Assembly (NCBI GenBank): GCA_002773355.1
Contig: PFBL01000001.1
Location: 1-59,645, forward strand
Source: Candidatus Kaiserbacteria bacterium CG10_big_fil_rev_8_21_14_0_10_56_12
Lineage (GTDB): Bacteria; Patescibacteriota; Minisyncoccia; Phycocordibacterales; Phycocordibacteraceae
Direction: 5' to 3'
DNA: 59,645 bases
The position numbers and the translations under genes are program-made. Shown here piece after piece: positions 1 through 59,645 of this stretch; within the stretch, counting starts at the first letter, position 1, and every line of letters starts with the position of its first letter. Below the pieces are notes generated by a model that was not told the DNA's origin, searched no databases, and saw nothing but the letters and a program-made list of their open reading frames with translations.

Positions 1-3000
1 GGTACCACCTGGCTGAACATCACCGGAGGTGGCAACCAGTGTCTCCGCGTCGACAACAACGGCAAGGTAGCGGGTGTTGGAGCAGACTGTGGCACAGGAG
101 GCACGAGCTATTGGTCGGCCTCGGGCTCGGACATCTACAATAATAACGGCGGCTCCGTCGGCATCGGCACCACGACTCCGATACGACCACTCACTGTTGG
201 TGCCTCCACCGGGCCGCAGCTTGCGCTCGTCGACGGCTCGTTAACGAGTGATGCGTGGAACTTCCGCTCCATCAACGGCACTCTGTACCTGGCCACCTCC
301 TCGGCATCAACCTATGCGACGTCCACCCTGGCCGCACTCACATTCCATAACAGCGGCAAGGTAGGTATTGGAACCACGAGTCCCATGGCGCGACTTACGG
401 TTGCGCCGCTCGCGACCGGATACCCCTTTGTCGTGGCGTCCTCTACGGGAGTGAGCTTCGCTATCAATAATCAGGGATATATCGGTATCGGCAATAGCAC
501 GCCCACGGCCAACATTCAAATTACTGACGTATACGGGAGCCCTTCTATTCGGTATCAGGCGACTGACTCGTTGCAGGTATTAGATACCGGAGTACAAAAT
601 GGAAATACTTTTGGTACTGATACGAGCGTGGGTACCGTTACCTGGAATAATCCTAGTAAAGCGCAGTATAGCGATGATTCCTACGCAACCGATGGAGGAC
701 TCGCAGGTACAACCTATTACCTCACAGCGAAGAACTTCGGTTTTGCAATTCCTGCGGGGGCGACAATAAGTGGCGTGCAGGTCGACGTTGAAATGAAAAC
801 AATCGGGGCAACTAACGCAGTAGACAACTCGGTCAAATTGATAAAGGGAGGCGCCATTTCTGGCACTGATAAAGCCACGGGGGCGTATCTCGCCACCGTC
901 GATACGTATAGAACGTACGGTGGGAGTGGCGATTTATGGGGAAACACCCTTACTCCAGCAGATGTAAACGCATCGACGTTCGGCGTGGGCGTGAGCCTAA
1001 CGCGTGGCGGCTCGCTCACCTATATCGACCACATTCGTATGACCGTCTATTACGTCGCGGCGAGTACGGCTAACGATTGGCTCGCAGGCATCGACCGGAC
1101 GGCCCCGGGGAGTCCCTATAAAATTGCCAATGCGGCCGCCTTCGGCACGAAGGATCTCCTCACGCTCACCACCCGTGGCTCAGCGGGTCTTGGTACAACG
1201 ACGCCGCGCGGGGTACTCACGCTTGCCTCGTCGACCGCCTCACAGCTCCTGCTATCGGATGGAGGGAACACAAGCGCATGGAACTTACGTGGTATTAATG
1301 GGAATCTCTATCTGGCCACCTCGTCACCCACCACCTTTGCGACCTCGACACTCGCCGCTCTCACCATCAATACGAACGGTTTTTTTGGCATTGGGTCGAC
1401 CACACCATGGGGCACTCTCAGCGTGAACCCAGCTAACCAGAATGTAGGAGCCCCTTCTTTTGTCGTGGGCTCCTCGACCAAGACAGACTTCATCGTTACG
1501 CAGGGCGGGCTAGTGGGCATTGGCAAGACTGCTCCAGGATACGCGCTCGACGTGAATGGCGATGTTAATATTGCCGCTACGTCGGCGTATAAGCAGGCGG
1601 GTAACACGGTGCTTACGGCCTCATCTACAGTGTTCGGCACCTTTGTAGGTATCAGCTCGGCACCACTCAATACCGGGAACTACAACTCGGCCCTCGGGTA
1701 CCTCTCGCTTAGCGCCAACACGACGGGCGATAGCAATACGGCAGTAGGGTACAGTGCGCTCCTACAGAATGTTGGGGGTGCCGGCAACTCGGCCGTTGGC
1801 ACGGGCTCCCTCATTGCGAACGTGTCGGGCAATTACAACGCGGCTCTTGGGGCAGACGCATTGAGTCAGACCACCGGCTCCTATAATGTGGGCGTGGGGA
1901 ATGCGGCGGGTGAGCTCGCTACCGGTTCGAGCAACATATTCGTTGGCTATAAGGCGGGACGCGATCTTGTCAGCGGTACCAACAACATCGTCATCGGTAA
2001 CAGCATTGACCTCCCGTCGACCAGTAGCTCGAACATGCTCTCGATCGGCAACCTCATTTACGGCACCGGCCTGAGTGACAACAATCCAACACCATCGGCC
2101 TCTCTCTCGACCGGCAATATTGGCATCGGCACCTCGACACCACAGCGCAAACTTACGGTTTCGGATTCGAGCGGGCCCCAGCTCATGCTCACCGATGCGT
2201 CGCTCACGAATAACCCATGGAATTTTCGCAGCGTAAGCGGGGCCTTGTATATCGCGACCTCCTCGCCTACTACCTTTGCAACCTCAACGAAGACAGCTCT
2301 CAGTATTTCAAAAGACGGTCTCGTGACGGTCTCGGGCTCGATTGTCTCAGCGGGAAGTCTAACCGCCACCAAGTACTACATTAAGGGAGTGTCTGTGCTC
2401 GGGCTCGACCCAGTTCTCAACAACTATTTCTTTGGTGGGTATGTCGGTAACGAGACGATGACCGGCGAGAACAATTTCGCCATCGGCTTCCAGTCGCTTT
2501 CTCACAATACGACGGGTAGCAATAACGTTGGGATCGGTTTTACCGCCCTCCTGTACAACACCACGGGCTATGAAAACACCGGAGTTGGTGCGAGTGCCCT
2601 CTATAATAACCTGGATGGCTATAACAACACCGGCATCGGCGCGGGAGCTTTACTCGCTAACACCGGTGGTGATGAGAACACGGCCACGGGTTGGCATGCA
2701 CTCGCAGCCAACACCTCAGGAAACTTTAACTCCGCATACGGCTCGGGCTCCTTGTTGATAAACACGACCGGCTCCAACAATACGGCCTTCGGCACCTACT
2801 CCTTGATTATTAGCGCCGGCTCAAACAACACGGCGCTCGGGTATCAGGCAGGTGTCGCGCTCAGCACAGGCTCCAACGATATCATCATCGGCAACAGCAT
2901 CGATCTCCCCTCCTCAAGTAGCTCGAACATGCTCTCGATCGGCAATCTTATCTACGGGACCGGTCTCACGAGTGCACCGCGGACCGCGGTATCAATGGGC

Positions 3001-5355
3001 TATGTTGGCATCGCCACCAGCACACCGCAACGCGCTTTGACGGTCTCTGCCTCGACGTCTCCTCAGCTCATGCTCTCGGATGGTGGCAATACCAACGCGT
3101 GGAACTTCCGCAGCATTAATGGCAACCTCTATATTGCCACCTCCTCACCGACAACGTTTGCTACCTCGAGTCAATCAGCTCTGACCATTAACACCAATGG
3201 TGGTGTTGGTATCGGCACCACCACGCCAATGTCAAAGCTCGACGTAAATGGCGGTGTCTCAATCGGTTCATATGCGGGGAGTACGGCCGCTCCATCAGAT
3301 GGGCTTATTGTATCGGGAAGCGCAGGTGTCGGTACAGCAAACCCTGTAGGGGCACTAGATGTGAGAGGCACGACCGGTATCACGTGGGGGGGTGGAATTT
3401 CGGGGATAAGCGCATATGGGCTTGTTAATATTGGCACACCTGCGAGCACGGGAGTCACGGGGGGAGGATCGCTTTTCATAAATACTGCATCGCTCGCCGT
3501 CAACTCATTTTCGTCTGGGTTAGGTATAGACGGAACGTACGCCTCGTCTATCTCGACCATTAGTATAAAAGCATATGGTGTTAACTGGTCCTCGGGAAGT
3601 TATGGCTCGAATCTTACCTTTTCGACGACAAATCTGTCCTCCTTAAATGAGGCGATGAGAATCGATAAGCTTGGTAACGTTGGTATTGGCACTATAAGTC
3701 CGGGGAGCAAACTTGATGTTGCAGGGACTCTCTCAACTAACAATACGGTAACGTTCACTGGATTGACGGCAGGCAACACTAACCGCGCTGTATGTATTGT
3801 GTCTACCACGGGAGTCGTGGAGATTTCGAGTGGCGCCACGTGTTCAACCTCATCAAGTCGCTATAAACACGACATAACCTCACTGGGTGCCGCAGATACG
3901 CTTGCCGAAGTGAGAAAGCTCCGGCCGGTATCTTTTGTCTATAATCAGGATTTTAATGATCCTTCAACGCACGTTGGGTTTGTGGCGGAAGAGGTCAACA
4001 AAATTGATCCACGTCTCGTGCTATACGACGCACAAGGTCTCCCTAATGCGCTTCAATACGAAAACATTACCGCCATCCTTGCAGGAGCAGTACAAGCCCT
4101 TGATGCGCGTACGCAAGGAGTTTCCAGTGCAGCATCCAGCACCAGCAACGTATACGTAACGGTCACTGGTAACGTGGGTATCGGTACCAACACTCCGAGC
4201 GAGAAGCTGGTTGTCTCAGGCAATGTGCGTGCAAGCGCGTATCTCGTGCCGGTCGCGGACGTTACGCCGTTTGCGCTCTCGAGTAGCAGCGCGAGCGTAG
4301 CGGCCCAGGTGCCCGCTTCGGTGCTGACCGCTGGCGGCACGGTTGATCTCTACAAGCTCGCGACCTACAACCTCTCTGGGGTGCAGGCGCTCGCGGCTCG
4401 GCAAGACGCTCTCGCCATTCGCGTCGACTCCCTCGAGAAGCGCCTCGCCATGCTCGAGAGCGGCGCGGTCTCGAGTCAGTCTGGCTCGAGCCTCTTCTCG
4501 ACCAGCACGCTCGTGAGCGCTCTTGGTGATCTCGGTGTCACGGTGCAGAATGGGATTGCGCAGTTTAGTACACTCGCCGCGCGACAGTTCATCGCAACGA
4601 CTGACAGTAATGGCACCACAAGCTCCGCGAGCGTTACGATCAACACCGGGAACACCTATGTAGATATCACGAACATACTCGTGCACCCAAGCACCAAGGT
4701 GTTCGTCACCTTCTCGTCGCAGGTGCAGGGCGTGTGGTGGGTGAGCGAGAAACGTGAGGGAGGATTCAAAGTTCAGCTCGCGACCCCGCAGGCGAGTGAC
4801 GTGTCATTTGACTATTTCCTCGTGCAGACCGAGGGCCAGCTCACCACGCCGACCTCGGCGACCTCCAGCCCATCCTACGCGGTAACGCAGGGCGGCGGGA
4901 CTCCGGTAACGTTGAGTGCGGAGAGTGTGTTACCGCCAGTGACCGCGAGTCCGGTCATCGCGGCGAGTACGACGCCCGCAGCGTCGAGCGACGCAACGGT
5001 GGCAAGCTCGACCACTGCCACGATGACACCGTCTCCGACGACGAGCGCGACGCCGGTGACCATTACCGACGTACCACCGGATGCCACGGTGATCACGACC
5101 GTCACAACCACCACCACGACCAGTGTTACGAGCACCAGCGATGCACCGGCCCCAACAGCAACGGCCACAAACCCAGCCCCGACCGCAGAACCGGCCCCGG
5201 CTCCTACCACCGCACCGACAACATCCTCCGGTGCTACCTCGTCGGCAACCACACCGACAACAAGTTCAACGCCTGCCGCTGCACCAGCTCCAGCGCCGGC
5301 CACGAGCAACACTACCACCACGGTGCCGTCATCAACCAGCGCTCCGGCACAGTAA
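1..5355 (+). CDS. Giant surface repeat protein with S74 intramolecular chaperone domain (5'-truncated by window)
   Basis: The reading frame is open from base 1, so the gene starts upstream and the ATG at 385 is internal. 1784 residues are visible. There are about a dozen GIGTxxP-type turns (near nt 160, 361, 481, 1387, 1510, 2119, 3202, 3679, 4171). A module with PQLMLSDGGNTNAWNFR-like sequence occurs four times (nt 211, 1234, 2170, 3055). Two blocks of short Asn/Gly repeats resembling YadA heads lie at nt 1645-2070 and 2425-2970. At nt 3850-3867 is S-S-S-R-Y-K, matching the S-x-x-R-x-K autocleavage site of S74 endosialidase/tail-spike chaperones, followed by a GFVAEEV motif. About 495 residues follow: another GIGT repeat, a coiled coil (nt 4390-4460), a beta-rich domain and a Thr/Ala/Ser/Pro tail. 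Probably a trimeric surface fibre; its ligand is unknown. Confidence 0.85.
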   Translation, partial: GTTWLNITGGGNQCLRVDNNGKVAGVGADCGTGGTSYWSASGSDIYNNNGGSVGIGTTTPIRPLTVGASTGPQLALVDGSLTSDAWNFRSINGTLYLATSSASTYATSTLAALTFHNSGKVGIGTTSPMARLTVAPLATGYPFVVASSTGVSFAINNQGYIGIGNSTPTANIQITDVYGSPSIRYQATDSLQVLDTGVQNGNTFGTDTSVGTVTWNNPSKAQYSDDSYATDGGLAGTTYYLTAKNFGFAIPAGATISGVQVDVEMKTIGATNAVDNSVKLIKGGAISGTDKATGAYLATVDTYRTYGGSGDLWGNTLTPADVNASTFGVGVSLTRGGSLTYIDHIRMTVYYVAASTANDWLAGIDRTAPGSPYKIANAAAFGTKDLLTLTTRGSAGLGTTTPRGVLTLASSTASQLLLSDGGNTSAWNLRGINGNLYLATSSPTTFATSTLAALTINTNGFFGIGSTTPWGTLSVNPANQNVGAPSFVVGSSTKTDFIVTQGGLVGIGKTAPGYALDVNGDVNIAATSAYKQAGNTVLTASSTVFGTFVGISSAPLNTGNYNSALGYLSLSANTTGDSNTAVGYSALLQNVGGAGNSAVGTGSLIANVSGNYNAALGADALSQTTGSYNVGVGNAAGELATGSSNIFVGYKAGRDLVSGTNNIVIGNSIDLPSTSSSNMLSIGNLIYGTGLSDNNPTPSASLSTGNIGIGTSTPQRKLTVSDSSGPQLMLTDASLTNNPWNFRSVSGALYIATSSPTTFATSTKTALSISKDGLVTVSGSIVSAGSLTATKYYIKGVSVLGLDPVLNNYFFGGYVGNETMTGENNFAIGFQSLSHNTTGSNNVGIGFTALLYNTTGYENTGVGASALYNNLDGYNNTGIGAGALLANTGGDENTATGWHALAANTSGNFNSAYGSGSLLINTTGSNNTAFGTYSLIISAGSNNTALGYQAGVALSTGSNDIIIGNSIDLPSSSSSNMLSIGNLIYGTGLTSAPRTAVSMGYVGIATSTPQRALTVSASTSPQLMLSDGGNTNAWNFRSINGNLYIATSSPTTFATSSQSALTINTNGGVGIGTTTPMSKLDVNGGVSIGSYAGSTAAPSDGLIVSGSAGVGTANPVGALDVRGTTGITWGGGISGISAYGLVNIGTPASTGVTGGGSLFINTASLAVNSFSSGLGIDGTYASSISTISIKAYGVNWSSGSYGSNLTFSTTNLSSLNEAMRIDKLGNVGIGTISPGSKLDVAGTLSTNNTVTFTGLTAGNTNRAVCIVSTTGVVEISSGATCSTSSSRYKHDITSLGAADTLAEVRKLRPVSFVYNQDFNDPSTHVGFVAEEVNKIDPRLVLYDAQGLPNALQYENITAILAGAVQALDARTQGVSSAASSTSNVYVTVTGNVGIGTNTPSEKLVVSGNVRASAYLVPVADVTPFALSSSSASVAAQVPASVLTAGGTVDLYKLATYNLSGVQALAARQDALAIRVDSLEKRLAMLESGAVSSQSGSSLFSTSTLVSALGDLGVTVQNGIAQFSTLAARQFIATTDSNGTTSSASVTINTGNTYVDITNILVHPSTKVFVTFSSQVQGVWWVSEKREGGFKVQLATPQASDVSFDYFLVQTEGQLTTPTSATSSPSYAVTQGGGTPVTLSAESVLPPVTASPVIAASTTPAASSDATVASSTTATMTPSPTTSATPVTITDVPPDATVITTVTTTTTTSVTSTSDAPAPTATATNPAPTAEPAPAPTTAPTTSSGATSSATTPTTSSTPAAAPAPAPATSNTTTTVPSSTSAPAQ

Positions 5356-5369
5356 TGCAGCAAATGTCG

Positions 5370-5375
5370 TATACT
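5370..5375 (+). promoter_or_regulatory. -10 box of gap
   Basis: TATACT lies 31 bases before the gap start codon, implying a leader of roughly 25 bases. No convincing -35 is visible. This is one of the few conserved genes here with a real leader. Confidence 0.55.
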
Positions 5376-5406
5376 AATCGCATAACCCGCACTAATTCTT
5401 AACATC

Positions 5407-6420
5407 ATGGCTACTCGAGTTGCAATTAACGGATTTGGGCGAATTGGGAGAGCCTTTGCGCGCCGCTCGGTTGGGCGCGGTATAGAGATAGTTGCCATTA
5501 ATGACCTCGGGTCTCTCGAGAATCTCGCCTACTTACTCAAGTACGATACGGTCTACGGGCGCGCGCCGTTCTCGGTCGACGTAGGTACTAGGGAGCTTAT
5601 AATCGACAAAAAGCCCATCAAGTTCTTCTCCGAGAAGGAGCCGTCTGCACTACCGTGGAAGGAGCTTAATGTCGATGTGGTAGTCGAGTCGACGGGGTTC
5701 TTCACCGATTACGAGAAGGCCCAAGCACACATCGATGCTGGCGCGAAGCACGTAGTGATCAGCGCGCCGAGCAAGAGTGAAGATCCGAGCGGGGCAACGA
5801 TCTTGATGGGTGTGAATGAGGAGAAGTTTGGTACCTGCGCGATTACGTCAAATGGGTCCTGTACCACCAATGCCGCGAGCCCACTGATTGCCATTCTCGA
5901 TGCCGCCATCGGCATCGAGAAAGCAATCCTCTCCACTACGCACGCCTATACGGCGAGCCAATCACTCGTTGATGGCCCTGCAAAAAAGGACCTCAAGGAG
6001 GGTCGGGCGGCGGCACACAACATTGTGCCCACCTCGACGGGTGCGGCGATATCGGTTACCAAGGCGTATGAGGCGCTTGCCGGCAAGTTCGATGGCGTAT
6101 CGTTGCGTGTTCCTGTGCCGGCAGGCTCCATCGCAGACATTACCTTCGTGGCGAAGCGCGACACCACCGTCGAGGAGGTAAATGATGCGTTGCGCAAAGC
6201 GGCGCAAGACCCTCGCTGGGAAGGCGTCTTTGATGCGACGGACGAGGAGTTGGTTTCAAGCGATATTGTAGGCCAGCCTCACGCCTCGATCGCCGATCTC
6301 GGTATGACGCGCATCGTGGGCGGCAATTTGGTCAAGGTGCTCGCCTGGTATGACAACGAAATGGGCTACACCGAGAGTTTGGTCCGGCACGTGCGCAAGG
6401 CCGCGAGTAGCAATGGCTAA
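5407..6420 (+). CDS. gap: Glyceraldehyde-3-phosphate dehydrogenase
   Basis: A full-length 337-residue phosphorylating GAPDH, which converts glyceraldehyde-3-phosphate to 1,3-bisphosphoglycerate in glycolysis in the cytosol. The N-terminal NGFGRIGR Rossmann motif is followed by AIND, whose Asp favours NAD over NADP. The catalytic Cys is C152 in GSCTTNAASP and the general base is H179 in STTHAYTASQ. The C-terminal WYDNEMGY motif is intact. It heads a central-carbon cluster and overlaps rpiB by 8 bases, so the two are translated together. Confidence 0.97.
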   Translation: MATRVAINGFGRIGRAFARRSVGRGIEIVAINDLGSLENLAYLLKYDTVYGRAPFSVDVGTRELIIDKKPIKFFSEKEPSALPWKELNVDVVVESTGFFTDYEKAQAHIDAGAKHVVISAPSKSEDPSGATILMGVNEEKFGTCAITSNGSCTTNAASPLIAILDAAIGIEKAILSTTHAYTASQSLVDGPAKKDLKEGRAAAHNIVPTSTGAAISVTKAYEALAGKFDGVSLRVPVPAGSIADITFVAKRDTTVEEVNDALRKAAQDPRWEGVFDATDEELVSSDIVGQPHASIADLGMTRIVGGNLVKVLAWYDNEMGYTESLVRHVRKAASSNG

Positions 6421-6898
6421 GGTATATATCGCCGCCGATCATGCTGGCTTTGCGCTGAAGGAGGCGCTTATTGCACACGTGCGCACCCGAGGATACGAGG
6501 TTGAAGACCTCGGAGCACACCATCTCGAGGCCACGGACGATTACCCCGATTTCATGACACCTCTCGCAGAGCGAGTCGCGGCAGAGCCGGATGCCCGTGG
6601 TATTCTCGTCGGCGGCAGTGGACAAGGGGAAGCGATGTGTGCGAATCGAGTGCGTGGCGTGCGCGCAGCCGTCTTCTATGGACCTCGAGAAGTGACTGTA
6701 GCACTCGATATTGACGGCGGACATTCCGAGGACGGATATGACGCAGTCCGTCTGCCACGTAGGCACAATGACGCCAACGTGCTCTCGCTCGGCGCACGCT
6801 TCATCTCCGGAGAGGAGGCGGATACGGCGGTGCGAATCTTTCTCGACACACCCTTTTCCGGTGCAGAACGGCACCGGCGACGTTTGGCAAAGTTTTAG
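6413..6898 (+). CDS. rpiB: Ribose-5-phosphate isomerase B
   Basis: RpiB/LacAB-family sugar-phosphate isomerase of 161 residues, interconverting ribose-5-P and ribulose-5-P. The start at 6413 (MAKVYIAADHAG) is chosen because family homology begins there and it overlaps the gap stop by 8 bases; the longer frame to 6350 lies inside gap. The active-site loop reads GGSGQGEAMCANRV. This is the mycobacterial type that uses Glu, with no Cys at the E. coli position (VCGTGIG there). It supplies the pentose phosphate arm together with the downstream rpe-like and transketolase genes. Confidence 0.93.
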   Translation: MAKVYIAADHAGFALKEALIAHVRTRGYEVEDLGAHHLEATDDYPDFMTPLAERVAAEPDARGILVGGSGQGEAMCANRVRGVRAAVFYGPREVTVALDIDGGHSEDGYDAVRLPRRHNDANVLSLGARFISGEEADTAVRIFLDTPFSGAERHRRRLAKF

Positions 6899-6932
6899 CA
6901 CATCGAGAGCGCTCAGTGTGCCTCGAGTGGTC

Positions 6933-6938
6933 TATACT
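6933..6938 (+). promoter_or_regulatory. -10 box of the rpe-like gene
   Basis: TATACT ends 8 bases before the ATG at 6947. A transcript from it would start almost at the start codon. Confidence 0.6.
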
Positions 6939-6946
6939 GAGAGGTA

Positions 6947-7666
6947 ATGAGATTACTCGTGCCCGCCGTCATACCCGCGTCATACCGCGAGCTCATTGAT
7001 GCGCTCGCGTATATTGACCAGATACCGAGTCGTCGCGTGCAGGTGGATTTTGTCGATGGATCGTTTGCCTCTCCGGCATCGTGGCCCTTTAACGTGCCGG
7101 GAGCGGATCTTCACGATCATGTTGGGCAAGGCATCTTCTTGCCCCGTCTCGACCGGGTTAAATATGAGGCCGACCTGCTCTGTAAGGAGCCAGAAAAGAT
7201 CGTCGCAGATCTTATCAACTTTGGCTTCGTGCGATTAACACTACACGCCGAGGCTACTGACGACGTCTCGGGACTTATTGCGCGTATGCGACACCTTGTT
7301 GGTGCAGAGGCAAATTTCATCGCATCGTTGGTGTCCATTGGTCTCTCTATCAATCTCGATACGCCCGTCGACGTATTAGACAAGCACTTCGACGAGGTGG
7401 AGTACGTGCAGTTTATGGGCGTGAAGATCATCGGTAGACAAGGAGAGCCTTTTGATCCGCGCGTGATCGAGAAGGTGCGTGCCTTCCGTAAGGCGCATCC
7501 AACTGCCTATATACAGGTCGATGGCGGTGTCTCGCTTGAAAACGCAAAGGACCTCGTCGAAGCGGGCGTATCTCGGCTTATTGTAGGTTCAGCAATTATG
7601 CATGCTACCGATCTACAAAAAACCGCGGCGGCCTTTGAGGGGTTGCGCACGCCGTTTGGCGTGTGA
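6947..7666 (+). CDS. Ribulose-phosphate 3-epimerase-like protein, altered metal site
   Basis: TIM-barrel protein of 239 residues in the Rpe family, expected to interconvert ribulose-5-P and xylulose-5-P. Visible family features are VDFVDG (residues 33-38), LTLHAEA (97-103), VDGGV (191-195) and the phosphate loop VGSAI. Two zinc-ligand histidines differ: the HxD of strand 2 reads Q32-V-D34, and the DVHLM of strand 3 reads EADLL, with Asp at 76. The GFGGQ loop is also replaced (IIGRQGEPF). It lies between rpiB and transketolase, so epimerase activity is expected, but substrate and metal use may differ. The transketolase promoter overlaps its 3' end. Confidence 0.8.
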   Translation: MRLLVPAVIPASYRELIDALAYIDQIPSRRVQVDFVDGSFASPASWPFNVPGADLHDHVGQGIFLPRLDRVKYEADLLCKEPEKIVADLINFGFVRLTLHAEATDDVSGLIARMRHLVGAEANFIASLVSIGLSINLDTPVDVLDKHFDEVEYVQFMGVKIIGRQGEPFDPRVIEKVRAFRKAHPTAYIQVDGGVSLENAKDLVEAGVSRLIVGSAIMHATDLQKTAAAFEGLRTPFGV

Positions 7667-7683
7667 GGTGCTCACCGTATACT
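7656..7683 (+). promoter_or_regulatory. Promoter of split transketolase (leaderless)
   Basis: TTGGCG (7656-7661), 16-base spacer, TATACT (7678-7683), then only six bases to the ATG at 7690. It overlaps the end of the preceding gene. The spacing predicts a leaderless transcript and favours 7690 over the in-frame GTG at 7663. Confidence 0.65.
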
Positions 7684-7689
7684 CACGCT

Positions 7690-8547
7690 ATGACACTTAC
7701 TGATACCGAAATCCTCGTACTTGAAAAGAAGGCGGAGCTGGTGCGCGAGACGATTGTTGAGATGCTCGTTGCGGCAGGGAGCGGACACACCGCTGGCCCT
7801 CTGGGGCTTGCGGACATTTTTACCGCCTTCTATTTTCATATTTTGAAACACGACCCACAGAAGCCCGAGTGGTCTGAGCGCGATTGGCTTATTCTCAGTA
7901 ACGGCCACACGGTGCCGGTACGCTACGCCGCGATGGCGCGGGCAGGGTATTTCCCACTCGAGGAATGCCTCACACTCCGTAGGTTTGGGAGTCGTCTCCA
8001 GGGGCACCCAGAGCGATTGCGACTGCCTGGTCTCGAGACAAGTTCTGGTCCTCTGGGCGAGGGGCTTTCGCAGGCGGCAGGCATTGCCTACGCACACCGC
8101 ATGGACGGCAAGAAAAATCATATCTATTGTGTGATGAGCGACGGAGAGCAGGAGGAGGGTAACACGTGGGAGGCGGTGATGTTCGCGGGGAAGCACCACC
8201 TCTCCAATCTGACTGCAGTGATGGACCGCAACAACATTCAGATCGATGGCATGACCGAGGATGTCATGCCTCTCGAATCCGTTGCAGAGAAGTACCGTGC
8301 GTTTAACTGGCATGTTATCGAGGTGAATGGCCACGACCTGCGTGCGTTCATCGCGGCCGTGGAGGAGGCGAAAACTATCGTTGAGCGGCCGACGCTGGTG
8401 CTCGCGCACACCATACCCGGCAAGGGTGTGCCCGAGATAGAGTTCGATTACCACTGGCATGGCAAGGCACCCAACAGAGAAGAGGCGAAAAAGTTCCTCC
8501 AGCAGATCCGCACCATGAGAGGTAAGGTACCGCACGAATATGCTTAA
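7690..8547 (+). CDS. Transketolase, N-terminal (TPP-binding) subunit
   Basis: 285 residues matching the thiamine-diphosphate-binding half of transketolase. Visible features are GSGHTAGPLGLADIF, the substrate-binding LQGHPE, SSGPLGEGLSQAAG, the metal/TPP motif SDGEQEEGNTWEA and the terminal HTIPGKG. Transketolase moves two-carbon units between sugar phosphates. The enzyme is split into two genes, as in many archaea and some bacteria. The 3' end overlaps the second subunit by 8 bases, so translation is coupled. Confidence 0.93.
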   Translation: MTLTDTEILVLEKKAELVRETIVEMLVAAGSGHTAGPLGLADIFTAFYFHILKHDPQKPEWSERDWLILSNGHTVPVRYAAMARAGYFPLEECLTLRRFGSRLQGHPERLRLPGLETSSGPLGEGLSQAAGIAYAHRMDGKKNHIYCVMSDGEQEEGNTWEAVMFAGKHHLSNLTAVMDRNNIQIDGMTEDVMPLESVAEKYRAFNWHVIEVNGHDLRAFIAAVEEAKTIVERPTLVLAHTIPGKGVPEIEFDYHWHGKAPNREEAKKFLQQIRTMRGKVPHEYA

Positions 8548-9526
8548 TCCCGATGCCAAGCTCGCGCCGAAGCTGTTCGAGGCAGATGTCCCCACGAAGC
8601 CAACGCGTGACGGGTTTGGTACGGGCGCCGTCGAGGCAGGGAAGGAGGACCAGAATGTTGTAGTCCTTTGCGCTGACCTGGCCGAGAGCACGCGCGCTGA
8701 GTGGTTCCAAAAAGAATTCCCCGATCGATTTATAGAGATGGGCGTCGCAGAACAGAACATGGCGACCGTCGCCGCCGGGATGGCACGCGCGGGGAAGGTC
8801 CCTTTTATCACGAGCTACGCCGCGTTTAACCCGGGGCGGAATTACGAGCAGGTCAGGACCACGATTGCGCTCAATCGCGTGCCGGTCAAGGTGTGCGGCA
8901 TGCATGCTGGCGTCTCAGTCGGGCCAGACGGCGCCACGCACCAAATGCTCGAAGACATCGGCATGATGCGCATGCTCCCGGGCATGACGGTGATCGCGCC
9001 CGGTGACGCAGAGGAGGCGCGCAAGGCAGTCGTCGCGGCGGCGAGTACGGACGGCCCGGTGTACCTGCGTTTTGGGCGGTCGGCCACCCCAGTCTTCACG
9101 ACGACCGACACACCGTTTGAAATAGGCAAAGCGCTCTTGCTCTGGGAGTCTGAGACGCCGCAGGTTGCCCTGCTCTCCACCGGCACCTTGAGTCACACGG
9201 CACTCCTTGCGGCCAAAGCGCTCGCAGAAGAAAATATAGGCACCCTGGTGCTACACGTGCCGACAATCAAGCCGCTCGATGAAAAAGCGATCCTGTCCGC
9301 CGCCAAGCGCGTCACGCACATGCTCACGCTAGAAGAGCATCAGGCAATGGGCGGATTTGGTTCGGCTGTCGTCGAGTTGCTGTCAGAACGCAACCCCTTG
9401 CCCATGCGTCGACTGGGAGTGCAGGATCAGTTCGGTCAATCGGGTACCCCAAGAGAATTGCTCGCACACTATGGTCTTGATGCTGAGAGCGTGCAAGCCG
9501 CGGTGCGCGCTCTCGTGCAGGCATGA
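8540..9526 (+). CDS. Transketolase, C-terminal (pyrimidine-binding) subunit
   Basis: 328 residues covering the pyrimidine-binding domain and C-terminal domain of transketolase. The catalytic Glu lies in FIEMGVAEQNM; other landmarks are GMHAGVSVGPDGATHQ, GPVYLRFGR and the final domain with EEHQAMGGFGSAV. It pairs with the upstream subunit to form the active enzyme. Its stop overlaps the start of a 43-residue membrane protein (ATGA), extending the operon. Confidence 0.93.
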   Translation: MLNPDAKLAPKLFEADVPTKPTRDGFGTGAVEAGKEDQNVVVLCADLAESTRAEWFQKEFPDRFIEMGVAEQNMATVAAGMARAGKVPFITSYAAFNPGRNYEQVRTTIALNRVPVKVCGMHAGVSVGPDGATHQMLEDIGMMRMLPGMTVIAPGDAEEARKAVVAAASTDGPVYLRFGRSATPVFTTTDTPFEIGKALLLWESETPQVALLSTGTLSHTALLAAKALAEENIGTLVLHVPTIKPLDEKAILSAAKRVTHMLTLEEHQAMGGFGSAVVELLSERNPLPMRRLGVQDQFGQSGTPRELLAHYGLDAESVQAAVRALVQA

Positions 9527-9654
9527 AGCAAGCCGTCAACAGCTACGTGGCAGTGGCTACTCTCGTCGTCGTGGCGGCCATTGCGACCCTGGGTATCTTA
9601 CGCGCAATTGATGCCAGCATCCCCCTCATTATTATTGGTGCCAGTGTGTCGTGA
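9523..9654 (+). CDS. 43-residue single-span membrane protein
   Basis: A short frame starts in an ATGA overlap with the transketolase stop. It encodes MKQAVNSYVAVATLVVVAAI and then a further hydrophobic stretch ending IIIGASVS. A transmembrane helix spans about residues 8-26, and a second hydrophobic segment covers 33-42. No family is recognised. The tight overlap and hydrophobic pattern support a real gene, but its role is unknown. Confidence 0.5.
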   Translation: MKQAVNSYVAVATLVVVAAIATLGILRAIDASIPLIIIGASVS

Positions 9655-9662
9655 GGTGCAAT

Positions 9663-10646
9663 TTATATAGATTCTACGCGATATTCTGAGGGTGCCGTCG
9701 CGAGGAGTTGTTCGAGCGATTGGCGAGTAAGGAGTCCTTTTTGCGCACCGATTTCTTGTACGACTGCCATGGAGTTTACCGGTCCCCACAGGAGCGCCTC
9801 GGCAAGCGACTTGCCGAGCGAGAGCGCGGCGACGATCGTCGACGTGCACGCGTCGCCAGCTCCAGTGCGATCGAGGGGTGGTTTCGGGTCGGGGTACATA
9901 GGCACTTTAAGTACCTGTGTCCCGTCCGACCCGTACGCGCCTTTTGGACCATCAGTAATAATGACGATGTTCGGCCCCAGCGTGTGCATCTGCGAAATGA
10001 GCGAAGCCACGTCCTCGCTTTTTACTTCGAGAATACGCTCAGCTTCTTCTTTGTTGCAGGCCACAACCTCGGCGTGAGCATAGAGCGACTTAAGTTTCTC
10101 TTTGCCCATCTCCATCTGAAAAGTTCCTGGCTGGAAGGCGAGCTTCGTTTCTGGGTGGTGTGTAAGCCACTCGGCGAGCGAGAGGTGGAAGGCCTCAGAA
10201 CGAGAGCCAGCCGACGAGAGATACAGCCACGCTGGAGGGACAAAGGATGCGGGTATCTCATACTGGTACGCCTCATGGCGGATGAGTATCGTGCGCTCAG
10301 ATTCAAACCACAATACGTAATGGTGATTGGTTGCCATGCCTTTGTTGACGGCCACGTGCGTGGTGTCGACGCCCTCTTTTTTGAAGTGGTCAAGTGTTTG
10401 TGTGCCGTAGGCATCGTCGCCTACGTTGGAGAGAAATCCCGTCGAGAGACCAAGTCGGACGGCGGCCACGGCCGCGTTCGCGGCGTTACCCACACCGGGA
10501 AGAAGCGCCGAGAAGTCATACGGAATCTTATCGCCCCAACGCATCGAGATGGTGCAATTCTCGTCGTTCACATCACACGAAACGCGCGCATCCTCGAGAC
10601 GTATAAATTCATCGACCGTCGTATCCCCAATAGCAACAAAATCCAT
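9663..10646 (-). CDS. PfkB-family carbohydrate/nucleoside kinase
   Basis: 327-residue ribokinase-like kinase. It begins MDFVAIGDTTVDEF (start 10646; the upstream in-frame extension covers the promoter). It has the family's glycine-rich region PGVGNAANAAVAA and the C-terminal ATP/catalytic motif DRTGAGDA with the base Asp. It transfers phosphate from ATP to a sugar or nucleoside. The substrate cannot be read from sequence. The context suggests sugar phosphorylation feeding the pentose phosphate genes, but a role in nucleoside salvage is equally possible. It is divergent from fba. Confidence 0.85.
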   Translation of the reverse strand: MDFVAIGDTTVDEFIRLEDARVSCDVNDENCTISMRWGDKIPYDFSALLPGVGNAANAAVAAVRLGLSTGFLSNVGDDAYGTQTLDHFKKEGVDTTHVAVNKGMATNHHYVLWFESERTILIRHEAYQYEIPASFVPPAWLYLSSAGSRSEAFHLSLAEWLTHHPETKLAFQPGTFQMEMGKEKLKSLYAHAEVVACNKEEAERILEVKSEDVASLISQMHTLGPNIVIITDGPKGAYGSDGTQVLKVPMYPDPKPPLDRTGAGDACTSTIVAALSLGKSLAEALLWGPVNSMAVVQEIGAQKGLLTRQSLEQLLATAPSEYRVESI

Positions 10647-10690
10647 GTATTCAAAAGTGTAGCATGAGGTGTCAGTGCTAGAATATAAAG
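10647..10690. promoter_or_regulatory. Divergent promoters, PfkB kinase / fba
   Basis: The 44-base gap holds two -10 boxes. On the plus strand TAGAAT (10679-10684) ends six bases before fba. On the minus strand TACACT (complement of 10656-10661) ends nine bases before the kinase. Both predict leaderless or near-leaderless mRNAs. Confidence 0.6.
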
Positions 10691-11707
10691 ATGACCGACC
10701 TTGTGGCAACGGCACGTTCTTTCTTTGAACCCGGCAAAGGGATCCTTGCCGCCGATGAGAGTGTCGCGACCGCGACCACGCGCCTCGCGAGCTACGGCAT
10801 CGAGACGGGCCCGGAGATGCGGCGGGCCTTTCGTAATCTTTTCTGCGATGCAGAAGGGATCGAGGCGTATCTCTCGGGCGTGATTTTCTTTAGCGAAACA
10901 CTGCTCGAAAAGGGCGATGATCATGTACGCTTTCCAAAGTCGCTCGCTGTACGCGGCATTCACCCTGGGATTAAGGTCGATCTCGGGAAGGAACCGTTTC
11001 CTGAAAGCCCCAAGGAGATGATTACCAAGGGCCTTATTGATCTGTCCGAGCGACTCGTCTCGTATAAGAAGGCGGGGGCCGTGTTTACGAAGTGGCGTGC
11101 CGTCATACGCATCGAGGGCGACAAGCTCCCAAGCGCACAAGCACTGCACGAGAACGCAAAGCGCCTTGCGAGCTATGCGCGCGAGGCGCAGATGGCCGGC
11201 ATGGTGCCCATTGTGGAGCCAGAGGTGCTCCTCGAGGGGACACACTCCCGCAAGAAGTCTCGCGCGGTGATCGAAGAGACTATGCAAACTCTTTTTTCAA
11301 TGCTTGCGGAACATTCGGTTGATCGCGCGAGTCTGATACTCAAGACGTCCATGGCCCTCTCGGGCGATCGTACCGGCAAAAAGGATACACCCGAAGAAGT
11401 TGCCGAGGATACTCTCGCGGCTCTGATGGCGAGCGTGCCACAGCAGATTGCCGGCGTCGTGTTCCTCTCAGGAGGACAATCGCCCGATCAGGCGACCGAT
11501 AACCTCGCCGCCATTACGAAGCGGGCGCAGGAGTTTGGCGCGCCGTGGCCGCTCACTTTTTCATACGCACGCGCTCTGCAAGAAGAGGCGCTCGCTCTCT
11601 GGAGAGGCAAAGAAGAGAACGTGCCCGCGGCCCGAGAAGCCTTCCTCGCCCGACTCCAGAAGTTGTCTGCCGTATTAGGTCAATCCGTCGAGCGCATGTT
11701 AGCATAG
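10691..11707 (+). CDS. Fructose-bisphosphate aldolase, class I
   Basis: 338 residues of the eukaryote-type class I aldolase family, which makes and cleaves fructose-1,6-bisphosphate without a metal. The N-terminal GKGILAADES motif is diagnostic. K218 in LILKTSMALSG is the expected Schiff-base lysine, and GVVFLSGGQSPDQAT is the phosphate loop. It provides the triose-phosphate entry point between the transketolase genes and gap. The stop is four bases from the next gene, so the two may be co-transcribed. Confidence 0.94.
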   Translation: MTDLVATARSFFEPGKGILAADESVATATTRLASYGIETGPEMRRAFRNLFCDAEGIEAYLSGVIFFSETLLEKGDDHVRFPKSLAVRGIHPGIKVDLGKEPFPESPKEMITKGLIDLSERLVSYKKAGAVFTKWRAVIRIEGDKLPSAQALHENAKRLASYAREAQMAGMVPIVEPEVLLEGTHSRKKSRAVIEETMQTLFSMLAEHSVDRASLILKTSMALSGDRTGKKDTPEEVAEDTLAALMASVPQQIAGVVFLSGGQSPDQATDNLAAITKRAQEFGAPWPLTFSYARALQEEALALWRGKEENVPAAREAFLARLQKLSAVLGQSVERMLA

Positions 11708-11711
11708 AATT

Positions 11712-11933
11712 ATGGACGACATTAAATTTGAAGAGGCGAGCTATATACAGCCGTTGACTTCCCAGTCTGGCCCAAAAGGTCTGAGCGGCCTGGTTATACG
11801 ATCTGGTTTTGCAAAGGATGAAAAAGGCGCACAGAAAGTTCTTATCACCGTGTTTGTTCTCTGCATTCTTGCGCTTATTTATATATGGTGGCCACAAGGC
11901 GTCACGAACGTACCGGACCCTACAATCTATTAA
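11712..11933 (+). CDS. Small single-span membrane protein
   Basis: 73 residues, no recognised family. A soluble N-terminus (about 42 residues) is followed by one transmembrane helix (about residues 43-60, VLITVFVLCILALIYIWW) and a short tail. It begins four bases after fba and ends six bases before the pilin-like gene. That placement suggests an envelope role. Confidence 0.65.
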   Translation: MDDIKFEEASYIQPLTSQSGPKGLSGLVIRSGFAKDEKGAQKVLITVFVLCILALIYIWWPQGVTNVPDPTIY

Positions 11934-11939
11934 TTACAT

Positions 11940-12407
11940 ATGAAGAGTCGCGAGAAAGGCTTCACCCTCATCGAGCTCCTCGTGGTCATCGCTATCATCG
12001 GGGTGCTCTCCTCGGTGGTGCTCGCGAGTCTTAACTCGGCAAGAGCGAAGGCTCGAGACGCGCGCCGGCTCTCGGACATGCGCTCGGTAGTGAACGCGCT
12101 TGATTTGTATGCAATTGACCATAATGGCGTATACCCTGGCACACCAATTACCACGAGCTGCGGAGCTTCGTGCCTCAGCAACGTCACCGGACTTGTCGAT
12201 GGAGGATACGTGAGCGCACTTCCATCGGATCCAAATCCTTCATTTTCCGGTACTAGTAAAGATTATCGATACTGTCTGGCAGGTGGTGCCCACCAAAGTT
12301 ATATACTTCTTATTCGAACAGAGACATTAAGCCATTCTTCTTGGTGTCGTCCACAAACGCCGGTTACTTCTACAGCATGTGGATGGCAGATTTTCGATTC
12401 TTGCTAA
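11940..12407 (+). CDS. Type IV pilin-like protein (class III signal)
   Basis: 155 residues starting with a prepilin signal: MKSREKG, cleavage expected after G7, then FTLIELLVVIAIIGVLSSVV with the conserved Glu at position 5 of the mature protein. The globular part has five Cys and the DARRxxDM pattern common in Parcubacterial pseudopilins. It would be processed by a prepilin peptidase and assembled into a surface or DNA-uptake pilus. No other pilus genes lie in the window. Confidence 0.88.
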   Translation: MKSREKGFTLIELLVVIAIIGVLSSVVLASLNSARAKARDARRLSDMRSVVNALDLYAIDHNGVYPGTPITTSCGASCLSNVTGLVDGGYVSALPSDPNPSFSGTSKDYRYCLAGGAHQSYILLIRTETLSHSSWCRPQTPVTSTACGWQIFDSC

Positions 12408-12453
12408 GTAGACCGGGTCTGTACGGACTCTTGCAGAAAAGTCTGTAATGCGG

Positions 12454-12459
12454 CATACT
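12454..12459 (+). promoter_or_regulatory. -10 box of rplY
   Basis: CATACT ends eight bases before the ATG at 12468. No Shine-Dalgarno-like sequence lies between. Confidence 0.5.
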
Positions 12460-12467
12460 CGGCTGAT

Positions 12468-13115
12468 ATGTTGAGCCTCACCGTAGAGAAGCGGGAGAAC
12501 GAAAGCGCCAATGCGTCGCAATTACTGCGTGCTGGTACATTGCCGTGTGTCGTGTACGGCGGTCAACGCGAGTCTACGCCGATTATTTGTGCGGCAAAAG
12601 AGTTTGGCAAGGTGTTCGACGAAGCGGGTGAGGCTACTATCGTTATGCTGTCAGGCCTTGGCGAGCCACTCCCGACACTGATTCATCAGGTAGATCTCGA
12701 CCCGATTACCAATCTGCCACGACATGTTGATTTCTACGCGGTGACCAAAGGCCAGAAGGTGGAGGTCAATGTCCCTATCGAATTTGTTGGCGAGTCGCCT
12801 GCGGTTAAGGCCGGTGCCAACCTGGTCAAGGTGCTCCATGAGATTGAAGTCGAGGCCGACCCTATGAGCTTGCCGCACCGGTTCACCGTCGACCTCTCGG
12901 TACTTGCCGAGGTTTATGCGCAGATCCACGTACGCGACATCGCGCTACCGGCGGGCGTAACGCTCGTCACTCCAGAAGACGAGGTGATCGTGCTCACTCA
13001 AGAAGTGGTCGCTGAGGCTGTCGAGGAGACACCGAAGGATATCGCGGATGTCGAAGTAGAAGAGAAGGGCAAGAAGGAAGAGGAGGCGTCTCCCACTGAA
13101 AATACAGAGGCATAG
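12468..13115 (+). CDS. rplY: Ribosomal protein bL25 (long, TL5/CTC type)
   Basis: 215 residues. An N-terminal 5S rRNA-binding bL25 domain (about 1-90, with LPCVVYG and LIHQVDLDPITNLPRHVDF) is followed by the TL5 beta-domain (about 95-180, with VNVPIEFVGESPAVKAGANL). The tail is Glu/Lys-rich. Part of the large ribosomal subunit. It is a single-gene unit with a leaderless-type promoter between envelope genes. Confidence 0.93.
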   Translation: MLSLTVEKRENESANASQLLRAGTLPCVVYGGQRESTPIICAAKEFGKVFDEAGEATIVMLSGLGEPLPTLIHQVDLDPITNLPRHVDFYAVTKGQKVEVNVPIEFVGESPAVKAGANLVKVLHEIEVEADPMSLPHRFTVDLSVLAEVYAQIHVRDIALPAGVTLVTPEDEVIVLTQEVVAEAVEETPKDIADVEVEEKGKKEEEASPTENTEA

Positions 13116-13178
13116 GTTTGTTGCCACAAGGGCACTTCTTGTTCGCCAATTCTCGTCGCTCATAAGAGCACAATGTCG

Positions 13179-13184
13179 TATACT
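13179..13184 (+). promoter_or_regulatory. -10 box of the lytic transglycosylase gene
   Basis: TATACT ends six bases before ATG 13191. The in-frame ATG at 13173 lies upstream of this -10 and is therefore an unlikely start. Confidence 0.6.
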
Positions 13185-13190
13185 GGGCGG

Positions 13191-14555
13191 ATGCCCCGTC
13201 GAGTATCTATTCTAGTTGTGCCGGTCTTTCTCATATTTTTGGGCACCTTTGCAGTGTCATATCAGCCGACTCGCGCACAAGAGCTGACGCCACAAGCGCG
13301 CGCCGCTCTCCAAGCACAGTATGACGAATTACTGAAAGAAATCGCGGCCCAACAGGAGATTATCAAACAGACGCAGGCACAGAAAAATACCCTGCAAGGC
13401 GATGTGACTGCACTCAACGCGAAGATCAGGGCGGCACAAGCCCAGATCGATGCCAAAAATATCGCGATAAAGACGTTGTCCTCGCAGATTGCGCATAAGA
13501 ACGTGGTTATCACGCAACTCACGAGCCGCATCGAGAGCGGTAAAGAATCGCTCGCGGCTATCTTGCGTCAAACGCAAATGCTCGATGACTACTCTGTCGT
13601 GAGTGTCGCCATCGGTGCACAAAACGTGTCTGCCTTCTTCCGCGATCTCGACGCCTTTACCTCGCTTCAGACAGACTTGCACAGCCTCTTTACTGACATC
13701 AACCATGCCAAGGCCCAGACCGAGACCGAGAAGGCGAACCTCGCGGTGAAGCAGACTCAAACACTCGATGCGAAATATGTCGTCGAGACCCAGAAGCAGA
13801 AAATTGCAAGCAACAAAACGCAAAAGCAGCAACTCCTGGCGATCACGACCAACAAAGAGGCAGAATACCAAAAGGTGCTTGCCGACCGGCAGGCCAAGGC
13901 GGCGGCAATACGCGCAGCATTGTTCCCGCTCCGTGACACAGGAGCCATCAATGAGGGCGAAGCGATCCAGTACGCGCTCACCGCGTCGAAGAAGACAGGG
14001 GTGCGCGCGGCACTCGTGCTCGCGGTGCTGTCGCAGGAGTCAGACCTGGGGCGCAACGTTGGTAACTGTTACGTCACCAATCTGGATACCGGTGATGGTG
14101 TAGGTAAGAATACCGGGACACCATTTAAGGGCGTCATGAAGGCGCCGCGCGATACCGTCCCGTTCAAGAAAATTACCGACGCGCTGGGGAAGGACTGGTC
14201 GACCACGCCAGTCTCATGTCCTCAGACGGGTGGCTATGGTGGCGCGATGGGCCCTACGCAATTCATCCCCTCCACGTGGATGCTCTATGAAGGACGCATT
14301 AAGAGCGCGCTCGGCGCGAGCGCTACCAACCCTTGGAATGCAGAGCAGGCTATTATGGCCGCGGCACTCTACCTGAGTGACGCTGGCGCTGTGAGCAGTA
14401 GTCCGACCGCTGAGCGCAATGCCGCCTGCAAGTACTTCTCGGGGCACTCGTGTCCATCTAGTGGATGGATAGCCACGTATGGCAAGCAGGTCATGGCCAA
14501 GGCAGACGGGCCCGATGGGTTCCAGCAACATATCGACTTCTTGGCGAACAACTAA
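13191..14555 (+). CDS. Secreted coiled-coil lytic transglycosylase (MltB/SLT-like)
   Basis: 454 residues. A signal peptide (VSILVVPVFLIFLGTFAV, cleaved near residue 26) is followed by a long coiled coil (about 28-240) rich in Gln/Lys/Ala, then a lytic transglycosylase domain. The catalytic Glu is E283 in SQESDLGRNVG, and GGYGGAMGPTQF (347-358) is the MltB-type substrate groove motif. It should cleave peptidoglycan outside the membrane. The coiled coil resembles EnvC/PcsB-type regulators, so it may act in cell separation or surface assembly. The start at 13191 fits both the promoter spacing and the signal peptide. Confidence 0.88.
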   Translation: MPRRVSILVVPVFLIFLGTFAVSYQPTRAQELTPQARAALQAQYDELLKEIAAQQEIIKQTQAQKNTLQGDVTALNAKIRAAQAQIDAKNIAIKTLSSQIAHKNVVITQLTSRIESGKESLAAILRQTQMLDDYSVVSVAIGAQNVSAFFRDLDAFTSLQTDLHSLFTDINHAKAQTETEKANLAVKQTQTLDAKYVVETQKQKIASNKTQKQQLLAITTNKEAEYQKVLADRQAKAAAIRAALFPLRDTGAINEGEAIQYALTASKKTGVRAALVLAVLSQESDLGRNVGNCYVTNLDTGDGVGKNTGTPFKGVMKAPRDTVPFKKITDALGKDWSTTPVSCPQTGGYGGAMGPTQFIPSTWMLYEGRIKSALGASATNPWNAEQAIMAAALYLSDAGAVSSSPTAERNAACKYFSGHSCPSSGWIATYGKQVMAKADGPDGFQQHIDFLANN

Positions 14556-14606
14556 GTGTTACGCGCTCTTATCCACACACTGTTTTTGGTGGCGGGCGCG
14601 CCAGTA

Positions 14607-14612
14607 TATACT
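14607..14612 (+). promoter_or_regulatory. -10 box of the CARDB-type surface gene
   Basis: TATACT ends ten bases before the ATG at 14623. Confidence 0.5.
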
Positions 14613-14622
14613 AGGGTTGTAC

Positions 14623-16500
14623 ATGATCCCCCAGCGGAAACAAATTTTGTGGAGGTTTTTTATAGTTCTGTTAGTAAGTGGTGGCCTTTTACCTGTTGCG
14701 CCTGCCGCGCACGCCGCGACCTTTAACACGACCATAGAGGACACGTATTGGTGCTACTTCAACACTTCTACGCGATATACCGATCCAAACTGCGACACCG
14801 TGCAGGTCGAGATTGCTCTCGACAAATCAACCTATGCACCGGGAGAGAACATGGTCGCTACGGGGAGGATGTCGCTCTACAACGCCAAATCAGGATCAAA
14901 CGATCTATTAACGTACCATGGGTTTGGATTTACTTGGGAATTGGCCTATCATCGAGATTATCTGACTGCGACTGTGAATGGCATCCAGAAAGAGATTTTC
15001 AATCTGCCCTACGGACTCTCCTGGGAAGCTCCATCACCACCGTACTGCACCAAAACGTATACAGCACTCCCGTTATTTGTCAATTGTCCTTCATCAGGTA
15101 CAGCGACGTTCACCGCACCAACCACACCGGGAACCTACACCATGACGTGTAATGCGTTCCTTGGGCAGGGCATGTCGGCTTATTACGGCGGTGATGATGC
15201 GTATACGGCCACCATTACGCCGCCCACCTGTAGCGTCACCTATACGGTAGCGTCGTCGAACCTCATTCCTGAGTTACGGGCGAAGGACACCACGGCGGTA
15301 CCATCGCTCGCGTTAACGGGGCAAACGGTCGATTTCTTCGCACAGGTTTCAAACGTTGGCACCGCGACCTCCGAGGACTTCCCGAGTGTGTTTCAAGTCG
15401 TGAATTCGCAGAAGAGCGCTACCCTAGCGTGGGTGTCTGGCGGGACAACCACCGCGCTCGCTCCTGGCGCAAGTAGCCAGATCTCTGGCTCATTCGTGAC
15501 CTCTTCGGTTGGCATATACTACGTTCGCGCGTGCGCCAACGCCAACTCTTCGGGGCAGTTCAACATTGTGCCCGAGCAATCATGGATCAATGATTGCGAT
15601 GCGTGGACGGCAGTGTCTGTGGCAAACGGCCCACTGCCCGATCTTACGGCAGGCCCGGTGACACCCACCACGGCCACCGTCGGCGTGTCTCAGCAGTTTT
15701 CTGCACCCATATCGAATATCGGTACCGATAAGACCGGCGCAGGATTCACAAACCTTATGCAACGAGCCGACTCGCTCGATGCCAAGGGCGATGGCGTCAA
15801 CGTCAAGGACCTCGGCACCTGGAAGCGGGGGACCTCGCTCGGGAAGAACAAGACCGCAATTGCCAAGGTCTCGTACACGTTCCCCTCAGAGGGTGTATCG
15901 ACGACGCCCTACACCAGGTATCTGCGATTCTGCGCCGACAAAAGTTCGGCGACCGATGCGGGAGTTATTTCTGAATTGAACGAAGAAAACAAATGTGGTG
16001 CGTGGACTCAAATCTCTGTCGACGACCCTACGGTTACTAACGGTGGTGGTGGTGATACGCGTATTGATGGAGTCTGTGGCACCGCCACGTACACATGTGA
16101 CGCGGGCACACCTCAGCAAGAACTCCCGAGCGGGGGGTATTATGTCTGGGATTGTCTCGGATCAGGGACCGGCCATACAGATGCCATGGGTTGCAAAGCT
16201 CTCCAAGATACTGGCGACGGCGGATCACAAAGCCCGACAGCGACCATTACTGCGCTCCCAACGCGCGTGAGAGAAGGTGGGACAGCAAAGATCACGTGGT
16301 CCGCGCAAAATGCCACCGACTGTTGGGTAAGCAAGACGACCGCAACGGGGGGTACGATCCAAACGTGGCGCACGGGAGTCTCGGGCACCGATGTGGTAGA
16401 CACGATAAACGAGCAGACCATCTACAAGATCTCCTGTGCTGGTGCCGCCAACCTAGACTCCGCAACGGTCAATATCCGCCCGATCCCGAACGAGTTCTAA
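14623..16500 (+). CDS. Secreted surface protein with CARDB-like beta domains
   Basis: 625 residues. The start at 14623 gives a clean signal peptide (RRFF-type basic region, hydrophobic core, cleavage after AAHA near residue 31). The longer in-frame extension runs through the promoter and the preceding gene. At least two repeats of about 120 residues (from about residues 205 and 335) carry the CARDB pattern of aromatic strands and an NxGT core. A Gly/Thr linker and a final beta domain follow. No membrane anchor or sorting motif is seen, so it is likely secreted or non-covalently attached. Function unknown. Confidence 0.8.
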   Translation: MIPQRKQILWRFFIVLLVSGGLLPVAPAAHAATFNTTIEDTYWCYFNTSTRYTDPNCDTVQVEIALDKSTYAPGENMVATGRMSLYNAKSGSNDLLTYHGFGFTWELAYHRDYLTATVNGIQKEIFNLPYGLSWEAPSPPYCTKTYTALPLFVNCPSSGTATFTAPTTPGTYTMTCNAFLGQGMSAYYGGDDAYTATITPPTCSVTYTVASSNLIPELRAKDTTAVPSLALTGQTVDFFAQVSNVGTATSEDFPSVFQVVNSQKSATLAWVSGGTTTALAPGASSQISGSFVTSSVGIYYVRACANANSSGQFNIVPEQSWINDCDAWTAVSVANGPLPDLTAGPVTPTTATVGVSQQFSAPISNIGTDKTGAGFTNLMQRADSLDAKGDGVNVKDLGTWKRGTSLGKNKTAIAKVSYTFPSEGVSTTPYTRYLRFCADKSSATDAGVISELNEENKCGAWTQISVDDPTVTNGGGGDTRIDGVCGTATYTCDAGTPQQELPSGGYYVWDCLGSGTGHTDAMGCKALQDTGDGGSQSPTATITALPTRVREGGTAKITWSAQNATDCWVSKTTATGGTIQTWRTGVSGTDVVDTINEQTIYKISCAGAANLDSATVNIRPIPNEF

Positions 16501-16548
16501 CGCGTTCTGGGGGCATCATACTGCGCGACCTTGGCATCTGGAGCCGGG

Positions 16549-16559
16549 TATAGTACTAT
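16549..16559 (+). promoter_or_regulatory. -10 region of rpmE
   Basis: Two overlapping candidates, TATAGT (16549-16554) and TACTAT (16554-16559). The second ends seven bases before the ATG. A weak Shine-Dalgarno (GAGGA) also sits just before the start. Confidence 0.5.
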
Positions 16560-16566
16560 CGAGGAA

Positions 16567-16815
16567 ATGAAAAAGGATATTCACCCAACCACCTACCGCC
16601 AGGTAGTGTTTGAGGACCTCGCCTCGGGCGCGGCTTTTCTCATCGGCTCCACCATCGAGACGACCGACGTCACGATGTTTGAAGGCAAGGAGTACCCCAA
16701 GGTGGCGATCGAGATATCGAGCAAATCGCACCCATTCTATACCGGCGAGGACCGCATGCTCGATAAGACGGGCCGAGTTGAGCGTTTCAAACAACGCGCC
16801 GCAAAAAAACGCTAA
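16567..16815 (+). CDS. rpmE2: Ribosomal protein bL31, zinc-free B type
   Basis: 82 residues. Starts MKKDIHPTTYRQVVFED and carries the FYTGEDR motif of bL31. It has no cysteines, so it is the B-type, zinc-independent form. Part of the large ribosomal subunit. The stop codon lies inside the left arm of a long inverted repeat that separates it from prfA. Confidence 0.93.
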   Translation: MKKDIHPTTYRQVVFEDLASGAAFLIGSTIETTDVTMFEGKEYPKVAIEISSKSHPFYTGEDRMLDKTGRVERFKQRAAKKR

Positions 16816-16930
16816 AACTACGTCATCTGCATCGTTGCAGGACCCGAAGATTTTTCTCGCCGTACCTACAGTACGTTTCGCAAAATCTTCCTCCCGCGCC
16901 TTGCATCTGAAGCAGTTTTAGCGTTTTTTT
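16803..16930 (+). terminator. 128-base inverted-repeat element / long hairpin terminator
   Basis: Perfect 17-base outer arms (16803-16819 and 16914-16930, core ACGCTAAAACT) enclose further paired segments. AAGATTTT (16847-16854) pairs with AAAATCTT (16882-16889), and CGTAC (16861-16865) with GTACG (16871-16875). The right arm ends in seven T, so the RNA could act as a terminator for rpmE. It is much longer than a normal terminator and resembles a MITE-like or intergenic repeat. Confidence 0.7.
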
Positions 16931-16932
16931 GA

Positions 16933-16938
16933 TATCCT
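16933..16938 (+). promoter_or_regulatory. -10 box of prfA
   Basis: TATCCT ends six bases before the prfA ATG and begins three bases after the T run of the inverted repeat. Confidence 0.55.
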
Positions 16939-16944
16939 AATACG

Positions 16945-17871
16945 ATGGAATATTCTCCAGACTTTAAAAAGAACTTCGCTACGGCTTATCTCGCCGAAGA
17001 GTACGAACGTCTTGATACAGAGGCGAGTGGGGCGCTTGCTTCAGCTGAAGATGATGCAGACCTTAAAGCAATGGCAGAAGAAGATGTGAGCCGCATCAAA
17101 GCAAGGCAGAGCGAAATCTTAGTAGAGATTGAGACGATTTTAAAGAAAGACGAAGAAGACGTGGCGGCACCACGGTCGGTGGTGATGGAGCTTCGCGCCG
17201 GTGCGGGTGGTGACGAGGCGGCGATATTTGCACGAGACTTGAAAGAAATGTACCAGAAGTATGCCGATATGCGTGGGTGGAAGACGCGCATACTTGACGA
17301 TCTCACGCTCGAGATAAGCGGTAAGGGAGTGTATGACGCCCTGCGCTACGAGACCGGCGTGCACCGCGTCCAGCGTGTGCCGCTCACCGAAAAGTCCGGG
17401 CGCATTCATACGAGCACCGCCTCGGTCGCGGTGCTCCCCATCCGGGCCAAATCAACGGTTGAAATCAATCCGAGCGATATTGTAATGGAGTTTTCGCGCA
17501 GTGGAGGTGCGGGCGGCCAAAACGTGAACAAGGTCGAGACCGCGGTGCGCCTTATCCACACGCCGACGGGTATCGACGTGCGCTCGTCGTCAGAGCGGAG
17601 CCAACTCGGCAATCGCGAAAAGGCCATGCAGATCCTCTCGGCCAAGCTTGAACAGCTCCAGGAAGAAAAGGAGGCGCGAGCGCACGCGGCCGAACGCAAG
17701 GAGCAGATCGGGACCGGCGACCGCTCAGAGAAGATCCGCACCTACAATTATTTGCAGGACCGTATCACGGACCACCGCATCAACGAGTCGTGGCACAACC
17801 TGCCAAAGCGCGTTGGCGCGGGTGATATTGACGACATCATCACAGCGCTACAGGAGGCGGGTGGTCCGTGA
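16945..17871 (+). CDS. prfA: Peptide chain release factor 1
   Basis: 308 residues, shorter than the usual ~360 because the N-terminal domain 1 is reduced. Domain 2 has the RF1 stop-codon tripeptide as P146-L-T148 (PxT type, reads UAA/UAG; RF2 would have SPF). The catalytic GGQ is at 190-192 in [10 protein letters not shown]. It frees the finished peptide at the ribosome. It sits just upstream of rpsB-tsf, though each has its own -10. Confidence 0.95.
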
Positions 17872-17912
17872 GTGTGTGGCGCCGGATGCTTGCGCGCGAG
17901 GGGTAATTCGGG

Positions 17913-17918
17913 TAGAGT
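17913..17918 (+). promoter_or_regulatory. -10 box of rpsB-tsf
   Basis: TAGAGT ends nine bases before the rpsB ATG at 17928. Confidence 0.5.
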
Positions 17919-17927
17919 GAGCGAGTA

Positions 17928-18626
17928 ATGACTGCAGGGAACGACACGGCAGAGCTGAAGCGCCTCTTGGATACAGGGGCGCATTTCGCGCAGGTCAAGA
18001 GTCGCCGGCACCCGTCTATGCAACCGTACCTGGTTGGCACCAAGGGCCGCCAGGAGATTTTCGATCTCACCAAAACCACCGCCCAAATAGAGGCGGCCAG
18101 GAATGTGCTCACTATGCTCGCCAAGGATGGCAAGACGGTCCTGTTTGTCGGAGGGAAGGTTGAGATTGCCGAGCTGGTGCGTAAGGCCGCCCAAGAGGTC
18201 GGGGCGCCCCATGTCGCGACGCGTTGGCTTGGGGGAACCATCTCAAACTGGACCGAGATCAAGAAGCGCATTGATCGCCTCGCAGAGCTCACTGACACGA
18301 CGGCTCAGGGGACCCGTGCGACACAACACACCAAGCTTGAGCTCGTGAAGCTTGATCGCGAAAAGGAGAAACTTGAAGGACGTCTCGACGGTCTTCTTAC
18401 GCTCGAGAAGCGCCCCGACGCACTCCTCGTCGTAGACACCAAGCATGAGAAGCATGCGGTGAAGGAGGCGCGGGACGCAGGGATCCCAATCATCGCGATT
18501 ATGAGCTCAGATTGTAACGTCAAAGATGCGGCGTATCCCATTGTGGCGAACGACACGTCACGTGAGACCGTCAAACTCATTTTGAATGAATTGACTGACG
18601 CACTCAAGAAAGGGTACGCAGGATAA
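17928..18626 (+). CDS. rpsB: Ribosomal protein uS2
   Basis: 232 residues, complete. Hallmarks are GAHFAQVKSRRHPSMQPYL, RWLGGTISNW and the C-terminal DTKHEKHAVKEARDAGIPII. Component of the small ribosomal subunit. It is followed two bases later by tsf, the standard rpsB-tsf operon. Confidence 0.97.
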   Translation: MTAGNDTAELKRLLDTGAHFAQVKSRRHPSMQPYLVGTKGRQEIFDLTKTTAQIEAARNVLTMLAKDGKTVLFVGGKVEIAELVRKAAQEVGAPHVATRWLGGTISNWTEIKKRIDRLAELTDTTAQGTRATQHTKLELVKLDREKEKLEGRLDGLLTLEKRPDALLVVDTKHEKHAVKEARDAGIPIIAIMSSDCNVKDAAYPIVANDTSRETVKLILNELTDALKKGYAG

Positions 18627-18628
18627 CC

Positions 18629-19210
18629 ATGGAGATTAGCACTGACAGCATCAAGAAGCTGCGAGAGATGACGAGCGTTTCGGTCATGCAATGCCGCAAG
18701 GCGCTCGAGGAGGCTGACGGCGATCTCGCCAAGGCGGAAGTGATTTTAAAGAAGCATTCGGCAGGAGCAGCTGAGAAGAAGGCGGAGCGAGAACTGAAGG
18801 CCGGCGTGATTGGCACCTACGTACATGATGGGGGCATTGGCGCGATGGTGTTGCTGTTGTGCGAGACAGACTTTGTCGCAAAAAATCCAGAGTTTGCCAC
18901 CGTCGCGCGAGAGATTGCGATGCAGGTCGCCGCGACAGACCCAAAATATCTCACGAAAGAGGAGATTGCTCCCGACGCCAAAGAAGCCGCGACCGCAGTA
19001 TTTGAAAAAGAGGTTGAGGGCAAGCCGGCCGAGATGAAAGAGAAGATCCTTGAGGGCAAGCTCGCCAATTACTTCCGAGACCAGGTGCTCCTCGAGCAAC
19101 CGTATATTAAAGACGAGGCCAAGACGATTCATGATATCCTTAATGAGGCAACGCAGAAGTTTGGGGAGCGTGTCGAGATAAGCCGCTTCGCCCGATTTTC
19201 TGCTCGCTAG
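18629..19210 (+). CDS. tsf: Elongation factor Ts (short form)
   Basis: 193 residues against about 280 in E. coli. It has the N-terminal UBA-like domain (IKKLREMTSVSVMQCRKALEEADGD) and the EF-Tu-contacting signature FVAKNPEFATVAREIAMQVAA, but only one core subdomain. It exchanges GDP on EF-Tu. Short EF-Ts forms of this kind are known in several lineages. Confidence 0.95.
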   Translation: MEISTDSIKKLREMTSVSVMQCRKALEEADGDLAKAEVILKKHSAGAAEKKAERELKAGVIGTYVHDGGIGAMVLLLCETDFVAKNPEFATVAREIAMQVAATDPKYLTKEEIAPDAKEAATAVFEKEVEGKPAEMKEKILEGKLANYFRDQVLLEQPYIKDEAKTIHDILNEATQKFGERVEISRFARFSAR

Positions 19211-19215
19211 TCCCT

Positions 19216-19632
19216 GTGGCCTACCTTGTTTTTATATTCATTACCATTGGTCTCCTCTGTGGGTTCCTCACGCTTACACGTTATGAAGCCGCACACGGGG
19301 CGCGCCTGTTGGCTCCGTGGCGCGATCGGCTTGATGCGTATAGCAGACGAGTGGCGTTCATTCTCGCACACGTTGATCTCCAAGCCTTCTTACGTGAGGA
19401 GGGACAACGTCTGTTGAGCGAAGTGAGCCATGCCCTCGTGCATCTCTCGCTACGCGCGGTTCGTGCTGTCGAGCGGTTACTAACGCGTCTCATGCGTCAC
19501 TTGCGAAGGGAACGTGTTGCGGATCGACACGTACCAGTGGAGACACGCGAGTTTGTGAAAACATTGTCGGACTTTAAAGGCCGCCTGAAGGACACTATGC
19601 CGGAGATCCCTTCGGTACACGAGATGCAGTAG
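19216..19632 (+). CDS. Membrane-anchored protein downstream of tsf
   Basis: 138 residues from a GTG start five bases after the tsf stop. One N-terminal transmembrane helix (about residues 2-20) is followed by an Arg/His-rich amphipathic helical region with little sequence complexity. No family recognised. Its position in the rpsB-tsf unit suggests co-transcription. Confidence 0.6.
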   Translation: MAYLVFIFITIGLLCGFLTLTRYEAAHGARLLAPWRDRLDAYSRRVAFILAHVDLQAFLREEGQRLLSEVSHALVHLSLRAVRAVERLLTRLMRHLRRERVADRHVPVETREFVKTLSDFKGRLKDTMPEIPSVHEMQ

Positions 19633-19687
19633 TGCCGTGCGCAGGCTTGGTATAGAGCAGAAATGTGTTATTTTTTGTAAGTTCGAT

Positions 19688-19715
19688 TTGTGCCGCCTTA
19701 GCTCAGTTGGTAGAG
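19688..19715 (+). repeat. Partial tRNA-Thr copy (5' half) followed by a hairpin
   Basis: These 28 bases are identical to 19743-19770, covering the acceptor 5' strand and D arm of the tRNA-Thr gene just downstream. The sequence then departs into GGGCCAATGGCCC, a five-pair hairpin where the anticodon arm would be. There is no T arm or acceptor 3' strand. It is a tRNA fragment, not a functional tRNA. Confidence 0.85.
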
Positions 19716-19746
19716 GGCCAATGGCCCGTTTGTGATTAAAGATTGT

Positions 19747-19822
19747 GCCGCCTTAGCTCAGTTGGTAGAGCAACACTTTTGTAAAGTGAAGGTCCCCAGT
19801 TCGAATCTGGGAGGCGGCTCCA
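19747..19822 (+). tRNA. tRNA-Thr (anticodon TGT)
   Basis: Full cloverleaf: acceptor GCCGCCT pairs with AGGCGGC, D arm GCTC/GAGC, anticodon loop TTTGTAA with TGT at 19780-19782, T arm CCCAG/CTGGG around TTCGAAT, and an encoded CCA end. Decodes ACA and probably other ACN codons. Confidence 0.96.
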
Positions 19823-19828
19823 AAACGA

Positions 19829-20497
19829 CTATTTCTTCTTTGGCGTGCTGGTGGAGAGGGCTCCTTTAGGGAACTCTTTTTCGAAGTCGGCCAGGGTGGT
19901 GAAGCCGTTACTATATTTCCCATTGATGACAAATGCGGGCAGTTCGCCTCTGATCTTATCTACGGCAATCAGTGTCTTTAGGGCGCCAAGGTCGAGGTGG
20001 TAGTCAAACGAGTATACCCGCAGTTGTGGGTAGGTGTCGCGCAAATAGGAGAGGGCATACCCTGCCTTGTCGCAGGCACTGCAATCGCCGCTATTGCTGT
20101 AGAAATAGAGTACCGTGACGGGCTTGGTGCCGCAGGCGGCCGCAAGGCGTTTGGTCACCAGATAGTCGCGTATCTCCAGGAGTGAGTATTGCTTCTTGAG
20201 ACGGATAACTTGCTCGTTGTTGTTCCCGAGTTGGTTCTCGGTGTAGGCCAGGCGGGTGCCAAGGTCGGCAAGCTCGCTCGTGAGGGTCGTCGACGAGGCG
20301 ACACTGTCGCACGGAGCGCTTTCGAGTAGTGAAAACTGTGTATCGAGCGACAGCGTGTCAATGGTGAGCTGGTCTTCAATTGATTTGAGTTCTGCAAGCC
20401 GAGCGTTATTCAAATAGTTCACCGCATAGATCACTGTACCAGTGAGTACGATAGTGATACCGAGTGCGATAAGAGCGTTGCGCAAGCTAGTGGTCAT
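19829..20497 (-). CDS. Membrane-anchored thioredoxin-like protein with CSAC site
   Basis: 222 residues from the start at 20497 (MTTSLRNALIALG). A transmembrane helix (about 8-28) and a helical/coiled stretch (30-115) precede a thioredoxin fold. Its redox motif is C139-S-A-C142 after VTVLYFYSNSGD, and LPAFVINGKYS supplies the cis-Pro region. It should act outside the membrane in disulfide chemistry. It starts 16 bases after the glycosyltransferase stop and probably shares its transcript. Confidence 0.82.
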   Translation of the reverse strand: MTTSLRNALIALGITIVLTGTVIYAVNYLNNARLAELKSIEDQLTIDTLSLDTQFSLLESAPCDSVASSTTLTSELADLGTRLAYTENQLGNNNEQVIRLKKQYSLLEIRDYLVTKRLAAACGTKPVTVLYFYSNSGDCSACDKAGYALSYLRDTYPQLRVYSFDYHLDLGALKTLIAVDKIRGELPAFVINGKYSNGFTTLADFEKEFPKGALSTSTPKKK

Positions 20498-20513
20498 AGA
20501 ATGATGCACGGCG

Positions 20514-21749
20514 TCATTTCCACGCCTGGTTTTTACCCAGGGCCACATGAGCTGTGGATCGGACAAGCCACAAGGGCGCGATGAGGCCGTAGAGTAGATA
20601 GGAGGCCATGCTTCGCCCGAGGTGGAAGGGCGTTTGCGATAGGTGCCGACCGTACGCGACGAGTGCCAGCGATGCTACCATGGCAATGAATCCTAGCAAA
20701 GCGAACACGCTGGTAGGGAAATAAAACCAGTCGAAGCCGGCATAGCGCGGTGCGAGGGCGTAGGATAGGGGCACTCCCAAACGCACCTCGATACCGCGCA
20801 CTATCTGGAGGGTGAGCTGAGAGATGGTCAGGAGGAACAGGAGCGCCGTGCTCACTACCGCAGTGAGCGCGAAGGGGAGTATGAGCATGCCAAGCACCCC
20901 ATGGTCTCGATTAAGGACGAGTGAGCGATACTCGCCCAGCGTGTTACGCAAAAAGCCGTTCGTCCAGCGGGTACGCTGTTTAATCAGCTTGAGTACGGTG
21001 TGGGGCGCCCTCGTGTAGACACGCGCGCGCGGTGCATTCTCGATCTCATACCCGGCCTTCTGCATCCGCAGGGCCATCTCCATGTCTTCGGTCTGGTGAC
21101 CGTAGCGGAAACCGCCGAGAGCCTCGACAACCGAGCGGCGATAAAACGAGAATGGTCCGGGCGTCACATACAAGCCGTTTATCGAAGCCATCGCGTGCCG
21201 CATCGTAATGCCGAAGCTGTATTCCGCATTCTGCATATGCTCCACGATATTGTGTGGTTGGTGTATCGACATTGCGGCCGTAACGGCGGCGACACGATGG
21301 CTCGCAAAACAAGGGATGATCTCGTTCAGGGCGTCAGGATCGACAAACGAATCGGCGTCGAGACAGCCGATAAATTCGGCCTCAGTAGCCGCGATGCCGA
21401 TGTTGACTGCCTTGTGCTTGCCGCGCTCTGGCGCGTGCAAGACCGTGACGTTCGGGTGTGCTTGGTAGCGTGCCATGATGGCCGGCGTGTCATCGGTCGA
21501 GGCGTTGTCCACCAGTATAATCTCGAGCTTGTCTGCAGGGTAGTTGAGCTTCAGGAGGGAGTCCGTGGTGGCGGCAATCGTCTCGGCCTCATTGCGGCAT
21601 GGCACCACTACGGCCACAAGGGGCGTCGCGGAGCCCGGCTTGCGGGCACGCGCATCGCGCGCGGGCTTTGAGAGGAGGGTCACCAGGACGAACGACTCGA
21701 AGAAGATCGCGATGAAGATAAAGGGGCACGCTAGTGCGTCGACACTCAT
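20514..21749 (-). CDS. Processive glycosyltransferase, family GT2
   Basis: 411 residues. An N-terminal transmembrane helix (about 8-27) is followed by a GT-A domain with VVVPCRNEAETI, VDNASTDD, the DxD at D131-A-D133, the acidic E221-D222 and the QxxRW motif Q258-RTR-W262. Several C-terminal transmembrane helices follow. The QxxRW motif and topology are those of processive enzymes such as poly-N-acetylglucosamine, hyaluronan or cellulose synthases. It would make and export a surface polysaccharide. The sugar is not readable from sequence. Confidence 0.9.
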   Translation of the reverse strand: MSVDALACPFIFIAIFFESFVLVTLLSKPARDARARKPGSATPLVAVVVPCRNEAETIAATTDSLLKLNYPADKLEIILVDNASTDDTPAIMARYQAHPNVTVLHAPERGKHKAVNIGIAATEAEFIGCLDADSFVDPDALNEIIPCFASHRVAAVTAAMSIHQPHNIVEHMQNAEYSFGITMRHAMASINGLYVTPGPFSFYRRSVVEALGGFRYGHQTEDMEMALRMQKAGYEIENAPRARVYTRAPHTVLKLIKQRTRWTNGFLRNTLGEYRSLVLNRDHGVLGMLILPFALTAVVSTALLFLLTISQLTLQIVRGIEVRLGVPLSYALAPRYAGFDWFYFPTSVFALLGFIAMVASLALVAYGRHLSQTPFHLGRSMASYLLYGLIAPLWLVRSTAHVALGKNQAWK

Positions 21750-21784
21750 AGCGCACACTATAACATTTTGCTATTCTTTCATCT
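21750..21784. promoter_or_regulatory. Divergent promoters, GT2 / pheS
   Basis: In a 35-base gap the minus strand has TATAGT (complement of 21757-21762) ending seven bases before the GT2 start. The plus strand has TATTCT (21772-21777) ending seven bases before pheS. Both predict leaderless mRNAs. Confidence 0.6.
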
Positions 21785-22543
21785 ATGCAGGCAGAAACGG
21801 GTCAAAATGGGCGTCTCCACCCCATGAGTGTTGCCATTCGTGATATTGTCGAGATCTTCGGGCGCATGGGATTTTCTATCGCGTTCGGTCCAGAGATCGA
21901 AGACGATTTCCACAACTTTACCGGGCTCAACATCCCGCCGGACCATCCTGCACGTAGTATGCAGGACACGTTCTGGATTAAAGAGGGTACAAAAAGCGAT
22001 GCGCACGCGTTGCGCACACACACGACGTCAGTATCTATTCGGGCTCTCGAGAAGCTCGCCAAAGAGGGCGGGACGCGCGCGCGCGTCATTAGCCCCGGTA
22101 AGGTTTTTCGCAACGAGGCGACGGACATGACGCACGAGGCGCAGTTTTATCAGCTCGACGGCTTCGCGGTCGGTGCGCCCGGCGAGGTGACACTCGGACA
22201 CCTGAAGGGCACTCTCCTACGCTTTTACAAAGAGTATCTCGGTCCAGACGTGCGCATACGCTTTCGACCCAGTTTTTTCGGTTTTACGGAGCCATCGGTC
22301 GAGGTAGACGTGTGGTTTACATCTCCCGGCAAGGAGGGGCGCTGGCTCGAGGTGCTGGGTGCGGGCATGTTCCACCCCAATGTCATTAGAGCGGCCGGGC
22401 TTGACCCAGATACGGTGCAGGGGTTTGCCTTTGGCGGCGGTATCGAGCGCATACTGATGATCAAATACGGCATTCCAGACGTAAGGCTCTTCCACACAGG
22501 AGACGTGCGCTTCGTACACGCCTTTGACCAAGAAGTGACATGA
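21785..22543 (+). CDS. pheS: Phenylalanyl-tRNA synthetase alpha subunit, N-terminally minimal
   Basis: 252 residues against about 330. The class II core is complete: motif 1 region GPEIEDDFHNFTGLNIPPDHPAR, motif 2 PGKVFRNEATDMTHEAQFYQLDG, motif 3 GFAFGGGIERILM. The protein begins directly at the core (GRLHPMSVAIRDI), so the N-terminal coiled-coil arm that contacts tRNA-Phe is absent. It overlaps pheT by four bases. Confidence 0.95.
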   Translation: MQAETGQNGRLHPMSVAIRDIVEIFGRMGFSIAFGPEIEDDFHNFTGLNIPPDHPARSMQDTFWIKEGTKSDAHALRTHTTSVSIRALEKLAKEGGTRARVISPGKVFRNEATDMTHEAQFYQLDGFAVGAPGEVTLGHLKGTLLRFYKEYLGPDVRIRFRPSFFGFTEPSVEVDVWFTSPGKEGRWLEVLGAGMFHPNVIRAAGLDPDTVQGFAFGGGIERILMIKYGIPDVRLFHTGDVRFVHAFDQEVT

Positions 22544-23736
22544 AAATAAGCATCACTGAGCTCCAAGGATTCTTCGGCGCGCCGCTGCCACCGGTAGCGG
22601 AGGTAGCAGACGCATTCACCTTCCACACCTGGGAGATCGACGGCATCGAGAGAGACGTACTCGACGTGAAGGTACTGCCGAACCGTCAGCACGATGCCAA
22701 AGACGCGGAGGGTATCGCCCGCCAACTCGGCGCAATCCTTGATCTCCCACTTAAACCAGAGTTTGAGAAGGTGACCCCGGGTACCACGCAGGTGACGACT
22801 TCACTCGCACAGATAAACGCGATCTTGGGGGCGAGCTTTACCAAAACAGAGGTTGAAGATGTGTTTCGCCGCCTACGCCTCACTACCGAATGGCAAGGTG
22901 ACACCTTGACATGGGATATTACGCCACCGGCTGATCGAACAGACCTCACGATACCCGTTGATATCGCCGAGGAGGTGGGACAGATTCTCGGCTACGATCG
23001 TGTGCCCGCTGTCGAGCTCGCGCCAGACGTCACCCCAGCAGACCAAGCGAGGTACCGCGGCATAGAGCGGATGAAGGATCAACTCGTGGAGCAGGGCTAC
23101 ACCGAGGTATCGACACAGTCCTTTGCACAGAAGGGTGACGTCGAGCTCGCCAACCCGCTCGACAAGACACGGCCCTTCTTGCGGACGAGTCTGGAGGACA
23201 ATCTCGAGGACGCGCTTACGCGCGCGAAGCAATACGCACCACTCCTCTATGCGCCAGGGGAGCGGCCGAAACTTTTTGAAGTGGGGACTGTCTTCACCAA
23301 GGAGGGCGAGCACCTGGAGCTCCGCATGACTGAGCCGGTAGCTGCGTGGGGCGAGAATGCCGCCACCGTTGATAACCTATCAGTCGCAAAGCTCGAAGAC
23401 TACGGCAAAGACTACCTACCAGTGCGGCAGACGCTCAGCGGGTACGCACCATTTTCTCTCTATCCGTTTATCACGCGCGACATCGCGCTCTGGGCGCCGG
23501 CCAGGACCGATCCCGCGCGAATTCATGAACTAATTAATGAATTAATTCAGGAGCAAGGAGGGGCGCTCCTCGTGCGGGTCGACCAGTTTGACCGGTTTGA
23601 AAAAGAGGGGCGGGTCTCCTACGGCTTCCGTCTCGTATTCCAGTCGATGGACCGCACGCTTACGGACGACGAAGTGGCGACCATCATGGACAACCTTTCT
23701 TCGGCACTCACGGCCCAGAGCTACGAAACACGCTAG
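22540..23736 (+). CDS. pheT: Phenylalanyl-tRNA synthetase beta subunit, minimal, no editing domain
   Basis: 398 residues, half the usual ~800. Recognisable parts are a short B1-like start (MKISITELQGFF), B5 (about 70-160, with PPADRTDLTIPVDIAEEVGQILGYD), the catalytic-like core, and a C-terminal FDX-ACB-like domain (about 300-398, starting YPFITRDIALW). The EMAPII-like tRNA-binding domain and the B3/B4 domain that hydrolyses Tyr-tRNA-Phe are missing. It still should pair with PheS to charge tRNA-Phe. Confidence 0.93.
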   Translation: MKISITELQGFFGAPLPPVAEVADAFTFHTWEIDGIERDVLDVKVLPNRQHDAKDAEGIARQLGAILDLPLKPEFEKVTPGTTQVTTSLAQINAILGASFTKTEVEDVFRRLRLTTEWQGDTLTWDITPPADRTDLTIPVDIAEEVGQILGYDRVPAVELAPDVTPADQARYRGIERMKDQLVEQGYTEVSTQSFAQKGDVELANPLDKTRPFLRTSLEDNLEDALTRAKQYAPLLYAPGERPKLFEVGTVFTKEGEHLELRMTEPVAAWGENAATVDNLSVAKLEDYGKDYLPVRQTLSGYAPFSLYPFITRDIALWAPARTDPARIHELINELIQEQGGALLVRVDQFDRFEKEGRVSYGFRLVFQSMDRTLTDDEVATIMDNLSSALTAQSYETR

Positions 23737-23760
23737 TTTTTCGTTCCAGGTTTCTGTATG

Positions 23761-23788
23761 TAAAAGTAAAAGGCGCTGGTCAGGCGCC
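23761..23788 (-). terminator. Terminator downstream of the purCE fusion
   Basis: On the minus strand a GGCGC/GCGCC stem with a seven-base loop runs into a T-rich tail (complement of the A-rich 23761-23771). The stem is short, so confidence is moderate. Confidence 0.45.
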
Positions 23789-23835
23789 CTTCGGGTTCGC
23801 AGAGCCCTATTGTTCTTTTATGACCGCTTTGCATT

Positions 23836-25144
23836 TCAGAGTGGGACGACATTGACCGTCCTGTCCTCGACCTTCGTACGCTTGTGTGCGTAGAGGCGAG
23901 GATTGGACGCCGACAGAATGTTCAGAGCCAGGTCGATCGCATTACCTGGGTCAAGCACCGTTGCCGCAGGCACCGCGCTTGGCATCCGCAACGACGACCA
24001 CACATCCGCAGGGAAGCTTTGAACGCTCGCCGGAACCGAGATAACGGGGAGCGTGGAGGCTGCCGAGAGAATCGGCCCAAGGCCGTTGGAGCGCCCGACA
24101 TAGGCGATCACGACAGACCCATGGTACTGCTGTGCGTAGATCTGGAAGGTCCGCGCGACGTGCGTCGGTTCTTTGTGAGCCGAGAGCACCTTCTCCACGA
24201 GAAGGTCCTCGAGATCCGCTCCGAGCGCCTTCGAGAAGGCGCTCGTATCATCCTTCTCTGACCAACGCCAGAGGATGATTCGCTGATGAGGGAGGAGCCG
24301 GAAGTGTCCCGTAAGTTCGGTCGCGAGCACGAGCTTTCTGAGCACCTCGTCGACAGCCCCTCCCTCACGGTAGAACTGCTTATCGATGTGCACGCCATCC
24401 AGGAGCACGCGCCACGAATCGCTGTCGATGACATCGGCAACCAGCAGGTGGCCGAGGTAATCGAGACCGAACTCAACCTTGAAGTCGACGAGGCAGCCTC
24501 CCTCCAGCTGCTACGCCTTCTCGAGGATGAGGAAAACCCTGCGCGCTATTTTCATCATCTCCAAGAAGAGGGCGTGCTCGTCCCTGCGCACGAACACGTC
24601 TCGCCCATTCAGGGTGAGGAAGGGCTGTTGCTCGTAGATGGGTCGAGCCGGATCGAAGAGCGCGATCTGCGAGCCCTCGTCCAAGTTAACGATCCGCATG
24701 AAAGGATCATCGCAAGGAAGCTCGTAGACCTTCTTGCTCGTGCGTCCCTGCCACCTCTTCGGAAGTCTTCAGGTAGAACTCCACCAAGAGGTGAGGGAAC
24801 ACATGCCCCTTCGTCAGATGCGGATTGCGTTTGAGATGTGAGCCGTATGCCGCTCGGCGTACGACCACCTCATAGGGCAGCATCGTGCAGAGAGGGGCGA
24901 CGAACGTTGTCGGGCCCGCCCGTTCTTCGAACGCGACCGGGATGCCGCAGGCCTTCAGCAGCAGAAAGACGTTACAGGTCGTCTGGTTGGACAGCGCGCC
25001 CTTGCCTTCGATCTTGTCGTGCTTCTTGCCGTCGCCAGCCGTAATGTCGTCCTTGCTGGTTACGTGCGCGAAGCCATCTCGCCCAGCAATCGGATAGAGT
25101 ACCTTCGTTTTCCCCTCGATGAGAGGAGTCATGTTCTCAGCCAT
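23836..25144 (-). pseudogene. Disrupted PAICS-like fusion: SAICAR synthase (PurC) + AIR carboxylase (class II PurE)
   Basis: From ATG 25144 (MAENMTPLIEGKTK) the translation follows animal-type PAICS. PurC landmarks are EGKTK, SKDDITAGDG, SNQTTCNVFLLL and RRAAYGSHLKRNP; PurE landmarks are SAHKEP, YVGRSNGLGP and DVWSSLRMPS. The span of 1309 bases equals 436 codons plus one base. A frameshift at about 24766 (after FYLKTSE) moves the frame so that WQGRTSKKVYELPCDDPF continues the match. A single in-frame TAG at 24511-24513 stands where human PAICS has Trp (EKSWLP against EKA-stop-QLEGG). The gene has a strong AAGGAG site (complement of 25155-25160), unlike its leaderless neighbours. No other purine genes are near. 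Either a decayed acquired gene or assembly errors. Confidence 0.85.
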
Positions 25145-25324
25145 TTGGTGCACTCTCCTTGTCTCGATGACGGTTAGTTGATGGAACAAAATCTTGCGTA
25201 GTCCGAACCCACCTGATCGCACATGGCGACAAGTGGGAAGAGCCGTGCGGAATGAAGGCTCTCACGGACCAACGTTCGTTACCGTCAAGGTACTAAGCAA
25301 CGATAAATTTAAGGCTATTTGTGC

Positions 25325-25330
25325 TATACT
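25325..25330 (+). promoter_or_regulatory. -10 box of gyrB
   Basis: TATACT lies 27 bases before ATG 25358, giving a leader of about 20 bases. Confidence 0.55.
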
Positions 25331-25357
25331 GTAGGCAACCGAACCGCGGCTATTTTT

Positions 25358-27427
<2,070 letters not shown>

Positions 27428-27440
27428 TGCGCGCTACGCG

Positions 27441-27474
27441 ACAAAAGACCGGCGCGGGAGCGCCGGTCTTTTGT
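27441..27474. terminator. Bidirectional terminator between convergent genes
   Basis: A perfect 15-pair stem (core AAAAGACCGGCGC) with loop GGGA, followed by T-rich sequence on both strands. It ends gyrB and the minus-strand CARDB-type gene. Confidence 0.9.
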
Positions 27475-27490
27475 TCATTAAGAGCGTTCG

Positions 27491-28225
27491 TTAGAGGACG
27501 TTAATCTTAAACTCCACAGTGTTATTACTGGTGTCTGATTCAGGGACGAGCTTGTCGTCATTGACCTGTATCTCCAAGGTTTGCTGAAGTTCCGATGTGC
27601 TCTGATCGAAGCCGAGAACATAGTCGATGCTATCGCCAGGGCCAATCGATGGTTGCGACGACGAATGATAGGTATATGACGTACGGGTTGGAATGGTTGC
27701 GCTAAAGCGCCACGTACCCGACCAGTTTGTGCCGATATTTTTGACCGTAAATTTAACCGCCGGGCGAGCATCTGACGGCGCTGTCGAGCTGGCCACAAAG
27801 GAATCTGTTGAGTCTGAGGTGAGATAACCAACCATACCCGCGATGACGGTGAGATCTGCTAAGCCGTGCGGTGCTGGCGTTGTCACTGGTACTCGCACGA
27901 TCGTTGTTACGGGTGTTCCCGCCGGACGTTGTGGAGTCGCTGTGGTCGCGGGCGTGGTGGTCGCGACTGGGGTAGTGGTCGTAGCGACTGGCGTGCCAAA
28001 GGTGATCACGGTGCTCGTCGCAGTGGGCACGACGGCGACATCCGCGTCTGGTTCATGATTGAAAAGGGAGCCGAGATAGACTGCGGCTGGCTCGACGGCC
28101 GCGGGGACAAAGCGGGCTGAGTAGACAGCTCCCCAGATCCCCAGGCCGATAAGCGCGACAAAGCCCACCACTGCAAGTGTGTTAGTGGCCGTCTGGCGAT
28201 ATGCATGCATTTTTTCTGGTGTCAT
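27491..28225 (-). CDS. Membrane-anchored CARDB-like surface protein
   Basis: 244 residues. One transmembrane helix near the N-terminus (about 18-38, LAVVGFVALIGLGIWGAVY), then a Thr/Pro/Val linker (about 65-118), then a beta domain (about 130-244) with the CARDB signature KFTVKNIGTNWSG and ESDTSNNTVEF at the end. The likely topology places the domain outside the cell on a flexible stalk. Divergent from the sortase gene. Partner unknown. Confidence 0.75.
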   Translation of the reverse strand: MTPEKMHAYRQTATNTLAVVGFVALIGLGIWGAVYSARFVPAAVEPAAVYLGSLFNHEPDADVAVVPTATSTVITFGTPVATTTTPVATTTPATTATPQRPAGTPVTTIVRVPVTTPAPHGLADLTVIAGMVGYLTSDSTDSFVASSTAPSDARPAVKFTVKNIGTNWSGTWRFSATIPTRTSYTYHSSSQPSIGPGDSIDYVLGFDQSTSELQQTLEIQVNDDKLVPESDTSNNTVEFKINVL

Positions 28226-28318
28226 AGGTCACCTGTATACATACCACGCCTATCTTTTGATGTCAAGCAATCAAGCTTGACAAAGTACGTTCGATAGTGT
28301 ATTCATATATAAGACCAT
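28226..28318. promoter_or_regulatory. Divergent promoter region, CARDB-type gene / sortase
   Basis: Plus strand: TTGACA (28277-28282), 17 bases, TATTCA (28300-28305), about 13 bases from the sortase start. Minus strand: TATACA (complement of 28234-28239) ends eight bases before the CARDB-type start. Confidence 0.6.
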
Positions 28319-29008
28319 ATGGGAACGATTGTCGACATGACGGCACAGCTTGTGCGAGGCGTGCGCCGTGCATATGACCAGAAGTGGATCTTCTTGGGTG
28401 TTTTCGTGCTCATGTTCGCGACGAGCACGCTGGTACTTGGCGCGCTCGACCTGCTACCGAACGCGCTCACCGCGTCGTCCTCTCGCACACTGGGGGTTGT
28501 GGCGAATGATCTCAAGAATTCGTCTGCAAGCGCGCTTGCAACCACCCTGCCGCTCGTGCACGTTGAGGAACCAACTGCTATTGAGATCCAGTCGCTCGGT
28601 CTACACGCAACCGTGTCTAACCCAACTACGACCAATGTGGCGGCACTCGACGATCTTCTGCTCCACGGGGCGGTGCGCTATCCTACGTCGGCAAAACTTG
28701 GCGAGAATGGTAACGTGGTGATCTTTGGTCACTCGAGCTACCTCCCAGTGGTGATCAACCAGGCCTTCAAGACCTTTGATGGTATCCAGAAGTTGAAGCA
28801 GGGCGACCTTGTAACGGTCTACTCGGCGGACACGGCCTATGTGTATAGCGTGCGCACCGTGACCAAGGAGAGCGCGAACGACGCGGTGATAGAGCTCGCG
28901 GTCACGGGCAAGGTGCTCACGCTCGCGACCTGCAACTCGTTTGGTGAGAAGAGCGACCGGTTTGTAGTTACGGCAGACTTTGTAGAAAGTCATTTGCTCG
29001 GAGCATAG
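28319..29008 (+). CDS. Sortase family transpeptidase
   Basis: 229 residues with an N-terminal transmembrane helix (about 22-45). The sortase fold carries the catalytic His H138 in VVIFGHSSYLP, the nucleophile C205 in LTLATCNSFGEKSDR and R214. Such enzymes cut LPxTG-like signals and join surface proteins to the wall or to each other. A possible substrate with an IPYTG motif lies 1.2 kb downstream. The subclass is unclear; the compact TLxTC layout recalls classes D/E. The stop codon lies in a small hairpin (29000-29012). Confidence 0.88.
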   Translation: MGTIVDMTAQLVRGVRRAYDQKWIFLGVFVLMFATSTLVLGALDLLPNALTASSSRTLGVVANDLKNSSASALATTLPLVHVEEPTAIEIQSLGLHATVSNPTTTNVAALDDLLLHGAVRYPTSAKLGENGNVVIFGHSSYLPVVINQAFKTFDGIQKLKQGDLVTVYSADTAYVYSVRTVTKESANDAVIELAVTGKVLTLATCNSFGEKSDRFVVTADFVESHLLGA

Positions 29009-29022
29009 CTCCTGGTAAGTGA

Positions 29023-29097
29023 CTCTCCGCAAGGGGAGAGAAACAAAGGTCTTTGAGTCAAGAACCGTCGTCTGGAAGGACGACGCATATAGAGGAG
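29023..29097 (+). promoter_or_regulatory. Structured leader and Shine-Dalgarno of the Cys-rich secreted gene
   Basis: Two hairpins, CTCTCC/GGAGAG (29023-29040) and CGTCGTC/GACGACG (29066-29085), precede a strong AGAGGAG (29091-29097) six bases before ATG 29104. This layout differs from the leaderless neighbours. Confidence 0.6.
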
Positions 29098-29103
29098 AAC
29101 GCC

Positions 29104-30111
29104 ATGACGAAATGTGGTTTGGTGACGTTCGTCCTGCTGTTCGTCCTTCAGGCGACAGCAGGAAACGTCTCGGCCGAGACGCGGTGCCGCCGCGTCTATG
29201 CGCATCCGGGTACGCCCGCCGAGTTCGCAATCGTCGTCGAGCGCGCGCTCGACGCAGACCCGACGGGAGAGTCGCTCCTCGATGCAAAGCGATGTGCCAC
29301 GGGCGACCGTTCGTGTGGCACGGTGCAGGCTCTCCTCGAGGGCTTCCGCCGTAGCGACCCGAACGCGACCGTCGCGAGCGAGCCGCTCACGACAGTCGGG
29401 CAGGTGCCCAACTTTCTGCGGAAACTCGTCAAGAGCGCGCCGCCCAAGGGCACACTCTGGATGGGCGGCATGGTCGAACGCGAGTCTGGGTGGCAGTTGC
29501 TCTGGAACTGCGCCTCGCGCGCGTTCGGTCAGGACGAGAGTGCCTGGGTCGACCCCGACACCGGGGCAGTGGTCCTCGCGGACGACTGCGGTAACCCGGT
29601 CGGGTTGCCGGAGGGCGAGAAGTGCGTCTACGTCGGTGCTCCGTCGTGGGCGACCGACGAGATGCGGCTCGCACTGTACAACGTGCCCAAGAGCACGTGT
29701 ACCGGGCTCAAGCGCGCCGGCGAGAGCGACTTTGAGTCGCCCTATGTCGAGCGCTGTCCCGCCGGCACCTGCTCGTTCGCCGCCGCGGACGCTTACTTCG
29801 GCATGCATGCTCCGGTTGGTAGCTGGAGCGGTGCCGACGGCATGAACGTCGTTCGGCTCCCGGCATCCTGCGGGGAGATCGACTCGCGTTGCGCCGTCGT
29901 GTTCTGCCGGCGGTTGGCGAACGGAGTGCAGGCTTGTGGTGTGAGTGTACGGTGGTACGACTTTTTCCGAAGGAAAGTCGACTACGCCCCCCGTGGGAGT
30001 CTGGTCGCCGAGATTCGTGGCGACGAGGCCGCCGCGAGCCAACTCACGCGGCGCGACGGCAGGCCGTCGCGCCTCTGGTGGAATTTCGACCACCAGTGCA
30101 CGAACCAGTAG
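29104..30111 (+). CDS. Cysteine-rich secreted protein, unknown family
   Basis: 335 residues. The signal peptide (LVTFVLLFVLQATAGNVSA, cleavage near residue 24) is clear. The remainder has about 14 cysteines, many spaced like disulfide pairs (RCATGDRSC, CPAGTCS, CAVVFC). Trp/Gly-rich stretches follow. I do not recognise a family. The gene has its own leader, a canonical Shine-Dalgarno site and a GC-rich terminator, and looks richer in G+C than its neighbours. These traits suggest acquisition. An extracytoplasmic oxidase/isomerase would be needed to fold it. Confidence 0.75.
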   Translation: MTKCGLVTFVLLFVLQATAGNVSAETRCRRVYAHPGTPAEFAIVVERALDADPTGESLLDAKRCATGDRSCGTVQALLEGFRRSDPNATVASEPLTTVGQVPNFLRKLVKSAPPKGTLWMGGMVERESGWQLLWNCASRAFGQDESAWVDPDTGAVVLADDCGNPVGLPEGEKCVYVGAPSWATDEMRLALYNVPKSTCTGLKRAGESDFESPYVERCPAGTCSFAAADAYFGMHAPVGSWSGADGMNVVRLPASCGEIDSRCAVVFCRRLANGVQACGVSVRWYDFFRRKVDYAPRGSLVAEIRGDEAAASQLTRRDGRPSRLWWNFDHQCTNQ

Positions 30112-30122
30112 TAATTTCGTGT

Positions 30123-30150
30123 GCGGCGGGCGCCTGTAGGCGCCCGCCGC
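30123..30150 (+). terminator. GC-rich hairpin after the Cys-rich gene
   Basis: A perfect 12-pair stem (GCGGCGGGCGCC) with loop TGTA. No T run follows, so it may be a stability element or a weak terminator. Confidence 0.6.
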
Positions 30151-30211
30151 AAAGGAGCTCTCCTCTATTTTTCGTACGCCGCGCAAGCGGCAGGGCACCA
30201 TTTCACAAATC

Positions 30212-33013
30212 ATGCACAACACAAACACACTGCTTACATACCTACACGGTCGACCGTTACTTGTCGGCCTGTTCACCGTTGTTCTTACGGTGACACTCGG
30301 GATGTCGATCGCGTTTACGACTGGCATGACCACGCCAACACAGGTGTTTGCGCAATTCTTTCCGCCCTGCTGCGTGCCACCGCCACCGCCACCACCACCG
30401 CCGCCGCCTCCACCACCACCTGTGCCGCCGGTGATCGTGTCCGTACCTACCTGTGACATCGACCTGTCTGCAAGCACGCTGCCTGACGGTGGCGGCGATG
30501 TGACGGTATCGTGGAGCACGGTTGAGGCGACGCACCTCATCTTGCAAAGTAGCGATGAGAAGGGTCACTACGAAACACTCACCGCAGGGTGGGAGAAGGC
30601 GCACGAGCACGGCTCGCTTGACGTCTCCATCACGAGTTCTACAGAATTCACCATGACGGTGAACGGTATGGGAGGCGAGTCCACCTGTAAAGCGAAGGTG
30701 ACGGTTAAGCCGCCCGTCGTTGAGGCGCCAACGTGTACGCTTGCCGCAGACCCAACCTCAGTTGCTACGGGTGGAGCGGCGACCCTGTCATGGACTACCA
30801 CGAACGCAAAGAGCTTCAAGATCGATCAGAAGATCGGCAAGGTAGACACAGTTGATGCGGGCACCGTCTCAGTCTCGCCCACAGAGACGACCACCTACAC
30901 CGGCAAGGCCAAGGGGCCGGGCGGGACGGTTGAGTGTACGGCGAGCGTGACAGTCGTCACACCACCACCCGAGGCCCCGACGTGTACCCTCAGCGCTTCG
31001 CCAGATACGGTAGTGAGCGTTGAGCAGATCGACTTTAATAATGATGGCCATGTAGGAGCCGCAGATAGCTTCGCGCTACTTAAGATTGTTACCGGGAGCA
31101 TCTCTTGTCCTGTTGGCAAAGTGTGCGATGTGAACGGCGACGGTTCAGTTAATGCAAGTGACGCCCTTCTTCTGGGGAAGTATGCGGCGGGGCCCTATAC
31201 GCCTGGGCAGACCAAACTCTCGTGGACCACGACGAACGGCGACACATTTGAAATTGATCAGGGCATTGGCTCAGTAACTCCCGTACCAGGCGGGTCTACG
31301 ACTGCGAGCCCAACAAAGACGACTACCTACACGGGAACAGTCACAGGCAAGGGTGCCGTTGCGCATTGTTCAGCGAAGGTGACGGTACCTACTACCACAC
31401 CGCCGCCTGCCGACGCTCCTACCTGTACACTCATTGCCGCACCACCGAGCACCATCGACACGTCACAGATCGACTTCACCAATGACGGCACGCTCGATGC
31501 GGCCGACGCCAAGGCCCTGCTTGCGATTGCTACGGGTGGCTACGCCTGTCCTACCGGCAAAGTCTGCGATCTTAACGGCGATGGAAAAATTCTGGCAAGC
31601 GATGCCGACCTGTTACTTCTCTATGCGGAGAGCCTGCCTAATTCAGGCACGCACGTCCTCGAATGGACAACCACGAATGCCACATCATTTGTTGTTGATC
31701 ATGATGTACATACGCATCTCACCACTGCTATTGGGACGGCGGGAGTGTCGCCAACCGTGACAACGACCTATACCGGCACTGCGACGAACAGCCGTGGTGC
31801 TATCGCAACATGTCAGGTAACTATCACGGTCGGAGGCGGTGGCGGCTCAAGTCCCGCGTGTACGCTCACGGCCTCTCCAACGAGTGTTAGCTCGGGTGGC
31901 ACTTCAACGCTCTCGTGGACGACCACGCATGCTAGCGCCTTCAGTCTTGACCACAGCATCGGGAGCGTTGGTACAGTAGAGGTTCCGAGCGGCTCTACCA
32001 CGACACCCGCAATCACGTCTGACACCACCTTTACTGGTACAGTGACAGGCAACGGCACTACCGCAAGTTGTACGGCAGTGGTTACCATTCCGCCTACGGG
32101 CTGTACGAGTAACTGTGGCGGGGGCGGTGGTGGAGGGGGCGGAGGAGGCAACCACACGCCGCATGTGTTGCTCTCGTCTACGCCGCATACGGGAGAGGTT
32201 GCCGGTGCCTACATTTATCTCTCACAGATTCCGTACACGGGCCTCGATCTCGGCCCTACCGGTACGGTGCTCTACTGGATTGCGCTCATTGGATGGTCGC
32301 TCGCGCTCGCGTATCTCGTACTCTTTAATCTGATGCCGTTTGCGGGGCGCTCGATGCGCACCTTTGGCGAGCGCGTCTCTGTCGCGCTGAACGCGCGTGA
32401 CCTGGAGCCGATGAGCTCCAAGACGTCGGAGGTACCAGAACCAATTAGTCACACGGAGGAATCTGTCGAGGAGGAGCCCGAGATGCCCCGCGGATATTCG
32501 GCATACGACGGGTTCAAATCCTTTGCGCGCAACGAGGTGCTCTCGATCGAGGATATCGTCAAAGGCCTTGCGCGCTCACATAGTGCCGCACCGGCACCCA
32601 TGACGGAGCCCGTGTACGAGCACGTGGAGCCGATAGAACAAGAGGCGCCACCGCAGGCACGTGATGCAGAAACAGCTCCGAGTGCCGCTATCGACACGCG
32701 CGGCTTTACGAGTGCGCTTGTACAGGGAGACCGCGAGGCCGTCTTTGCTGGCCTTCGCCAGCACGTGCGAGGGGGCGGGAAGCCTGAACACTTGGTCTCA
32801 GCGGCAACATGTTTGCTCGACGACGTGTATCGTGCGCGTATTGATGGTACAGAATGTGATCCAGAGATCGCGCGCCTCACGGCACGATTCGCTACGCCGC
32901 ATCTTGAAAAGCTCATTGCGTCTCTCACCACCGCAATCGATTCGAGCTATTCAACAGGCGTGACGGGCGCCAAGCTCGCGCTCACCCGCGCGCTTTCTAT
33001 CCTCGGTGTCTAA
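30212..33013 (+). CDS. 933-residue surface protein with two dockerin-like modules, IPYTG motif and cytoplasmic tail
   Basis: A signal peptide (cleavage near residue 47, VFAQ) is followed by a proline run (about 53-69). Ig-like beta modules of the form CTLxASP-TLSWTTTNA-TTTYTGTxTG follow. Two EF-hand pairs of dockerin type interrupt them, at about 271-327 (DFNNDGHVGAADS, DVNGDGSVNASDA) and 415-475 (DFTNDGTLDAADA, DLNGDGKILASDA). A glycine run precedes IPYTG at 673-677 and a transmembrane helix at about 688-708. Some 225 acidic and helical residues remain and would be cytoplasmic. Likely a calcium-binding surface protein; the nearby sortase may process it. Confidence 0.82.
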   Translation: MHNTNTLLTYLHGRPLLVGLFTVVLTVTLGMSIAFTTGMTTPTQVFAQFFPPCCVPPPPPPPPPPPPPPPVPPVIVSVPTCDIDLSASTLPDGGGDVTVSWSTVEATHLILQSSDEKGHYETLTAGWEKAHEHGSLDVSITSSTEFTMTVNGMGGESTCKAKVTVKPPVVEAPTCTLAADPTSVATGGAATLSWTTTNAKSFKIDQKIGKVDTVDAGTVSVSPTETTTYTGKAKGPGGTVECTASVTVVTPPPEAPTCTLSASPDTVVSVEQIDFNNDGHVGAADSFALLKIVTGSISCPVGKVCDVNGDGSVNASDALLLGKYAAGPYTPGQTKLSWTTTNGDTFEIDQGIGSVTPVPGGSTTASPTKTTTYTGTVTGKGAVAHCSAKVTVPTTTPPPADAPTCTLIAAPPSTIDTSQIDFTNDGTLDAADAKALLAIATGGYACPTGKVCDLNGDGKILASDADLLLLYAESLPNSGTHVLEWTTTNATSFVVDHDVHTHLTTAIGTAGVSPTVTTTYTGTATNSRGAIATCQVTITVGGGGGSSPACTLTASPTSVSSGGTSTLSWTTTHASAFSLDHSIGSVGTVEVPSGSTTTPAITSDTTFTGTVTGNGTTASCTAVVTIPPTGCTSNCGGGGGGGGGGGNHTPHVLLSSTPHTGEVAGAYIYLSQIPYTGLDLGPTGTVLYWIALIGWSLALAYLVLFNLMPFAGRSMRTFGERVSVALNARDLEPMSSKTSEVPEPISHTEESVEEEPEMPRGYSAYDGFKSFARNEVLSIEDIVKGLARSHSAAPAPMTEPVYEHVEPIEQEAPPQARDAETAPSAAIDTRGFTSALVQGDREAVFAGLRQHVRGGGKPEHLVSAATCLLDDVYRARIDGTECDPEIARLTARFATPHLEKLIASLTTAIDSSYSTGVTGAKLALTRALSILGV

Positions 33014-33146
33014 GGAGCCTCTTGTAGCAACTTCGACACACGTGGAGCTTCTTCACTACTGATTGCTTATTCGGAGGCGAGAATAGGAGGGCACCGAAAT
33101 CGCGCAACTCTTGCGTACAGAAATCACACGTAGGCTTAATCGCCAT
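32997..33146 (-). CDS. 49-residue CxxC...CxxC zinc-finger-like protein
   Basis: A short frame starts two bases after the thrS stop: MAIKPTCDFCTQEL... ending HVCRSCYKRLLRHRG. The two CxxC pairs (C7/C10, C37/C40) are spaced to bind one zinc ion. It overlaps the 3' end of the convergent 933-residue gene by 17 bases. It is evidently co-transcribed with thrS. A nucleic-acid-binding or ribosome-associated role is plausible but not shown. Confidence 0.7.
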   Translation of the reverse strand: MAIKPTCDFCTQELRDFGALLFSPPNKQSVVKKLHVCRSCYKRLLRHRG

Positions 33147-33148
33147 GG

Positions 33149-34390
33149 TTACGCGCGCGTGCGTATCTCTTCTTGCATTCGGGCCGCAAACGCCTCGACG
33201 GTGGACGTACCCTGCTTACCACTGTCGCGGCCCTCGACCGATACGGTCTTTGCCGATATCTCAGCGTCACCAACCACGAGGAGGTAAGGGACCTTCTCGG
33301 TCTTTCCTGCGCGGATCTTCTTGCCGAGCGATTCGTCTGAGTCGTCGAGCTCGACGCGGATGTTCGCGGCTCTCAGGGCCTCCACGACCTCTTTTGCATA
33401 CACAACGTGCTTCTCCGATACGGAGAGTACTTTGGCCTGCACCGGCGACAGCCAAGTGGGGAAGGCACCGCCGTACTTCTCAATGAGAAACGCCATAATG
33501 CGCTCGATCGCACCAATAGAGGAGCGGTGTACGACAAATGCACGGTGCTTCTCACCATCTTCACCGATGTAACTCAGATCGAAGCGGTCAGGCATACAAA
33601 AGTCGTATTGCACGGTGAAGGCAGTATCTTCTTTACCGTTTACGTTTTTCATCTGTATATCAATCTTGGGGCCATAGAAGGCGGCCTCGTCGCTGGCCTC
33701 TTCAAACTTGGACCCGCGGTTCTGCATGAGCGTACGGAGAAGCTGTTCGCCCTTCTCCCAGGCGTCATCATCTTTGTAGTATTTGTCAGTGTTAGCGCGA
33801 TCACCCATCGAGAGGCGATAGCGATAATCAACGTCGAGTGTGAGCCCGAAGACTGAGGTGACAAACTCTATGAGATCGAGCGCTTTCGCGATTTCGTCGA
33901 CCGCTTGCTCTTCAGAAGCGCAAATGATATGCGCATCTGAGAGACAGAAGGTGCGTACGCGTTGCAACCCCATGAGTTCACCAGACTGTTCGTAGCGATA
34001 CAGCTTCGCAAGCTCAGCAATGCGCATTGGAAGCTCGCGATAGCTTACAGGCTTGCGCAAGAAAAGTTCGAAGTGATGCGGGCACGTCATTGGTCGGAGC
34101 ATGAAGCGCTCGTCGTCGATTTCTATCGGCGCATACATGGACTCCTTGTAGTGTGGATAGTGTCCACTTTTTTCGTAGAGCTCCAGCTTGGCTATGTCGG
34201 GTGTATAGACGTGTAGGTATCCACGCTTGATTTCTTCATCCACGATAAAGCGTTCTAGCTCGCGACGAATGACCGACCCTTTTGGAGTGAAGAGGGGGAG
34301 GCCTTTACCCACGGCATCTGAGAAGGCAAAAAGATCAAGCTCCTTACCGAGCTTCTTGTGGTCGTTAGCCTTCTCGTTGCTTTCGTCCAT
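33149..34390 (-). CDS. thrS: Threonyl-tRNA synthetase, minimal form without editing domain
   Basis: 413 residues against about 640. The class II core and anticodon-binding domain are present: motif 1 region KGSVIRRELERFI, zinc ligands in RPMTCPHH, SDAHIIC and VVHRSSIG, motif 3 around GAIERIMAFL, and the HGTP_anticodon domain from about residue 305. The TGS and N2 editing domains, which remove Ser-tRNA-Thr, are absent. The start at 34390 (MDESNEKAND) follows a -10 box by eight bases. Confidence 0.95.
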   Translation of the reverse strand: MDESNEKANDHKKLGKELDLFAFSDAVGKGLPLFTPKGSVIRRELERFIVDEEIKRGYLHVYTPDIAKLELYEKSGHYPHYKESMYAPIEIDDERFMLRPMTCPHHFELFLRKPVSYRELPMRIAELAKLYRYEQSGELMGLQRVRTFCLSDAHIICASEEQAVDEIAKALDLIEFVTSVFGLTLDVDYRYRLSMGDRANTDKYYKDDDAWEKGEQLLRTLMQNRGSKFEEASDEAAFYGPKIDIQMKNVNGKEDTAFTVQYDFCMPDRFDLSYIGEDGEKHRAFVVHRSSIGAIERIMAFLIEKYGGAFPTWLSPVQAKVLSVSEKHVVYAKEVVEALRAANIRVELDDSDESLGKKIRAGKTEKVPYLLVVGDAEISAKTVSVEGRDSGKQGTSTVEAFAARMQEEIRTRA

Positions 34391-34398
34391 TAGTGATG

Positions 34399-34404
34399 AG
34401 GATA
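34399..34404 (-). promoter_or_regulatory. -10 box of thrS
   Basis: TATCCT on the minus strand ends eight bases before the thrS ATG, in the 25-base gap after dnaE. Confidence 0.55.
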
Positions 34405-34415
34405 TCACATTACCA

Positions 34416-37400
34416 TTAAATAGGCTTGAGCTCTTCAATGGCGAGGGTCGCCTCGCCATTACGTATGGACACTTTTGCCTTCAGTAGTAAACAGGCCCCA
34501 GGGACAATCGCGGCGACATGCTCCTTAAACGTTTTTGGGAATACGACCGATTCTATGCTGTCGGTCTGGTCTTCGACGGTGACAAAGGCCATCTTCTCGC
34601 CGCTCTTGGTGAGTATGGGGCGCACAATGGATACTAGCACCGGCAAAATGACCAGCGTGCCGTTGGTGGGCGTTTTTTTAATCTGTGCGATGGTGAGGCG
34701 CGCCTTCGCGAGCAGATCTTTATGGGCATCGAGTGGGTGGCCGCTCACGTAGATGCCCAAGAGCTCCTTCTCCCACGCCAGTTTGTCAGCGAGGGACATG
34801 GCAGTACCCTCGGGCAGGTGGAGTTCGGGCGGCTTGGTCAGATCACCAAACAGCGAATCCTGGGGCGCGCTTGCGGTCGCCTCTCGATGATAGGCGAGAA
34901 GCGCCTCGATATTTTCGAGTAGTGTGTCGCGGCCCGCGTGTGCGGGGGCAAGCGAGTCAAGGGCACCTGCTTTGACGAGCGACTCAAGCGACTTGCGGTT
35001 GAGATTTTTTGATGCGACTCGTGAGAGGAAGTCAGATAGAGAGTGGTAGGAGCCGTGTGCGGTGCGCTCGGTCATAATCGCTTCGGCGATGCCCTCGCCG
35101 AAGTTCTTTATCGAGGAGAGGCCGAATCGGATCGCGTCGCGGTGCTCGCCAACGACGGTAAAGTCGGTGCCGCTCTCGTTCACATCTGGCGGCAAGACGT
35201 CGATACCGAGCCGTTTGGCCTCTCCCACAAAGACAGAAATCTGTTCGGTGTCACCAGAGTCGGCGGTGAGAAGCGCGGCGAGATATTCGACCGGATAATT
35301 CGCTTTGAGGTAGCTCGTTTGATAGGCAACCCGCCCATACGAGGCCGAGTGCGCTTTGTTGAAACCGTAGGCCGCAAACGGTTCGATCCACGCCCAGACC
35401 TCCTGCGCCTTCTTGCGCGGCCACGTGGAGTGCTCGACACAGCCATCGATGAACTTCTCCTTCTGCTTTTGCATTTCGGCAGGGATCTTCTTGCCCACGG
35501 CCTTGCGGAACTTGTCGACCTCACCCCATGAGTATCCGGCAAATTCGTGCGCCATGATCAAGAGATCGTCTTGGTAGACGAGAATACCGTAGGTTTGTTT
35601 GAGGATCGGCTCCATAGCGGGGTCGAGATAGGTGATAAGACTCGGGTTGTGCTTGCGCTCAATATATTGCGGGATAAATTGCATCGGCCCGGGGCGATAC
35701 AGCGCAACCATGGCGTTGATGTCGTGAATCGTTGTTGGCCGCAGGTCCTTGAGCCAGCGGGTCATGCCCGTGCCGTTCAGCTGGAAGGTGCCCTCAGTGT
35801 CGCCGCGCGCGAGCATCGCGAATGTTTTGGGGTCGTCGAGGGGTATCGCCTCGATATCAATGTCGATACCGCGCGTTTCTTTGACGCGAGCAACGGCGTC
35901 AGCGAGGATGGTGAGGTTTTTGATACCAAGAAAGTCAAACTTCGTGAGTCCCACCCCGTCTTCACCGACAGAGTACATATCGTATTGCGTGATGAGCTTG
36001 CCGGTGCCTTTAGGGTCGGGCTGGATAGGGGTCCACTCGACTAACGGCGTCGGTGACACGACCACGCCGGCCGCGTGCACGCCCACGTGGCGCACGCACC
36101 CTTCGATGCGCTGTGCGAGGTCGAGAATCTCCTTCGTATCGTCGTCTTCGTTGTAGAGCGATTTGAGATCAGGCTCGAGCTTCATTGCGTTCTCGATGGT
36201 CATCGGGAAGCCCTGAGAGCCCATAGGGATGAGTTTGGCGATACGGTCGCCAGTGTTGTAAGAATGCCCGAGTGCGCGGGCGACATCGCGTATCGCCGCG
36301 CGCGCCATCATGGTACCGAAGGTGCCAATCTGCGCCACGTGGTCGTGGCCATATTTTTCTCGGGCATATTCGATCACCTCATCGCGACGATTGTCGGCGA
36401 AGTCCATGTCGATGTCTGGGGCCGAGGGGCGCTCAGGGTTCAAGAAGCGCTCGAAGGGGATCTTGTACTCAAGGGGGTCAATCTTGGTGATTTGAAGTAG
36501 GTACGTGGTCATCGAGCCTGCTACCGAGCCACGAATATTGGTATAAATGTTTTTTTCTCTCGCGAAGCGCACCAGGTCTTCCACCACGAGGAAGTATGCC
36601 GCGTACCCTTTGAAGGCAATAATGCCAAGCTCGTACTCGAGACGCTCGAGCACGTCTTGGCGCCCCTCGAGGCCGCGCACCTTGAGTCCTGCCAGACAGA
36701 GCTCGCGCAAGAGTTCGTCAGCTGTCTTCCCAGGCGGGAGCGCAAAATTGGGGAAGACAAACTTGCCGAGCGTGAGCTCTACGTTACAGCGGTCTGCGAT
36801 GCGGCGCGTGTTGTCGACAGCCTCGGGCGTATCTTTGAAGAGAGCGAGCGCCTTCTTCTCGGAGATGAACGAGAAATCCTCCTCCTCGTTCTTACCGCGC
36901 TCGCCTTGCTGGATGCGGCGCAGGATCTCGGTTGCGCCGCGATCGCTCGGATCGAGGTAGTAGACGTCGTGTTGCGCAACGAGCGGTGTGTCGGTCTCGT
37001 GTGCAAGCTCGATGTTCTTCTGCATGAGCGCCTCATGTCCTGTAACCTTTGGGTGGTGCGAGACTTCGAGGAAGAGGTTCTCCTTGCCGAAGATGTCGGT
37101 GAACTCGGCGAGACTTGCGGCGGCCCCGTTGTGGTCACCGGCACGCAGTAGCTGGGCAACGTCGCCCGCGAAGGAGGGGAGTATCGCGATAATGCCGGCG
37201 GCGTGTGCGCGGAGGAGCTCCTTGTCGAGACGTGGTCGCTCGAAGAACCCCTCTGTCCACGAGGCCGTCACGAGGGCAAGGAGGTTTCGATATCCGGTAA
37301 CATTTTCGGCGAGGAGAACGAGGCGTGAACGCTTCGCGTCCAGGTCGTGGTCCTTATCATGCCGCGAGCGTGGGGCAAGGTAGGCGTCGACACCGAGGAT

Positions 37401-37589
37401 CGGCTTAATCTCGGCCTTCGTGGCCGCCTGATAGAAATCGATCACACCGTGCATGTTGCCCGCATCGGTGAGCGCCACCGCATCCATGCCATCTTTCTTA
37501 ACCTTTTCGACGAGCTCGTCGACCTTCGGAAGCGCCTGGAGGAAGCTGTAGTGGCTGTGCGTATGGAGATGGATAAAGCGCGATGCCAT
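34416..37589 (-). CDS. dnaE: DNA polymerase III alpha subunit
   Basis: 1057 residues. An N-terminal PHP domain (FIHLHTHSHYSFLQA) is followed by the polymerase core with PDIDMDFADNRR near residues 390-400 carrying the catalytic Asp pair, the palm/finger YRPGPMQFIP and QDDLLIMAHEFAGYS region, and the tandem HhH. A C-terminal OB fold (from about 960) comes last. Replicative polymerase. No intein is seen. It shares a 20-base intergenic promoter with rnhB on the other strand. Confidence 0.97.
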   Translation of the reverse strand: MASRFIHLHTHSHYSFLQALPKVDELVEKVKKDGMDAVALTDAGNMHGVIDFYQAATKAEIKPILGVDAYLAPRSRHDKDHDLDAKRSRLVLLAENVTGYRNLLALVTASWTEGFFERPRLDKELLRAHAAGIIAILPSFAGDVAQLLRAGDHNGAAASLAEFTDIFGKENLFLEVSHHPKVTGHEALMQKNIELAHETDTPLVAQHDVYYLDPSDRGATEILRRIQQGERGKNEEEDFSFISEKKALALFKDTPEAVDNTRRIADRCNVELTLGKFVFPNFALPPGKTADELLRELCLAGLKVRGLEGRQDVLERLEYELGIIAFKGYAAYFLVVEDLVRFAREKNIYTNIRGSVAGSMTTYLLQITKIDPLEYKIPFERFLNPERPSAPDIDMDFADNRRDEVIEYAREKYGHDHVAQIGTFGTMMARAAIRDVARALGHSYNTGDRIAKLIPMGSQGFPMTIENAMKLEPDLKSLYNEDDDTKEILDLAQRIEGCVRHVGVHAAGVVVSPTPLVEWTPIQPDPKGTGKLITQYDMYSVGEDGVGLTKFDFLGIKNLTILADAVARVKETRGIDIDIEAIPLDDPKTFAMLARGDTEGTFQLNGTGMTRWLKDLRPTTIHDINAMVALYRPGPMQFIPQYIERKHNPSLITYLDPAMEPILKQTYGILVYQDDLLIMAHEFAGYSWGEVDKFRKAVGKKIPAEMQKQKEKFIDGCVEHSTWPRKKAQEVWAWIEPFAAYGFNKAHSASYGRVAYQTSYLKANYPVEYLAALLTADSGDTEQISVFVGEAKRLGIDVLPPDVNESGTDFTVVGEHRDAIRFGLSSIKNFGEGIAEAIMTERTAHGSYHSLSDFLSRVASKNLNRKSLESLVKAGALDSLAPAHAGRDTLLENIEALLAYHREATASAPQDSLFGDLTKPPELHLPEGTAMSLADKLAWEKELLGIYVSGHPLDAHKDLLAKARLTIAQIKKTPTNGTLVILPVLVSIVRPILTKSGEKMAFVTVEDQTDSIESVVFPKTFKEHVAAIVPGACLLLKAKVSIRNGEATLAIEELKPI

Positions 37590-37609
37590 AGGACTAGTAT
37601 ACTTTCTAC
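37590..37609. promoter_or_regulatory. Symmetric bidirectional promoter, dnaE / rnhB
   Basis: The whole gap is six bases, the palindrome AGTATACT (37596-37603), six bases. On each strand the palindrome supplies TATACT exactly six bases before the start codon. The two genes therefore appear to share one -10 element, with both mRNAs leaderless. Confidence 0.7.
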
Positions 37610-38191
37610 ATGCGATTCATGCTTGGGGTTGATGAGGCGGGGCGCGGACCTCTCGCAGGGCCAGTTGCGGTTGGCGTAGTGGCGGTGCCAGTACACTTTG
37701 AAGTCGCGCGCGAATTTCCTGGTGTGGCAGATTCCAAAAAGCTAAGTGAGAAGAAACGCGAGACCCTTTTCGCCCTGCTTGAGTCACGAGTAGCGCAGGG
37801 CGATGTGCGCTATGTGGTCGAGCTCGAGAGCAATGAGACGATCGACAGCGAGGGGATCGTGGTCGCCGTGCATTGTGCGCTCGATCGGGGAGTACGGGCG
37901 CTCGCGCCGGACGCGAGCGCTGTAGAAGTATTGCTCGACGGTGCACTCAAAGCTCCCGCGGAGTATGCGCAAGAGACAATGATTGGAGGAGACGCTCTTG
38001 TACCACTCATCTCGCTCGCGTCGATTGCGGCCAAGGTCGTCCGCGACCGGCGCATGTATGCGCTCGCAGAGCAGTACCAAGAATATGGGTTCGATGCGCA
38101 TAAGGGCTACGGCACCAAGGCACACTACCAAGTCCTGCAAGAGCACGGCCAGTGCGCTCTCCATCGCAAGACATTCCTGCACGAACGGTGA
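37610..38191 (+). CDS. rnhB: Ribonuclease HII
   Basis: 193 residues. The active-site DE is D8-E9 in GVDEAGRGPLAGP; DSKKLSEKKR, VLLDGAL and SIAAKVVRDR follow as in the family, with a complete C-terminus (HRKTF). It removes RNA primers and misincorporated ribonucleotides. Its pairing with dnaE through a common promoter fits a joint role in replication. Confidence 0.95.
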   Translation: MRFMLGVDEAGRGPLAGPVAVGVVAVPVHFEVAREFPGVADSKKLSEKKRETLFALLESRVAQGDVRYVVELESNETIDSEGIVVAVHCALDRGVRALAPDASAVEVLLDGALKAPAEYAQETMIGGDALVPLISLASIAAKVVRDRRMYALAEQYQEYGFDAHKGYGTKAHYQVLQEHGQCALHRKTFLHER

Positions 38192-38254
38192 CACAACACC
38201 ACCACGTAAGCTCTATGGAAGGTTTTGGAAAACACGAGCTTGCAGAGCTGGGGG

Positions 38255-38280
38255 TTGACAGTATGTCAATAATGTATAAT
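38255..38280 (+). promoter_or_regulatory. Promoter of zinc-finger ORFan 38287
   Basis: TTGACA (38255-38260) and TATAAT (38275-38280) with a short 14-base spacer; the shifted TAATAT gives 16. TATAAT ends six bases before ATG 38287, so this ORFan may also be leaderless. Confidence 0.6.
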
Positions 38281-38286
38281 ATATAT

Positions 38287-38859
38287 ATGGCAAGTTACCC
38301 GACCGCAAATCTGAATGCGGCATTGGGGTTGAGAATTCAGAGAGGTGGACAATTGAAAAGATCACAAGTTTCTCGGTACCCCCAGGGCGCGGCGGAGCAC
38401 GTGGTGACACACGCTCGCTGGCAGCGTTCACGGGGGAGGAATCCCTCTGAGCCATTCCTCTGGGAAAAGAACCCACGGAAAGCTCTCGCTTTGGCAGAGC
38501 GCATGGCGTACTTCTCGCCGCTGGGCGAGTATCTCGGTGGCGACGTTCCCGACAACTACATCTGCAGCGAGTGCGGAGCGACGGACTGCAAGCTCTGGAG
38601 AGAGTACCAGACCATGCGCGCCGAGCTTCGTTGCGCACCCTGTGCTGCAAGGTCAGAGGGCAGGGACATCAGCGACATCGACGAGGCGGGGATGCGTCTC
38701 AGTGAACACGGAGGACGCACCGACCAAATCGGGTGGTACATTCCGGCTGTGCCTACCGAGAAGGTAGGAAGCTGCTGGGGCTACACAGCGGTTCCCGGTC
38801 CGGGATGTCTCTGGTGGGAGCATTTGCCCACCCTGCCCAGACAGAGGCGCGCTGTCTAA
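38287..38859 (+). CDS. Zinc-finger-like protein, unknown family
   Basis: 190 residues. A basic N-terminal half is followed by a Cys cluster, CSECGATDC then CAPC (about residues 97-123), a likely treble-clef or ribbon zinc site. The Trp/Gly-rich C-terminus includes GWYIPAVPTEK and CLWWEHLPTLP. Not recognised. Alternatively translation could begin at TTG 38353, which has AGGTGG at the right distance. A strong terminator follows, so it is a one-gene unit. Confidence 0.65.
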   Translation: MASYPTANLNAALGLRIQRGGQLKRSQVSRYPQGAAEHVVTHARWQRSRGRNPSEPFLWEKNPRKALALAERMAYFSPLGEYLGGDVPDNYICSECGATDCKLWREYQTMRAELRCAPCAARSEGRDISDIDEAGMRLSEHGGRTDQIGWYIPAVPTEKVGSCWGYTAVPGPGCLWWEHLPTLPRQRRAV

Positions 38860-38862
38860 TCG

Positions 38863-38918
38863 GCCGCCCCCACGCGAGACGAAGAGCCAACCCTTTGTCT
38901 CGCGACGAGGGGGGCGGC
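38863..38918 (+). terminator. Two-part hairpin terminator
   Basis: Outer GCCGCCCCC pairs with GGGGGCGGC and inner CGCGAGAC with GTCTCGCG, followed by TTTTCTTTTT. Confidence 0.88.
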
Positions 38919-39002
38919 TTTTCTTTTTGTGCACGAGTTCGAATGTATAACATACAAAGGATGAGTAGGTTTACGCCATCCACCGCCGCACATTTCTGCA
39001 TC

Positions 39003-39030
39003 TTGACCGGCAGTGCAAATAAGGTATAAT
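39003..39030 (+). promoter_or_regulatory. Promoter of zinc-ribbon ORFan 39083
   Basis: TTGACC (39003-39008), 16 bases, TATAAT (39025-39030). The predicted leader is about 45 bases and includes a GAGGTG site before ATG 39083. Confidence 0.65.
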
Positions 39031-39082
39031 GCCGGCGGAGTTGGGCGCATGGCTCGACTACGGAAGTCAAGCGAGGTGCAGT

Positions 39083-39319
39083 ATGAGGAGGCAAGGCGCC
39101 GGCCAGGGCGCACGGGTCGCGAAGGACCCGAGAGTCGTCGAGAAGCACAAACTGCTTCTCGGCAAGAAGTTCCCTCGTTGCCCGTGGTGCCACGGGGCGG
39201 GGACCAAGTTCGAGGGGAACGCCATGATTTGCGGCATCAAGGGCCTGGTCACCCAGGCGCAGGCGTGGGTCTGCGAGCATGGGGCCGACTTGAGGCCGCC
39301 GAAGAAAAAGGGAAAATGA
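39083..39319 (+). CDS. Small zinc-ribbon protein
   Basis: 78 residues, basic. CPWC (about residues 33-36) and two later Cys (ICG, VCEH) form a probable zinc ribbon. The Lys-rich tail ends PPKKKGK. The ATG at 39083 is chosen because it is preceded by GAGGTG and lies after the predicted transcription start. The frame extends up to 39029 inside the promoter. No family recognised. Own terminator follows. Confidence 0.65.
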   Translation: MRRQGAGQGARVAKDPRVVEKHKLLLGKKFPRCPWCHGAGTKFEGNAMICGIKGLVTQAQAWVCEHGADLRPPKKKGK

Positions 39320-39326
39320 TCTTTGG

Positions 39327-39360
39327 GGCCGGCCACGCGCCACGCGCGAGGCCGGCCTTT
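39327..39360 (+). terminator. Terminator of zinc-ribbon gene
   Basis: GGCCGGCC (39327-39334) pairs with GGCCGGCC (39350-39357), followed by TTTCTCTTTTT. Confidence 0.85.
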
Positions 39361-39380
39361 CTCTTTTTAATACCCTGTGG

Positions 39381-39386
39381 TAGAGT
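39381..39386 (+). promoter_or_regulatory. -10 box of rpmF
   Basis: TAGAGT ends seven bases before the rpmF ATG. Confidence 0.55.
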
Positions 39387-39393
39387 CTCCAGC

Positions 39394-39744
39394 ATGTCAG
39401 TACGCATGCGCCACACACGAGGGCACACCAATAACCGCCGTTCTCATCACGCCCTTACCGAGACGAAGGCGGTCAAAGACGCTACCTCAGGTGCGCTCCG
39501 ACTCCCGCATCGGCTCGACGAGTCGACCGGCATGTACCGCGGTAAGCAGATCGCCAAAGTGAAGGTCAAGGGCGCCAAGACGCCCAAGGTGAAGGGTCCG
39601 TCAGAGAAGGTTGTTGCTGAGCAGGTGCACGATCATGCGGCTGAGCACGAGAATGCGGAGGCAAAAAGTTCCAAAGGTATCATGGGCAGGATTACCGGTG
39701 CGGGCCGTCCGAAGGCGCGCAGAGGCTTTGGCGGCGGTGCATAA
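39394..39744 (+). CDS. rpmF: Ribosomal protein bL32 with C-terminal extension
   Basis: 116 residues. The start MSVRMRHTRGHTNNRRSHHAL is the basic N-terminal region of bL32 (RRSHH core). About 60 extra residues rich in Lys, Ala and Gly follow, ending RRGFGGGA. The usual protein is about 57-60 residues. The CxxC zinc pairs of some bL32 are absent. It ends at a long hairpin that also borders the nusB promoter. Confidence 0.8.
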   Translation: MSVRMRHTRGHTNNRRSHHALTETKAVKDATSGALRLPHRLDESTGMYRGKQIAKVKVKGAKTPKVKGPSEKVVAEQVHDHAAEHENAEAKSSKGIMGRITGAGRPKARRGFGGGA

Positions 39745-39757
39745 TTAATTTACACAC

Positions 39758-39799
39758 AACAAACATCGCGGCTGCGCTTGCGCAGCCGCGATGTTTGTT
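39758..39799 (+). terminator. 20-pair hairpin terminator of rpmF
   Basis: An almost loopless perfect stem (AACAAACATCGCGGCTGCGC with its complement). The last base of its right arm is the first base of the nusB -10 box. Confidence 0.85.
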
Positions 39800-39804
39800 A
39801 TACT
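39799..39804 (+). promoter_or_regulatory. -10 box of nusB-nudix
   Basis: TATACT, 20 bases before ATG 39825. Formation of the upstream hairpin in DNA or RNA could affect access to it. Confidence 0.5.
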
Positions 39805-39824
39805 TAGGTGTAACAGATCTTTAC

Positions 39825-40748
39825 ATGGCGAATCGACATTTAGCACGATCTATCGTACTGCAGTCACTCTTTGAGTGGGACAATTCTGGAGTGCCAGAAC
39901 AGGAGGCGCTGAATATCCTCGCACGCAACGTCGAGGAATTTGGCGGCGATGATGTCGACACCCCCTTCATGGATACGCTCCTCAAGGGCGTGCTCGCCAA
40001 GAAAGAGGACCTCGACACTGTCATCACCAAGGCGGCGCCCGATTGGCCACTCGAACGCATCGCACCCATCGACCGAAACATCCTGCGCCTCGGTCTGTAT
40101 GAACTCTTGTTTGCCGACCGCACGCAGGTGCCGGCAAAGGTTGCGATTAACGAAGCTATCGAGCTCGCCAAGACCTTCGGAGGGGATTCGTCGGGGCGGT
40201 TTGTGAACGGTGTGTTAGGTGCGGTATACAAGGAGCTCGGTGAGCCCGGCAAAGAAGAGCAGGGCAGGAAGAAAGTGAAGCGCGAAGAGCTCCCACTCGA
40301 AAAGATGGGCGGCGGTATCGCCTATGCCAAGCACGAAGGTCAGTACTACCTCGCGCTGGTACACGACGTTTTCGGCCACTGGACACTCTCAAAGGGCCAC
40401 ATCGACAAGGACGCGTCACCGGAGCTTGGCGTCGCACGTATTCTCAGGGATGAGCTTGGTCTCGAGGCCACTGTCGAAGACCAGATCGGCGAGAACGAAT
40501 ATATTGCTTCGCATCCAGAGAAGGGGAAGGTGGTGAAGCATGTATGGTTCTTCCTCGCACGATGCGCGTTCGATCCCCTCACCCTCAAGAAGAGCGGAGG
40601 CCTCGACGACGCCAAGTGGTTCCGTCTGCAGGACATCATTGATTTGAATTTTTATGATGATATGCTCCCCATCGTGACCCAGGCCGTGCAAAAGCTGCTC
40701 GATCATGCGAGTGCTGAGAAGGCCAAGTCCGCGCCCGTTCATGCCTGA
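39825..40748 (+). CDS. NusB-Nudix fusion protein
   Basis: 307 residues. Residues 1-135 are NusB (MANRHLARSIVLQSLFEWD, then PLERIAPIDRNILRLGLYEL and KVAINEAIELAKTFGGDSSGRFVNGVLG), the antitermination/rRNA-processing factor. A Lys/Glu linker leads to a Nudix-type domain (about 160-300). Its Nudix box, GHIDKDASPELGVARILRDELGL, keeps the Arg, the last Glu and the Gly but has Ala and Ile at two consensus Glu positions and Asp for a third. Pyrophosphohydrolase activity is therefore doubtful and a nucleotide-binding role is possible. The gene overlaps rnc by eight bases, linking NusB to RNase III. Confidence 0.88.
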   Translation: MANRHLARSIVLQSLFEWDNSGVPEQEALNILARNVEEFGGDDVDTPFMDTLLKGVLAKKEDLDTVITKAAPDWPLERIAPIDRNILRLGLYELLFADRTQVPAKVAINEAIELAKTFGGDSSGRFVNGVLGAVYKELGEPGKEEQGRKKVKREELPLEKMGGGIAYAKHEGQYYLALVHDVFGHWTLSKGHIDKDASPELGVARILRDELGLEATVEDQIGENEYIASHPEKGKVVKHVWFFLARCAFDPLTLKKSGGLDDAKWFRLQDIIDLNFYDDMLPIVTQAVQKLLDHASAEKAKSAPVHA

Positions 40749-41433
40749 TTTCAAAAACTTCGCGACTCACATCGGTGTGAAGTTTAAGAATCTCGACCTC
40801 CTTGTCGAGGCTTTTACGCATCGGTCGTATCTCAATGAGCACAAGGAGTATGTCGGGAGCCACAACGAACGCCTCGAGTTCTTAGGCGACGCGGTGCTCG
40901 AGCTCGCCGTAACAGACTTCCTTTTCAAGAAATATCCAGAGAAGAGCGAGGGCGAGCTCACCAATCTGCGTGCGGCACTCGTAAACACCGTCTCCCTTGC
41001 CGAGAGCGCACAGAGGCTCGGCGTCAACGAATATCTCCTCCTCTCAAAGGGCGAGGCCAAGGACACCGGGCGTGCACGCGATGTGATTCTCGCCGACACT
41101 TTCGAGGCGCTCATCGGTGCGATCTATCTCGACCAAGGTTTTACAAGCGCTGAGACCTTTATTGCGCGCAACGTGCACAGCAAGGTGGACACCGTGATCG
41201 AGACGCGCGCGTATCAAGATTCCAAGAGCCACTTCCAGGAACTCTCGCAAGAGAAGAAGGGCATTACCCCAAGCTATCGTACGCTCGTCGAAGAAGGCCC
41301 CGACCACGACAAACGGTTTACAGTGGGCGCCTTCCTCGGAGAGAAAGAGATTGCCCGCGGCGAGGCACACAGCAAGCAAGAGGCCGAACAGGCCGCGGCC
41401 ACAGCCGCGCTCGCGGCGATGAAGTGGGCCTAA
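40741..41433 (+). CDS. rnc: Ribonuclease III
   Basis: 230 residues. RNase III domain with the signature HNERLEFLGDAVLELAV (about 38-55) and the second acidic cluster DTFEALIGAIYLD, then a dsRBD (about 155-228, ending KQEAEQAAATAALAAMKW). Cuts double-stranded RNA, including rRNA precursors. The start is 40741, overlapping the nusB-nudix stop. Confidence 0.96.
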   Translation: MPDFKNFATHIGVKFKNLDLLVEAFTHRSYLNEHKEYVGSHNERLEFLGDAVLELAVTDFLFKKYPEKSEGELTNLRAALVNTVSLAESAQRLGVNEYLLLSKGEAKDTGRARDVILADTFEALIGAIYLDQGFTSAETFIARNVHSKVDTVIETRAYQDSKSHFQELSQEKKGITPSYRTLVEEGPDHDKRFTVGAFLGEKEIARGEAHSKQEAEQAAATAALAAMKWA

Positions 41434-41442
41434 ATCGTTTGG

Positions 41443-41448
41443 TACAAT
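41443..41448 (+). promoter_or_regulatory. -10 box of smc
   Basis: TACAAT ends seven bases before the smc ATG. A GGAG lies inside that interval and would not be useful if the mRNA starts at the ATG. Confidence 0.55.
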
Positions 41449-41455
41449 ACGGAGA

Positions 41456-43666
41456 ATGCTGAAGCGGCTGGAGATAGTCGGGTTTAAATCTTTTGTACGC
41501 AAGACCGTGCTCGATTTCTCGTCGGCCACGACTGCGATAGTAGGCCCCAACGGCTCTGGCAAGAGCAACCTCGCCGAGGCATTCCGCTTCGCTCTTGGAG
41601 AGCAGTCGATGAAGAGCATGCGCGGCAAGCGGAGCGAGGACCTCATTTGGGGCGGGTCGCACACGGTGCCGCGCAGTAACCGCGCGTCGGTAACGATCGT
41701 GTTCGATAATGTGCGTCGCGAGTTCAAGATCGATTTCGACGAAGTGAGCATCGAGCGCTCGATACTGCGCGACGGGTCGAGCGAGTATTCGATAAACGGC
41801 TCTAAGGTTCGCCTGCGTGATATCGAGGAACTGCTGGCCGGTGCAAACATCGGTGAGACCGGTCACCACATTATCTCGCAGGGCGAGGCAGATCGGATAC
41901 TGCTCGCGAACGCGCGCGAGCGTCGGACGATGCTTGAGGATGCGCTCGGCCTCAAGGTCTATGAGTTTAAGAAGGCTGAGGCGCAGAAGAAGCTCGAGAA
42001 GACCGATATCAATATCCAACAAGTGAACTCGCTCCGCCGTGAGCTTGCGCCGCATCTGCGATTCTTGGAGCGCCAGGTGGAGAAGCTCGAACGCGCGGAG
42101 GGGATGCGCCAGGAACTTATCAAACTGGCTGCGGCCTATTTCGCAACAGAAGATGCGTTCCTTACGGCCGAGAAGAAGAAAGTGATCGAGGAGAAACGTT
42201 CGGCCCAGGAGCGACTCGCGAGCGTGAGTGCTGAGCTTGCCGCGATCGAGGAGCGCGCCACGACCGATGCCGAGGGTGCCAAGCGGCTCGACCTCTCGCG
42301 CAAGGCCGAACAACAGGTCGAGCGCCTTGCGGGCGAGCGAGCGGCGCTCGCACGAGATCTGGGCCGTATTGAGGGCGCCCTGCATGCCGCCAAGGAGCGC
42401 GCGAAGCGTATCGGGAATGATCCGTATGCGAAGGTCTCGCGTGATGACCTCATCGCGCTTGCCGAGGAGGCCGAACTGCAGGTACAGCAGACGCACACCC
42501 CTGAGGCGGTCCTGGGTGCGCTCAAGTCGCTCCACGCGATTATCAAGGCATTTGTCGATCGCTTTGTCGCGCCATCCGATGATCTCTTGAATGAGGAGGA
42601 ACGCTCGGTCTATACACTCGAAGAAGAGCGCGCGACGCTTCTCGAGAAGAATCGTGCGCTCGAGAAAGAGCACGAAGAAGCGCGTCTCGCGCTTGGCCGC
42701 GCGCGCGAGGCACTCACCGCCTATGACGAGACGGGTCGCGAATTGCGCCGACACATCCTTGAGTTTGCACAGAACAAGGCGCGAGAAGAGTCTGAGGTGA
42801 CGCGCACAGAGGCCCGAGAGCGCGAACTCGCCCAGCTCTCAGAGCGGCTTGACTCGGACAAGGCTGAAGTGGTTGCGCTCGTGGGTACCGCCGCCGTCTC
42901 CTACCAGCCGCGCAGTAGCGATGCCGTGGAGGAGCGTCATGTGCAGGAGGAGCGCAAGCACTCCGTGGAACGCCTCAAGATTCGTCTCGAGGAGGCCGGC
43001 GGTGGCGGCGAGGAGATTCGTGCCGAGCATAAGGAGGTGAGCGAGCGAGAAGTGTTTCTCGCGCGCGAGCTCGAAGACCTTGATCGCACGGCGAAGAGCC
43101 TCGCGGCCCTTATCGAGGACTTGAATACTGAACTCGCGAAGCACTTCGCAGATGGGCTTGCCAAGGTCAACCAATCTTTTAATGAATATTTCGCGCTCAT
43201 GTTTGGTGGTGGGAGCGCCAGGCTCGTGATGGAAGCGATCGAAGTCAAAGACGAGAGCGAGGAAGAGGACGAGTCCGACGAGGATGAGGAAGAAGTCAAA
43301 GAGAAGAAGAAACTCGGTATCGAGATCAACGTGAGTTTACCGAAGAAGAAAGTGCGTTCGCTCATGCAGCTCTCGGGCGGGGAGCGTGCGCTCACCTCGA
43401 TCGCACTCATCTTCGCGATGAGTCAGGTGAACCCGCCACCATTTCTCATTCTCGACGAGACCGACGCCGCACTCGACGAGGCCAACAGCCGTCGTTATGG
43501 CGACATGATCGAGAACTTGGCGCAGAAATCGCAACTCATCGTGATCACCCACAACCGCGAGACCATGAGCCGCGCGGGGATCCTCTACGGCGTAACGATG
43601 GGCAGCGACGGCATCTCCAAGCTCCTCTCAGTTAAGTTCGACGAGGCCGTAACGGTCGCAAAATAA
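41456..43666 (+). CDS. smc: SMC-family chromosome segregation ATPase, short, no visible hinge
   Basis: 736 residues, about 60% of the usual ~1180. The N-terminal head has Walker A GPNGSGKSN (30-38) and the SMC-type IISQGEADRILL. The C-terminal head has the ABC signature LSGGERA (639-645) and Walker B FLILDE (663-668). Between them the coiled-coil arms are short and interrupted by a stretch of about 60 residues (about 325-385) without a recognisable SMC hinge or zinc hook. An acidic insert (EESDEDEEE-like) precedes the second head. Expected to hold and organise DNA, with dimerisation by an unusual route. Confidence 0.85.
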   Translation: MLKRLEIVGFKSFVRKTVLDFSSATTAIVGPNGSGKSNLAEAFRFALGEQSMKSMRGKRSEDLIWGGSHTVPRSNRASVTIVFDNVRREFKIDFDEVSIERSILRDGSSEYSINGSKVRLRDIEELLAGANIGETGHHIISQGEADRILLANARERRTMLEDALGLKVYEFKKAEAQKKLEKTDINIQQVNSLRRELAPHLRFLERQVEKLERAEGMRQELIKLAAAYFATEDAFLTAEKKKVIEEKRSAQERLASVSAELAAIEERATTDAEGAKRLDLSRKAEQQVERLAGERAALARDLGRIEGALHAAKERAKRIGNDPYAKVSRDDLIALAEEAELQVQQTHTPEAVLGALKSLHAIIKAFVDRFVAPSDDLLNEEERSVYTLEEERATLLEKNRALEKEHEEARLALGRAREALTAYDETGRELRRHILEFAQNKAREESEVTRTEARERELAQLSERLDSDKAEVVALVGTAAVSYQPRSSDAVEERHVQEERKHSVERLKIRLEEAGGGGEEIRAEHKEVSEREVFLARELEDLDRTAKSLAALIEDLNTELAKHFADGLAKVNQSFNEYFALMFGGGSARLVMEAIEVKDESEEEDESDEDEEEVKEKKKLGIEINVSLPKKKVRSLMQLSGGERALTSIALIFAMSQVNPPPFLILDETDAALDEANSRRYGDMIENLAQKSQLIVITHNRETMSRAGILYGVTMGSDGISKLLSVKFDEAVTVAK

Positions 43667-43692
43667 ATACAAGGATTAATCCTTGTATTTAT
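43663..43692. repeat. 30-base perfect palindrome over the smc stop codon
   Basis: ATAAATACAAGGATT followed directly by its reverse complement, with no loop. The smc stop (43664-43666) lies within it. No T run follows. It may terminate transcription or form a cruciform. Confidence 0.75.
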
Positions 43693-43750
43693 GCAGTGAC
43701 AAAAGCCAACTCTGTTTCGGCTACACGCGCAGCAGCGGTGTACCCATATA

Positions 43751-43769
43751 GGGACATCGTAAGTCCCTA
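43751..43769 (+). repeat. REP-like hairpin, left copy
   Basis: GGGAC-ATCGTAA-GTCCC followed by TA. The five-pair stem and asymmetric loop resemble REP sequences. Confidence 0.75.
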
Positions 43770-43770
43770 A

Positions 43771-44445
43771 TCATTCAAGCCGCATCTTGGTGAGGTCTGC
43801 TTCTGCGTCAGTAAGATAGGAGTCGATAGAGTGTCGATAGTTCCCGAGCATATCCTTGAAAAGTGACGTCGTAAGCAATGAGGAAAAGTTTTGTCTCTCA
43901 ATGTAGTCAAGATAGCTGCTCCAACGGTAATTGGCGAGATAATCGAGAGCCACTTGCTTGTTCTGTATACCTCCATGACTTCGGTCCCGCCACGTCTGAG
44001 CACCTTTCAAATAATCCAAAGGATTGAGGTGGATGTAGTGAAGAATGTAATTAGCGTGTGCCTGACGATCTACGAGCACCTTCTTAGTTCGACCCTGAAA
44101 GAGTGTACCCACACGCGTATATTTGTCGTTGAACGATTTGGCGTAACCGACGTTCAGCTTGCGTAAGAATTGTGACAGCCCACCATCACAGCGTTCGGAA
44201 AGAAGCAAATGGTAATGATTCTTCATGAGACACCATCCGTGAATATCAACGAGCTTGTTCCTGGGCCCCTGTTCCAAATATGGACTTACGAGGTCCATAG
44301 ATTTGAAATGGTAGCCGCTGTTGTTATCCGCGGGGGTAGTGTCGTTAAAGACATACAGATTGTGCACAAAGCGCAAATAATCTTTGTCATCCAGAAAAAT
44401 ATTTCGGCCATCAACGCCGCGGTTGAGAACATGCCAAAGTTCCAT
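43771..44445 (-). CDS. REP-associated tyrosine transposase (Y1/HUH family)
   Basis: 224 residues. It begins MELWHVLNRGVDGRNIF, the strand-1 region of RAYT/IS200-like enzymes. HGWCLMKNHYHLLLS contains the HxH metal site of the HUH fold. The likely catalytic Tyr is in LNVGYAKSFNDKYTRVGTLFQGR. HYIHLNP and the YRWSSY region are typical of RAYTs. The frame is intact, so the enzyme may be active. It would nick and join single-stranded DNA at the flanking hairpins. It appears to be expressed from a TATACT about 17 bases upstream. Confidence 0.9.
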   Translation of the reverse strand: MELWHVLNRGVDGRNIFLDDKDYLRFVHNLYVFNDTTPADNNSGYHFKSMDLVSPYLEQGPRNKLVDIHGWCLMKNHYHLLLSERCDGGLSQFLRKLNVGYAKSFNDKYTRVGTLFQGRTKKVLVDRQAHANYILHYIHLNPLDYLKGAQTWRDRSHGGIQNKQVALDYLANYRWSSYLDYIERQNFSSLLTTSLFKDMLGNYRHSIDSYLTDAEADLTKMRLE

Positions 44446-44475
44446 AGTGCTTTTGTACTTTTAGTATAACCCATC

Positions 44476-44493
44476 TAGGGACTTACGATGTCC
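44476..44493 (-). repeat. REP-like hairpin, right copy (inverted)
   Basis: The inverse of the left copy; one base differs (GGGAC becomes TGGAC in the same orientation), so its stem is one pair weaker. Confidence 0.75.
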
Positions 44494-44580
44494 ATATATA
44501 TTGCCAGGTGGGTGGTGATGACGTACGCTGTCCGGCAGGTGCACCTTTTGTGCCAATCAACTCCCGGGAGGATGCTGGAG

Positions 44581-45018
44581 ATGCAGCAGATCGTAAACTT
44601 TGTTAAATTCGCGTGTGCGCTGGTCGTGCTGATCGTGTTCAGTCTCGGCCCGTGGCTCGGACTCCTGATCGGCGCTGGCCTCACGTGCGCGGCGCTGATC
44701 TATCTGTTCGGGGGGCCTGTACTGATCGACTTCTGGACGGCGATCGGGTACTACGTTTTCGTCGCCGGGTGCACCTACCCGGTATTCGTTCTGCTCGATC
44801 ATTACGAGTTTGTCGTACAGGGAAGAGTGGAAAGAGACACGTGGTGTACTGCGGAGACGTTTCTGATAGCGGCCGGCTTTTCCATCACCTGGTGGATGTC
44901 CTGGTGGCGGTATGACAAGGAGCTTCGGGACTGCGAGATGGACACCGCCGACCAGGTCATTTCCACGATTAACTACTGGTTATTTCGGCGGAGCGTACCT
45001 GAGCCAGCCGCAGACTGA
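44581..45018 (+). CDS. Multi-pass membrane protein, unknown family
   Basis: 145 residues with about four transmembrane segments (about 7-22, 26-41, 48-70, 95-112). The C-terminal soluble tail is acidic. The ATG at 44581 is preferred because GGAGG (44567-44571) lies nine bases upstream; in-frame ATGs further up are too close to or before that site. No family recognised. A strong hairpin terminator follows. It lies next to the RAYT unit. Confidence 0.62.
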   Translation: MQQIVNFVKFACALVVLIVFSLGPWLGLLIGAGLTCAALIYLFGGPVLIDFWTAIGYYVFVAGCTYPVFVLLDHYEFVVQGRVERDTWCTAETFLIAAGFSITWWMSWWRYDKELRDCEMDTADQVISTINYWLFRRSVPEPAAD

Positions 45019-45030
45019 ACTGGGTGTACG

Positions 45031-45061
45031 GGAGCGAGGGGGCACACGGCCCCCTCGCTCC
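45031..45061 (+). terminator. Hairpin terminator of the membrane ORFan
   Basis: A perfect 13-pair stem (GGAGCGAGGGGGC) with loop ACACG. No T run follows on the plus strand. Confidence 0.75.
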
Positions 45062-45123
45062 AGGGCGAGATGATTCCTGACGCAAAGCGCGTTGGGAATT
45101 TTTGTTTTCAGCTCGATACGAGC

Positions 45124-45149
45124 GAATCACCGCATTACTGCGGTGATTC
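45124..45149 (-). terminator. Terminator of rnr
   Basis: An 11-pair stem (GAATCACCGCA) with a four-base loop, overlapping the rnr stop by two bases, on the minus strand. A T-rich stretch lies further downstream on that strand. Confidence 0.7.
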
Positions 45150-47115
45150 AAGCAGGGACGAAGTCGAGCTCTTTTTCTGCTACGCGTGCCGCAACGAGCT
45201 TGACCTTGATCGGGTCGCCGAGCTGGAAGGCTTGGTGGGTGCGGCGACCCACGAGCCGATAATGCTTCTCGTCATATTCAAAATAATCGTCGCCCACATT
45301 GCGCACCACTATCATCCCATCGGCGTGCGTTTCGCTGAGCTCGACGTAGAGTCCGCGCTCGGTGACGCCCGAGATAACTGCATCGAAGATCTCTCCAATA
45401 CGAGGCGCGAGGAACTCCACCTGCTTCATCTTGATCGAGTCGCGCTCGGCATCGGCGGCGGCCACCTCGCGCTCAGAGGAGTGACGGGCGAGTGCATCAA
45501 ACGCGCTCATCTCTGCGGCGGTCACGGGTGCGCCACCGGCGTGCGCCTTGATGAGGCGATGGATGATGAGATCGGGGTAGCGCCGAATCGGGGAGGTGAA
45601 GTGTGTGTAGTACTCAAAGGCCAGTCCAAAATGGCCGATGTTCCTGGTGGCATAGACCGCCTTGCTCATTGATCGCAAGATCGCGGTCTTGACGAGGTAT
45701 TCTTCGGGCGTGTGCTTGACCGCTTCGAGGATGCGATTCAACTCTGCGCCGCTCACTTTGCCCGCGGGTGCCTTGAGATGGTAACCCATGACGAGGAGCA
45801 ATTGTGTAAGATTCTCGATCCGATCAGCGTCGGGTGTGTCATGGATGCGGTATAGCGACGCGAAGTGTGGCCCACCATTGGCCGTGAGCTTGGCCAGATA
45901 TTCGGCAACGTGCTCGTTCGCAAGGAGCATGAAATCCTCTATGAGGAGATTGGTAGCCCTGCGCTCCTTGAGATGGATGGCAACGGGTGTACCTGCGGCG
46001 TCGAGCTCGACCTTCACCTCTGGCGTATCGAACTCTATGGCTCCCTTGGCTTGTCGCGCGGCGCGAATCTTCTGAGACAGATCGTGTAGCAGGGCGAGTT
46101 CGGTGTGCATGGTGCCACGCCCCGCATCGAGCACCTGCTGGGCCTCTTCATAGGTAAAGCGCTTATCAGAATGAATTACGGTCTCGCCGAACCACTTGCT
46201 GTGAATGCGAGCGTCCTTATCGAGTGTGAAGACCGCCGAGACCGCCAACCGGTCTTGCTCTGGGTTGAGCGAGCAAAGGTCGTTACTCAATACCTCGGGA
46301 AGCATCGGGATAGTCCGGTCGACGAGGTAGACGCTCGTCGCACGTGCGACCGCCTCCTTATCGAGTGCGGTGCCAGGCTTCACAAAGAAGGACACGTCGG
46401 CGATGTGGATCCCTACTTCCAGTAACCCATCGGGGAGCGTACGGACAGAGAGGGCGTCATCGAAGTCCTTAGCATCGGCCGGGTCGATGGTGCATGTTGG
46501 GACGTTGCGGAAATCCTTGCGAATGGGGTTATTGGTTTCTTCGGCAATCTGTGCTCGGCCCCGCGTCTCAAGCGCTTTGGCCTCGGTCACGACACCAGGA
46601 GGGAAGTCACTACGAAAGCCTTGTCCGAGCGCGAGGGCGCGCATCTCGGTCTCGTGATCGCCGGCCTTACCGATACCCTCTTGCACAACACCGTCTGGGT
46701 AGGGAGCGGTCTCGGGCCAGTCGGTGAGTCGTACCAGCACCTTATCGCCAAGTGCGGCGCCCTTGGTATCGGTCACCACAATTGGCACGTGCATTTTCTT
46801 ATAGTCGGGCGAGAGCAGGACGCGGCCGCTCGCTCTGGGTGTAGTCGAGGGAACTTCTTCAACAAGCGTTCCGACAAAGGTCTCGCGGGCGCGCTGCACA
46901 ATCTCGACGACCTTGCCCGAGGCGCGCGGCGGCATCCGGCCCATCGGGTCGCGATAGTCGCCTGCAGGCGCCACTTTCACAATATCGCCAGAGAGTGCGT
47001 GTTTGGTGTATTCGGCCGGGATGATGAGATCCTCCTGATCCTCTCCGATAGAGAAAAAGCCAAAACCCTTGCGGGTTATGGTGATCGGTCCTTCATAGGG
47101 AGCGCGGTCTGTCAT
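45148..47115 (-). CDS. rnr: Ribonuclease R (RNB-family 3'-5' exoribonuclease)
   Basis: 655 residues. A cold-shock-like OB domain at the N-terminus (GPITITRKGFGFFSI) is followed by the RNB catalytic domain with the Asp cluster in TIDPADAKDFDDALSV, VDRTIPMLPEVLSNDLCSL, and TSPIRRYPDLIIHRL. A C-terminal S1 domain (from about 575) closes it. It degrades structured RNA. The start is 47115 (MTDRAPYEG), seven bases after the -10 box. The Lys-rich tail of E. coli RNase R is missing. Confidence 0.95.
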   Translation of the reverse strand: MTDRAPYEGPITITRKGFGFFSIGEDQEDLIIPAEYTKHALSGDIVKVAPAGDYRDPMGRMPPRASGKVVEIVQRARETFVGTLVEEVPSTTPRASGRVLLSPDYKKMHVPIVVTDTKGAALGDKVLVRLTDWPETAPYPDGVVQEGIGKAGDHETEMRALALGQGFRSDFPPGVVTEAKALETRGRAQIAEETNNPIRKDFRNVPTCTIDPADAKDFDDALSVRTLPDGLLEVGIHIADVSFFVKPGTALDKEAVARATSVYLVDRTIPMLPEVLSNDLCSLNPEQDRLAVSAVFTLDKDARIHSKWFGETVIHSDKRFTYEEAQQVLDAGRGTMHTELALLHDLSQKIRAARQAKGAIEFDTPEVKVELDAAGTPVAIHLKERRATNLLIEDFMLLANEHVAEYLAKLTANGGPHFASLYRIHDTPDADRIENLTQLLLVMGYHLKAPAGKVSGAELNRILEAVKHTPEEYLVKTAILRSMSKAVYATRNIGHFGLAFEYYTHFTSPIRRYPDLIIHRLIKAHAGGAPVTAAEMSAFDALARHSSEREVAAADAERDSIKMKQVEFLAPRIGEIFDAVISGVTERGLYVELSETHADGMIVVRNVGDDYFEYDEKHYRLVGRRTHQAFQLGDPIKVKLVAARVAEKELDFVPA

Positions 47116-47162
47116 TTCCTCTACTCTAGCAATATACACAGGGTTCTGCTATAGTCGCATAC
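47116..47162. promoter_or_regulatory. Divergent promoters, rnr / rpsP
   Basis: Minus strand: TAGAGT (complement of 47123-47128) ends seven bases before rnr. Plus strand: TATAGT (47150-47155) ends seven bases before rpsP. The spacing is identical on the two sides. Confidence 0.65.
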
Positions 47163-47600
47163 ATGTTAATGATTCGATTCCAACGCATTGGCCGGGCCAA
47201 CGATCCGGCGTTTCGCATTGTCGTACTCGAGAAGGAGCGTGCGGCGAAGGCGGGTAACATTGTCGAACAGGTTGGTACCTACAATCCGCGCAGTAAGGCA
47301 CTCACCCTGAACGCTGAGCAGGTCAAACACTGGCTCTCGGTCGGTGCACAGCCCACGGACTCGATTCGCAATCTCCTCATCAGCCAGAAGGTGATTGAAG
47401 GCACGAAGGTTAATGCCCTGCAAAAGAAGACAGTACAGGTCAACAAAGAAGCCGAGGCAGAAGCGGCGGCCGCCGCCGTGGTTCCTGCGACCACAGAGGA
47501 GGCTCCTATCGAGGCGCCCGCCGCAGGCGAAGTGGCGCTACCAACTGAAGCAGAGGCGGCCGCAGATGCGGAAGCCACGGAAGAGACTCCAGTCGCATAG
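47163..47600 (+). CDS. rpsP: Ribosomal protein bS16 with acidic tail
   Basis: 145 residues. Residues 1-80 are bS16 (MIRFQRIGRANDPAFRIVVLEKERAAKAG, then GTYNPR and QPTDSIRNLL). The last ~60 residues are a low-complexity Ala/Glu/Pro/Thr tail not found in E. coli. Part of the small ribosomal subunit. khpA and trmD follow; rimM, often found here, is absent. Confidence 0.95.
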   Translation: MLMIRFQRIGRANDPAFRIVVLEKERAAKAGNIVEQVGTYNPRSKALTLNAEQVKHWLSVGAQPTDSIRNLLISQKVIEGTKVNALQKKTVQVNKEAEAEAAAAAVVPATTEEAPIEAPAAGEVALPTEAEAAADAEATEETPVA

Positions 47601-47634
47601 TGCTCGCTCGCGCCCTGAGGCGCCCTTATTGATC

Positions 47635-47640
47635 TAATAT
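47635..47640 (+). promoter_or_regulatory. -10 box of khpA-trmD
   Basis: TAATAT ends six bases before the khpA ATG. A short GCGCC/GGCGC stem lies just upstream. Confidence 0.5.
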
Positions 47641-47646
47641 TCTTAT

Positions 47647-47949
47647 ATGGAACCTGATCAAGCATTTCTCGAATACGCAGTGAAGGCGCTTGTCGACCAC
47701 CCGGAGGCAGTGGAGACGGCTCGCGTCATCGACCAGATGGGCGTCCTGCTCACGCTGACAGTCCATCCAGACGATATGGGAAAAATTATCGGTAAGAGCG
47801 GCAAGACCGCTGAGGCGCTCCGCATCCTCCTGCGTGTTGTAGGTATGAAGGGCAATGCGAGAGTAAATCTCAAGATCAATGAGCCCATTGGTGGCAAACG
47901 CGAGCCAGAGGTCAAGACCGTCGACGAAGCGCTCGACGCGCTCTCATAA
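47647..47949 (+). CDS. khpA: KhpA-type KH-domain RNA-binding protein
   Basis: 100 residues, essentially one KH domain with the GxxG loop in GKIIGKSGKTAEALR. The family binds RNA, often with KhpB, and affects cell size and translation in Gram-positives. Its stop overlaps the trmD ATG by one base, so the two are coupled. Confidence 0.93.
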   Translation: MEPDQAFLEYAVKALVDHPEAVETARVIDQMGVLLTLTVHPDDMGKIIGKSGKTAEALRILLRVVGMKGNARVNLKINEPIGGKREPEVKTVDEALDALS

Positions 47950-48614
47950 TGAGGTTCCATCTCATTACGCTTTTTCCCGATGCGTGCGACGCGTATCTCT
48001 CGGCGTCGATCATTGGACGCGCCCGCACGGGCAAGAAGATCGGCATCACCTACCAGAACCCTCGAGACTTTGCTACGCAGACGCCGCATCAGAAGGCGAC
48101 CAACCTTCGTCGCGTCGACGATCGTCCGTACGGTGGTGGCCCGGGGATGGTGATGCAGGCGCTCCCGGTGGTGAAGGCGGTCGAGAAGGCATTGCGGGCG
48201 AAAAAGAAACCTATGGTTGTCTGGTTCTCGCCGAGCGGCAAGCAATTCACTAACAAGGATGCTGACGCACTCGTCGCATACTCAGATGTCGTGCTGGTCT
48301 GTGGGCGCTACGAGGGCATCGACGAGCGCGCGAAGAAGATCATTAAGGCACTCGCCCCGGTCAAGGAGTTTGCCGTTGGTGAGGCAGTCTACACCGGCGG
48401 GGAGCTCCCGGCGCTCGCGATCGTTGACGCCGTCACCCGCCGGCTCCCGGGCGTGCTCGGCAAGGACACATCGGTGGAAGAGCGCCGAGTTGCTTCGCAT
48501 GCGGTCTACACGCGACCCGAAGCGATTTCGTATAAGAAGAAGACCTATAAGGCACCCAAGGTGCTCCAGACTGGCCACCACGCCAAGATCGATGCCTGGC
48601 GGGGGAAGAAGTAG
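47949..48614 (+). CDS. trmD: tRNA (guanine-37-N1)-methyltransferase
   Basis: 221 residues. SPOUT knot motifs are present: MRFHLITLFPD, RPYGGGPGMVMQ, CGRYEGIDERAKK and the S-adenosylmethionine loop YTGGELPALAIVDAVTRRLPGVLG. The C-terminal tRNA-binding part is shorter than in E. coli. m1G37 prevents frameshifting. The next promoter begins directly at its stop. Confidence 0.95.
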   Translation: MRFHLITLFPDACDAYLSASIIGRARTGKKIGITYQNPRDFATQTPHQKATNLRRVDDRPYGGGPGMVMQALPVVKAVEKALRAKKKPMVVWFSPSGKQFTNKDADALVAYSDVVLVCGRYEGIDERAKKIIKALAPVKEFAVGEAVYTGGELPALAIVDAVTRRLPGVLGKDTSVEERRVASHAVYTRPEAISYKKKTYKAPKVLQTGHHAKIDAWRGKK

Positions 48615-48642
48615 TTGACAACCGGTTTGAAATACGTATGAT
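48615..48642 (+). promoter_or_regulatory. Consensus-like promoter of ORFan 48720
   Basis: TTGACA (48615-48620), 16 bases, TATGAT (48637-48642). It predicts a leader of about 70 bases. Confidence 0.7.
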
Positions 48643-48650
48643 GGTGTGGG

Positions 48651-48701
48651 GCAAAAGGGCGTCGGCTCTTTTGCTACTAAACGGGTGCCCCAGGGGGGCA
48701 C
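48651..48701 (+). promoter_or_regulatory. Structured leader with two hairpins
   Basis: Hairpin 1 (48651-48674): GCAAAAGGGC pairs with GCTCTTTTGC around GTCG. Hairpin 2 (48685-48701): GTGCCCC pairs with GGGGCAC around AGG. Two Shine-Dalgarno candidates (GAGAGG, AGAGG) follow before the start codons. I do not recognise a known riboswitch. Confidence 0.6.
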
Positions 48702-48719
48702 TGTAATGAGAGGTAGAGG

Positions 48720-48971
48720 ATGGTAGAGATGAGAGTTCTGAGCGGGCTCGGCCGTCACCCCGAGGTGCTGGCCGAGACCAAGCGGCGTCTGACCAGGCGG
48801 CTCGAGGAGGAGAAAAAATTCCTCGACGCCAAGAGCCGCGCATTTGCGGGTGATTTGCCTCACCCGCCAGTTCCGAGTCAGCTGACAGCCCGAAAGGGCC
48901 AACGGTCCTGGGGCCATTTCTTATCCCCAGGCAAGGGCGCTTGCGCAACAGGAGGCGAGCTGATACAGTAA
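48720..48971 (+). CDS. Small basic helical protein, unknown
   Basis: 83 residues from ATG 48720, or 80 from ATG 48729; both have a suitably spaced purine-rich site. A charged amphipathic helix (about 10-45, rich in Glu/Lys/Arg) is followed by a Gly/Pro-containing tail. No family recognised. It has its own promoter and structured leader between trmD and rpoB. Confidence 0.5.
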   Translation: MVEMRVLSGLGRHPEVLAETKRRLTRRLEEEKKFLDAKSRAFAGDLPHPPVPSQLTARKGQRSWGHFLSPGKGACATGGELIQ

Positions 48972-49053
48972 GCTCACTAGATACGAGTTAGTACTGGAGG
49001 GCTGGGCAACAAGATACATACGGGAATCAAGAAAACGTAAGCGAGTTACGCCA

Positions 49054-49080
49054 TTGTTTGTGCGTTTACATTTGTATACG
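49054..49080 (+). promoter_or_regulatory. Possible rpoBC promoter
   Basis: TTGTTT (49054-49059), 15 bases, TATACG (49075-49080); a leader of about 28 bases would result. Weak match. Confidence 0.35.
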
Positions 49081-49114
49081 TTCGTAATTTTAACCATTCT
49101 TCACTGCCAACCAT

Positions 49115-52100
49115 ATGCAAAAAACCCTTGCACAGAAGACGTTCGGTGCGTTCCGTGCTCCGAAAGTTGAGTTCCCAGATCTTGTCGGGCACCAGCGAGG
49201 TTCGTTCGAGTGGCTACTCACCAGTGGTCTCAAGGAGCTCTTCCAGGAGTTTTCTCCGATCGCCGACTATTCTGGCAAGAAGTTCGAACTACAGTTTGAA
49301 AAGTTTGAGATTGGCGAACCCAAGTACGACGAGGATTTTGCGCGCGAGAACATGCGTACCTATGAGGCGCCTATCCGCGCCACGGTTAAACTCGTGAACA
49401 AGACCTTAGGCACAGAGAAGTCGCAGGAACTCTTCCTCGCAGACATGCCAATCATGACGCCGCACGGTTCGTTCATCGTGTCGGGTGTGGAGCGCGCGAT
49501 CGTGCCACAGCTCGCGCGATCGTTCGGCGCGTTCTTTGTCTCTGAGCTCTTGCGCGGGAAGCCGTACTTCGGTGCAAAGATTATCCCTCTTCGTGGCGTG
49601 TGGATCGAGATAGACTCCGAGGCTGATGGTGCTGTGTTTGTGAAAATCGACCGCAAGCGCAAGTTCCCGATCAGTCAGCTCCTCACCGTCTTTGGCGGGG
49701 GCATCGGCAAGGATGTTATGAAGCACTTTAAGGACCAGCCACTCGCGCTCGCGGCGATGCAAGCCACGCTTGCTCACGACGAGGCCGCCTCAGTTGAAGA
49801 CGCGTATATTGAGATTCATCGTCGGATGCGTGACGGCGATCTCGTTACGTCAGAGAACGCGAAGAACTTCGTCCAATCGCTCTTTGCCTCTGAGCGGTAC
49901 GACTTGGGTAAGGTGGGTCGCCATCGGTTGAACGCGCGGTTTGGCCTCCCGGTTACCGAGAAGGCGCTCGAGAAGCGCACCCTTGGTCTCGCTGATTTTG
50001 TACGGATTATCAATGAGATTACGCGGCTTAACGTTGATCCGAATGCCCGCCCCGACGACATCGATCACCTCGGGTTTCGCCGGGTACGATTTGTTGGCGA
50101 GCTACTTCAGTCGCGCATGCGCGTCGGCATGAGCCGTATGAAGCGCAACATCCAAGACCGAATGTCGACGATCGAGAGCGAGACGACGCTCCCGCTCGCG
50201 CTCGTGAACCCGCGACCCTTCCAGGCGTCGGTACACGAATTCTTCACCGCGAACCAGCTCTCGCAATTTATGGACCAACAGAACATTCTTGCGGAACTCG
50301 AGAACCTGCGCACTCTCTCGGCACTGGGTCCGGGCGGGCTCACACGCGAGCGCGCGGGCTTTGAGGTGCGCGACGTGCACCCGAGCCACTATGGACGCCT
50401 CTGTCCTATCCACACGCCAGAGGGTCAAAACATCGGTCTCATCCTCCGCCTGGCGACGCACGCACGAACCAACGACTTCGGCGTTATTGAGACACCGTAT
50501 GTGAAGGTGAAGAACGGCAAGGTGACTGAAGAAACTGTCTATCTTAACGCGCTCGATGAAGAGCTCGAGACCATCGCTCACGGCGCCACGGTGCTTGATG
50601 CACAGGGCCACATCGTTGCCGATTCAGTCGAAGCGCGCCATAAGGGCGAGCCAATCATTGTCACACGCAATGAGGTGACGCTCATAGATGCTTCGACCTA
50701 TCAAATGTTCTCGATCGCGACGTCGATGATCCCCTTTGTCGATCACGACGACGCGAACCGCGCGCTCATGGGTAGCAACATGCAGAAGCAGGCGACCCCG
50801 ATCCTCATTCCTGAGGCGCCGCTCGTATCGACCGGTATTGAGGCGCATGCGGCGCGCAGTACGGGCCGTCTCGTCCTCGCGCTCGAGGCGGGAGAGGTCA
50901 CCTATGTTGACGCGCGCAAGGTGGTGGTCACCTCCAAGGACGGCAAGAAACAGGAGTATCGGCTTCAGGGCCTCACGCAGACCAATCAAAACTCTGCGTT
51001 TTTACAGCGACCGTCGGTGCGTACGGGCGACAAGGTGAAGAAAGGGGACGTACTCGCGGACAACTCATCTACCGACCAAGGACAACTCGCGCTCGGTCAA
51101 AATGTGCGTGTCGCTTTCATGAGCTGGAACGGTGCCAACTATGAGGACGCCATCATTATCTCGGAGCGCCTCGTAGAGGAGGCGAAGTTCACGACGGTTC
51201 ATATTGAAGATTTTGATTGTGTCGTTCGCGACACTAAGCTCGGTCCCGAGACAACGACGCATGATATCCCGAACGTAGGCGAGATGCGTCTTAAGAACCT
51301 CGACGAAGAGGGTGTGATCCGCATTGGCGCGGAGGTACGCTCGGGCGATATTCTCGTCGGCAAAGTAACGCCGAAGGGAGAAACACAACTTACTCCCGAG
51401 GAGCGACTTCTCCGCTCAATCTTTGGCGACAAGGCTAAGGATGTGAAGGATACGTCGCTGCGCATGGAGGGAGGCAAGCGCGGTCGCGTGATCGGTGTAC
51501 GCATTTTTTCTCGCGAGCGGGGCGACCAACTCGAGAGCGGTATCATCAAGAAAATTGTCATCACCGTCGCGCAGGTGCGTAACGTCTCGGTGGGCGATAA
51601 GCTCGCGGGTCGTCACGGTAACAAAGGTGTTATCTCACGGGTATTGCCGGTCGAGGACATGCCGTATGACAAGGATGGAAATCCCGTCGACATCATCCTG
51701 ACGCCGCTTGGCGTGCCGAGCCGTATGAACCTCGGGCAAATTCTCGAACTCCACCTAGGTCTCGCCGCGCACACGCTCGGGTATCAGGCGGTCGTTCCGC
51801 CGTTTGCCGGCGCCACCGCAGACGAGATTCGAGACGAGCTCGAGAGTGCAGGATTCGCGCGGAACGGCAAGATACAACTCTTTGATGGGCAGACGGGCGA
51901 TCCGTTTGCACAGCCGACCGCGGTGGGCTATATGTACGTGCTCAAACTGCATCACATGGTGGAGGACAAGATCCACATGCGCTCGATTGGTCCCTACAGC
52001 CTCATTACTCAGCAACCGCTCGGGGGTAAGGCGCAGAACGGCGGCCAGCGCTTTGGAGAAATGGAAGTCTGGGCACTCTTGGGCTACGGCGCGGCCTATA

Positions 52101-52300
52101 CGCTGCGCGAGATGCTCACTATCAAGTCCGACGATATCCAGGGCCGCTCGGCCGCCTTCGACGCGATCGTACGCGGCGAGGCCATTTCTCACTCTGGGAC
52201 ACCGGCGTCGTTTGGCGTGCTTACCAACCAGATTCGCGGTCTCGCACTTGACGTTGATCCGCTCAATCTCCCGCCCGCTCCGGACGACGAATCCGAGTAG
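49115..52300 (+). CDS. rpoB: RNA polymerase beta subunit
   Basis: 1061 residues, complete but with fewer lineage insertions than E. coli. Conserved blocks include HYGRLCPIHTPEGQNIGLI, SWNGANYEDAIIISERL, GDKLAGRHGNKGVIS and the C-terminal GGKAQNGGQRFGEMEVWALLGYGAAYTL. The rifampicin region keeps D387 and S402 (E. coli 516 and 531) but has Asn397 where E. coli has His526. Forms the catalytic core with RpoC, encoded 29 bases downstream. Confidence 0.98.
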   Translation: MQKTLAQKTFGAFRAPKVEFPDLVGHQRGSFEWLLTSGLKELFQEFSPIADYSGKKFELQFEKFEIGEPKYDEDFARENMRTYEAPIRATVKLVNKTLGTEKSQELFLADMPIMTPHGSFIVSGVERAIVPQLARSFGAFFVSELLRGKPYFGAKIIPLRGVWIEIDSEADGAVFVKIDRKRKFPISQLLTVFGGGIGKDVMKHFKDQPLALAAMQATLAHDEAASVEDAYIEIHRRMRDGDLVTSENAKNFVQSLFASERYDLGKVGRHRLNARFGLPVTEKALEKRTLGLADFVRIINEITRLNVDPNARPDDIDHLGFRRVRFVGELLQSRMRVGMSRMKRNIQDRMSTIESETTLPLALVNPRPFQASVHEFFTANQLSQFMDQQNILAELENLRTLSALGPGGLTRERAGFEVRDVHPSHYGRLCPIHTPEGQNIGLILRLATHARTNDFGVIETPYVKVKNGKVTEETVYLNALDEELETIAHGATVLDAQGHIVADSVEARHKGEPIIVTRNEVTLIDASTYQMFSIATSMIPFVDHDDANRALMGSNMQKQATPILIPEAPLVSTGIEAHAARSTGRLVLALEAGEVTYVDARKVVVTSKDGKKQEYRLQGLTQTNQNSAFLQRPSVRTGDKVKKGDVLADNSSTDQGQLALGQNVRVAFMSWNGANYEDAIIISERLVEEAKFTTVHIEDFDCVVRDTKLGPETTTHDIPNVGEMRLKNLDEEGVIRIGAEVRSGDILVGKVTPKGETQLTPEERLLRSIFGDKAKDVKDTSLRMEGGKRGRVIGVRIFSRERGDQLESGIIKKIVITVAQVRNVSVGDKLAGRHGNKGVISRVLPVEDMPYDKDGNPVDIILTPLGVPSRMNLGQILELHLGLAAHTLGYQAVVPPFAGATADEIRDELESAGFARNGKIQLFDGQTGDPFAQPTAVGYMYVLKLHHMVEDKIHMRSIGPYSLITQQPLGGKAQNGGQRFGEMEVWALLGYGAAYTLREMLTIKSDDIQGRSAAFDAIVRGEAISHSGTPASFGVLTNQIRGLALDVDPLNLPPAPDDESE

Positions 52301-52329
52301 TCAGACCTTAATCATTTCACACCTATCCT

Positions 52330-56049
<3,720 letters not shown>

Positions 56050-56070
56050 GTTTGTATTAAAAAATGAATG

Positions 56071-56104
56071 ACGGCTCCGAAACCCGACAGGGTTTCGGAG
56101 CCGT
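56071..56104 (+). terminator. Terminator of rpoBC
   Basis: A perfect 15-pair stem (ACGGCTCCGAAACCC) with loop GACA. The downstream sequence lacks a T run on the plus strand. Confidence 0.8.
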
Positions 56105-56144
56105 GCGCGCTTGCGGGCGGAGTTCGAAGAAAGACTAAATAGGC

Positions 56145-56150
56145 TACAAT
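56145..56150 (+). promoter_or_regulatory. -10 box of dnaG-rpoD
   Basis: TACAAT ends seven bases before ATG 56158. An in-frame ATG at 56149 overlaps the -10 itself and is thus excluded as the start. Confidence 0.6.
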
Positions 56151-56157
56151 GAGGCAC

Positions 56158-57855
56158 ATGGCGAATGACGCGGTGGCAGAGATAAAGGAGCGGCTCTCGA
56201 TTGCCGATGTGGTGGCACCGCACGTAAAGCTCCGTCGAGCAGGGCGTTCGCTTACTGGCCTCTGCCCCTTCCACAAGGAGAAGACCCCGAGCTTCCACGT
56301 GAGTGTCGAGCGCGGCACCTACCACTGCTTCGGCTGTGGCGAAGGGGGCGACATTTTCTCCTTTGTCGAGAAGGTTGAGGGGGTAGATTTTAAAACCGCA
56401 CTCAAAATGCTTGCCGAGAAAGCTGGCGTGCCACTTGACTCAGCCTGGAGTCAGAAGTCGGGCGACACCTCGCGCAAGGAACGCCTGCGTGAGGCGATGC
56501 AGAAGGCGTCGCAATGGTACGCAGAGAAGCTCGCTGGGACACCTGCCGCGACCTATGCCAAGAAACGCGGCCTCACTACCGAGACGCTTAGGCGGTGGAA
56601 CGTTGGCTATGCGCCAGACGGGTGGCGCGGGCTCCTCGAAGAGCTTACCACACAGGGCTTCAGCACCGAGGAGCTCCTCGCGGCGGGGCTTATCAAGGAG
56701 GCAGAGGGTAAGCCGGGTACCTACTATGATCGGTTTCGCGACCGACTCATGTTCCCGATAGCCGACACGGCTGGGCACACGGTCGCCTTCACCGGGCGCG
56801 CGCTCAGTGCAGACGAGCCAGCAAAGTATCTCAATTCTCCAGAGACCACCCTCTATCATAAGAGCGACGTGCTCTTTGGCATGGATAAGGCAAAGGACGC
56901 CATACGGGTGCGCGGCTTCGCGATACTGGTCGAAGGTCAGATGGACGCGGTACTCGCGCACCAAGCGGGCTTTGAAAACGTTGTCGCGCTCTCGGGGACC
57001 GCGCTCACCGAGCGGCACGTCGCACTCATAAAGCGATATAGCGAGAACCTGATGCTCGTGCTTGATGCCGACACGGCAGGGCTCTCGGCGACAGCGAAGT
57101 CTGCTTTACGCGCTCTGCGAGGCGGCATGCGCGTCAAGGCAGTGCGTTTGCCGCTTGATACTGACCCGGCCGACATCATTGTCAGTGACGCACAAGACTT
57201 TGCGGCTCGGCTCAAGGCCGCGAAGCCCGTCGTCGAATTCTTCCTCTCTGTCTTGGCAGAGAAAGAGACCGACCCGCACCGGCTTTTGCGAGTCTCAGAG
57301 CAGATTGTCTTGCCGCTCATCGCGGCTATGAAGAGCCCGATGGAGCGAGAGCATTTTATCCAGGCCACCGCACGCGCGCTTGGCCTCTCGACTGAGGCTG
57401 TGCGCGAGTCACTCAGTCACCTCCCTAAGCCGGACGAGCTCCAAGGTTCGACCTTCGCCCAGCATTCTCAAGGTCAAACCTTCACGCCCGCTCGACCGGC
57501 TAAAGAGGTACGTGCCGAGCAGTTACTTGGCGCGCTCCGCGCTTATGCAGGGTCGCCCCTTGCCGAGCGCGTCGAATCGGAGTATTGTCGAATTACTGAA
57601 GCACCAGTGCCGCCTCTCGATGGCCTCTCTGAGTCTGCTCTGTTTGAGGCTGAAAAGTCTTTTGGAGAGAGCCCCTCTGAGTCGGCGGCTGATGAACTTC
57701 TCCGCGCCTTTGAAGAAGCGGTGATCCGCGAGGCGTATCAAGAATCGGTAACAGCATTACGCAGAGCAGAGGGGGCTGGTGACGAGACGGCGGCTACGCA
57801 GGCTCAGACGGCGTGCGCTCGTTTGGCGGCGCGGCTCGCAGAGCTCACACACTAA
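56158..57855 (+). CDS. dnaG: DNA primase
   Basis: 565 residues from 56158 ([14 protein letters not shown]). A CHC2 zinc ribbon ([14 protein letters not shown]...[11 protein letters not shown]) is followed by the catalytic core with TOPRIM residues ([24 protein letters not shown]) and a helical C-terminal DnaB-binding region. It makes primers for DnaE. It is directly followed by the principal sigma factor, the conserved dnaG-rpoD arrangement. Confidence 0.97.
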
Positions 57856-57877
57856 TTTACTTACATCACATTTACCT

Positions 57878-59122
57878 ATGGCGACACCGAAGAAAAAAAC
57901 CCCTAAAAAGGCGGTCAAAAAGGCAACAAAGAAGGTCGTCAAAAAGGTGACCAAGAAGAAAGCGACGAAGACGGTCGCGAAGTCTTCGCGCATCAAGAAG
58001 GCGAGCTTGAAGAAGATCGTTAAGAAGGCCGCCGCCAAAGCGAAGACCAAAGCTACTACTCAGAAGGCGGCGTCGGCAGAGACACTCATCGAGAAGGGTA
58101 AGGAGCGCGGTTACGTGACCTATGCGGAGATATTGAAGTCATTTCCTCACGTCGAAGACGACGTGAACTTCCTCGAGTCGCTCTACGAGCGTTTCGCGAT
58201 TGCAGGCGTGGACGTGCTTGAGGGCGGTATGCTCGAAGACAACGCCGACGAGTACCTCGCCACGCGCAACATCAAGGATCGCCACTCGACCGGCTATGAC
58301 TCTATACAGATCTACCTCCGCGAGATTGGCCAATACCCGCTCCTCACGGCGAGCGAAGAGCGCGACCTCGCCAAACGTATCGAGAAGGGCGATGCCGAGG
58401 CGCGCAACATTCTCGCACGCTCGAACCTGCGCCTCGTGGTATCTATCGCCAAGAAGTACGTCGGGCGCAGTGCGGACCTCACGCTCCTCGACCTCATCCA
58501 AGAGGGGAATCTCGGTCTCTTTCGTGCCGTTGACAAGTTTGACTGGAAGAAGGGGTATAAGTTCTCGACGTATGCGACCTGGTGGATCCGCCAGGCTATT
58601 ACGCGCGCTCTCGCCGACCAGTCGCGCACGATCCGTATCCCCGTGCACATGGTGGAGACGATCGCCAAGTACAAGCAGGTGAGCCGCCGCCTCGCGCAGA
58701 CCTTGGGCCGCGACCCCCAGCCAGAGGAGATCGCGGTTGAGATGGGTGTCGAGCCAGAAAAGATTTATCAAATAGAGAAGATCAACCAAGACACGCTCTC
58801 GCTCGAGAACCCGGTCGGGAGCGACGACGATGAGAAGTCGACTCTGGGAGACTTCATCCCGGACGATAAGATCCCCTCGCCAGTACAGGAGTCCTCAGAG
58901 CGTATCCTGACCGAGCATGTGCGCGCGATCTTGAATGACCTCTCGAGCAAGGAGCGCAAGATTCTCGAGATGCGGCACGGCCTCATGGACGGTATCTATC
59001 ACACCCTCGAAGAGGTGGGGAAGGAGTTTGGAGTTACGCGCGAGCGCATCCGCCAGATCGAGGCTAAGGCGCTTGAGAAGATTAGGACGCATGACAAAGC
59101 GTGCCACCTTAAGTCGTACTAG
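57878..59122 (+). CDS. rpoD: Principal RNA polymerase sigma factor with Lys-rich N-terminal extension
   Basis: 414 residues. An initial ~65 residues of Lys/Ala/Thr repeats (KKAVKK-like, resembling histone H1 tails) precede region 1.1 ([20 protein letters not shown]). Regions 1.2-2.4 ([46 protein letters not shown]), 3 and 4.2 ([28 protein letters not shown]) are complete. It directs transcription from the TANNNT-type -10 boxes seen across the window. The start at 57878 is used; the upstream frame lies in dnaG. Confidence 0.95.
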
Positions 59123-59137
59123 CAAAATATAAAAAGT

Positions 59138-59172
59138 AATGGGCGCAGCGACATCGTGTCGCTGCGCCCATT
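59138..59172. terminator. Bidirectional terminator, rpoD / ORFan
   Basis: A 16-pair stem (AATGGGCGCAGCGACA) with loop TCG between convergent genes. Confidence 0.85.
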
Positions 59173-59197
59173 CGTTGCCGTCTCACCGTAGCGGCGA

Positions 59198-59527
59198 CTA
59201 TCGTCTCCGCTGGGCCATGAGCCGGTCGTGGAGCTCGTCGATCAGCTTCAGCGCGCTCGCGCGCTCATCCTCGGGCGGCTCTGGCGGCGGGCCCTCGTAG
59301 GCCGTCGCGATCGTGGCCGCCATGCGGCCGAGCACGAACATAACACCATTGGCCATCGCCGCGGACGTCGTGCCCGCCTCTTTGATGGCAGCGCACACGG
59401 CACGCTGCTTGCAGGGGTCGCTCCTGATCGCGTCGACCAGAAGCACCTCTACAAACTTCAGAAGTCCGTCCGCAGCAGCGGCAACCTCTGCTGCGTTCAT
59501 CTCCGTCACACTCGTTATCAGCGACAT
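59198..59527 (-). CDS. Small alpha-helical protein, unknown
   Basis: 109 residues. Ala-rich helices with two Cys (DPCKQRAVCAA) and a Pro/Glu loop (EGPPPEPPEDE) before a last charged helix. GGGAG (complement of 59536-59540) lies eight bases before the ATG. No family recognised. It converges on rpoD and shares its terminator. Confidence 0.6.
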   Translation of the reverse strand: MSLITSVTEMNAAEVAAAADGLLKFVEVLLVDAIRSDPCKQRAVCAAIKEAGTTSAAMANGVMFVLGRMAATIATAYEGPPPEPPEDERASALKLIDELHDRLMAQRRR

Positions 59528-59550
59528 TGTGGCATCTCCCTAAGTACACC

Positions 59551-59567
59551 CCACGACTGCCTCGTGG
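59551..59567 (-). promoter_or_regulatory. Leader hairpin of ORFan 59527
   Basis: CCACGA pairs with TCGTGG around a five-base loop, just upstream of the Shine-Dalgarno site. It resembles the structured leaders of the ORFans near 29.1 and 48.7 kb. Confidence 0.5.
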
Positions 59568-59608
59568 GTGGCGCTCCCAGACACGTGCATTCCGTACTGA
59601 ATTAGGAC

Positions 59609-59626
59609 ACTCGTTAAGATACGAGT
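59609..59626. promoter_or_regulatory. Inverted repeat with embedded -10, abutting an ATG
   Basis: ACTCGT and ACGAGT flank TAAGAT; the next base starts ATG 59627. TAAGAT ends six bases before that ATG. The complementary strand reads TATCTT, a possible -10 for the minus-strand ORFan. Confidence 0.45.
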
Positions 59627-59645
59627 ATGAACCACAAAGGAGACT
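59627..59645 (+). CDS. Start of a gene cut by the window end
   Basis: ATG AAC CAC AAA GGA GAC. Too short to identify. The AAAGGAG inside it could instead be a Shine-Dalgarno site for a start beyond the window, making this only a leader. Confidence 0.3.

What the first reader, a model, noticed from the sequence alone, without database searches (positions are those of the whole stretch)
37590..37609. One palindromic -10 element serves dnaE and rnhB symmetrically
The 20-bp gap is six bases, AGTATACT, six bases. AGTATACT is its own reverse complement, so TATACT stands exactly six bases before each start codon on each strand. If both directions fire, two replication genes share one promoter core and both mRNAs are leaderless. 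-10 symmetry causing divergent transcription is known in bacteria; its use as the sole promoter for two leaderless genes would be an unusually compact case.
Basis: partly seen in the sequence, partly recalled or inferred. Interest (0 to 1): 0.75.

Follow-up and report, generated by a model that had tools for sequence, protein, structure and literature searches.

The report
Symmetric promoter shared by two leaderless genes
In a genus of ultra-small bacteria, two DNA-replication genes that point away from each other appear to be switched on by one 8-letter palindrome that reads as the same promoter box on both strands, so close to the genes that neither message has room for a leader, and the same design recurs at other gene pairs.

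Summary
Window 37590-37609 is AGGACT-AGTATACT-TTCTAC between dnaE (-) and rnhB (+); TATACT stands six bases before each ATG. All 30 relatives with a 17-24 bp dnaE/rnhB gap keep two overlapping -10 boxes, 6-8 nt before the dnaE ATG; 29 of 30 keep TATACT 6-7 nt before the rnhB ATG. The dnaE-side flank and synonymous codon sites drift. Where inserts split the gap, or rnhB lies elsewhere, most copies still keep TANNNT 6-7 nt before ATG. The genome shows a leaderless signature: TANNNT 6 or 7 nt before about 25% of first ATGs, against 1-2% of internal ATGs, with no -35 signal. The case is not unique: CAT-N6-8-ANTATANT-N6-8-ATG occurs 203 times in 93 genomes of the genus, against 23 for a reversed control; four sites lie in this genome (dnaE/rnhB, recG, rmuC/yqeY, VTT/TraG-like). 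I conclude that this is a -10-symmetric bidirectional promoter (a known kind) serving two leaderless genes, used repeatedly across this genus: a new variant of a known kind. No transcript data exist, so firing, start sites and leaderless translation are inferred.

The parts
37596..37603 (.). Shared palindromic core AGTATACT: TATACT -10 hexamer on each strand, overlapping by TATA
37598..37603 (+). -10 hexamer TATACT for rnhB, 6 nt before its ATG
37596..37601 (-). -10 hexamer TATACT for dnaE, 6 nt before its ATG
37604..37609 (+). Six-base spacer TTCTAC between the -10 and the rnhB ATG; TTCT conserved among gap-20 relatives
37590..37595 (-). Six-base spacer (AGTCCT on the - strand) between the -10 and the dnaE ATG; drifts among relatives
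34416..37589 (-). dnaE, DNA polymerase III alpha subunit, 1057 aa; predicted mRNA start at or next to 37589
   Evidence: start site inferred from geometry
37610..38191 (+). rnhB, ribonuclease HII, 193 aa; predicted mRNA start at or next to 37610
   Evidence: start site inferred from geometry

Best explanation
The 20-bp gap is one bidirectional promoter. AGTATACT presents a -10 box (TATACT) on each strand, the two boxes sharing the self-complementary TATA. RNA polymerase can bind in either orientation, one at a time, melt the same few base pairs, and start at or within a base or two of the A of ATG, 7 nt past each hexamer, giving leaderless mRNAs for dnaE and rnhB. The predicted start sites are 21 bp apart. 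No -35 is evident, and the extended -10 (TGn) is excluded because T at -7 of one promoter fixes A at -14 of the other; in its place the -10 is close to consensus on both strands. Shown: sequence, spacing, conservation, recurrence. Inferred: transcription in both directions, exact start sites, leaderless translation, mutual exclusion.
For: Exact geometry. All 30 compact relatives keep overlapping -10s, 6-8 nt from the dnaE ATG, and 29 keep TATACT 6-7 nt from the rnhB ATG. Relatives whose gap was enlarged mostly keep separate -10s close before each ATG: rnhB 19/24, dnaE 21/24. rnhB copies far from or out of reach of dnaE keep TANNNT at 6-7 nt in 13/17. Genome-wide leaderless signature: TANNNT at spacer 6 in 14.5% and spacer 7 in 10.1% of first ATGs, against 0.5% and 1.2% of internal ATGs; no -35 excess and TGn in 22/49. 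Same shared pattern: 203 sites against 23 reversed-control sites and 17 with spacing 12-14. Replicate found by protein search, yqeY/rmuC: 19 of 30 loci shared. AGTATACT is hardly enriched genome-wide (10 against 7 reversed); 3 of the 10 sites lie between two start codons and most others near one.
Against: No transcript, start-site or proteome data for this lineage. The 21-bp start-site distance is not among the common E. coli distances (18, 10, 23 bp; PMC12825309), although that paper allows small variations. One compact relative (L135) has TATACG instead of TATACT on the rnhB side. The shared state is repeatedly lost or gained (about 15 label changes on the tree, at least 7 forced by well-supported branches), so sharing itself is not strictly needed. 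Gene starts were called by ORF rules and homology, not by experiment.
Confidence: 0.85

Rival explanations
1. Two abutting but functionally separate one-way leaderless promoters: the overlap is only a by-product of genome compaction, with no coupling between the genes. Each box is selected for its own gene and the palindrome arises because TATA is self-complementary.
For: Compact and split states are intermixed on the tree, and split genes mostly keep their own -10, so coupling is dispensable. For E. coli bidirectional promoters basal firing was reported too low for polymerase competition (PMC12825309).
Against: It predicts the same DNA and the same transcripts, so it differs only over coupling. 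The recurrence of shared cores at many gene pairs shows that the arrangement is at least easily reached and kept.
Confidence: 0.4
2. AGTATACT is a palindromic binding site for a repressor or other DNA-binding protein, or a methylation site, and the real promoters lie elsewhere, for example inside the two genes.
For: An 8- or 10-bp perfect palindrome looks like an operator half or whole site.
Against: Four relatives break the palindrome but keep a -10 on each strand. When genes separate, each keeps a one-way TANNNT at the same distance and not a palindrome. AGTATACT is not enriched genome-wide. Synonymous sites in both flanking genes drift, so no conserved promoter is visible inside them.
Confidence: 0.05
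3. Only one direction fires, and the other gene is transcribed from further upstream; the second -10 is accidental symmetry.
For: The rnhB-side bases after the -10 are conserved and the dnaE-side bases are not, so the two sides are not equal. Many bacterial bidirectional promoters make one mRNA and one non-coding RNA (PMC10268837).
Against: The dnaE-side -10 is kept in 30/30 compact relatives and stays with dnaE in 21/24 split ones. Both genes lie head to head with nothing but each other's coding DNA upstream.
Confidence: 0.08
4. Chance: the palindrome is a coincidence of a short AT-rich gap.
For: The 8-mer is expected 0.28 times in the window.
Against: Conservation in 30/30 compact relatives and 203 against 23 recurrence in the genus.
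Confidence: 0.01

Closest known systems
Bidirectional promoters from -10 symmetry (Warman, Grainger and colleagues; Nat Microbiol 2021 as cited in PMC12825309 and PMC10268837)
   Same: One pseudo-symmetric -10 sequence engages RNA polymerase in two orientations and gives divergent start sites a short distance apart.
   Different: Here both products would be mRNAs with no leader. The boxes overlap by TATA (21 bp between predicted starts; the 10-mer form gives 23), not the common 18-bp arrangement. The site is conserved between orthologous genes across a genus. The two papers do not contain the word leaderless.
Leaderless genes with TANNNT about 12 bp upstream of the start codon (Zheng et al. 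2011, PMC3160421; Mycobacterium PMC3898074; Deinococcus-Thermus PMC12340547)
   Same: A -10-like TANNNT box directly before ATG, so that transcription and translation start together; the usual sign of leaderless genes in bacteria.
   Different: PMC3160421 and PMC12340547 were searched and do not use the words bidirectional, divergent or palindrome. No held paper was found that describes leaderless genes in Patescibacteria.

Membership tests
Bidirectional promoter by -10 symmetry | One symmetric -10 sequence readable as a -10 hexamer on both strands | tested here: met
   AGTATACT in the window; overlapping hexamers in 30/30 compact relatives
Bidirectional promoter by -10 symmetry | Divergent start sites on opposite strands 7-25 bp apart | not testable with these tools
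   21 bp is predicted from geometry; no transcript data
Bidirectional promoter by -10 symmetry | Common start-site distance of 18 bp (also 10 or 23); a preference, not a requirement | tested here: inconclusive
   Geometry gives 21 bp for AGTATACT and 23 bp for AGTATATACT relatives; real start sites unknown
Leaderless gene | TANNNT box starting about 12 bp upstream of the start codon | tested here: met
   Spacer 6 on both sides here; genome-wide peak at spacers 6-7
Leaderless gene | mRNA 5' end at the start codon | not testable with these tools
   Needs 5'-end mapping
Leaderless gene | No Shine-Dalgarno sequence in a leader | tested here: met
   Only AGTCCT and TTCTAC separate each -10 from its ATG; SD-like tetramers precede 19 of 159 sampled starts

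The most novel reading that the evidence does not exclude
A genus of genome-reduced Patescibacteria uses symmetric, -35-less and TGn-less -10 palindromes as a standard module that drives pairs of leaderless genes back to back, several per genome, often for DNA replication, repair and nucleotide genes. Promoter, both 5' ends and both start codons are compressed into about 26 bp, and the two genes compete for one polymerase site.
Probability: 0.6. Interest if true: 0.7.

Novelty: new variant of a known kind. Interest (0 to 1): 0.62.

Why it matters
It joins two known ideas, -10-symmetric bidirectional promoters and leaderless genes, into a minimal divergent expression unit, and the comparison across about 90 genomes indicates that selection keeps it. 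It gives a natural set of some 200 sites for asking whether bidirectional promoters that make two mRNAs are held in place by selection, how two polymerases share one -10, and whether genome reduction favours such compression. It also suggests a trade-off: sharing excludes the extended -10 element, and shared boxes are nearer consensus.

Tried and rejected
Chance: the 8-mer alone is unremarkable in the window (0.28 expected), but conservation rules chance out. Operator or methylation site: rejected on genome-wide frequency and on relatives that break the palindrome. A -35 element: the consensus scan found no promoter at the gap and 49 leaderless-like promoters show no -35 excess over shuffles. 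Viral homologues of DnaE were only 30-38% identical and not informative. The 2021 Nature Microbiology paper is not held, so its details come from two later papers of the same group. The absence of TGn at shared sites (0/29) is forced by the geometry and is not an independent test. Two Pfam calls failed on wrong coordinates and were repeated. A look-up of E. coli K-12 positions 1-100 gave nothing of use.

Full report
What is there. Window 37590-37609 reads AGGACT AGTATACT TTCTAC, between ORF 34416-37589 (-) and ORF 37610-38191 (+), both starting ATG. NCBIfam assigns DNA polymerase III alpha (dnaE) and ribonuclease HII (rnhB). The window is one contig of a 632-kb, 97% complete genome; the nearest titled relatives are called Candidatus Kaiserbacteria, Paceibacterota or Parcubacteria, so Patescibacteria. 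AGTATACT is self-complementary and gives TATACT six bases before each ATG. In the window alone the 8-mer is not improbable, and a -35/-10 scan finds nothing at the gap.

Conservation at dnaE/rnhB. I searched 106 genomes of the family with RnhB (98 hits), fetched the upstream DNA, and placed both starts by tblastn. Thirty genomes had a gap of 17-24 bp with the rnhB ATG confirmed. Every one keeps a dnaE -10 (26 TATACT, 4 TATAAT) 6-8 nt before its ATG, and 29 keep TATACT 6-7 nt before the rnhB ATG. The exception is L135, TATACG on the rnhB side. Cores are AGTATACT, AGTATATACT or ATTATACT. In the eight different gap-20 sequences the core is invariant; so are one base before it and TTCT after it. 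The rest of the dnaE-side six bases, and most synonymous sites of both genes, vary. The ATTATACT genomes are informative: the palindrome is broken, yet each strand still reads a -10.

When the pair is pulled apart. In 24 genomes with gaps of 25-200 bp, 19 keep a TANNNT 6-7 nt before rnhB and 21 keep one 6-8 nt before dnaE. Where rnhB is far from dnaE or dnaE is out of reach, 13 of 17 keep TANNNT at 6-7 nt, mostly TATGCT, TATGAT or TATTCT. TATA is present in 29/29 compact and 11/32 other rnhB boxes (Fisher 1e-8; the sequences are related, so this is descriptive). On a DnaE tree compact and split forms are intermixed: about 15 changes, at least 7 forced by well-supported branches (many forks are weak). 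Several split gaps are inverted repeats that end in AGTATACC...GGTATACT, as if the shared box had been duplicated at the two ends of a hairpin insert. Sharing is therefore common but not indispensable; a -10 close before each ATG is what persists.

Genome-wide context. In 200 kb of this genome, TANNNT stands at spacer 6 before 14.5% and at spacer 7 before 10.1% of first ATGs, against 0.5% and 1.2% before internal ATGs. Start calls were crude, so this is probably an underestimate. Allowing a choice among the first ATGs, 49 of 159 genes are leaderless-like. Their boxes favour TATA(C/A)T, with TGn upstream in 22 of 49 and no -35 excess over shuffles. At unshared rnhB promoters TGn occurs in 21 of 32. 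In the 21-bp shared geometry T(-7) of one promoter is A(-14) of the other, so TGn cannot exist on either side. This follows from the geometry; that the near-consensus TATACT stands in for the missing elements is inference.

Recurrence. CAT-N6-8-ANTATANT-N6-8-ATG occurs 203 times in 93 genomes of the genus, against 23 for the reversed pattern (71 genomes above control, 4 below), and 17 times when the spacers are 12-14. The 18-bp and 23-bp start-site geometries are also in excess but with weaker contrast (425 against 263; 551 against 295). In this genome the four sites are dnaE/rnhB; recG with a peptidoglycan-binding-domain protein; rmuC/yqeY; and a VTT-domain protein with a TraG/HerA-like ATPase. 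Among relatives are thymidylate synthase/thymidylate kinase, serS with a DprA-domain protein, and a PolB-type exonuclease with a PLD-domain protein. Because those were found by the pattern, I ran one replicate by protein (yqeY): 19 of 30 loci keep a shared core. Across a phylum sample the strict AGTATACT form is rare: 29 of 287 genomes, three of them from this genus. AGTATACT itself is not a genome-wide motif (10 sites against 7 reversed).

Mechanism. Best reading: RNA polymerase binds the shared -10 in one orientation or the other and starts at or next to the A of ATG, making leaderless dnaE or rnhB mRNA; the two orientations exclude each other. Shown: sequence, spacing, conservation, recurrence. 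Inferred: transcription, start sites, leaderless translation, competition. For E. coli bidirectional promoters basal firing was reported too low for competition (PMC12825309), so exclusion may have little effect.

Known and new. Bidirectional promoters from -10 symmetry are known (PMC12825309, PMC10268837), with common start distances of 18, 10 and 23 bp. Leaderless genes marked by TANNNT are known (PMC3160421, PMC3898074, PMC12340547). I found no held paper that joins them for two protein genes or describes leaderless genes in Patescibacteria; the library is open-access only, so this is absence from that library. I rate it a new variant of a known kind.

Noticed in passing
L063, L076, L079, L081, L088, L152 (dnaE/rnhB gaps of 33-181 bp): Enlarged gaps contain inverted repeats whose ends carry the -10 boxes (AGTATACC...GGTATACT), as if a hairpin insert duplicated the shared box and gave each gene its own promoter.
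   Followed up: partly
window 21749 (-) / 21785 (+) and 47115 (-) / 47163 (+): Two further compact divergent gene pairs in which each gene has its own TANNNT box 6-7 nt before ATG, without sharing.
   Followed up: no
G000 sample of 200 kb (window and L154-L162): Leaderless-like promoters are often TGn-extended -10 boxes with no -35 signal; SD-like tetramers precede only 19 of 159 sampled starts.
   Followed up: partly
window 13662-13753 (-): ARAGORN calls a tRNA-Arg inside ORF 13173-14555; Rfam does not support it, so it is probably false. The tRNA-Thr at 19747-19822 is supported.
   Followed up: partly
L212, L175, L190: Thymidylate synthase and thymidylate kinase genes sit back to back on a shared AGTATACT in several relatives, a functionally coupled pair.
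   Followed up: partly
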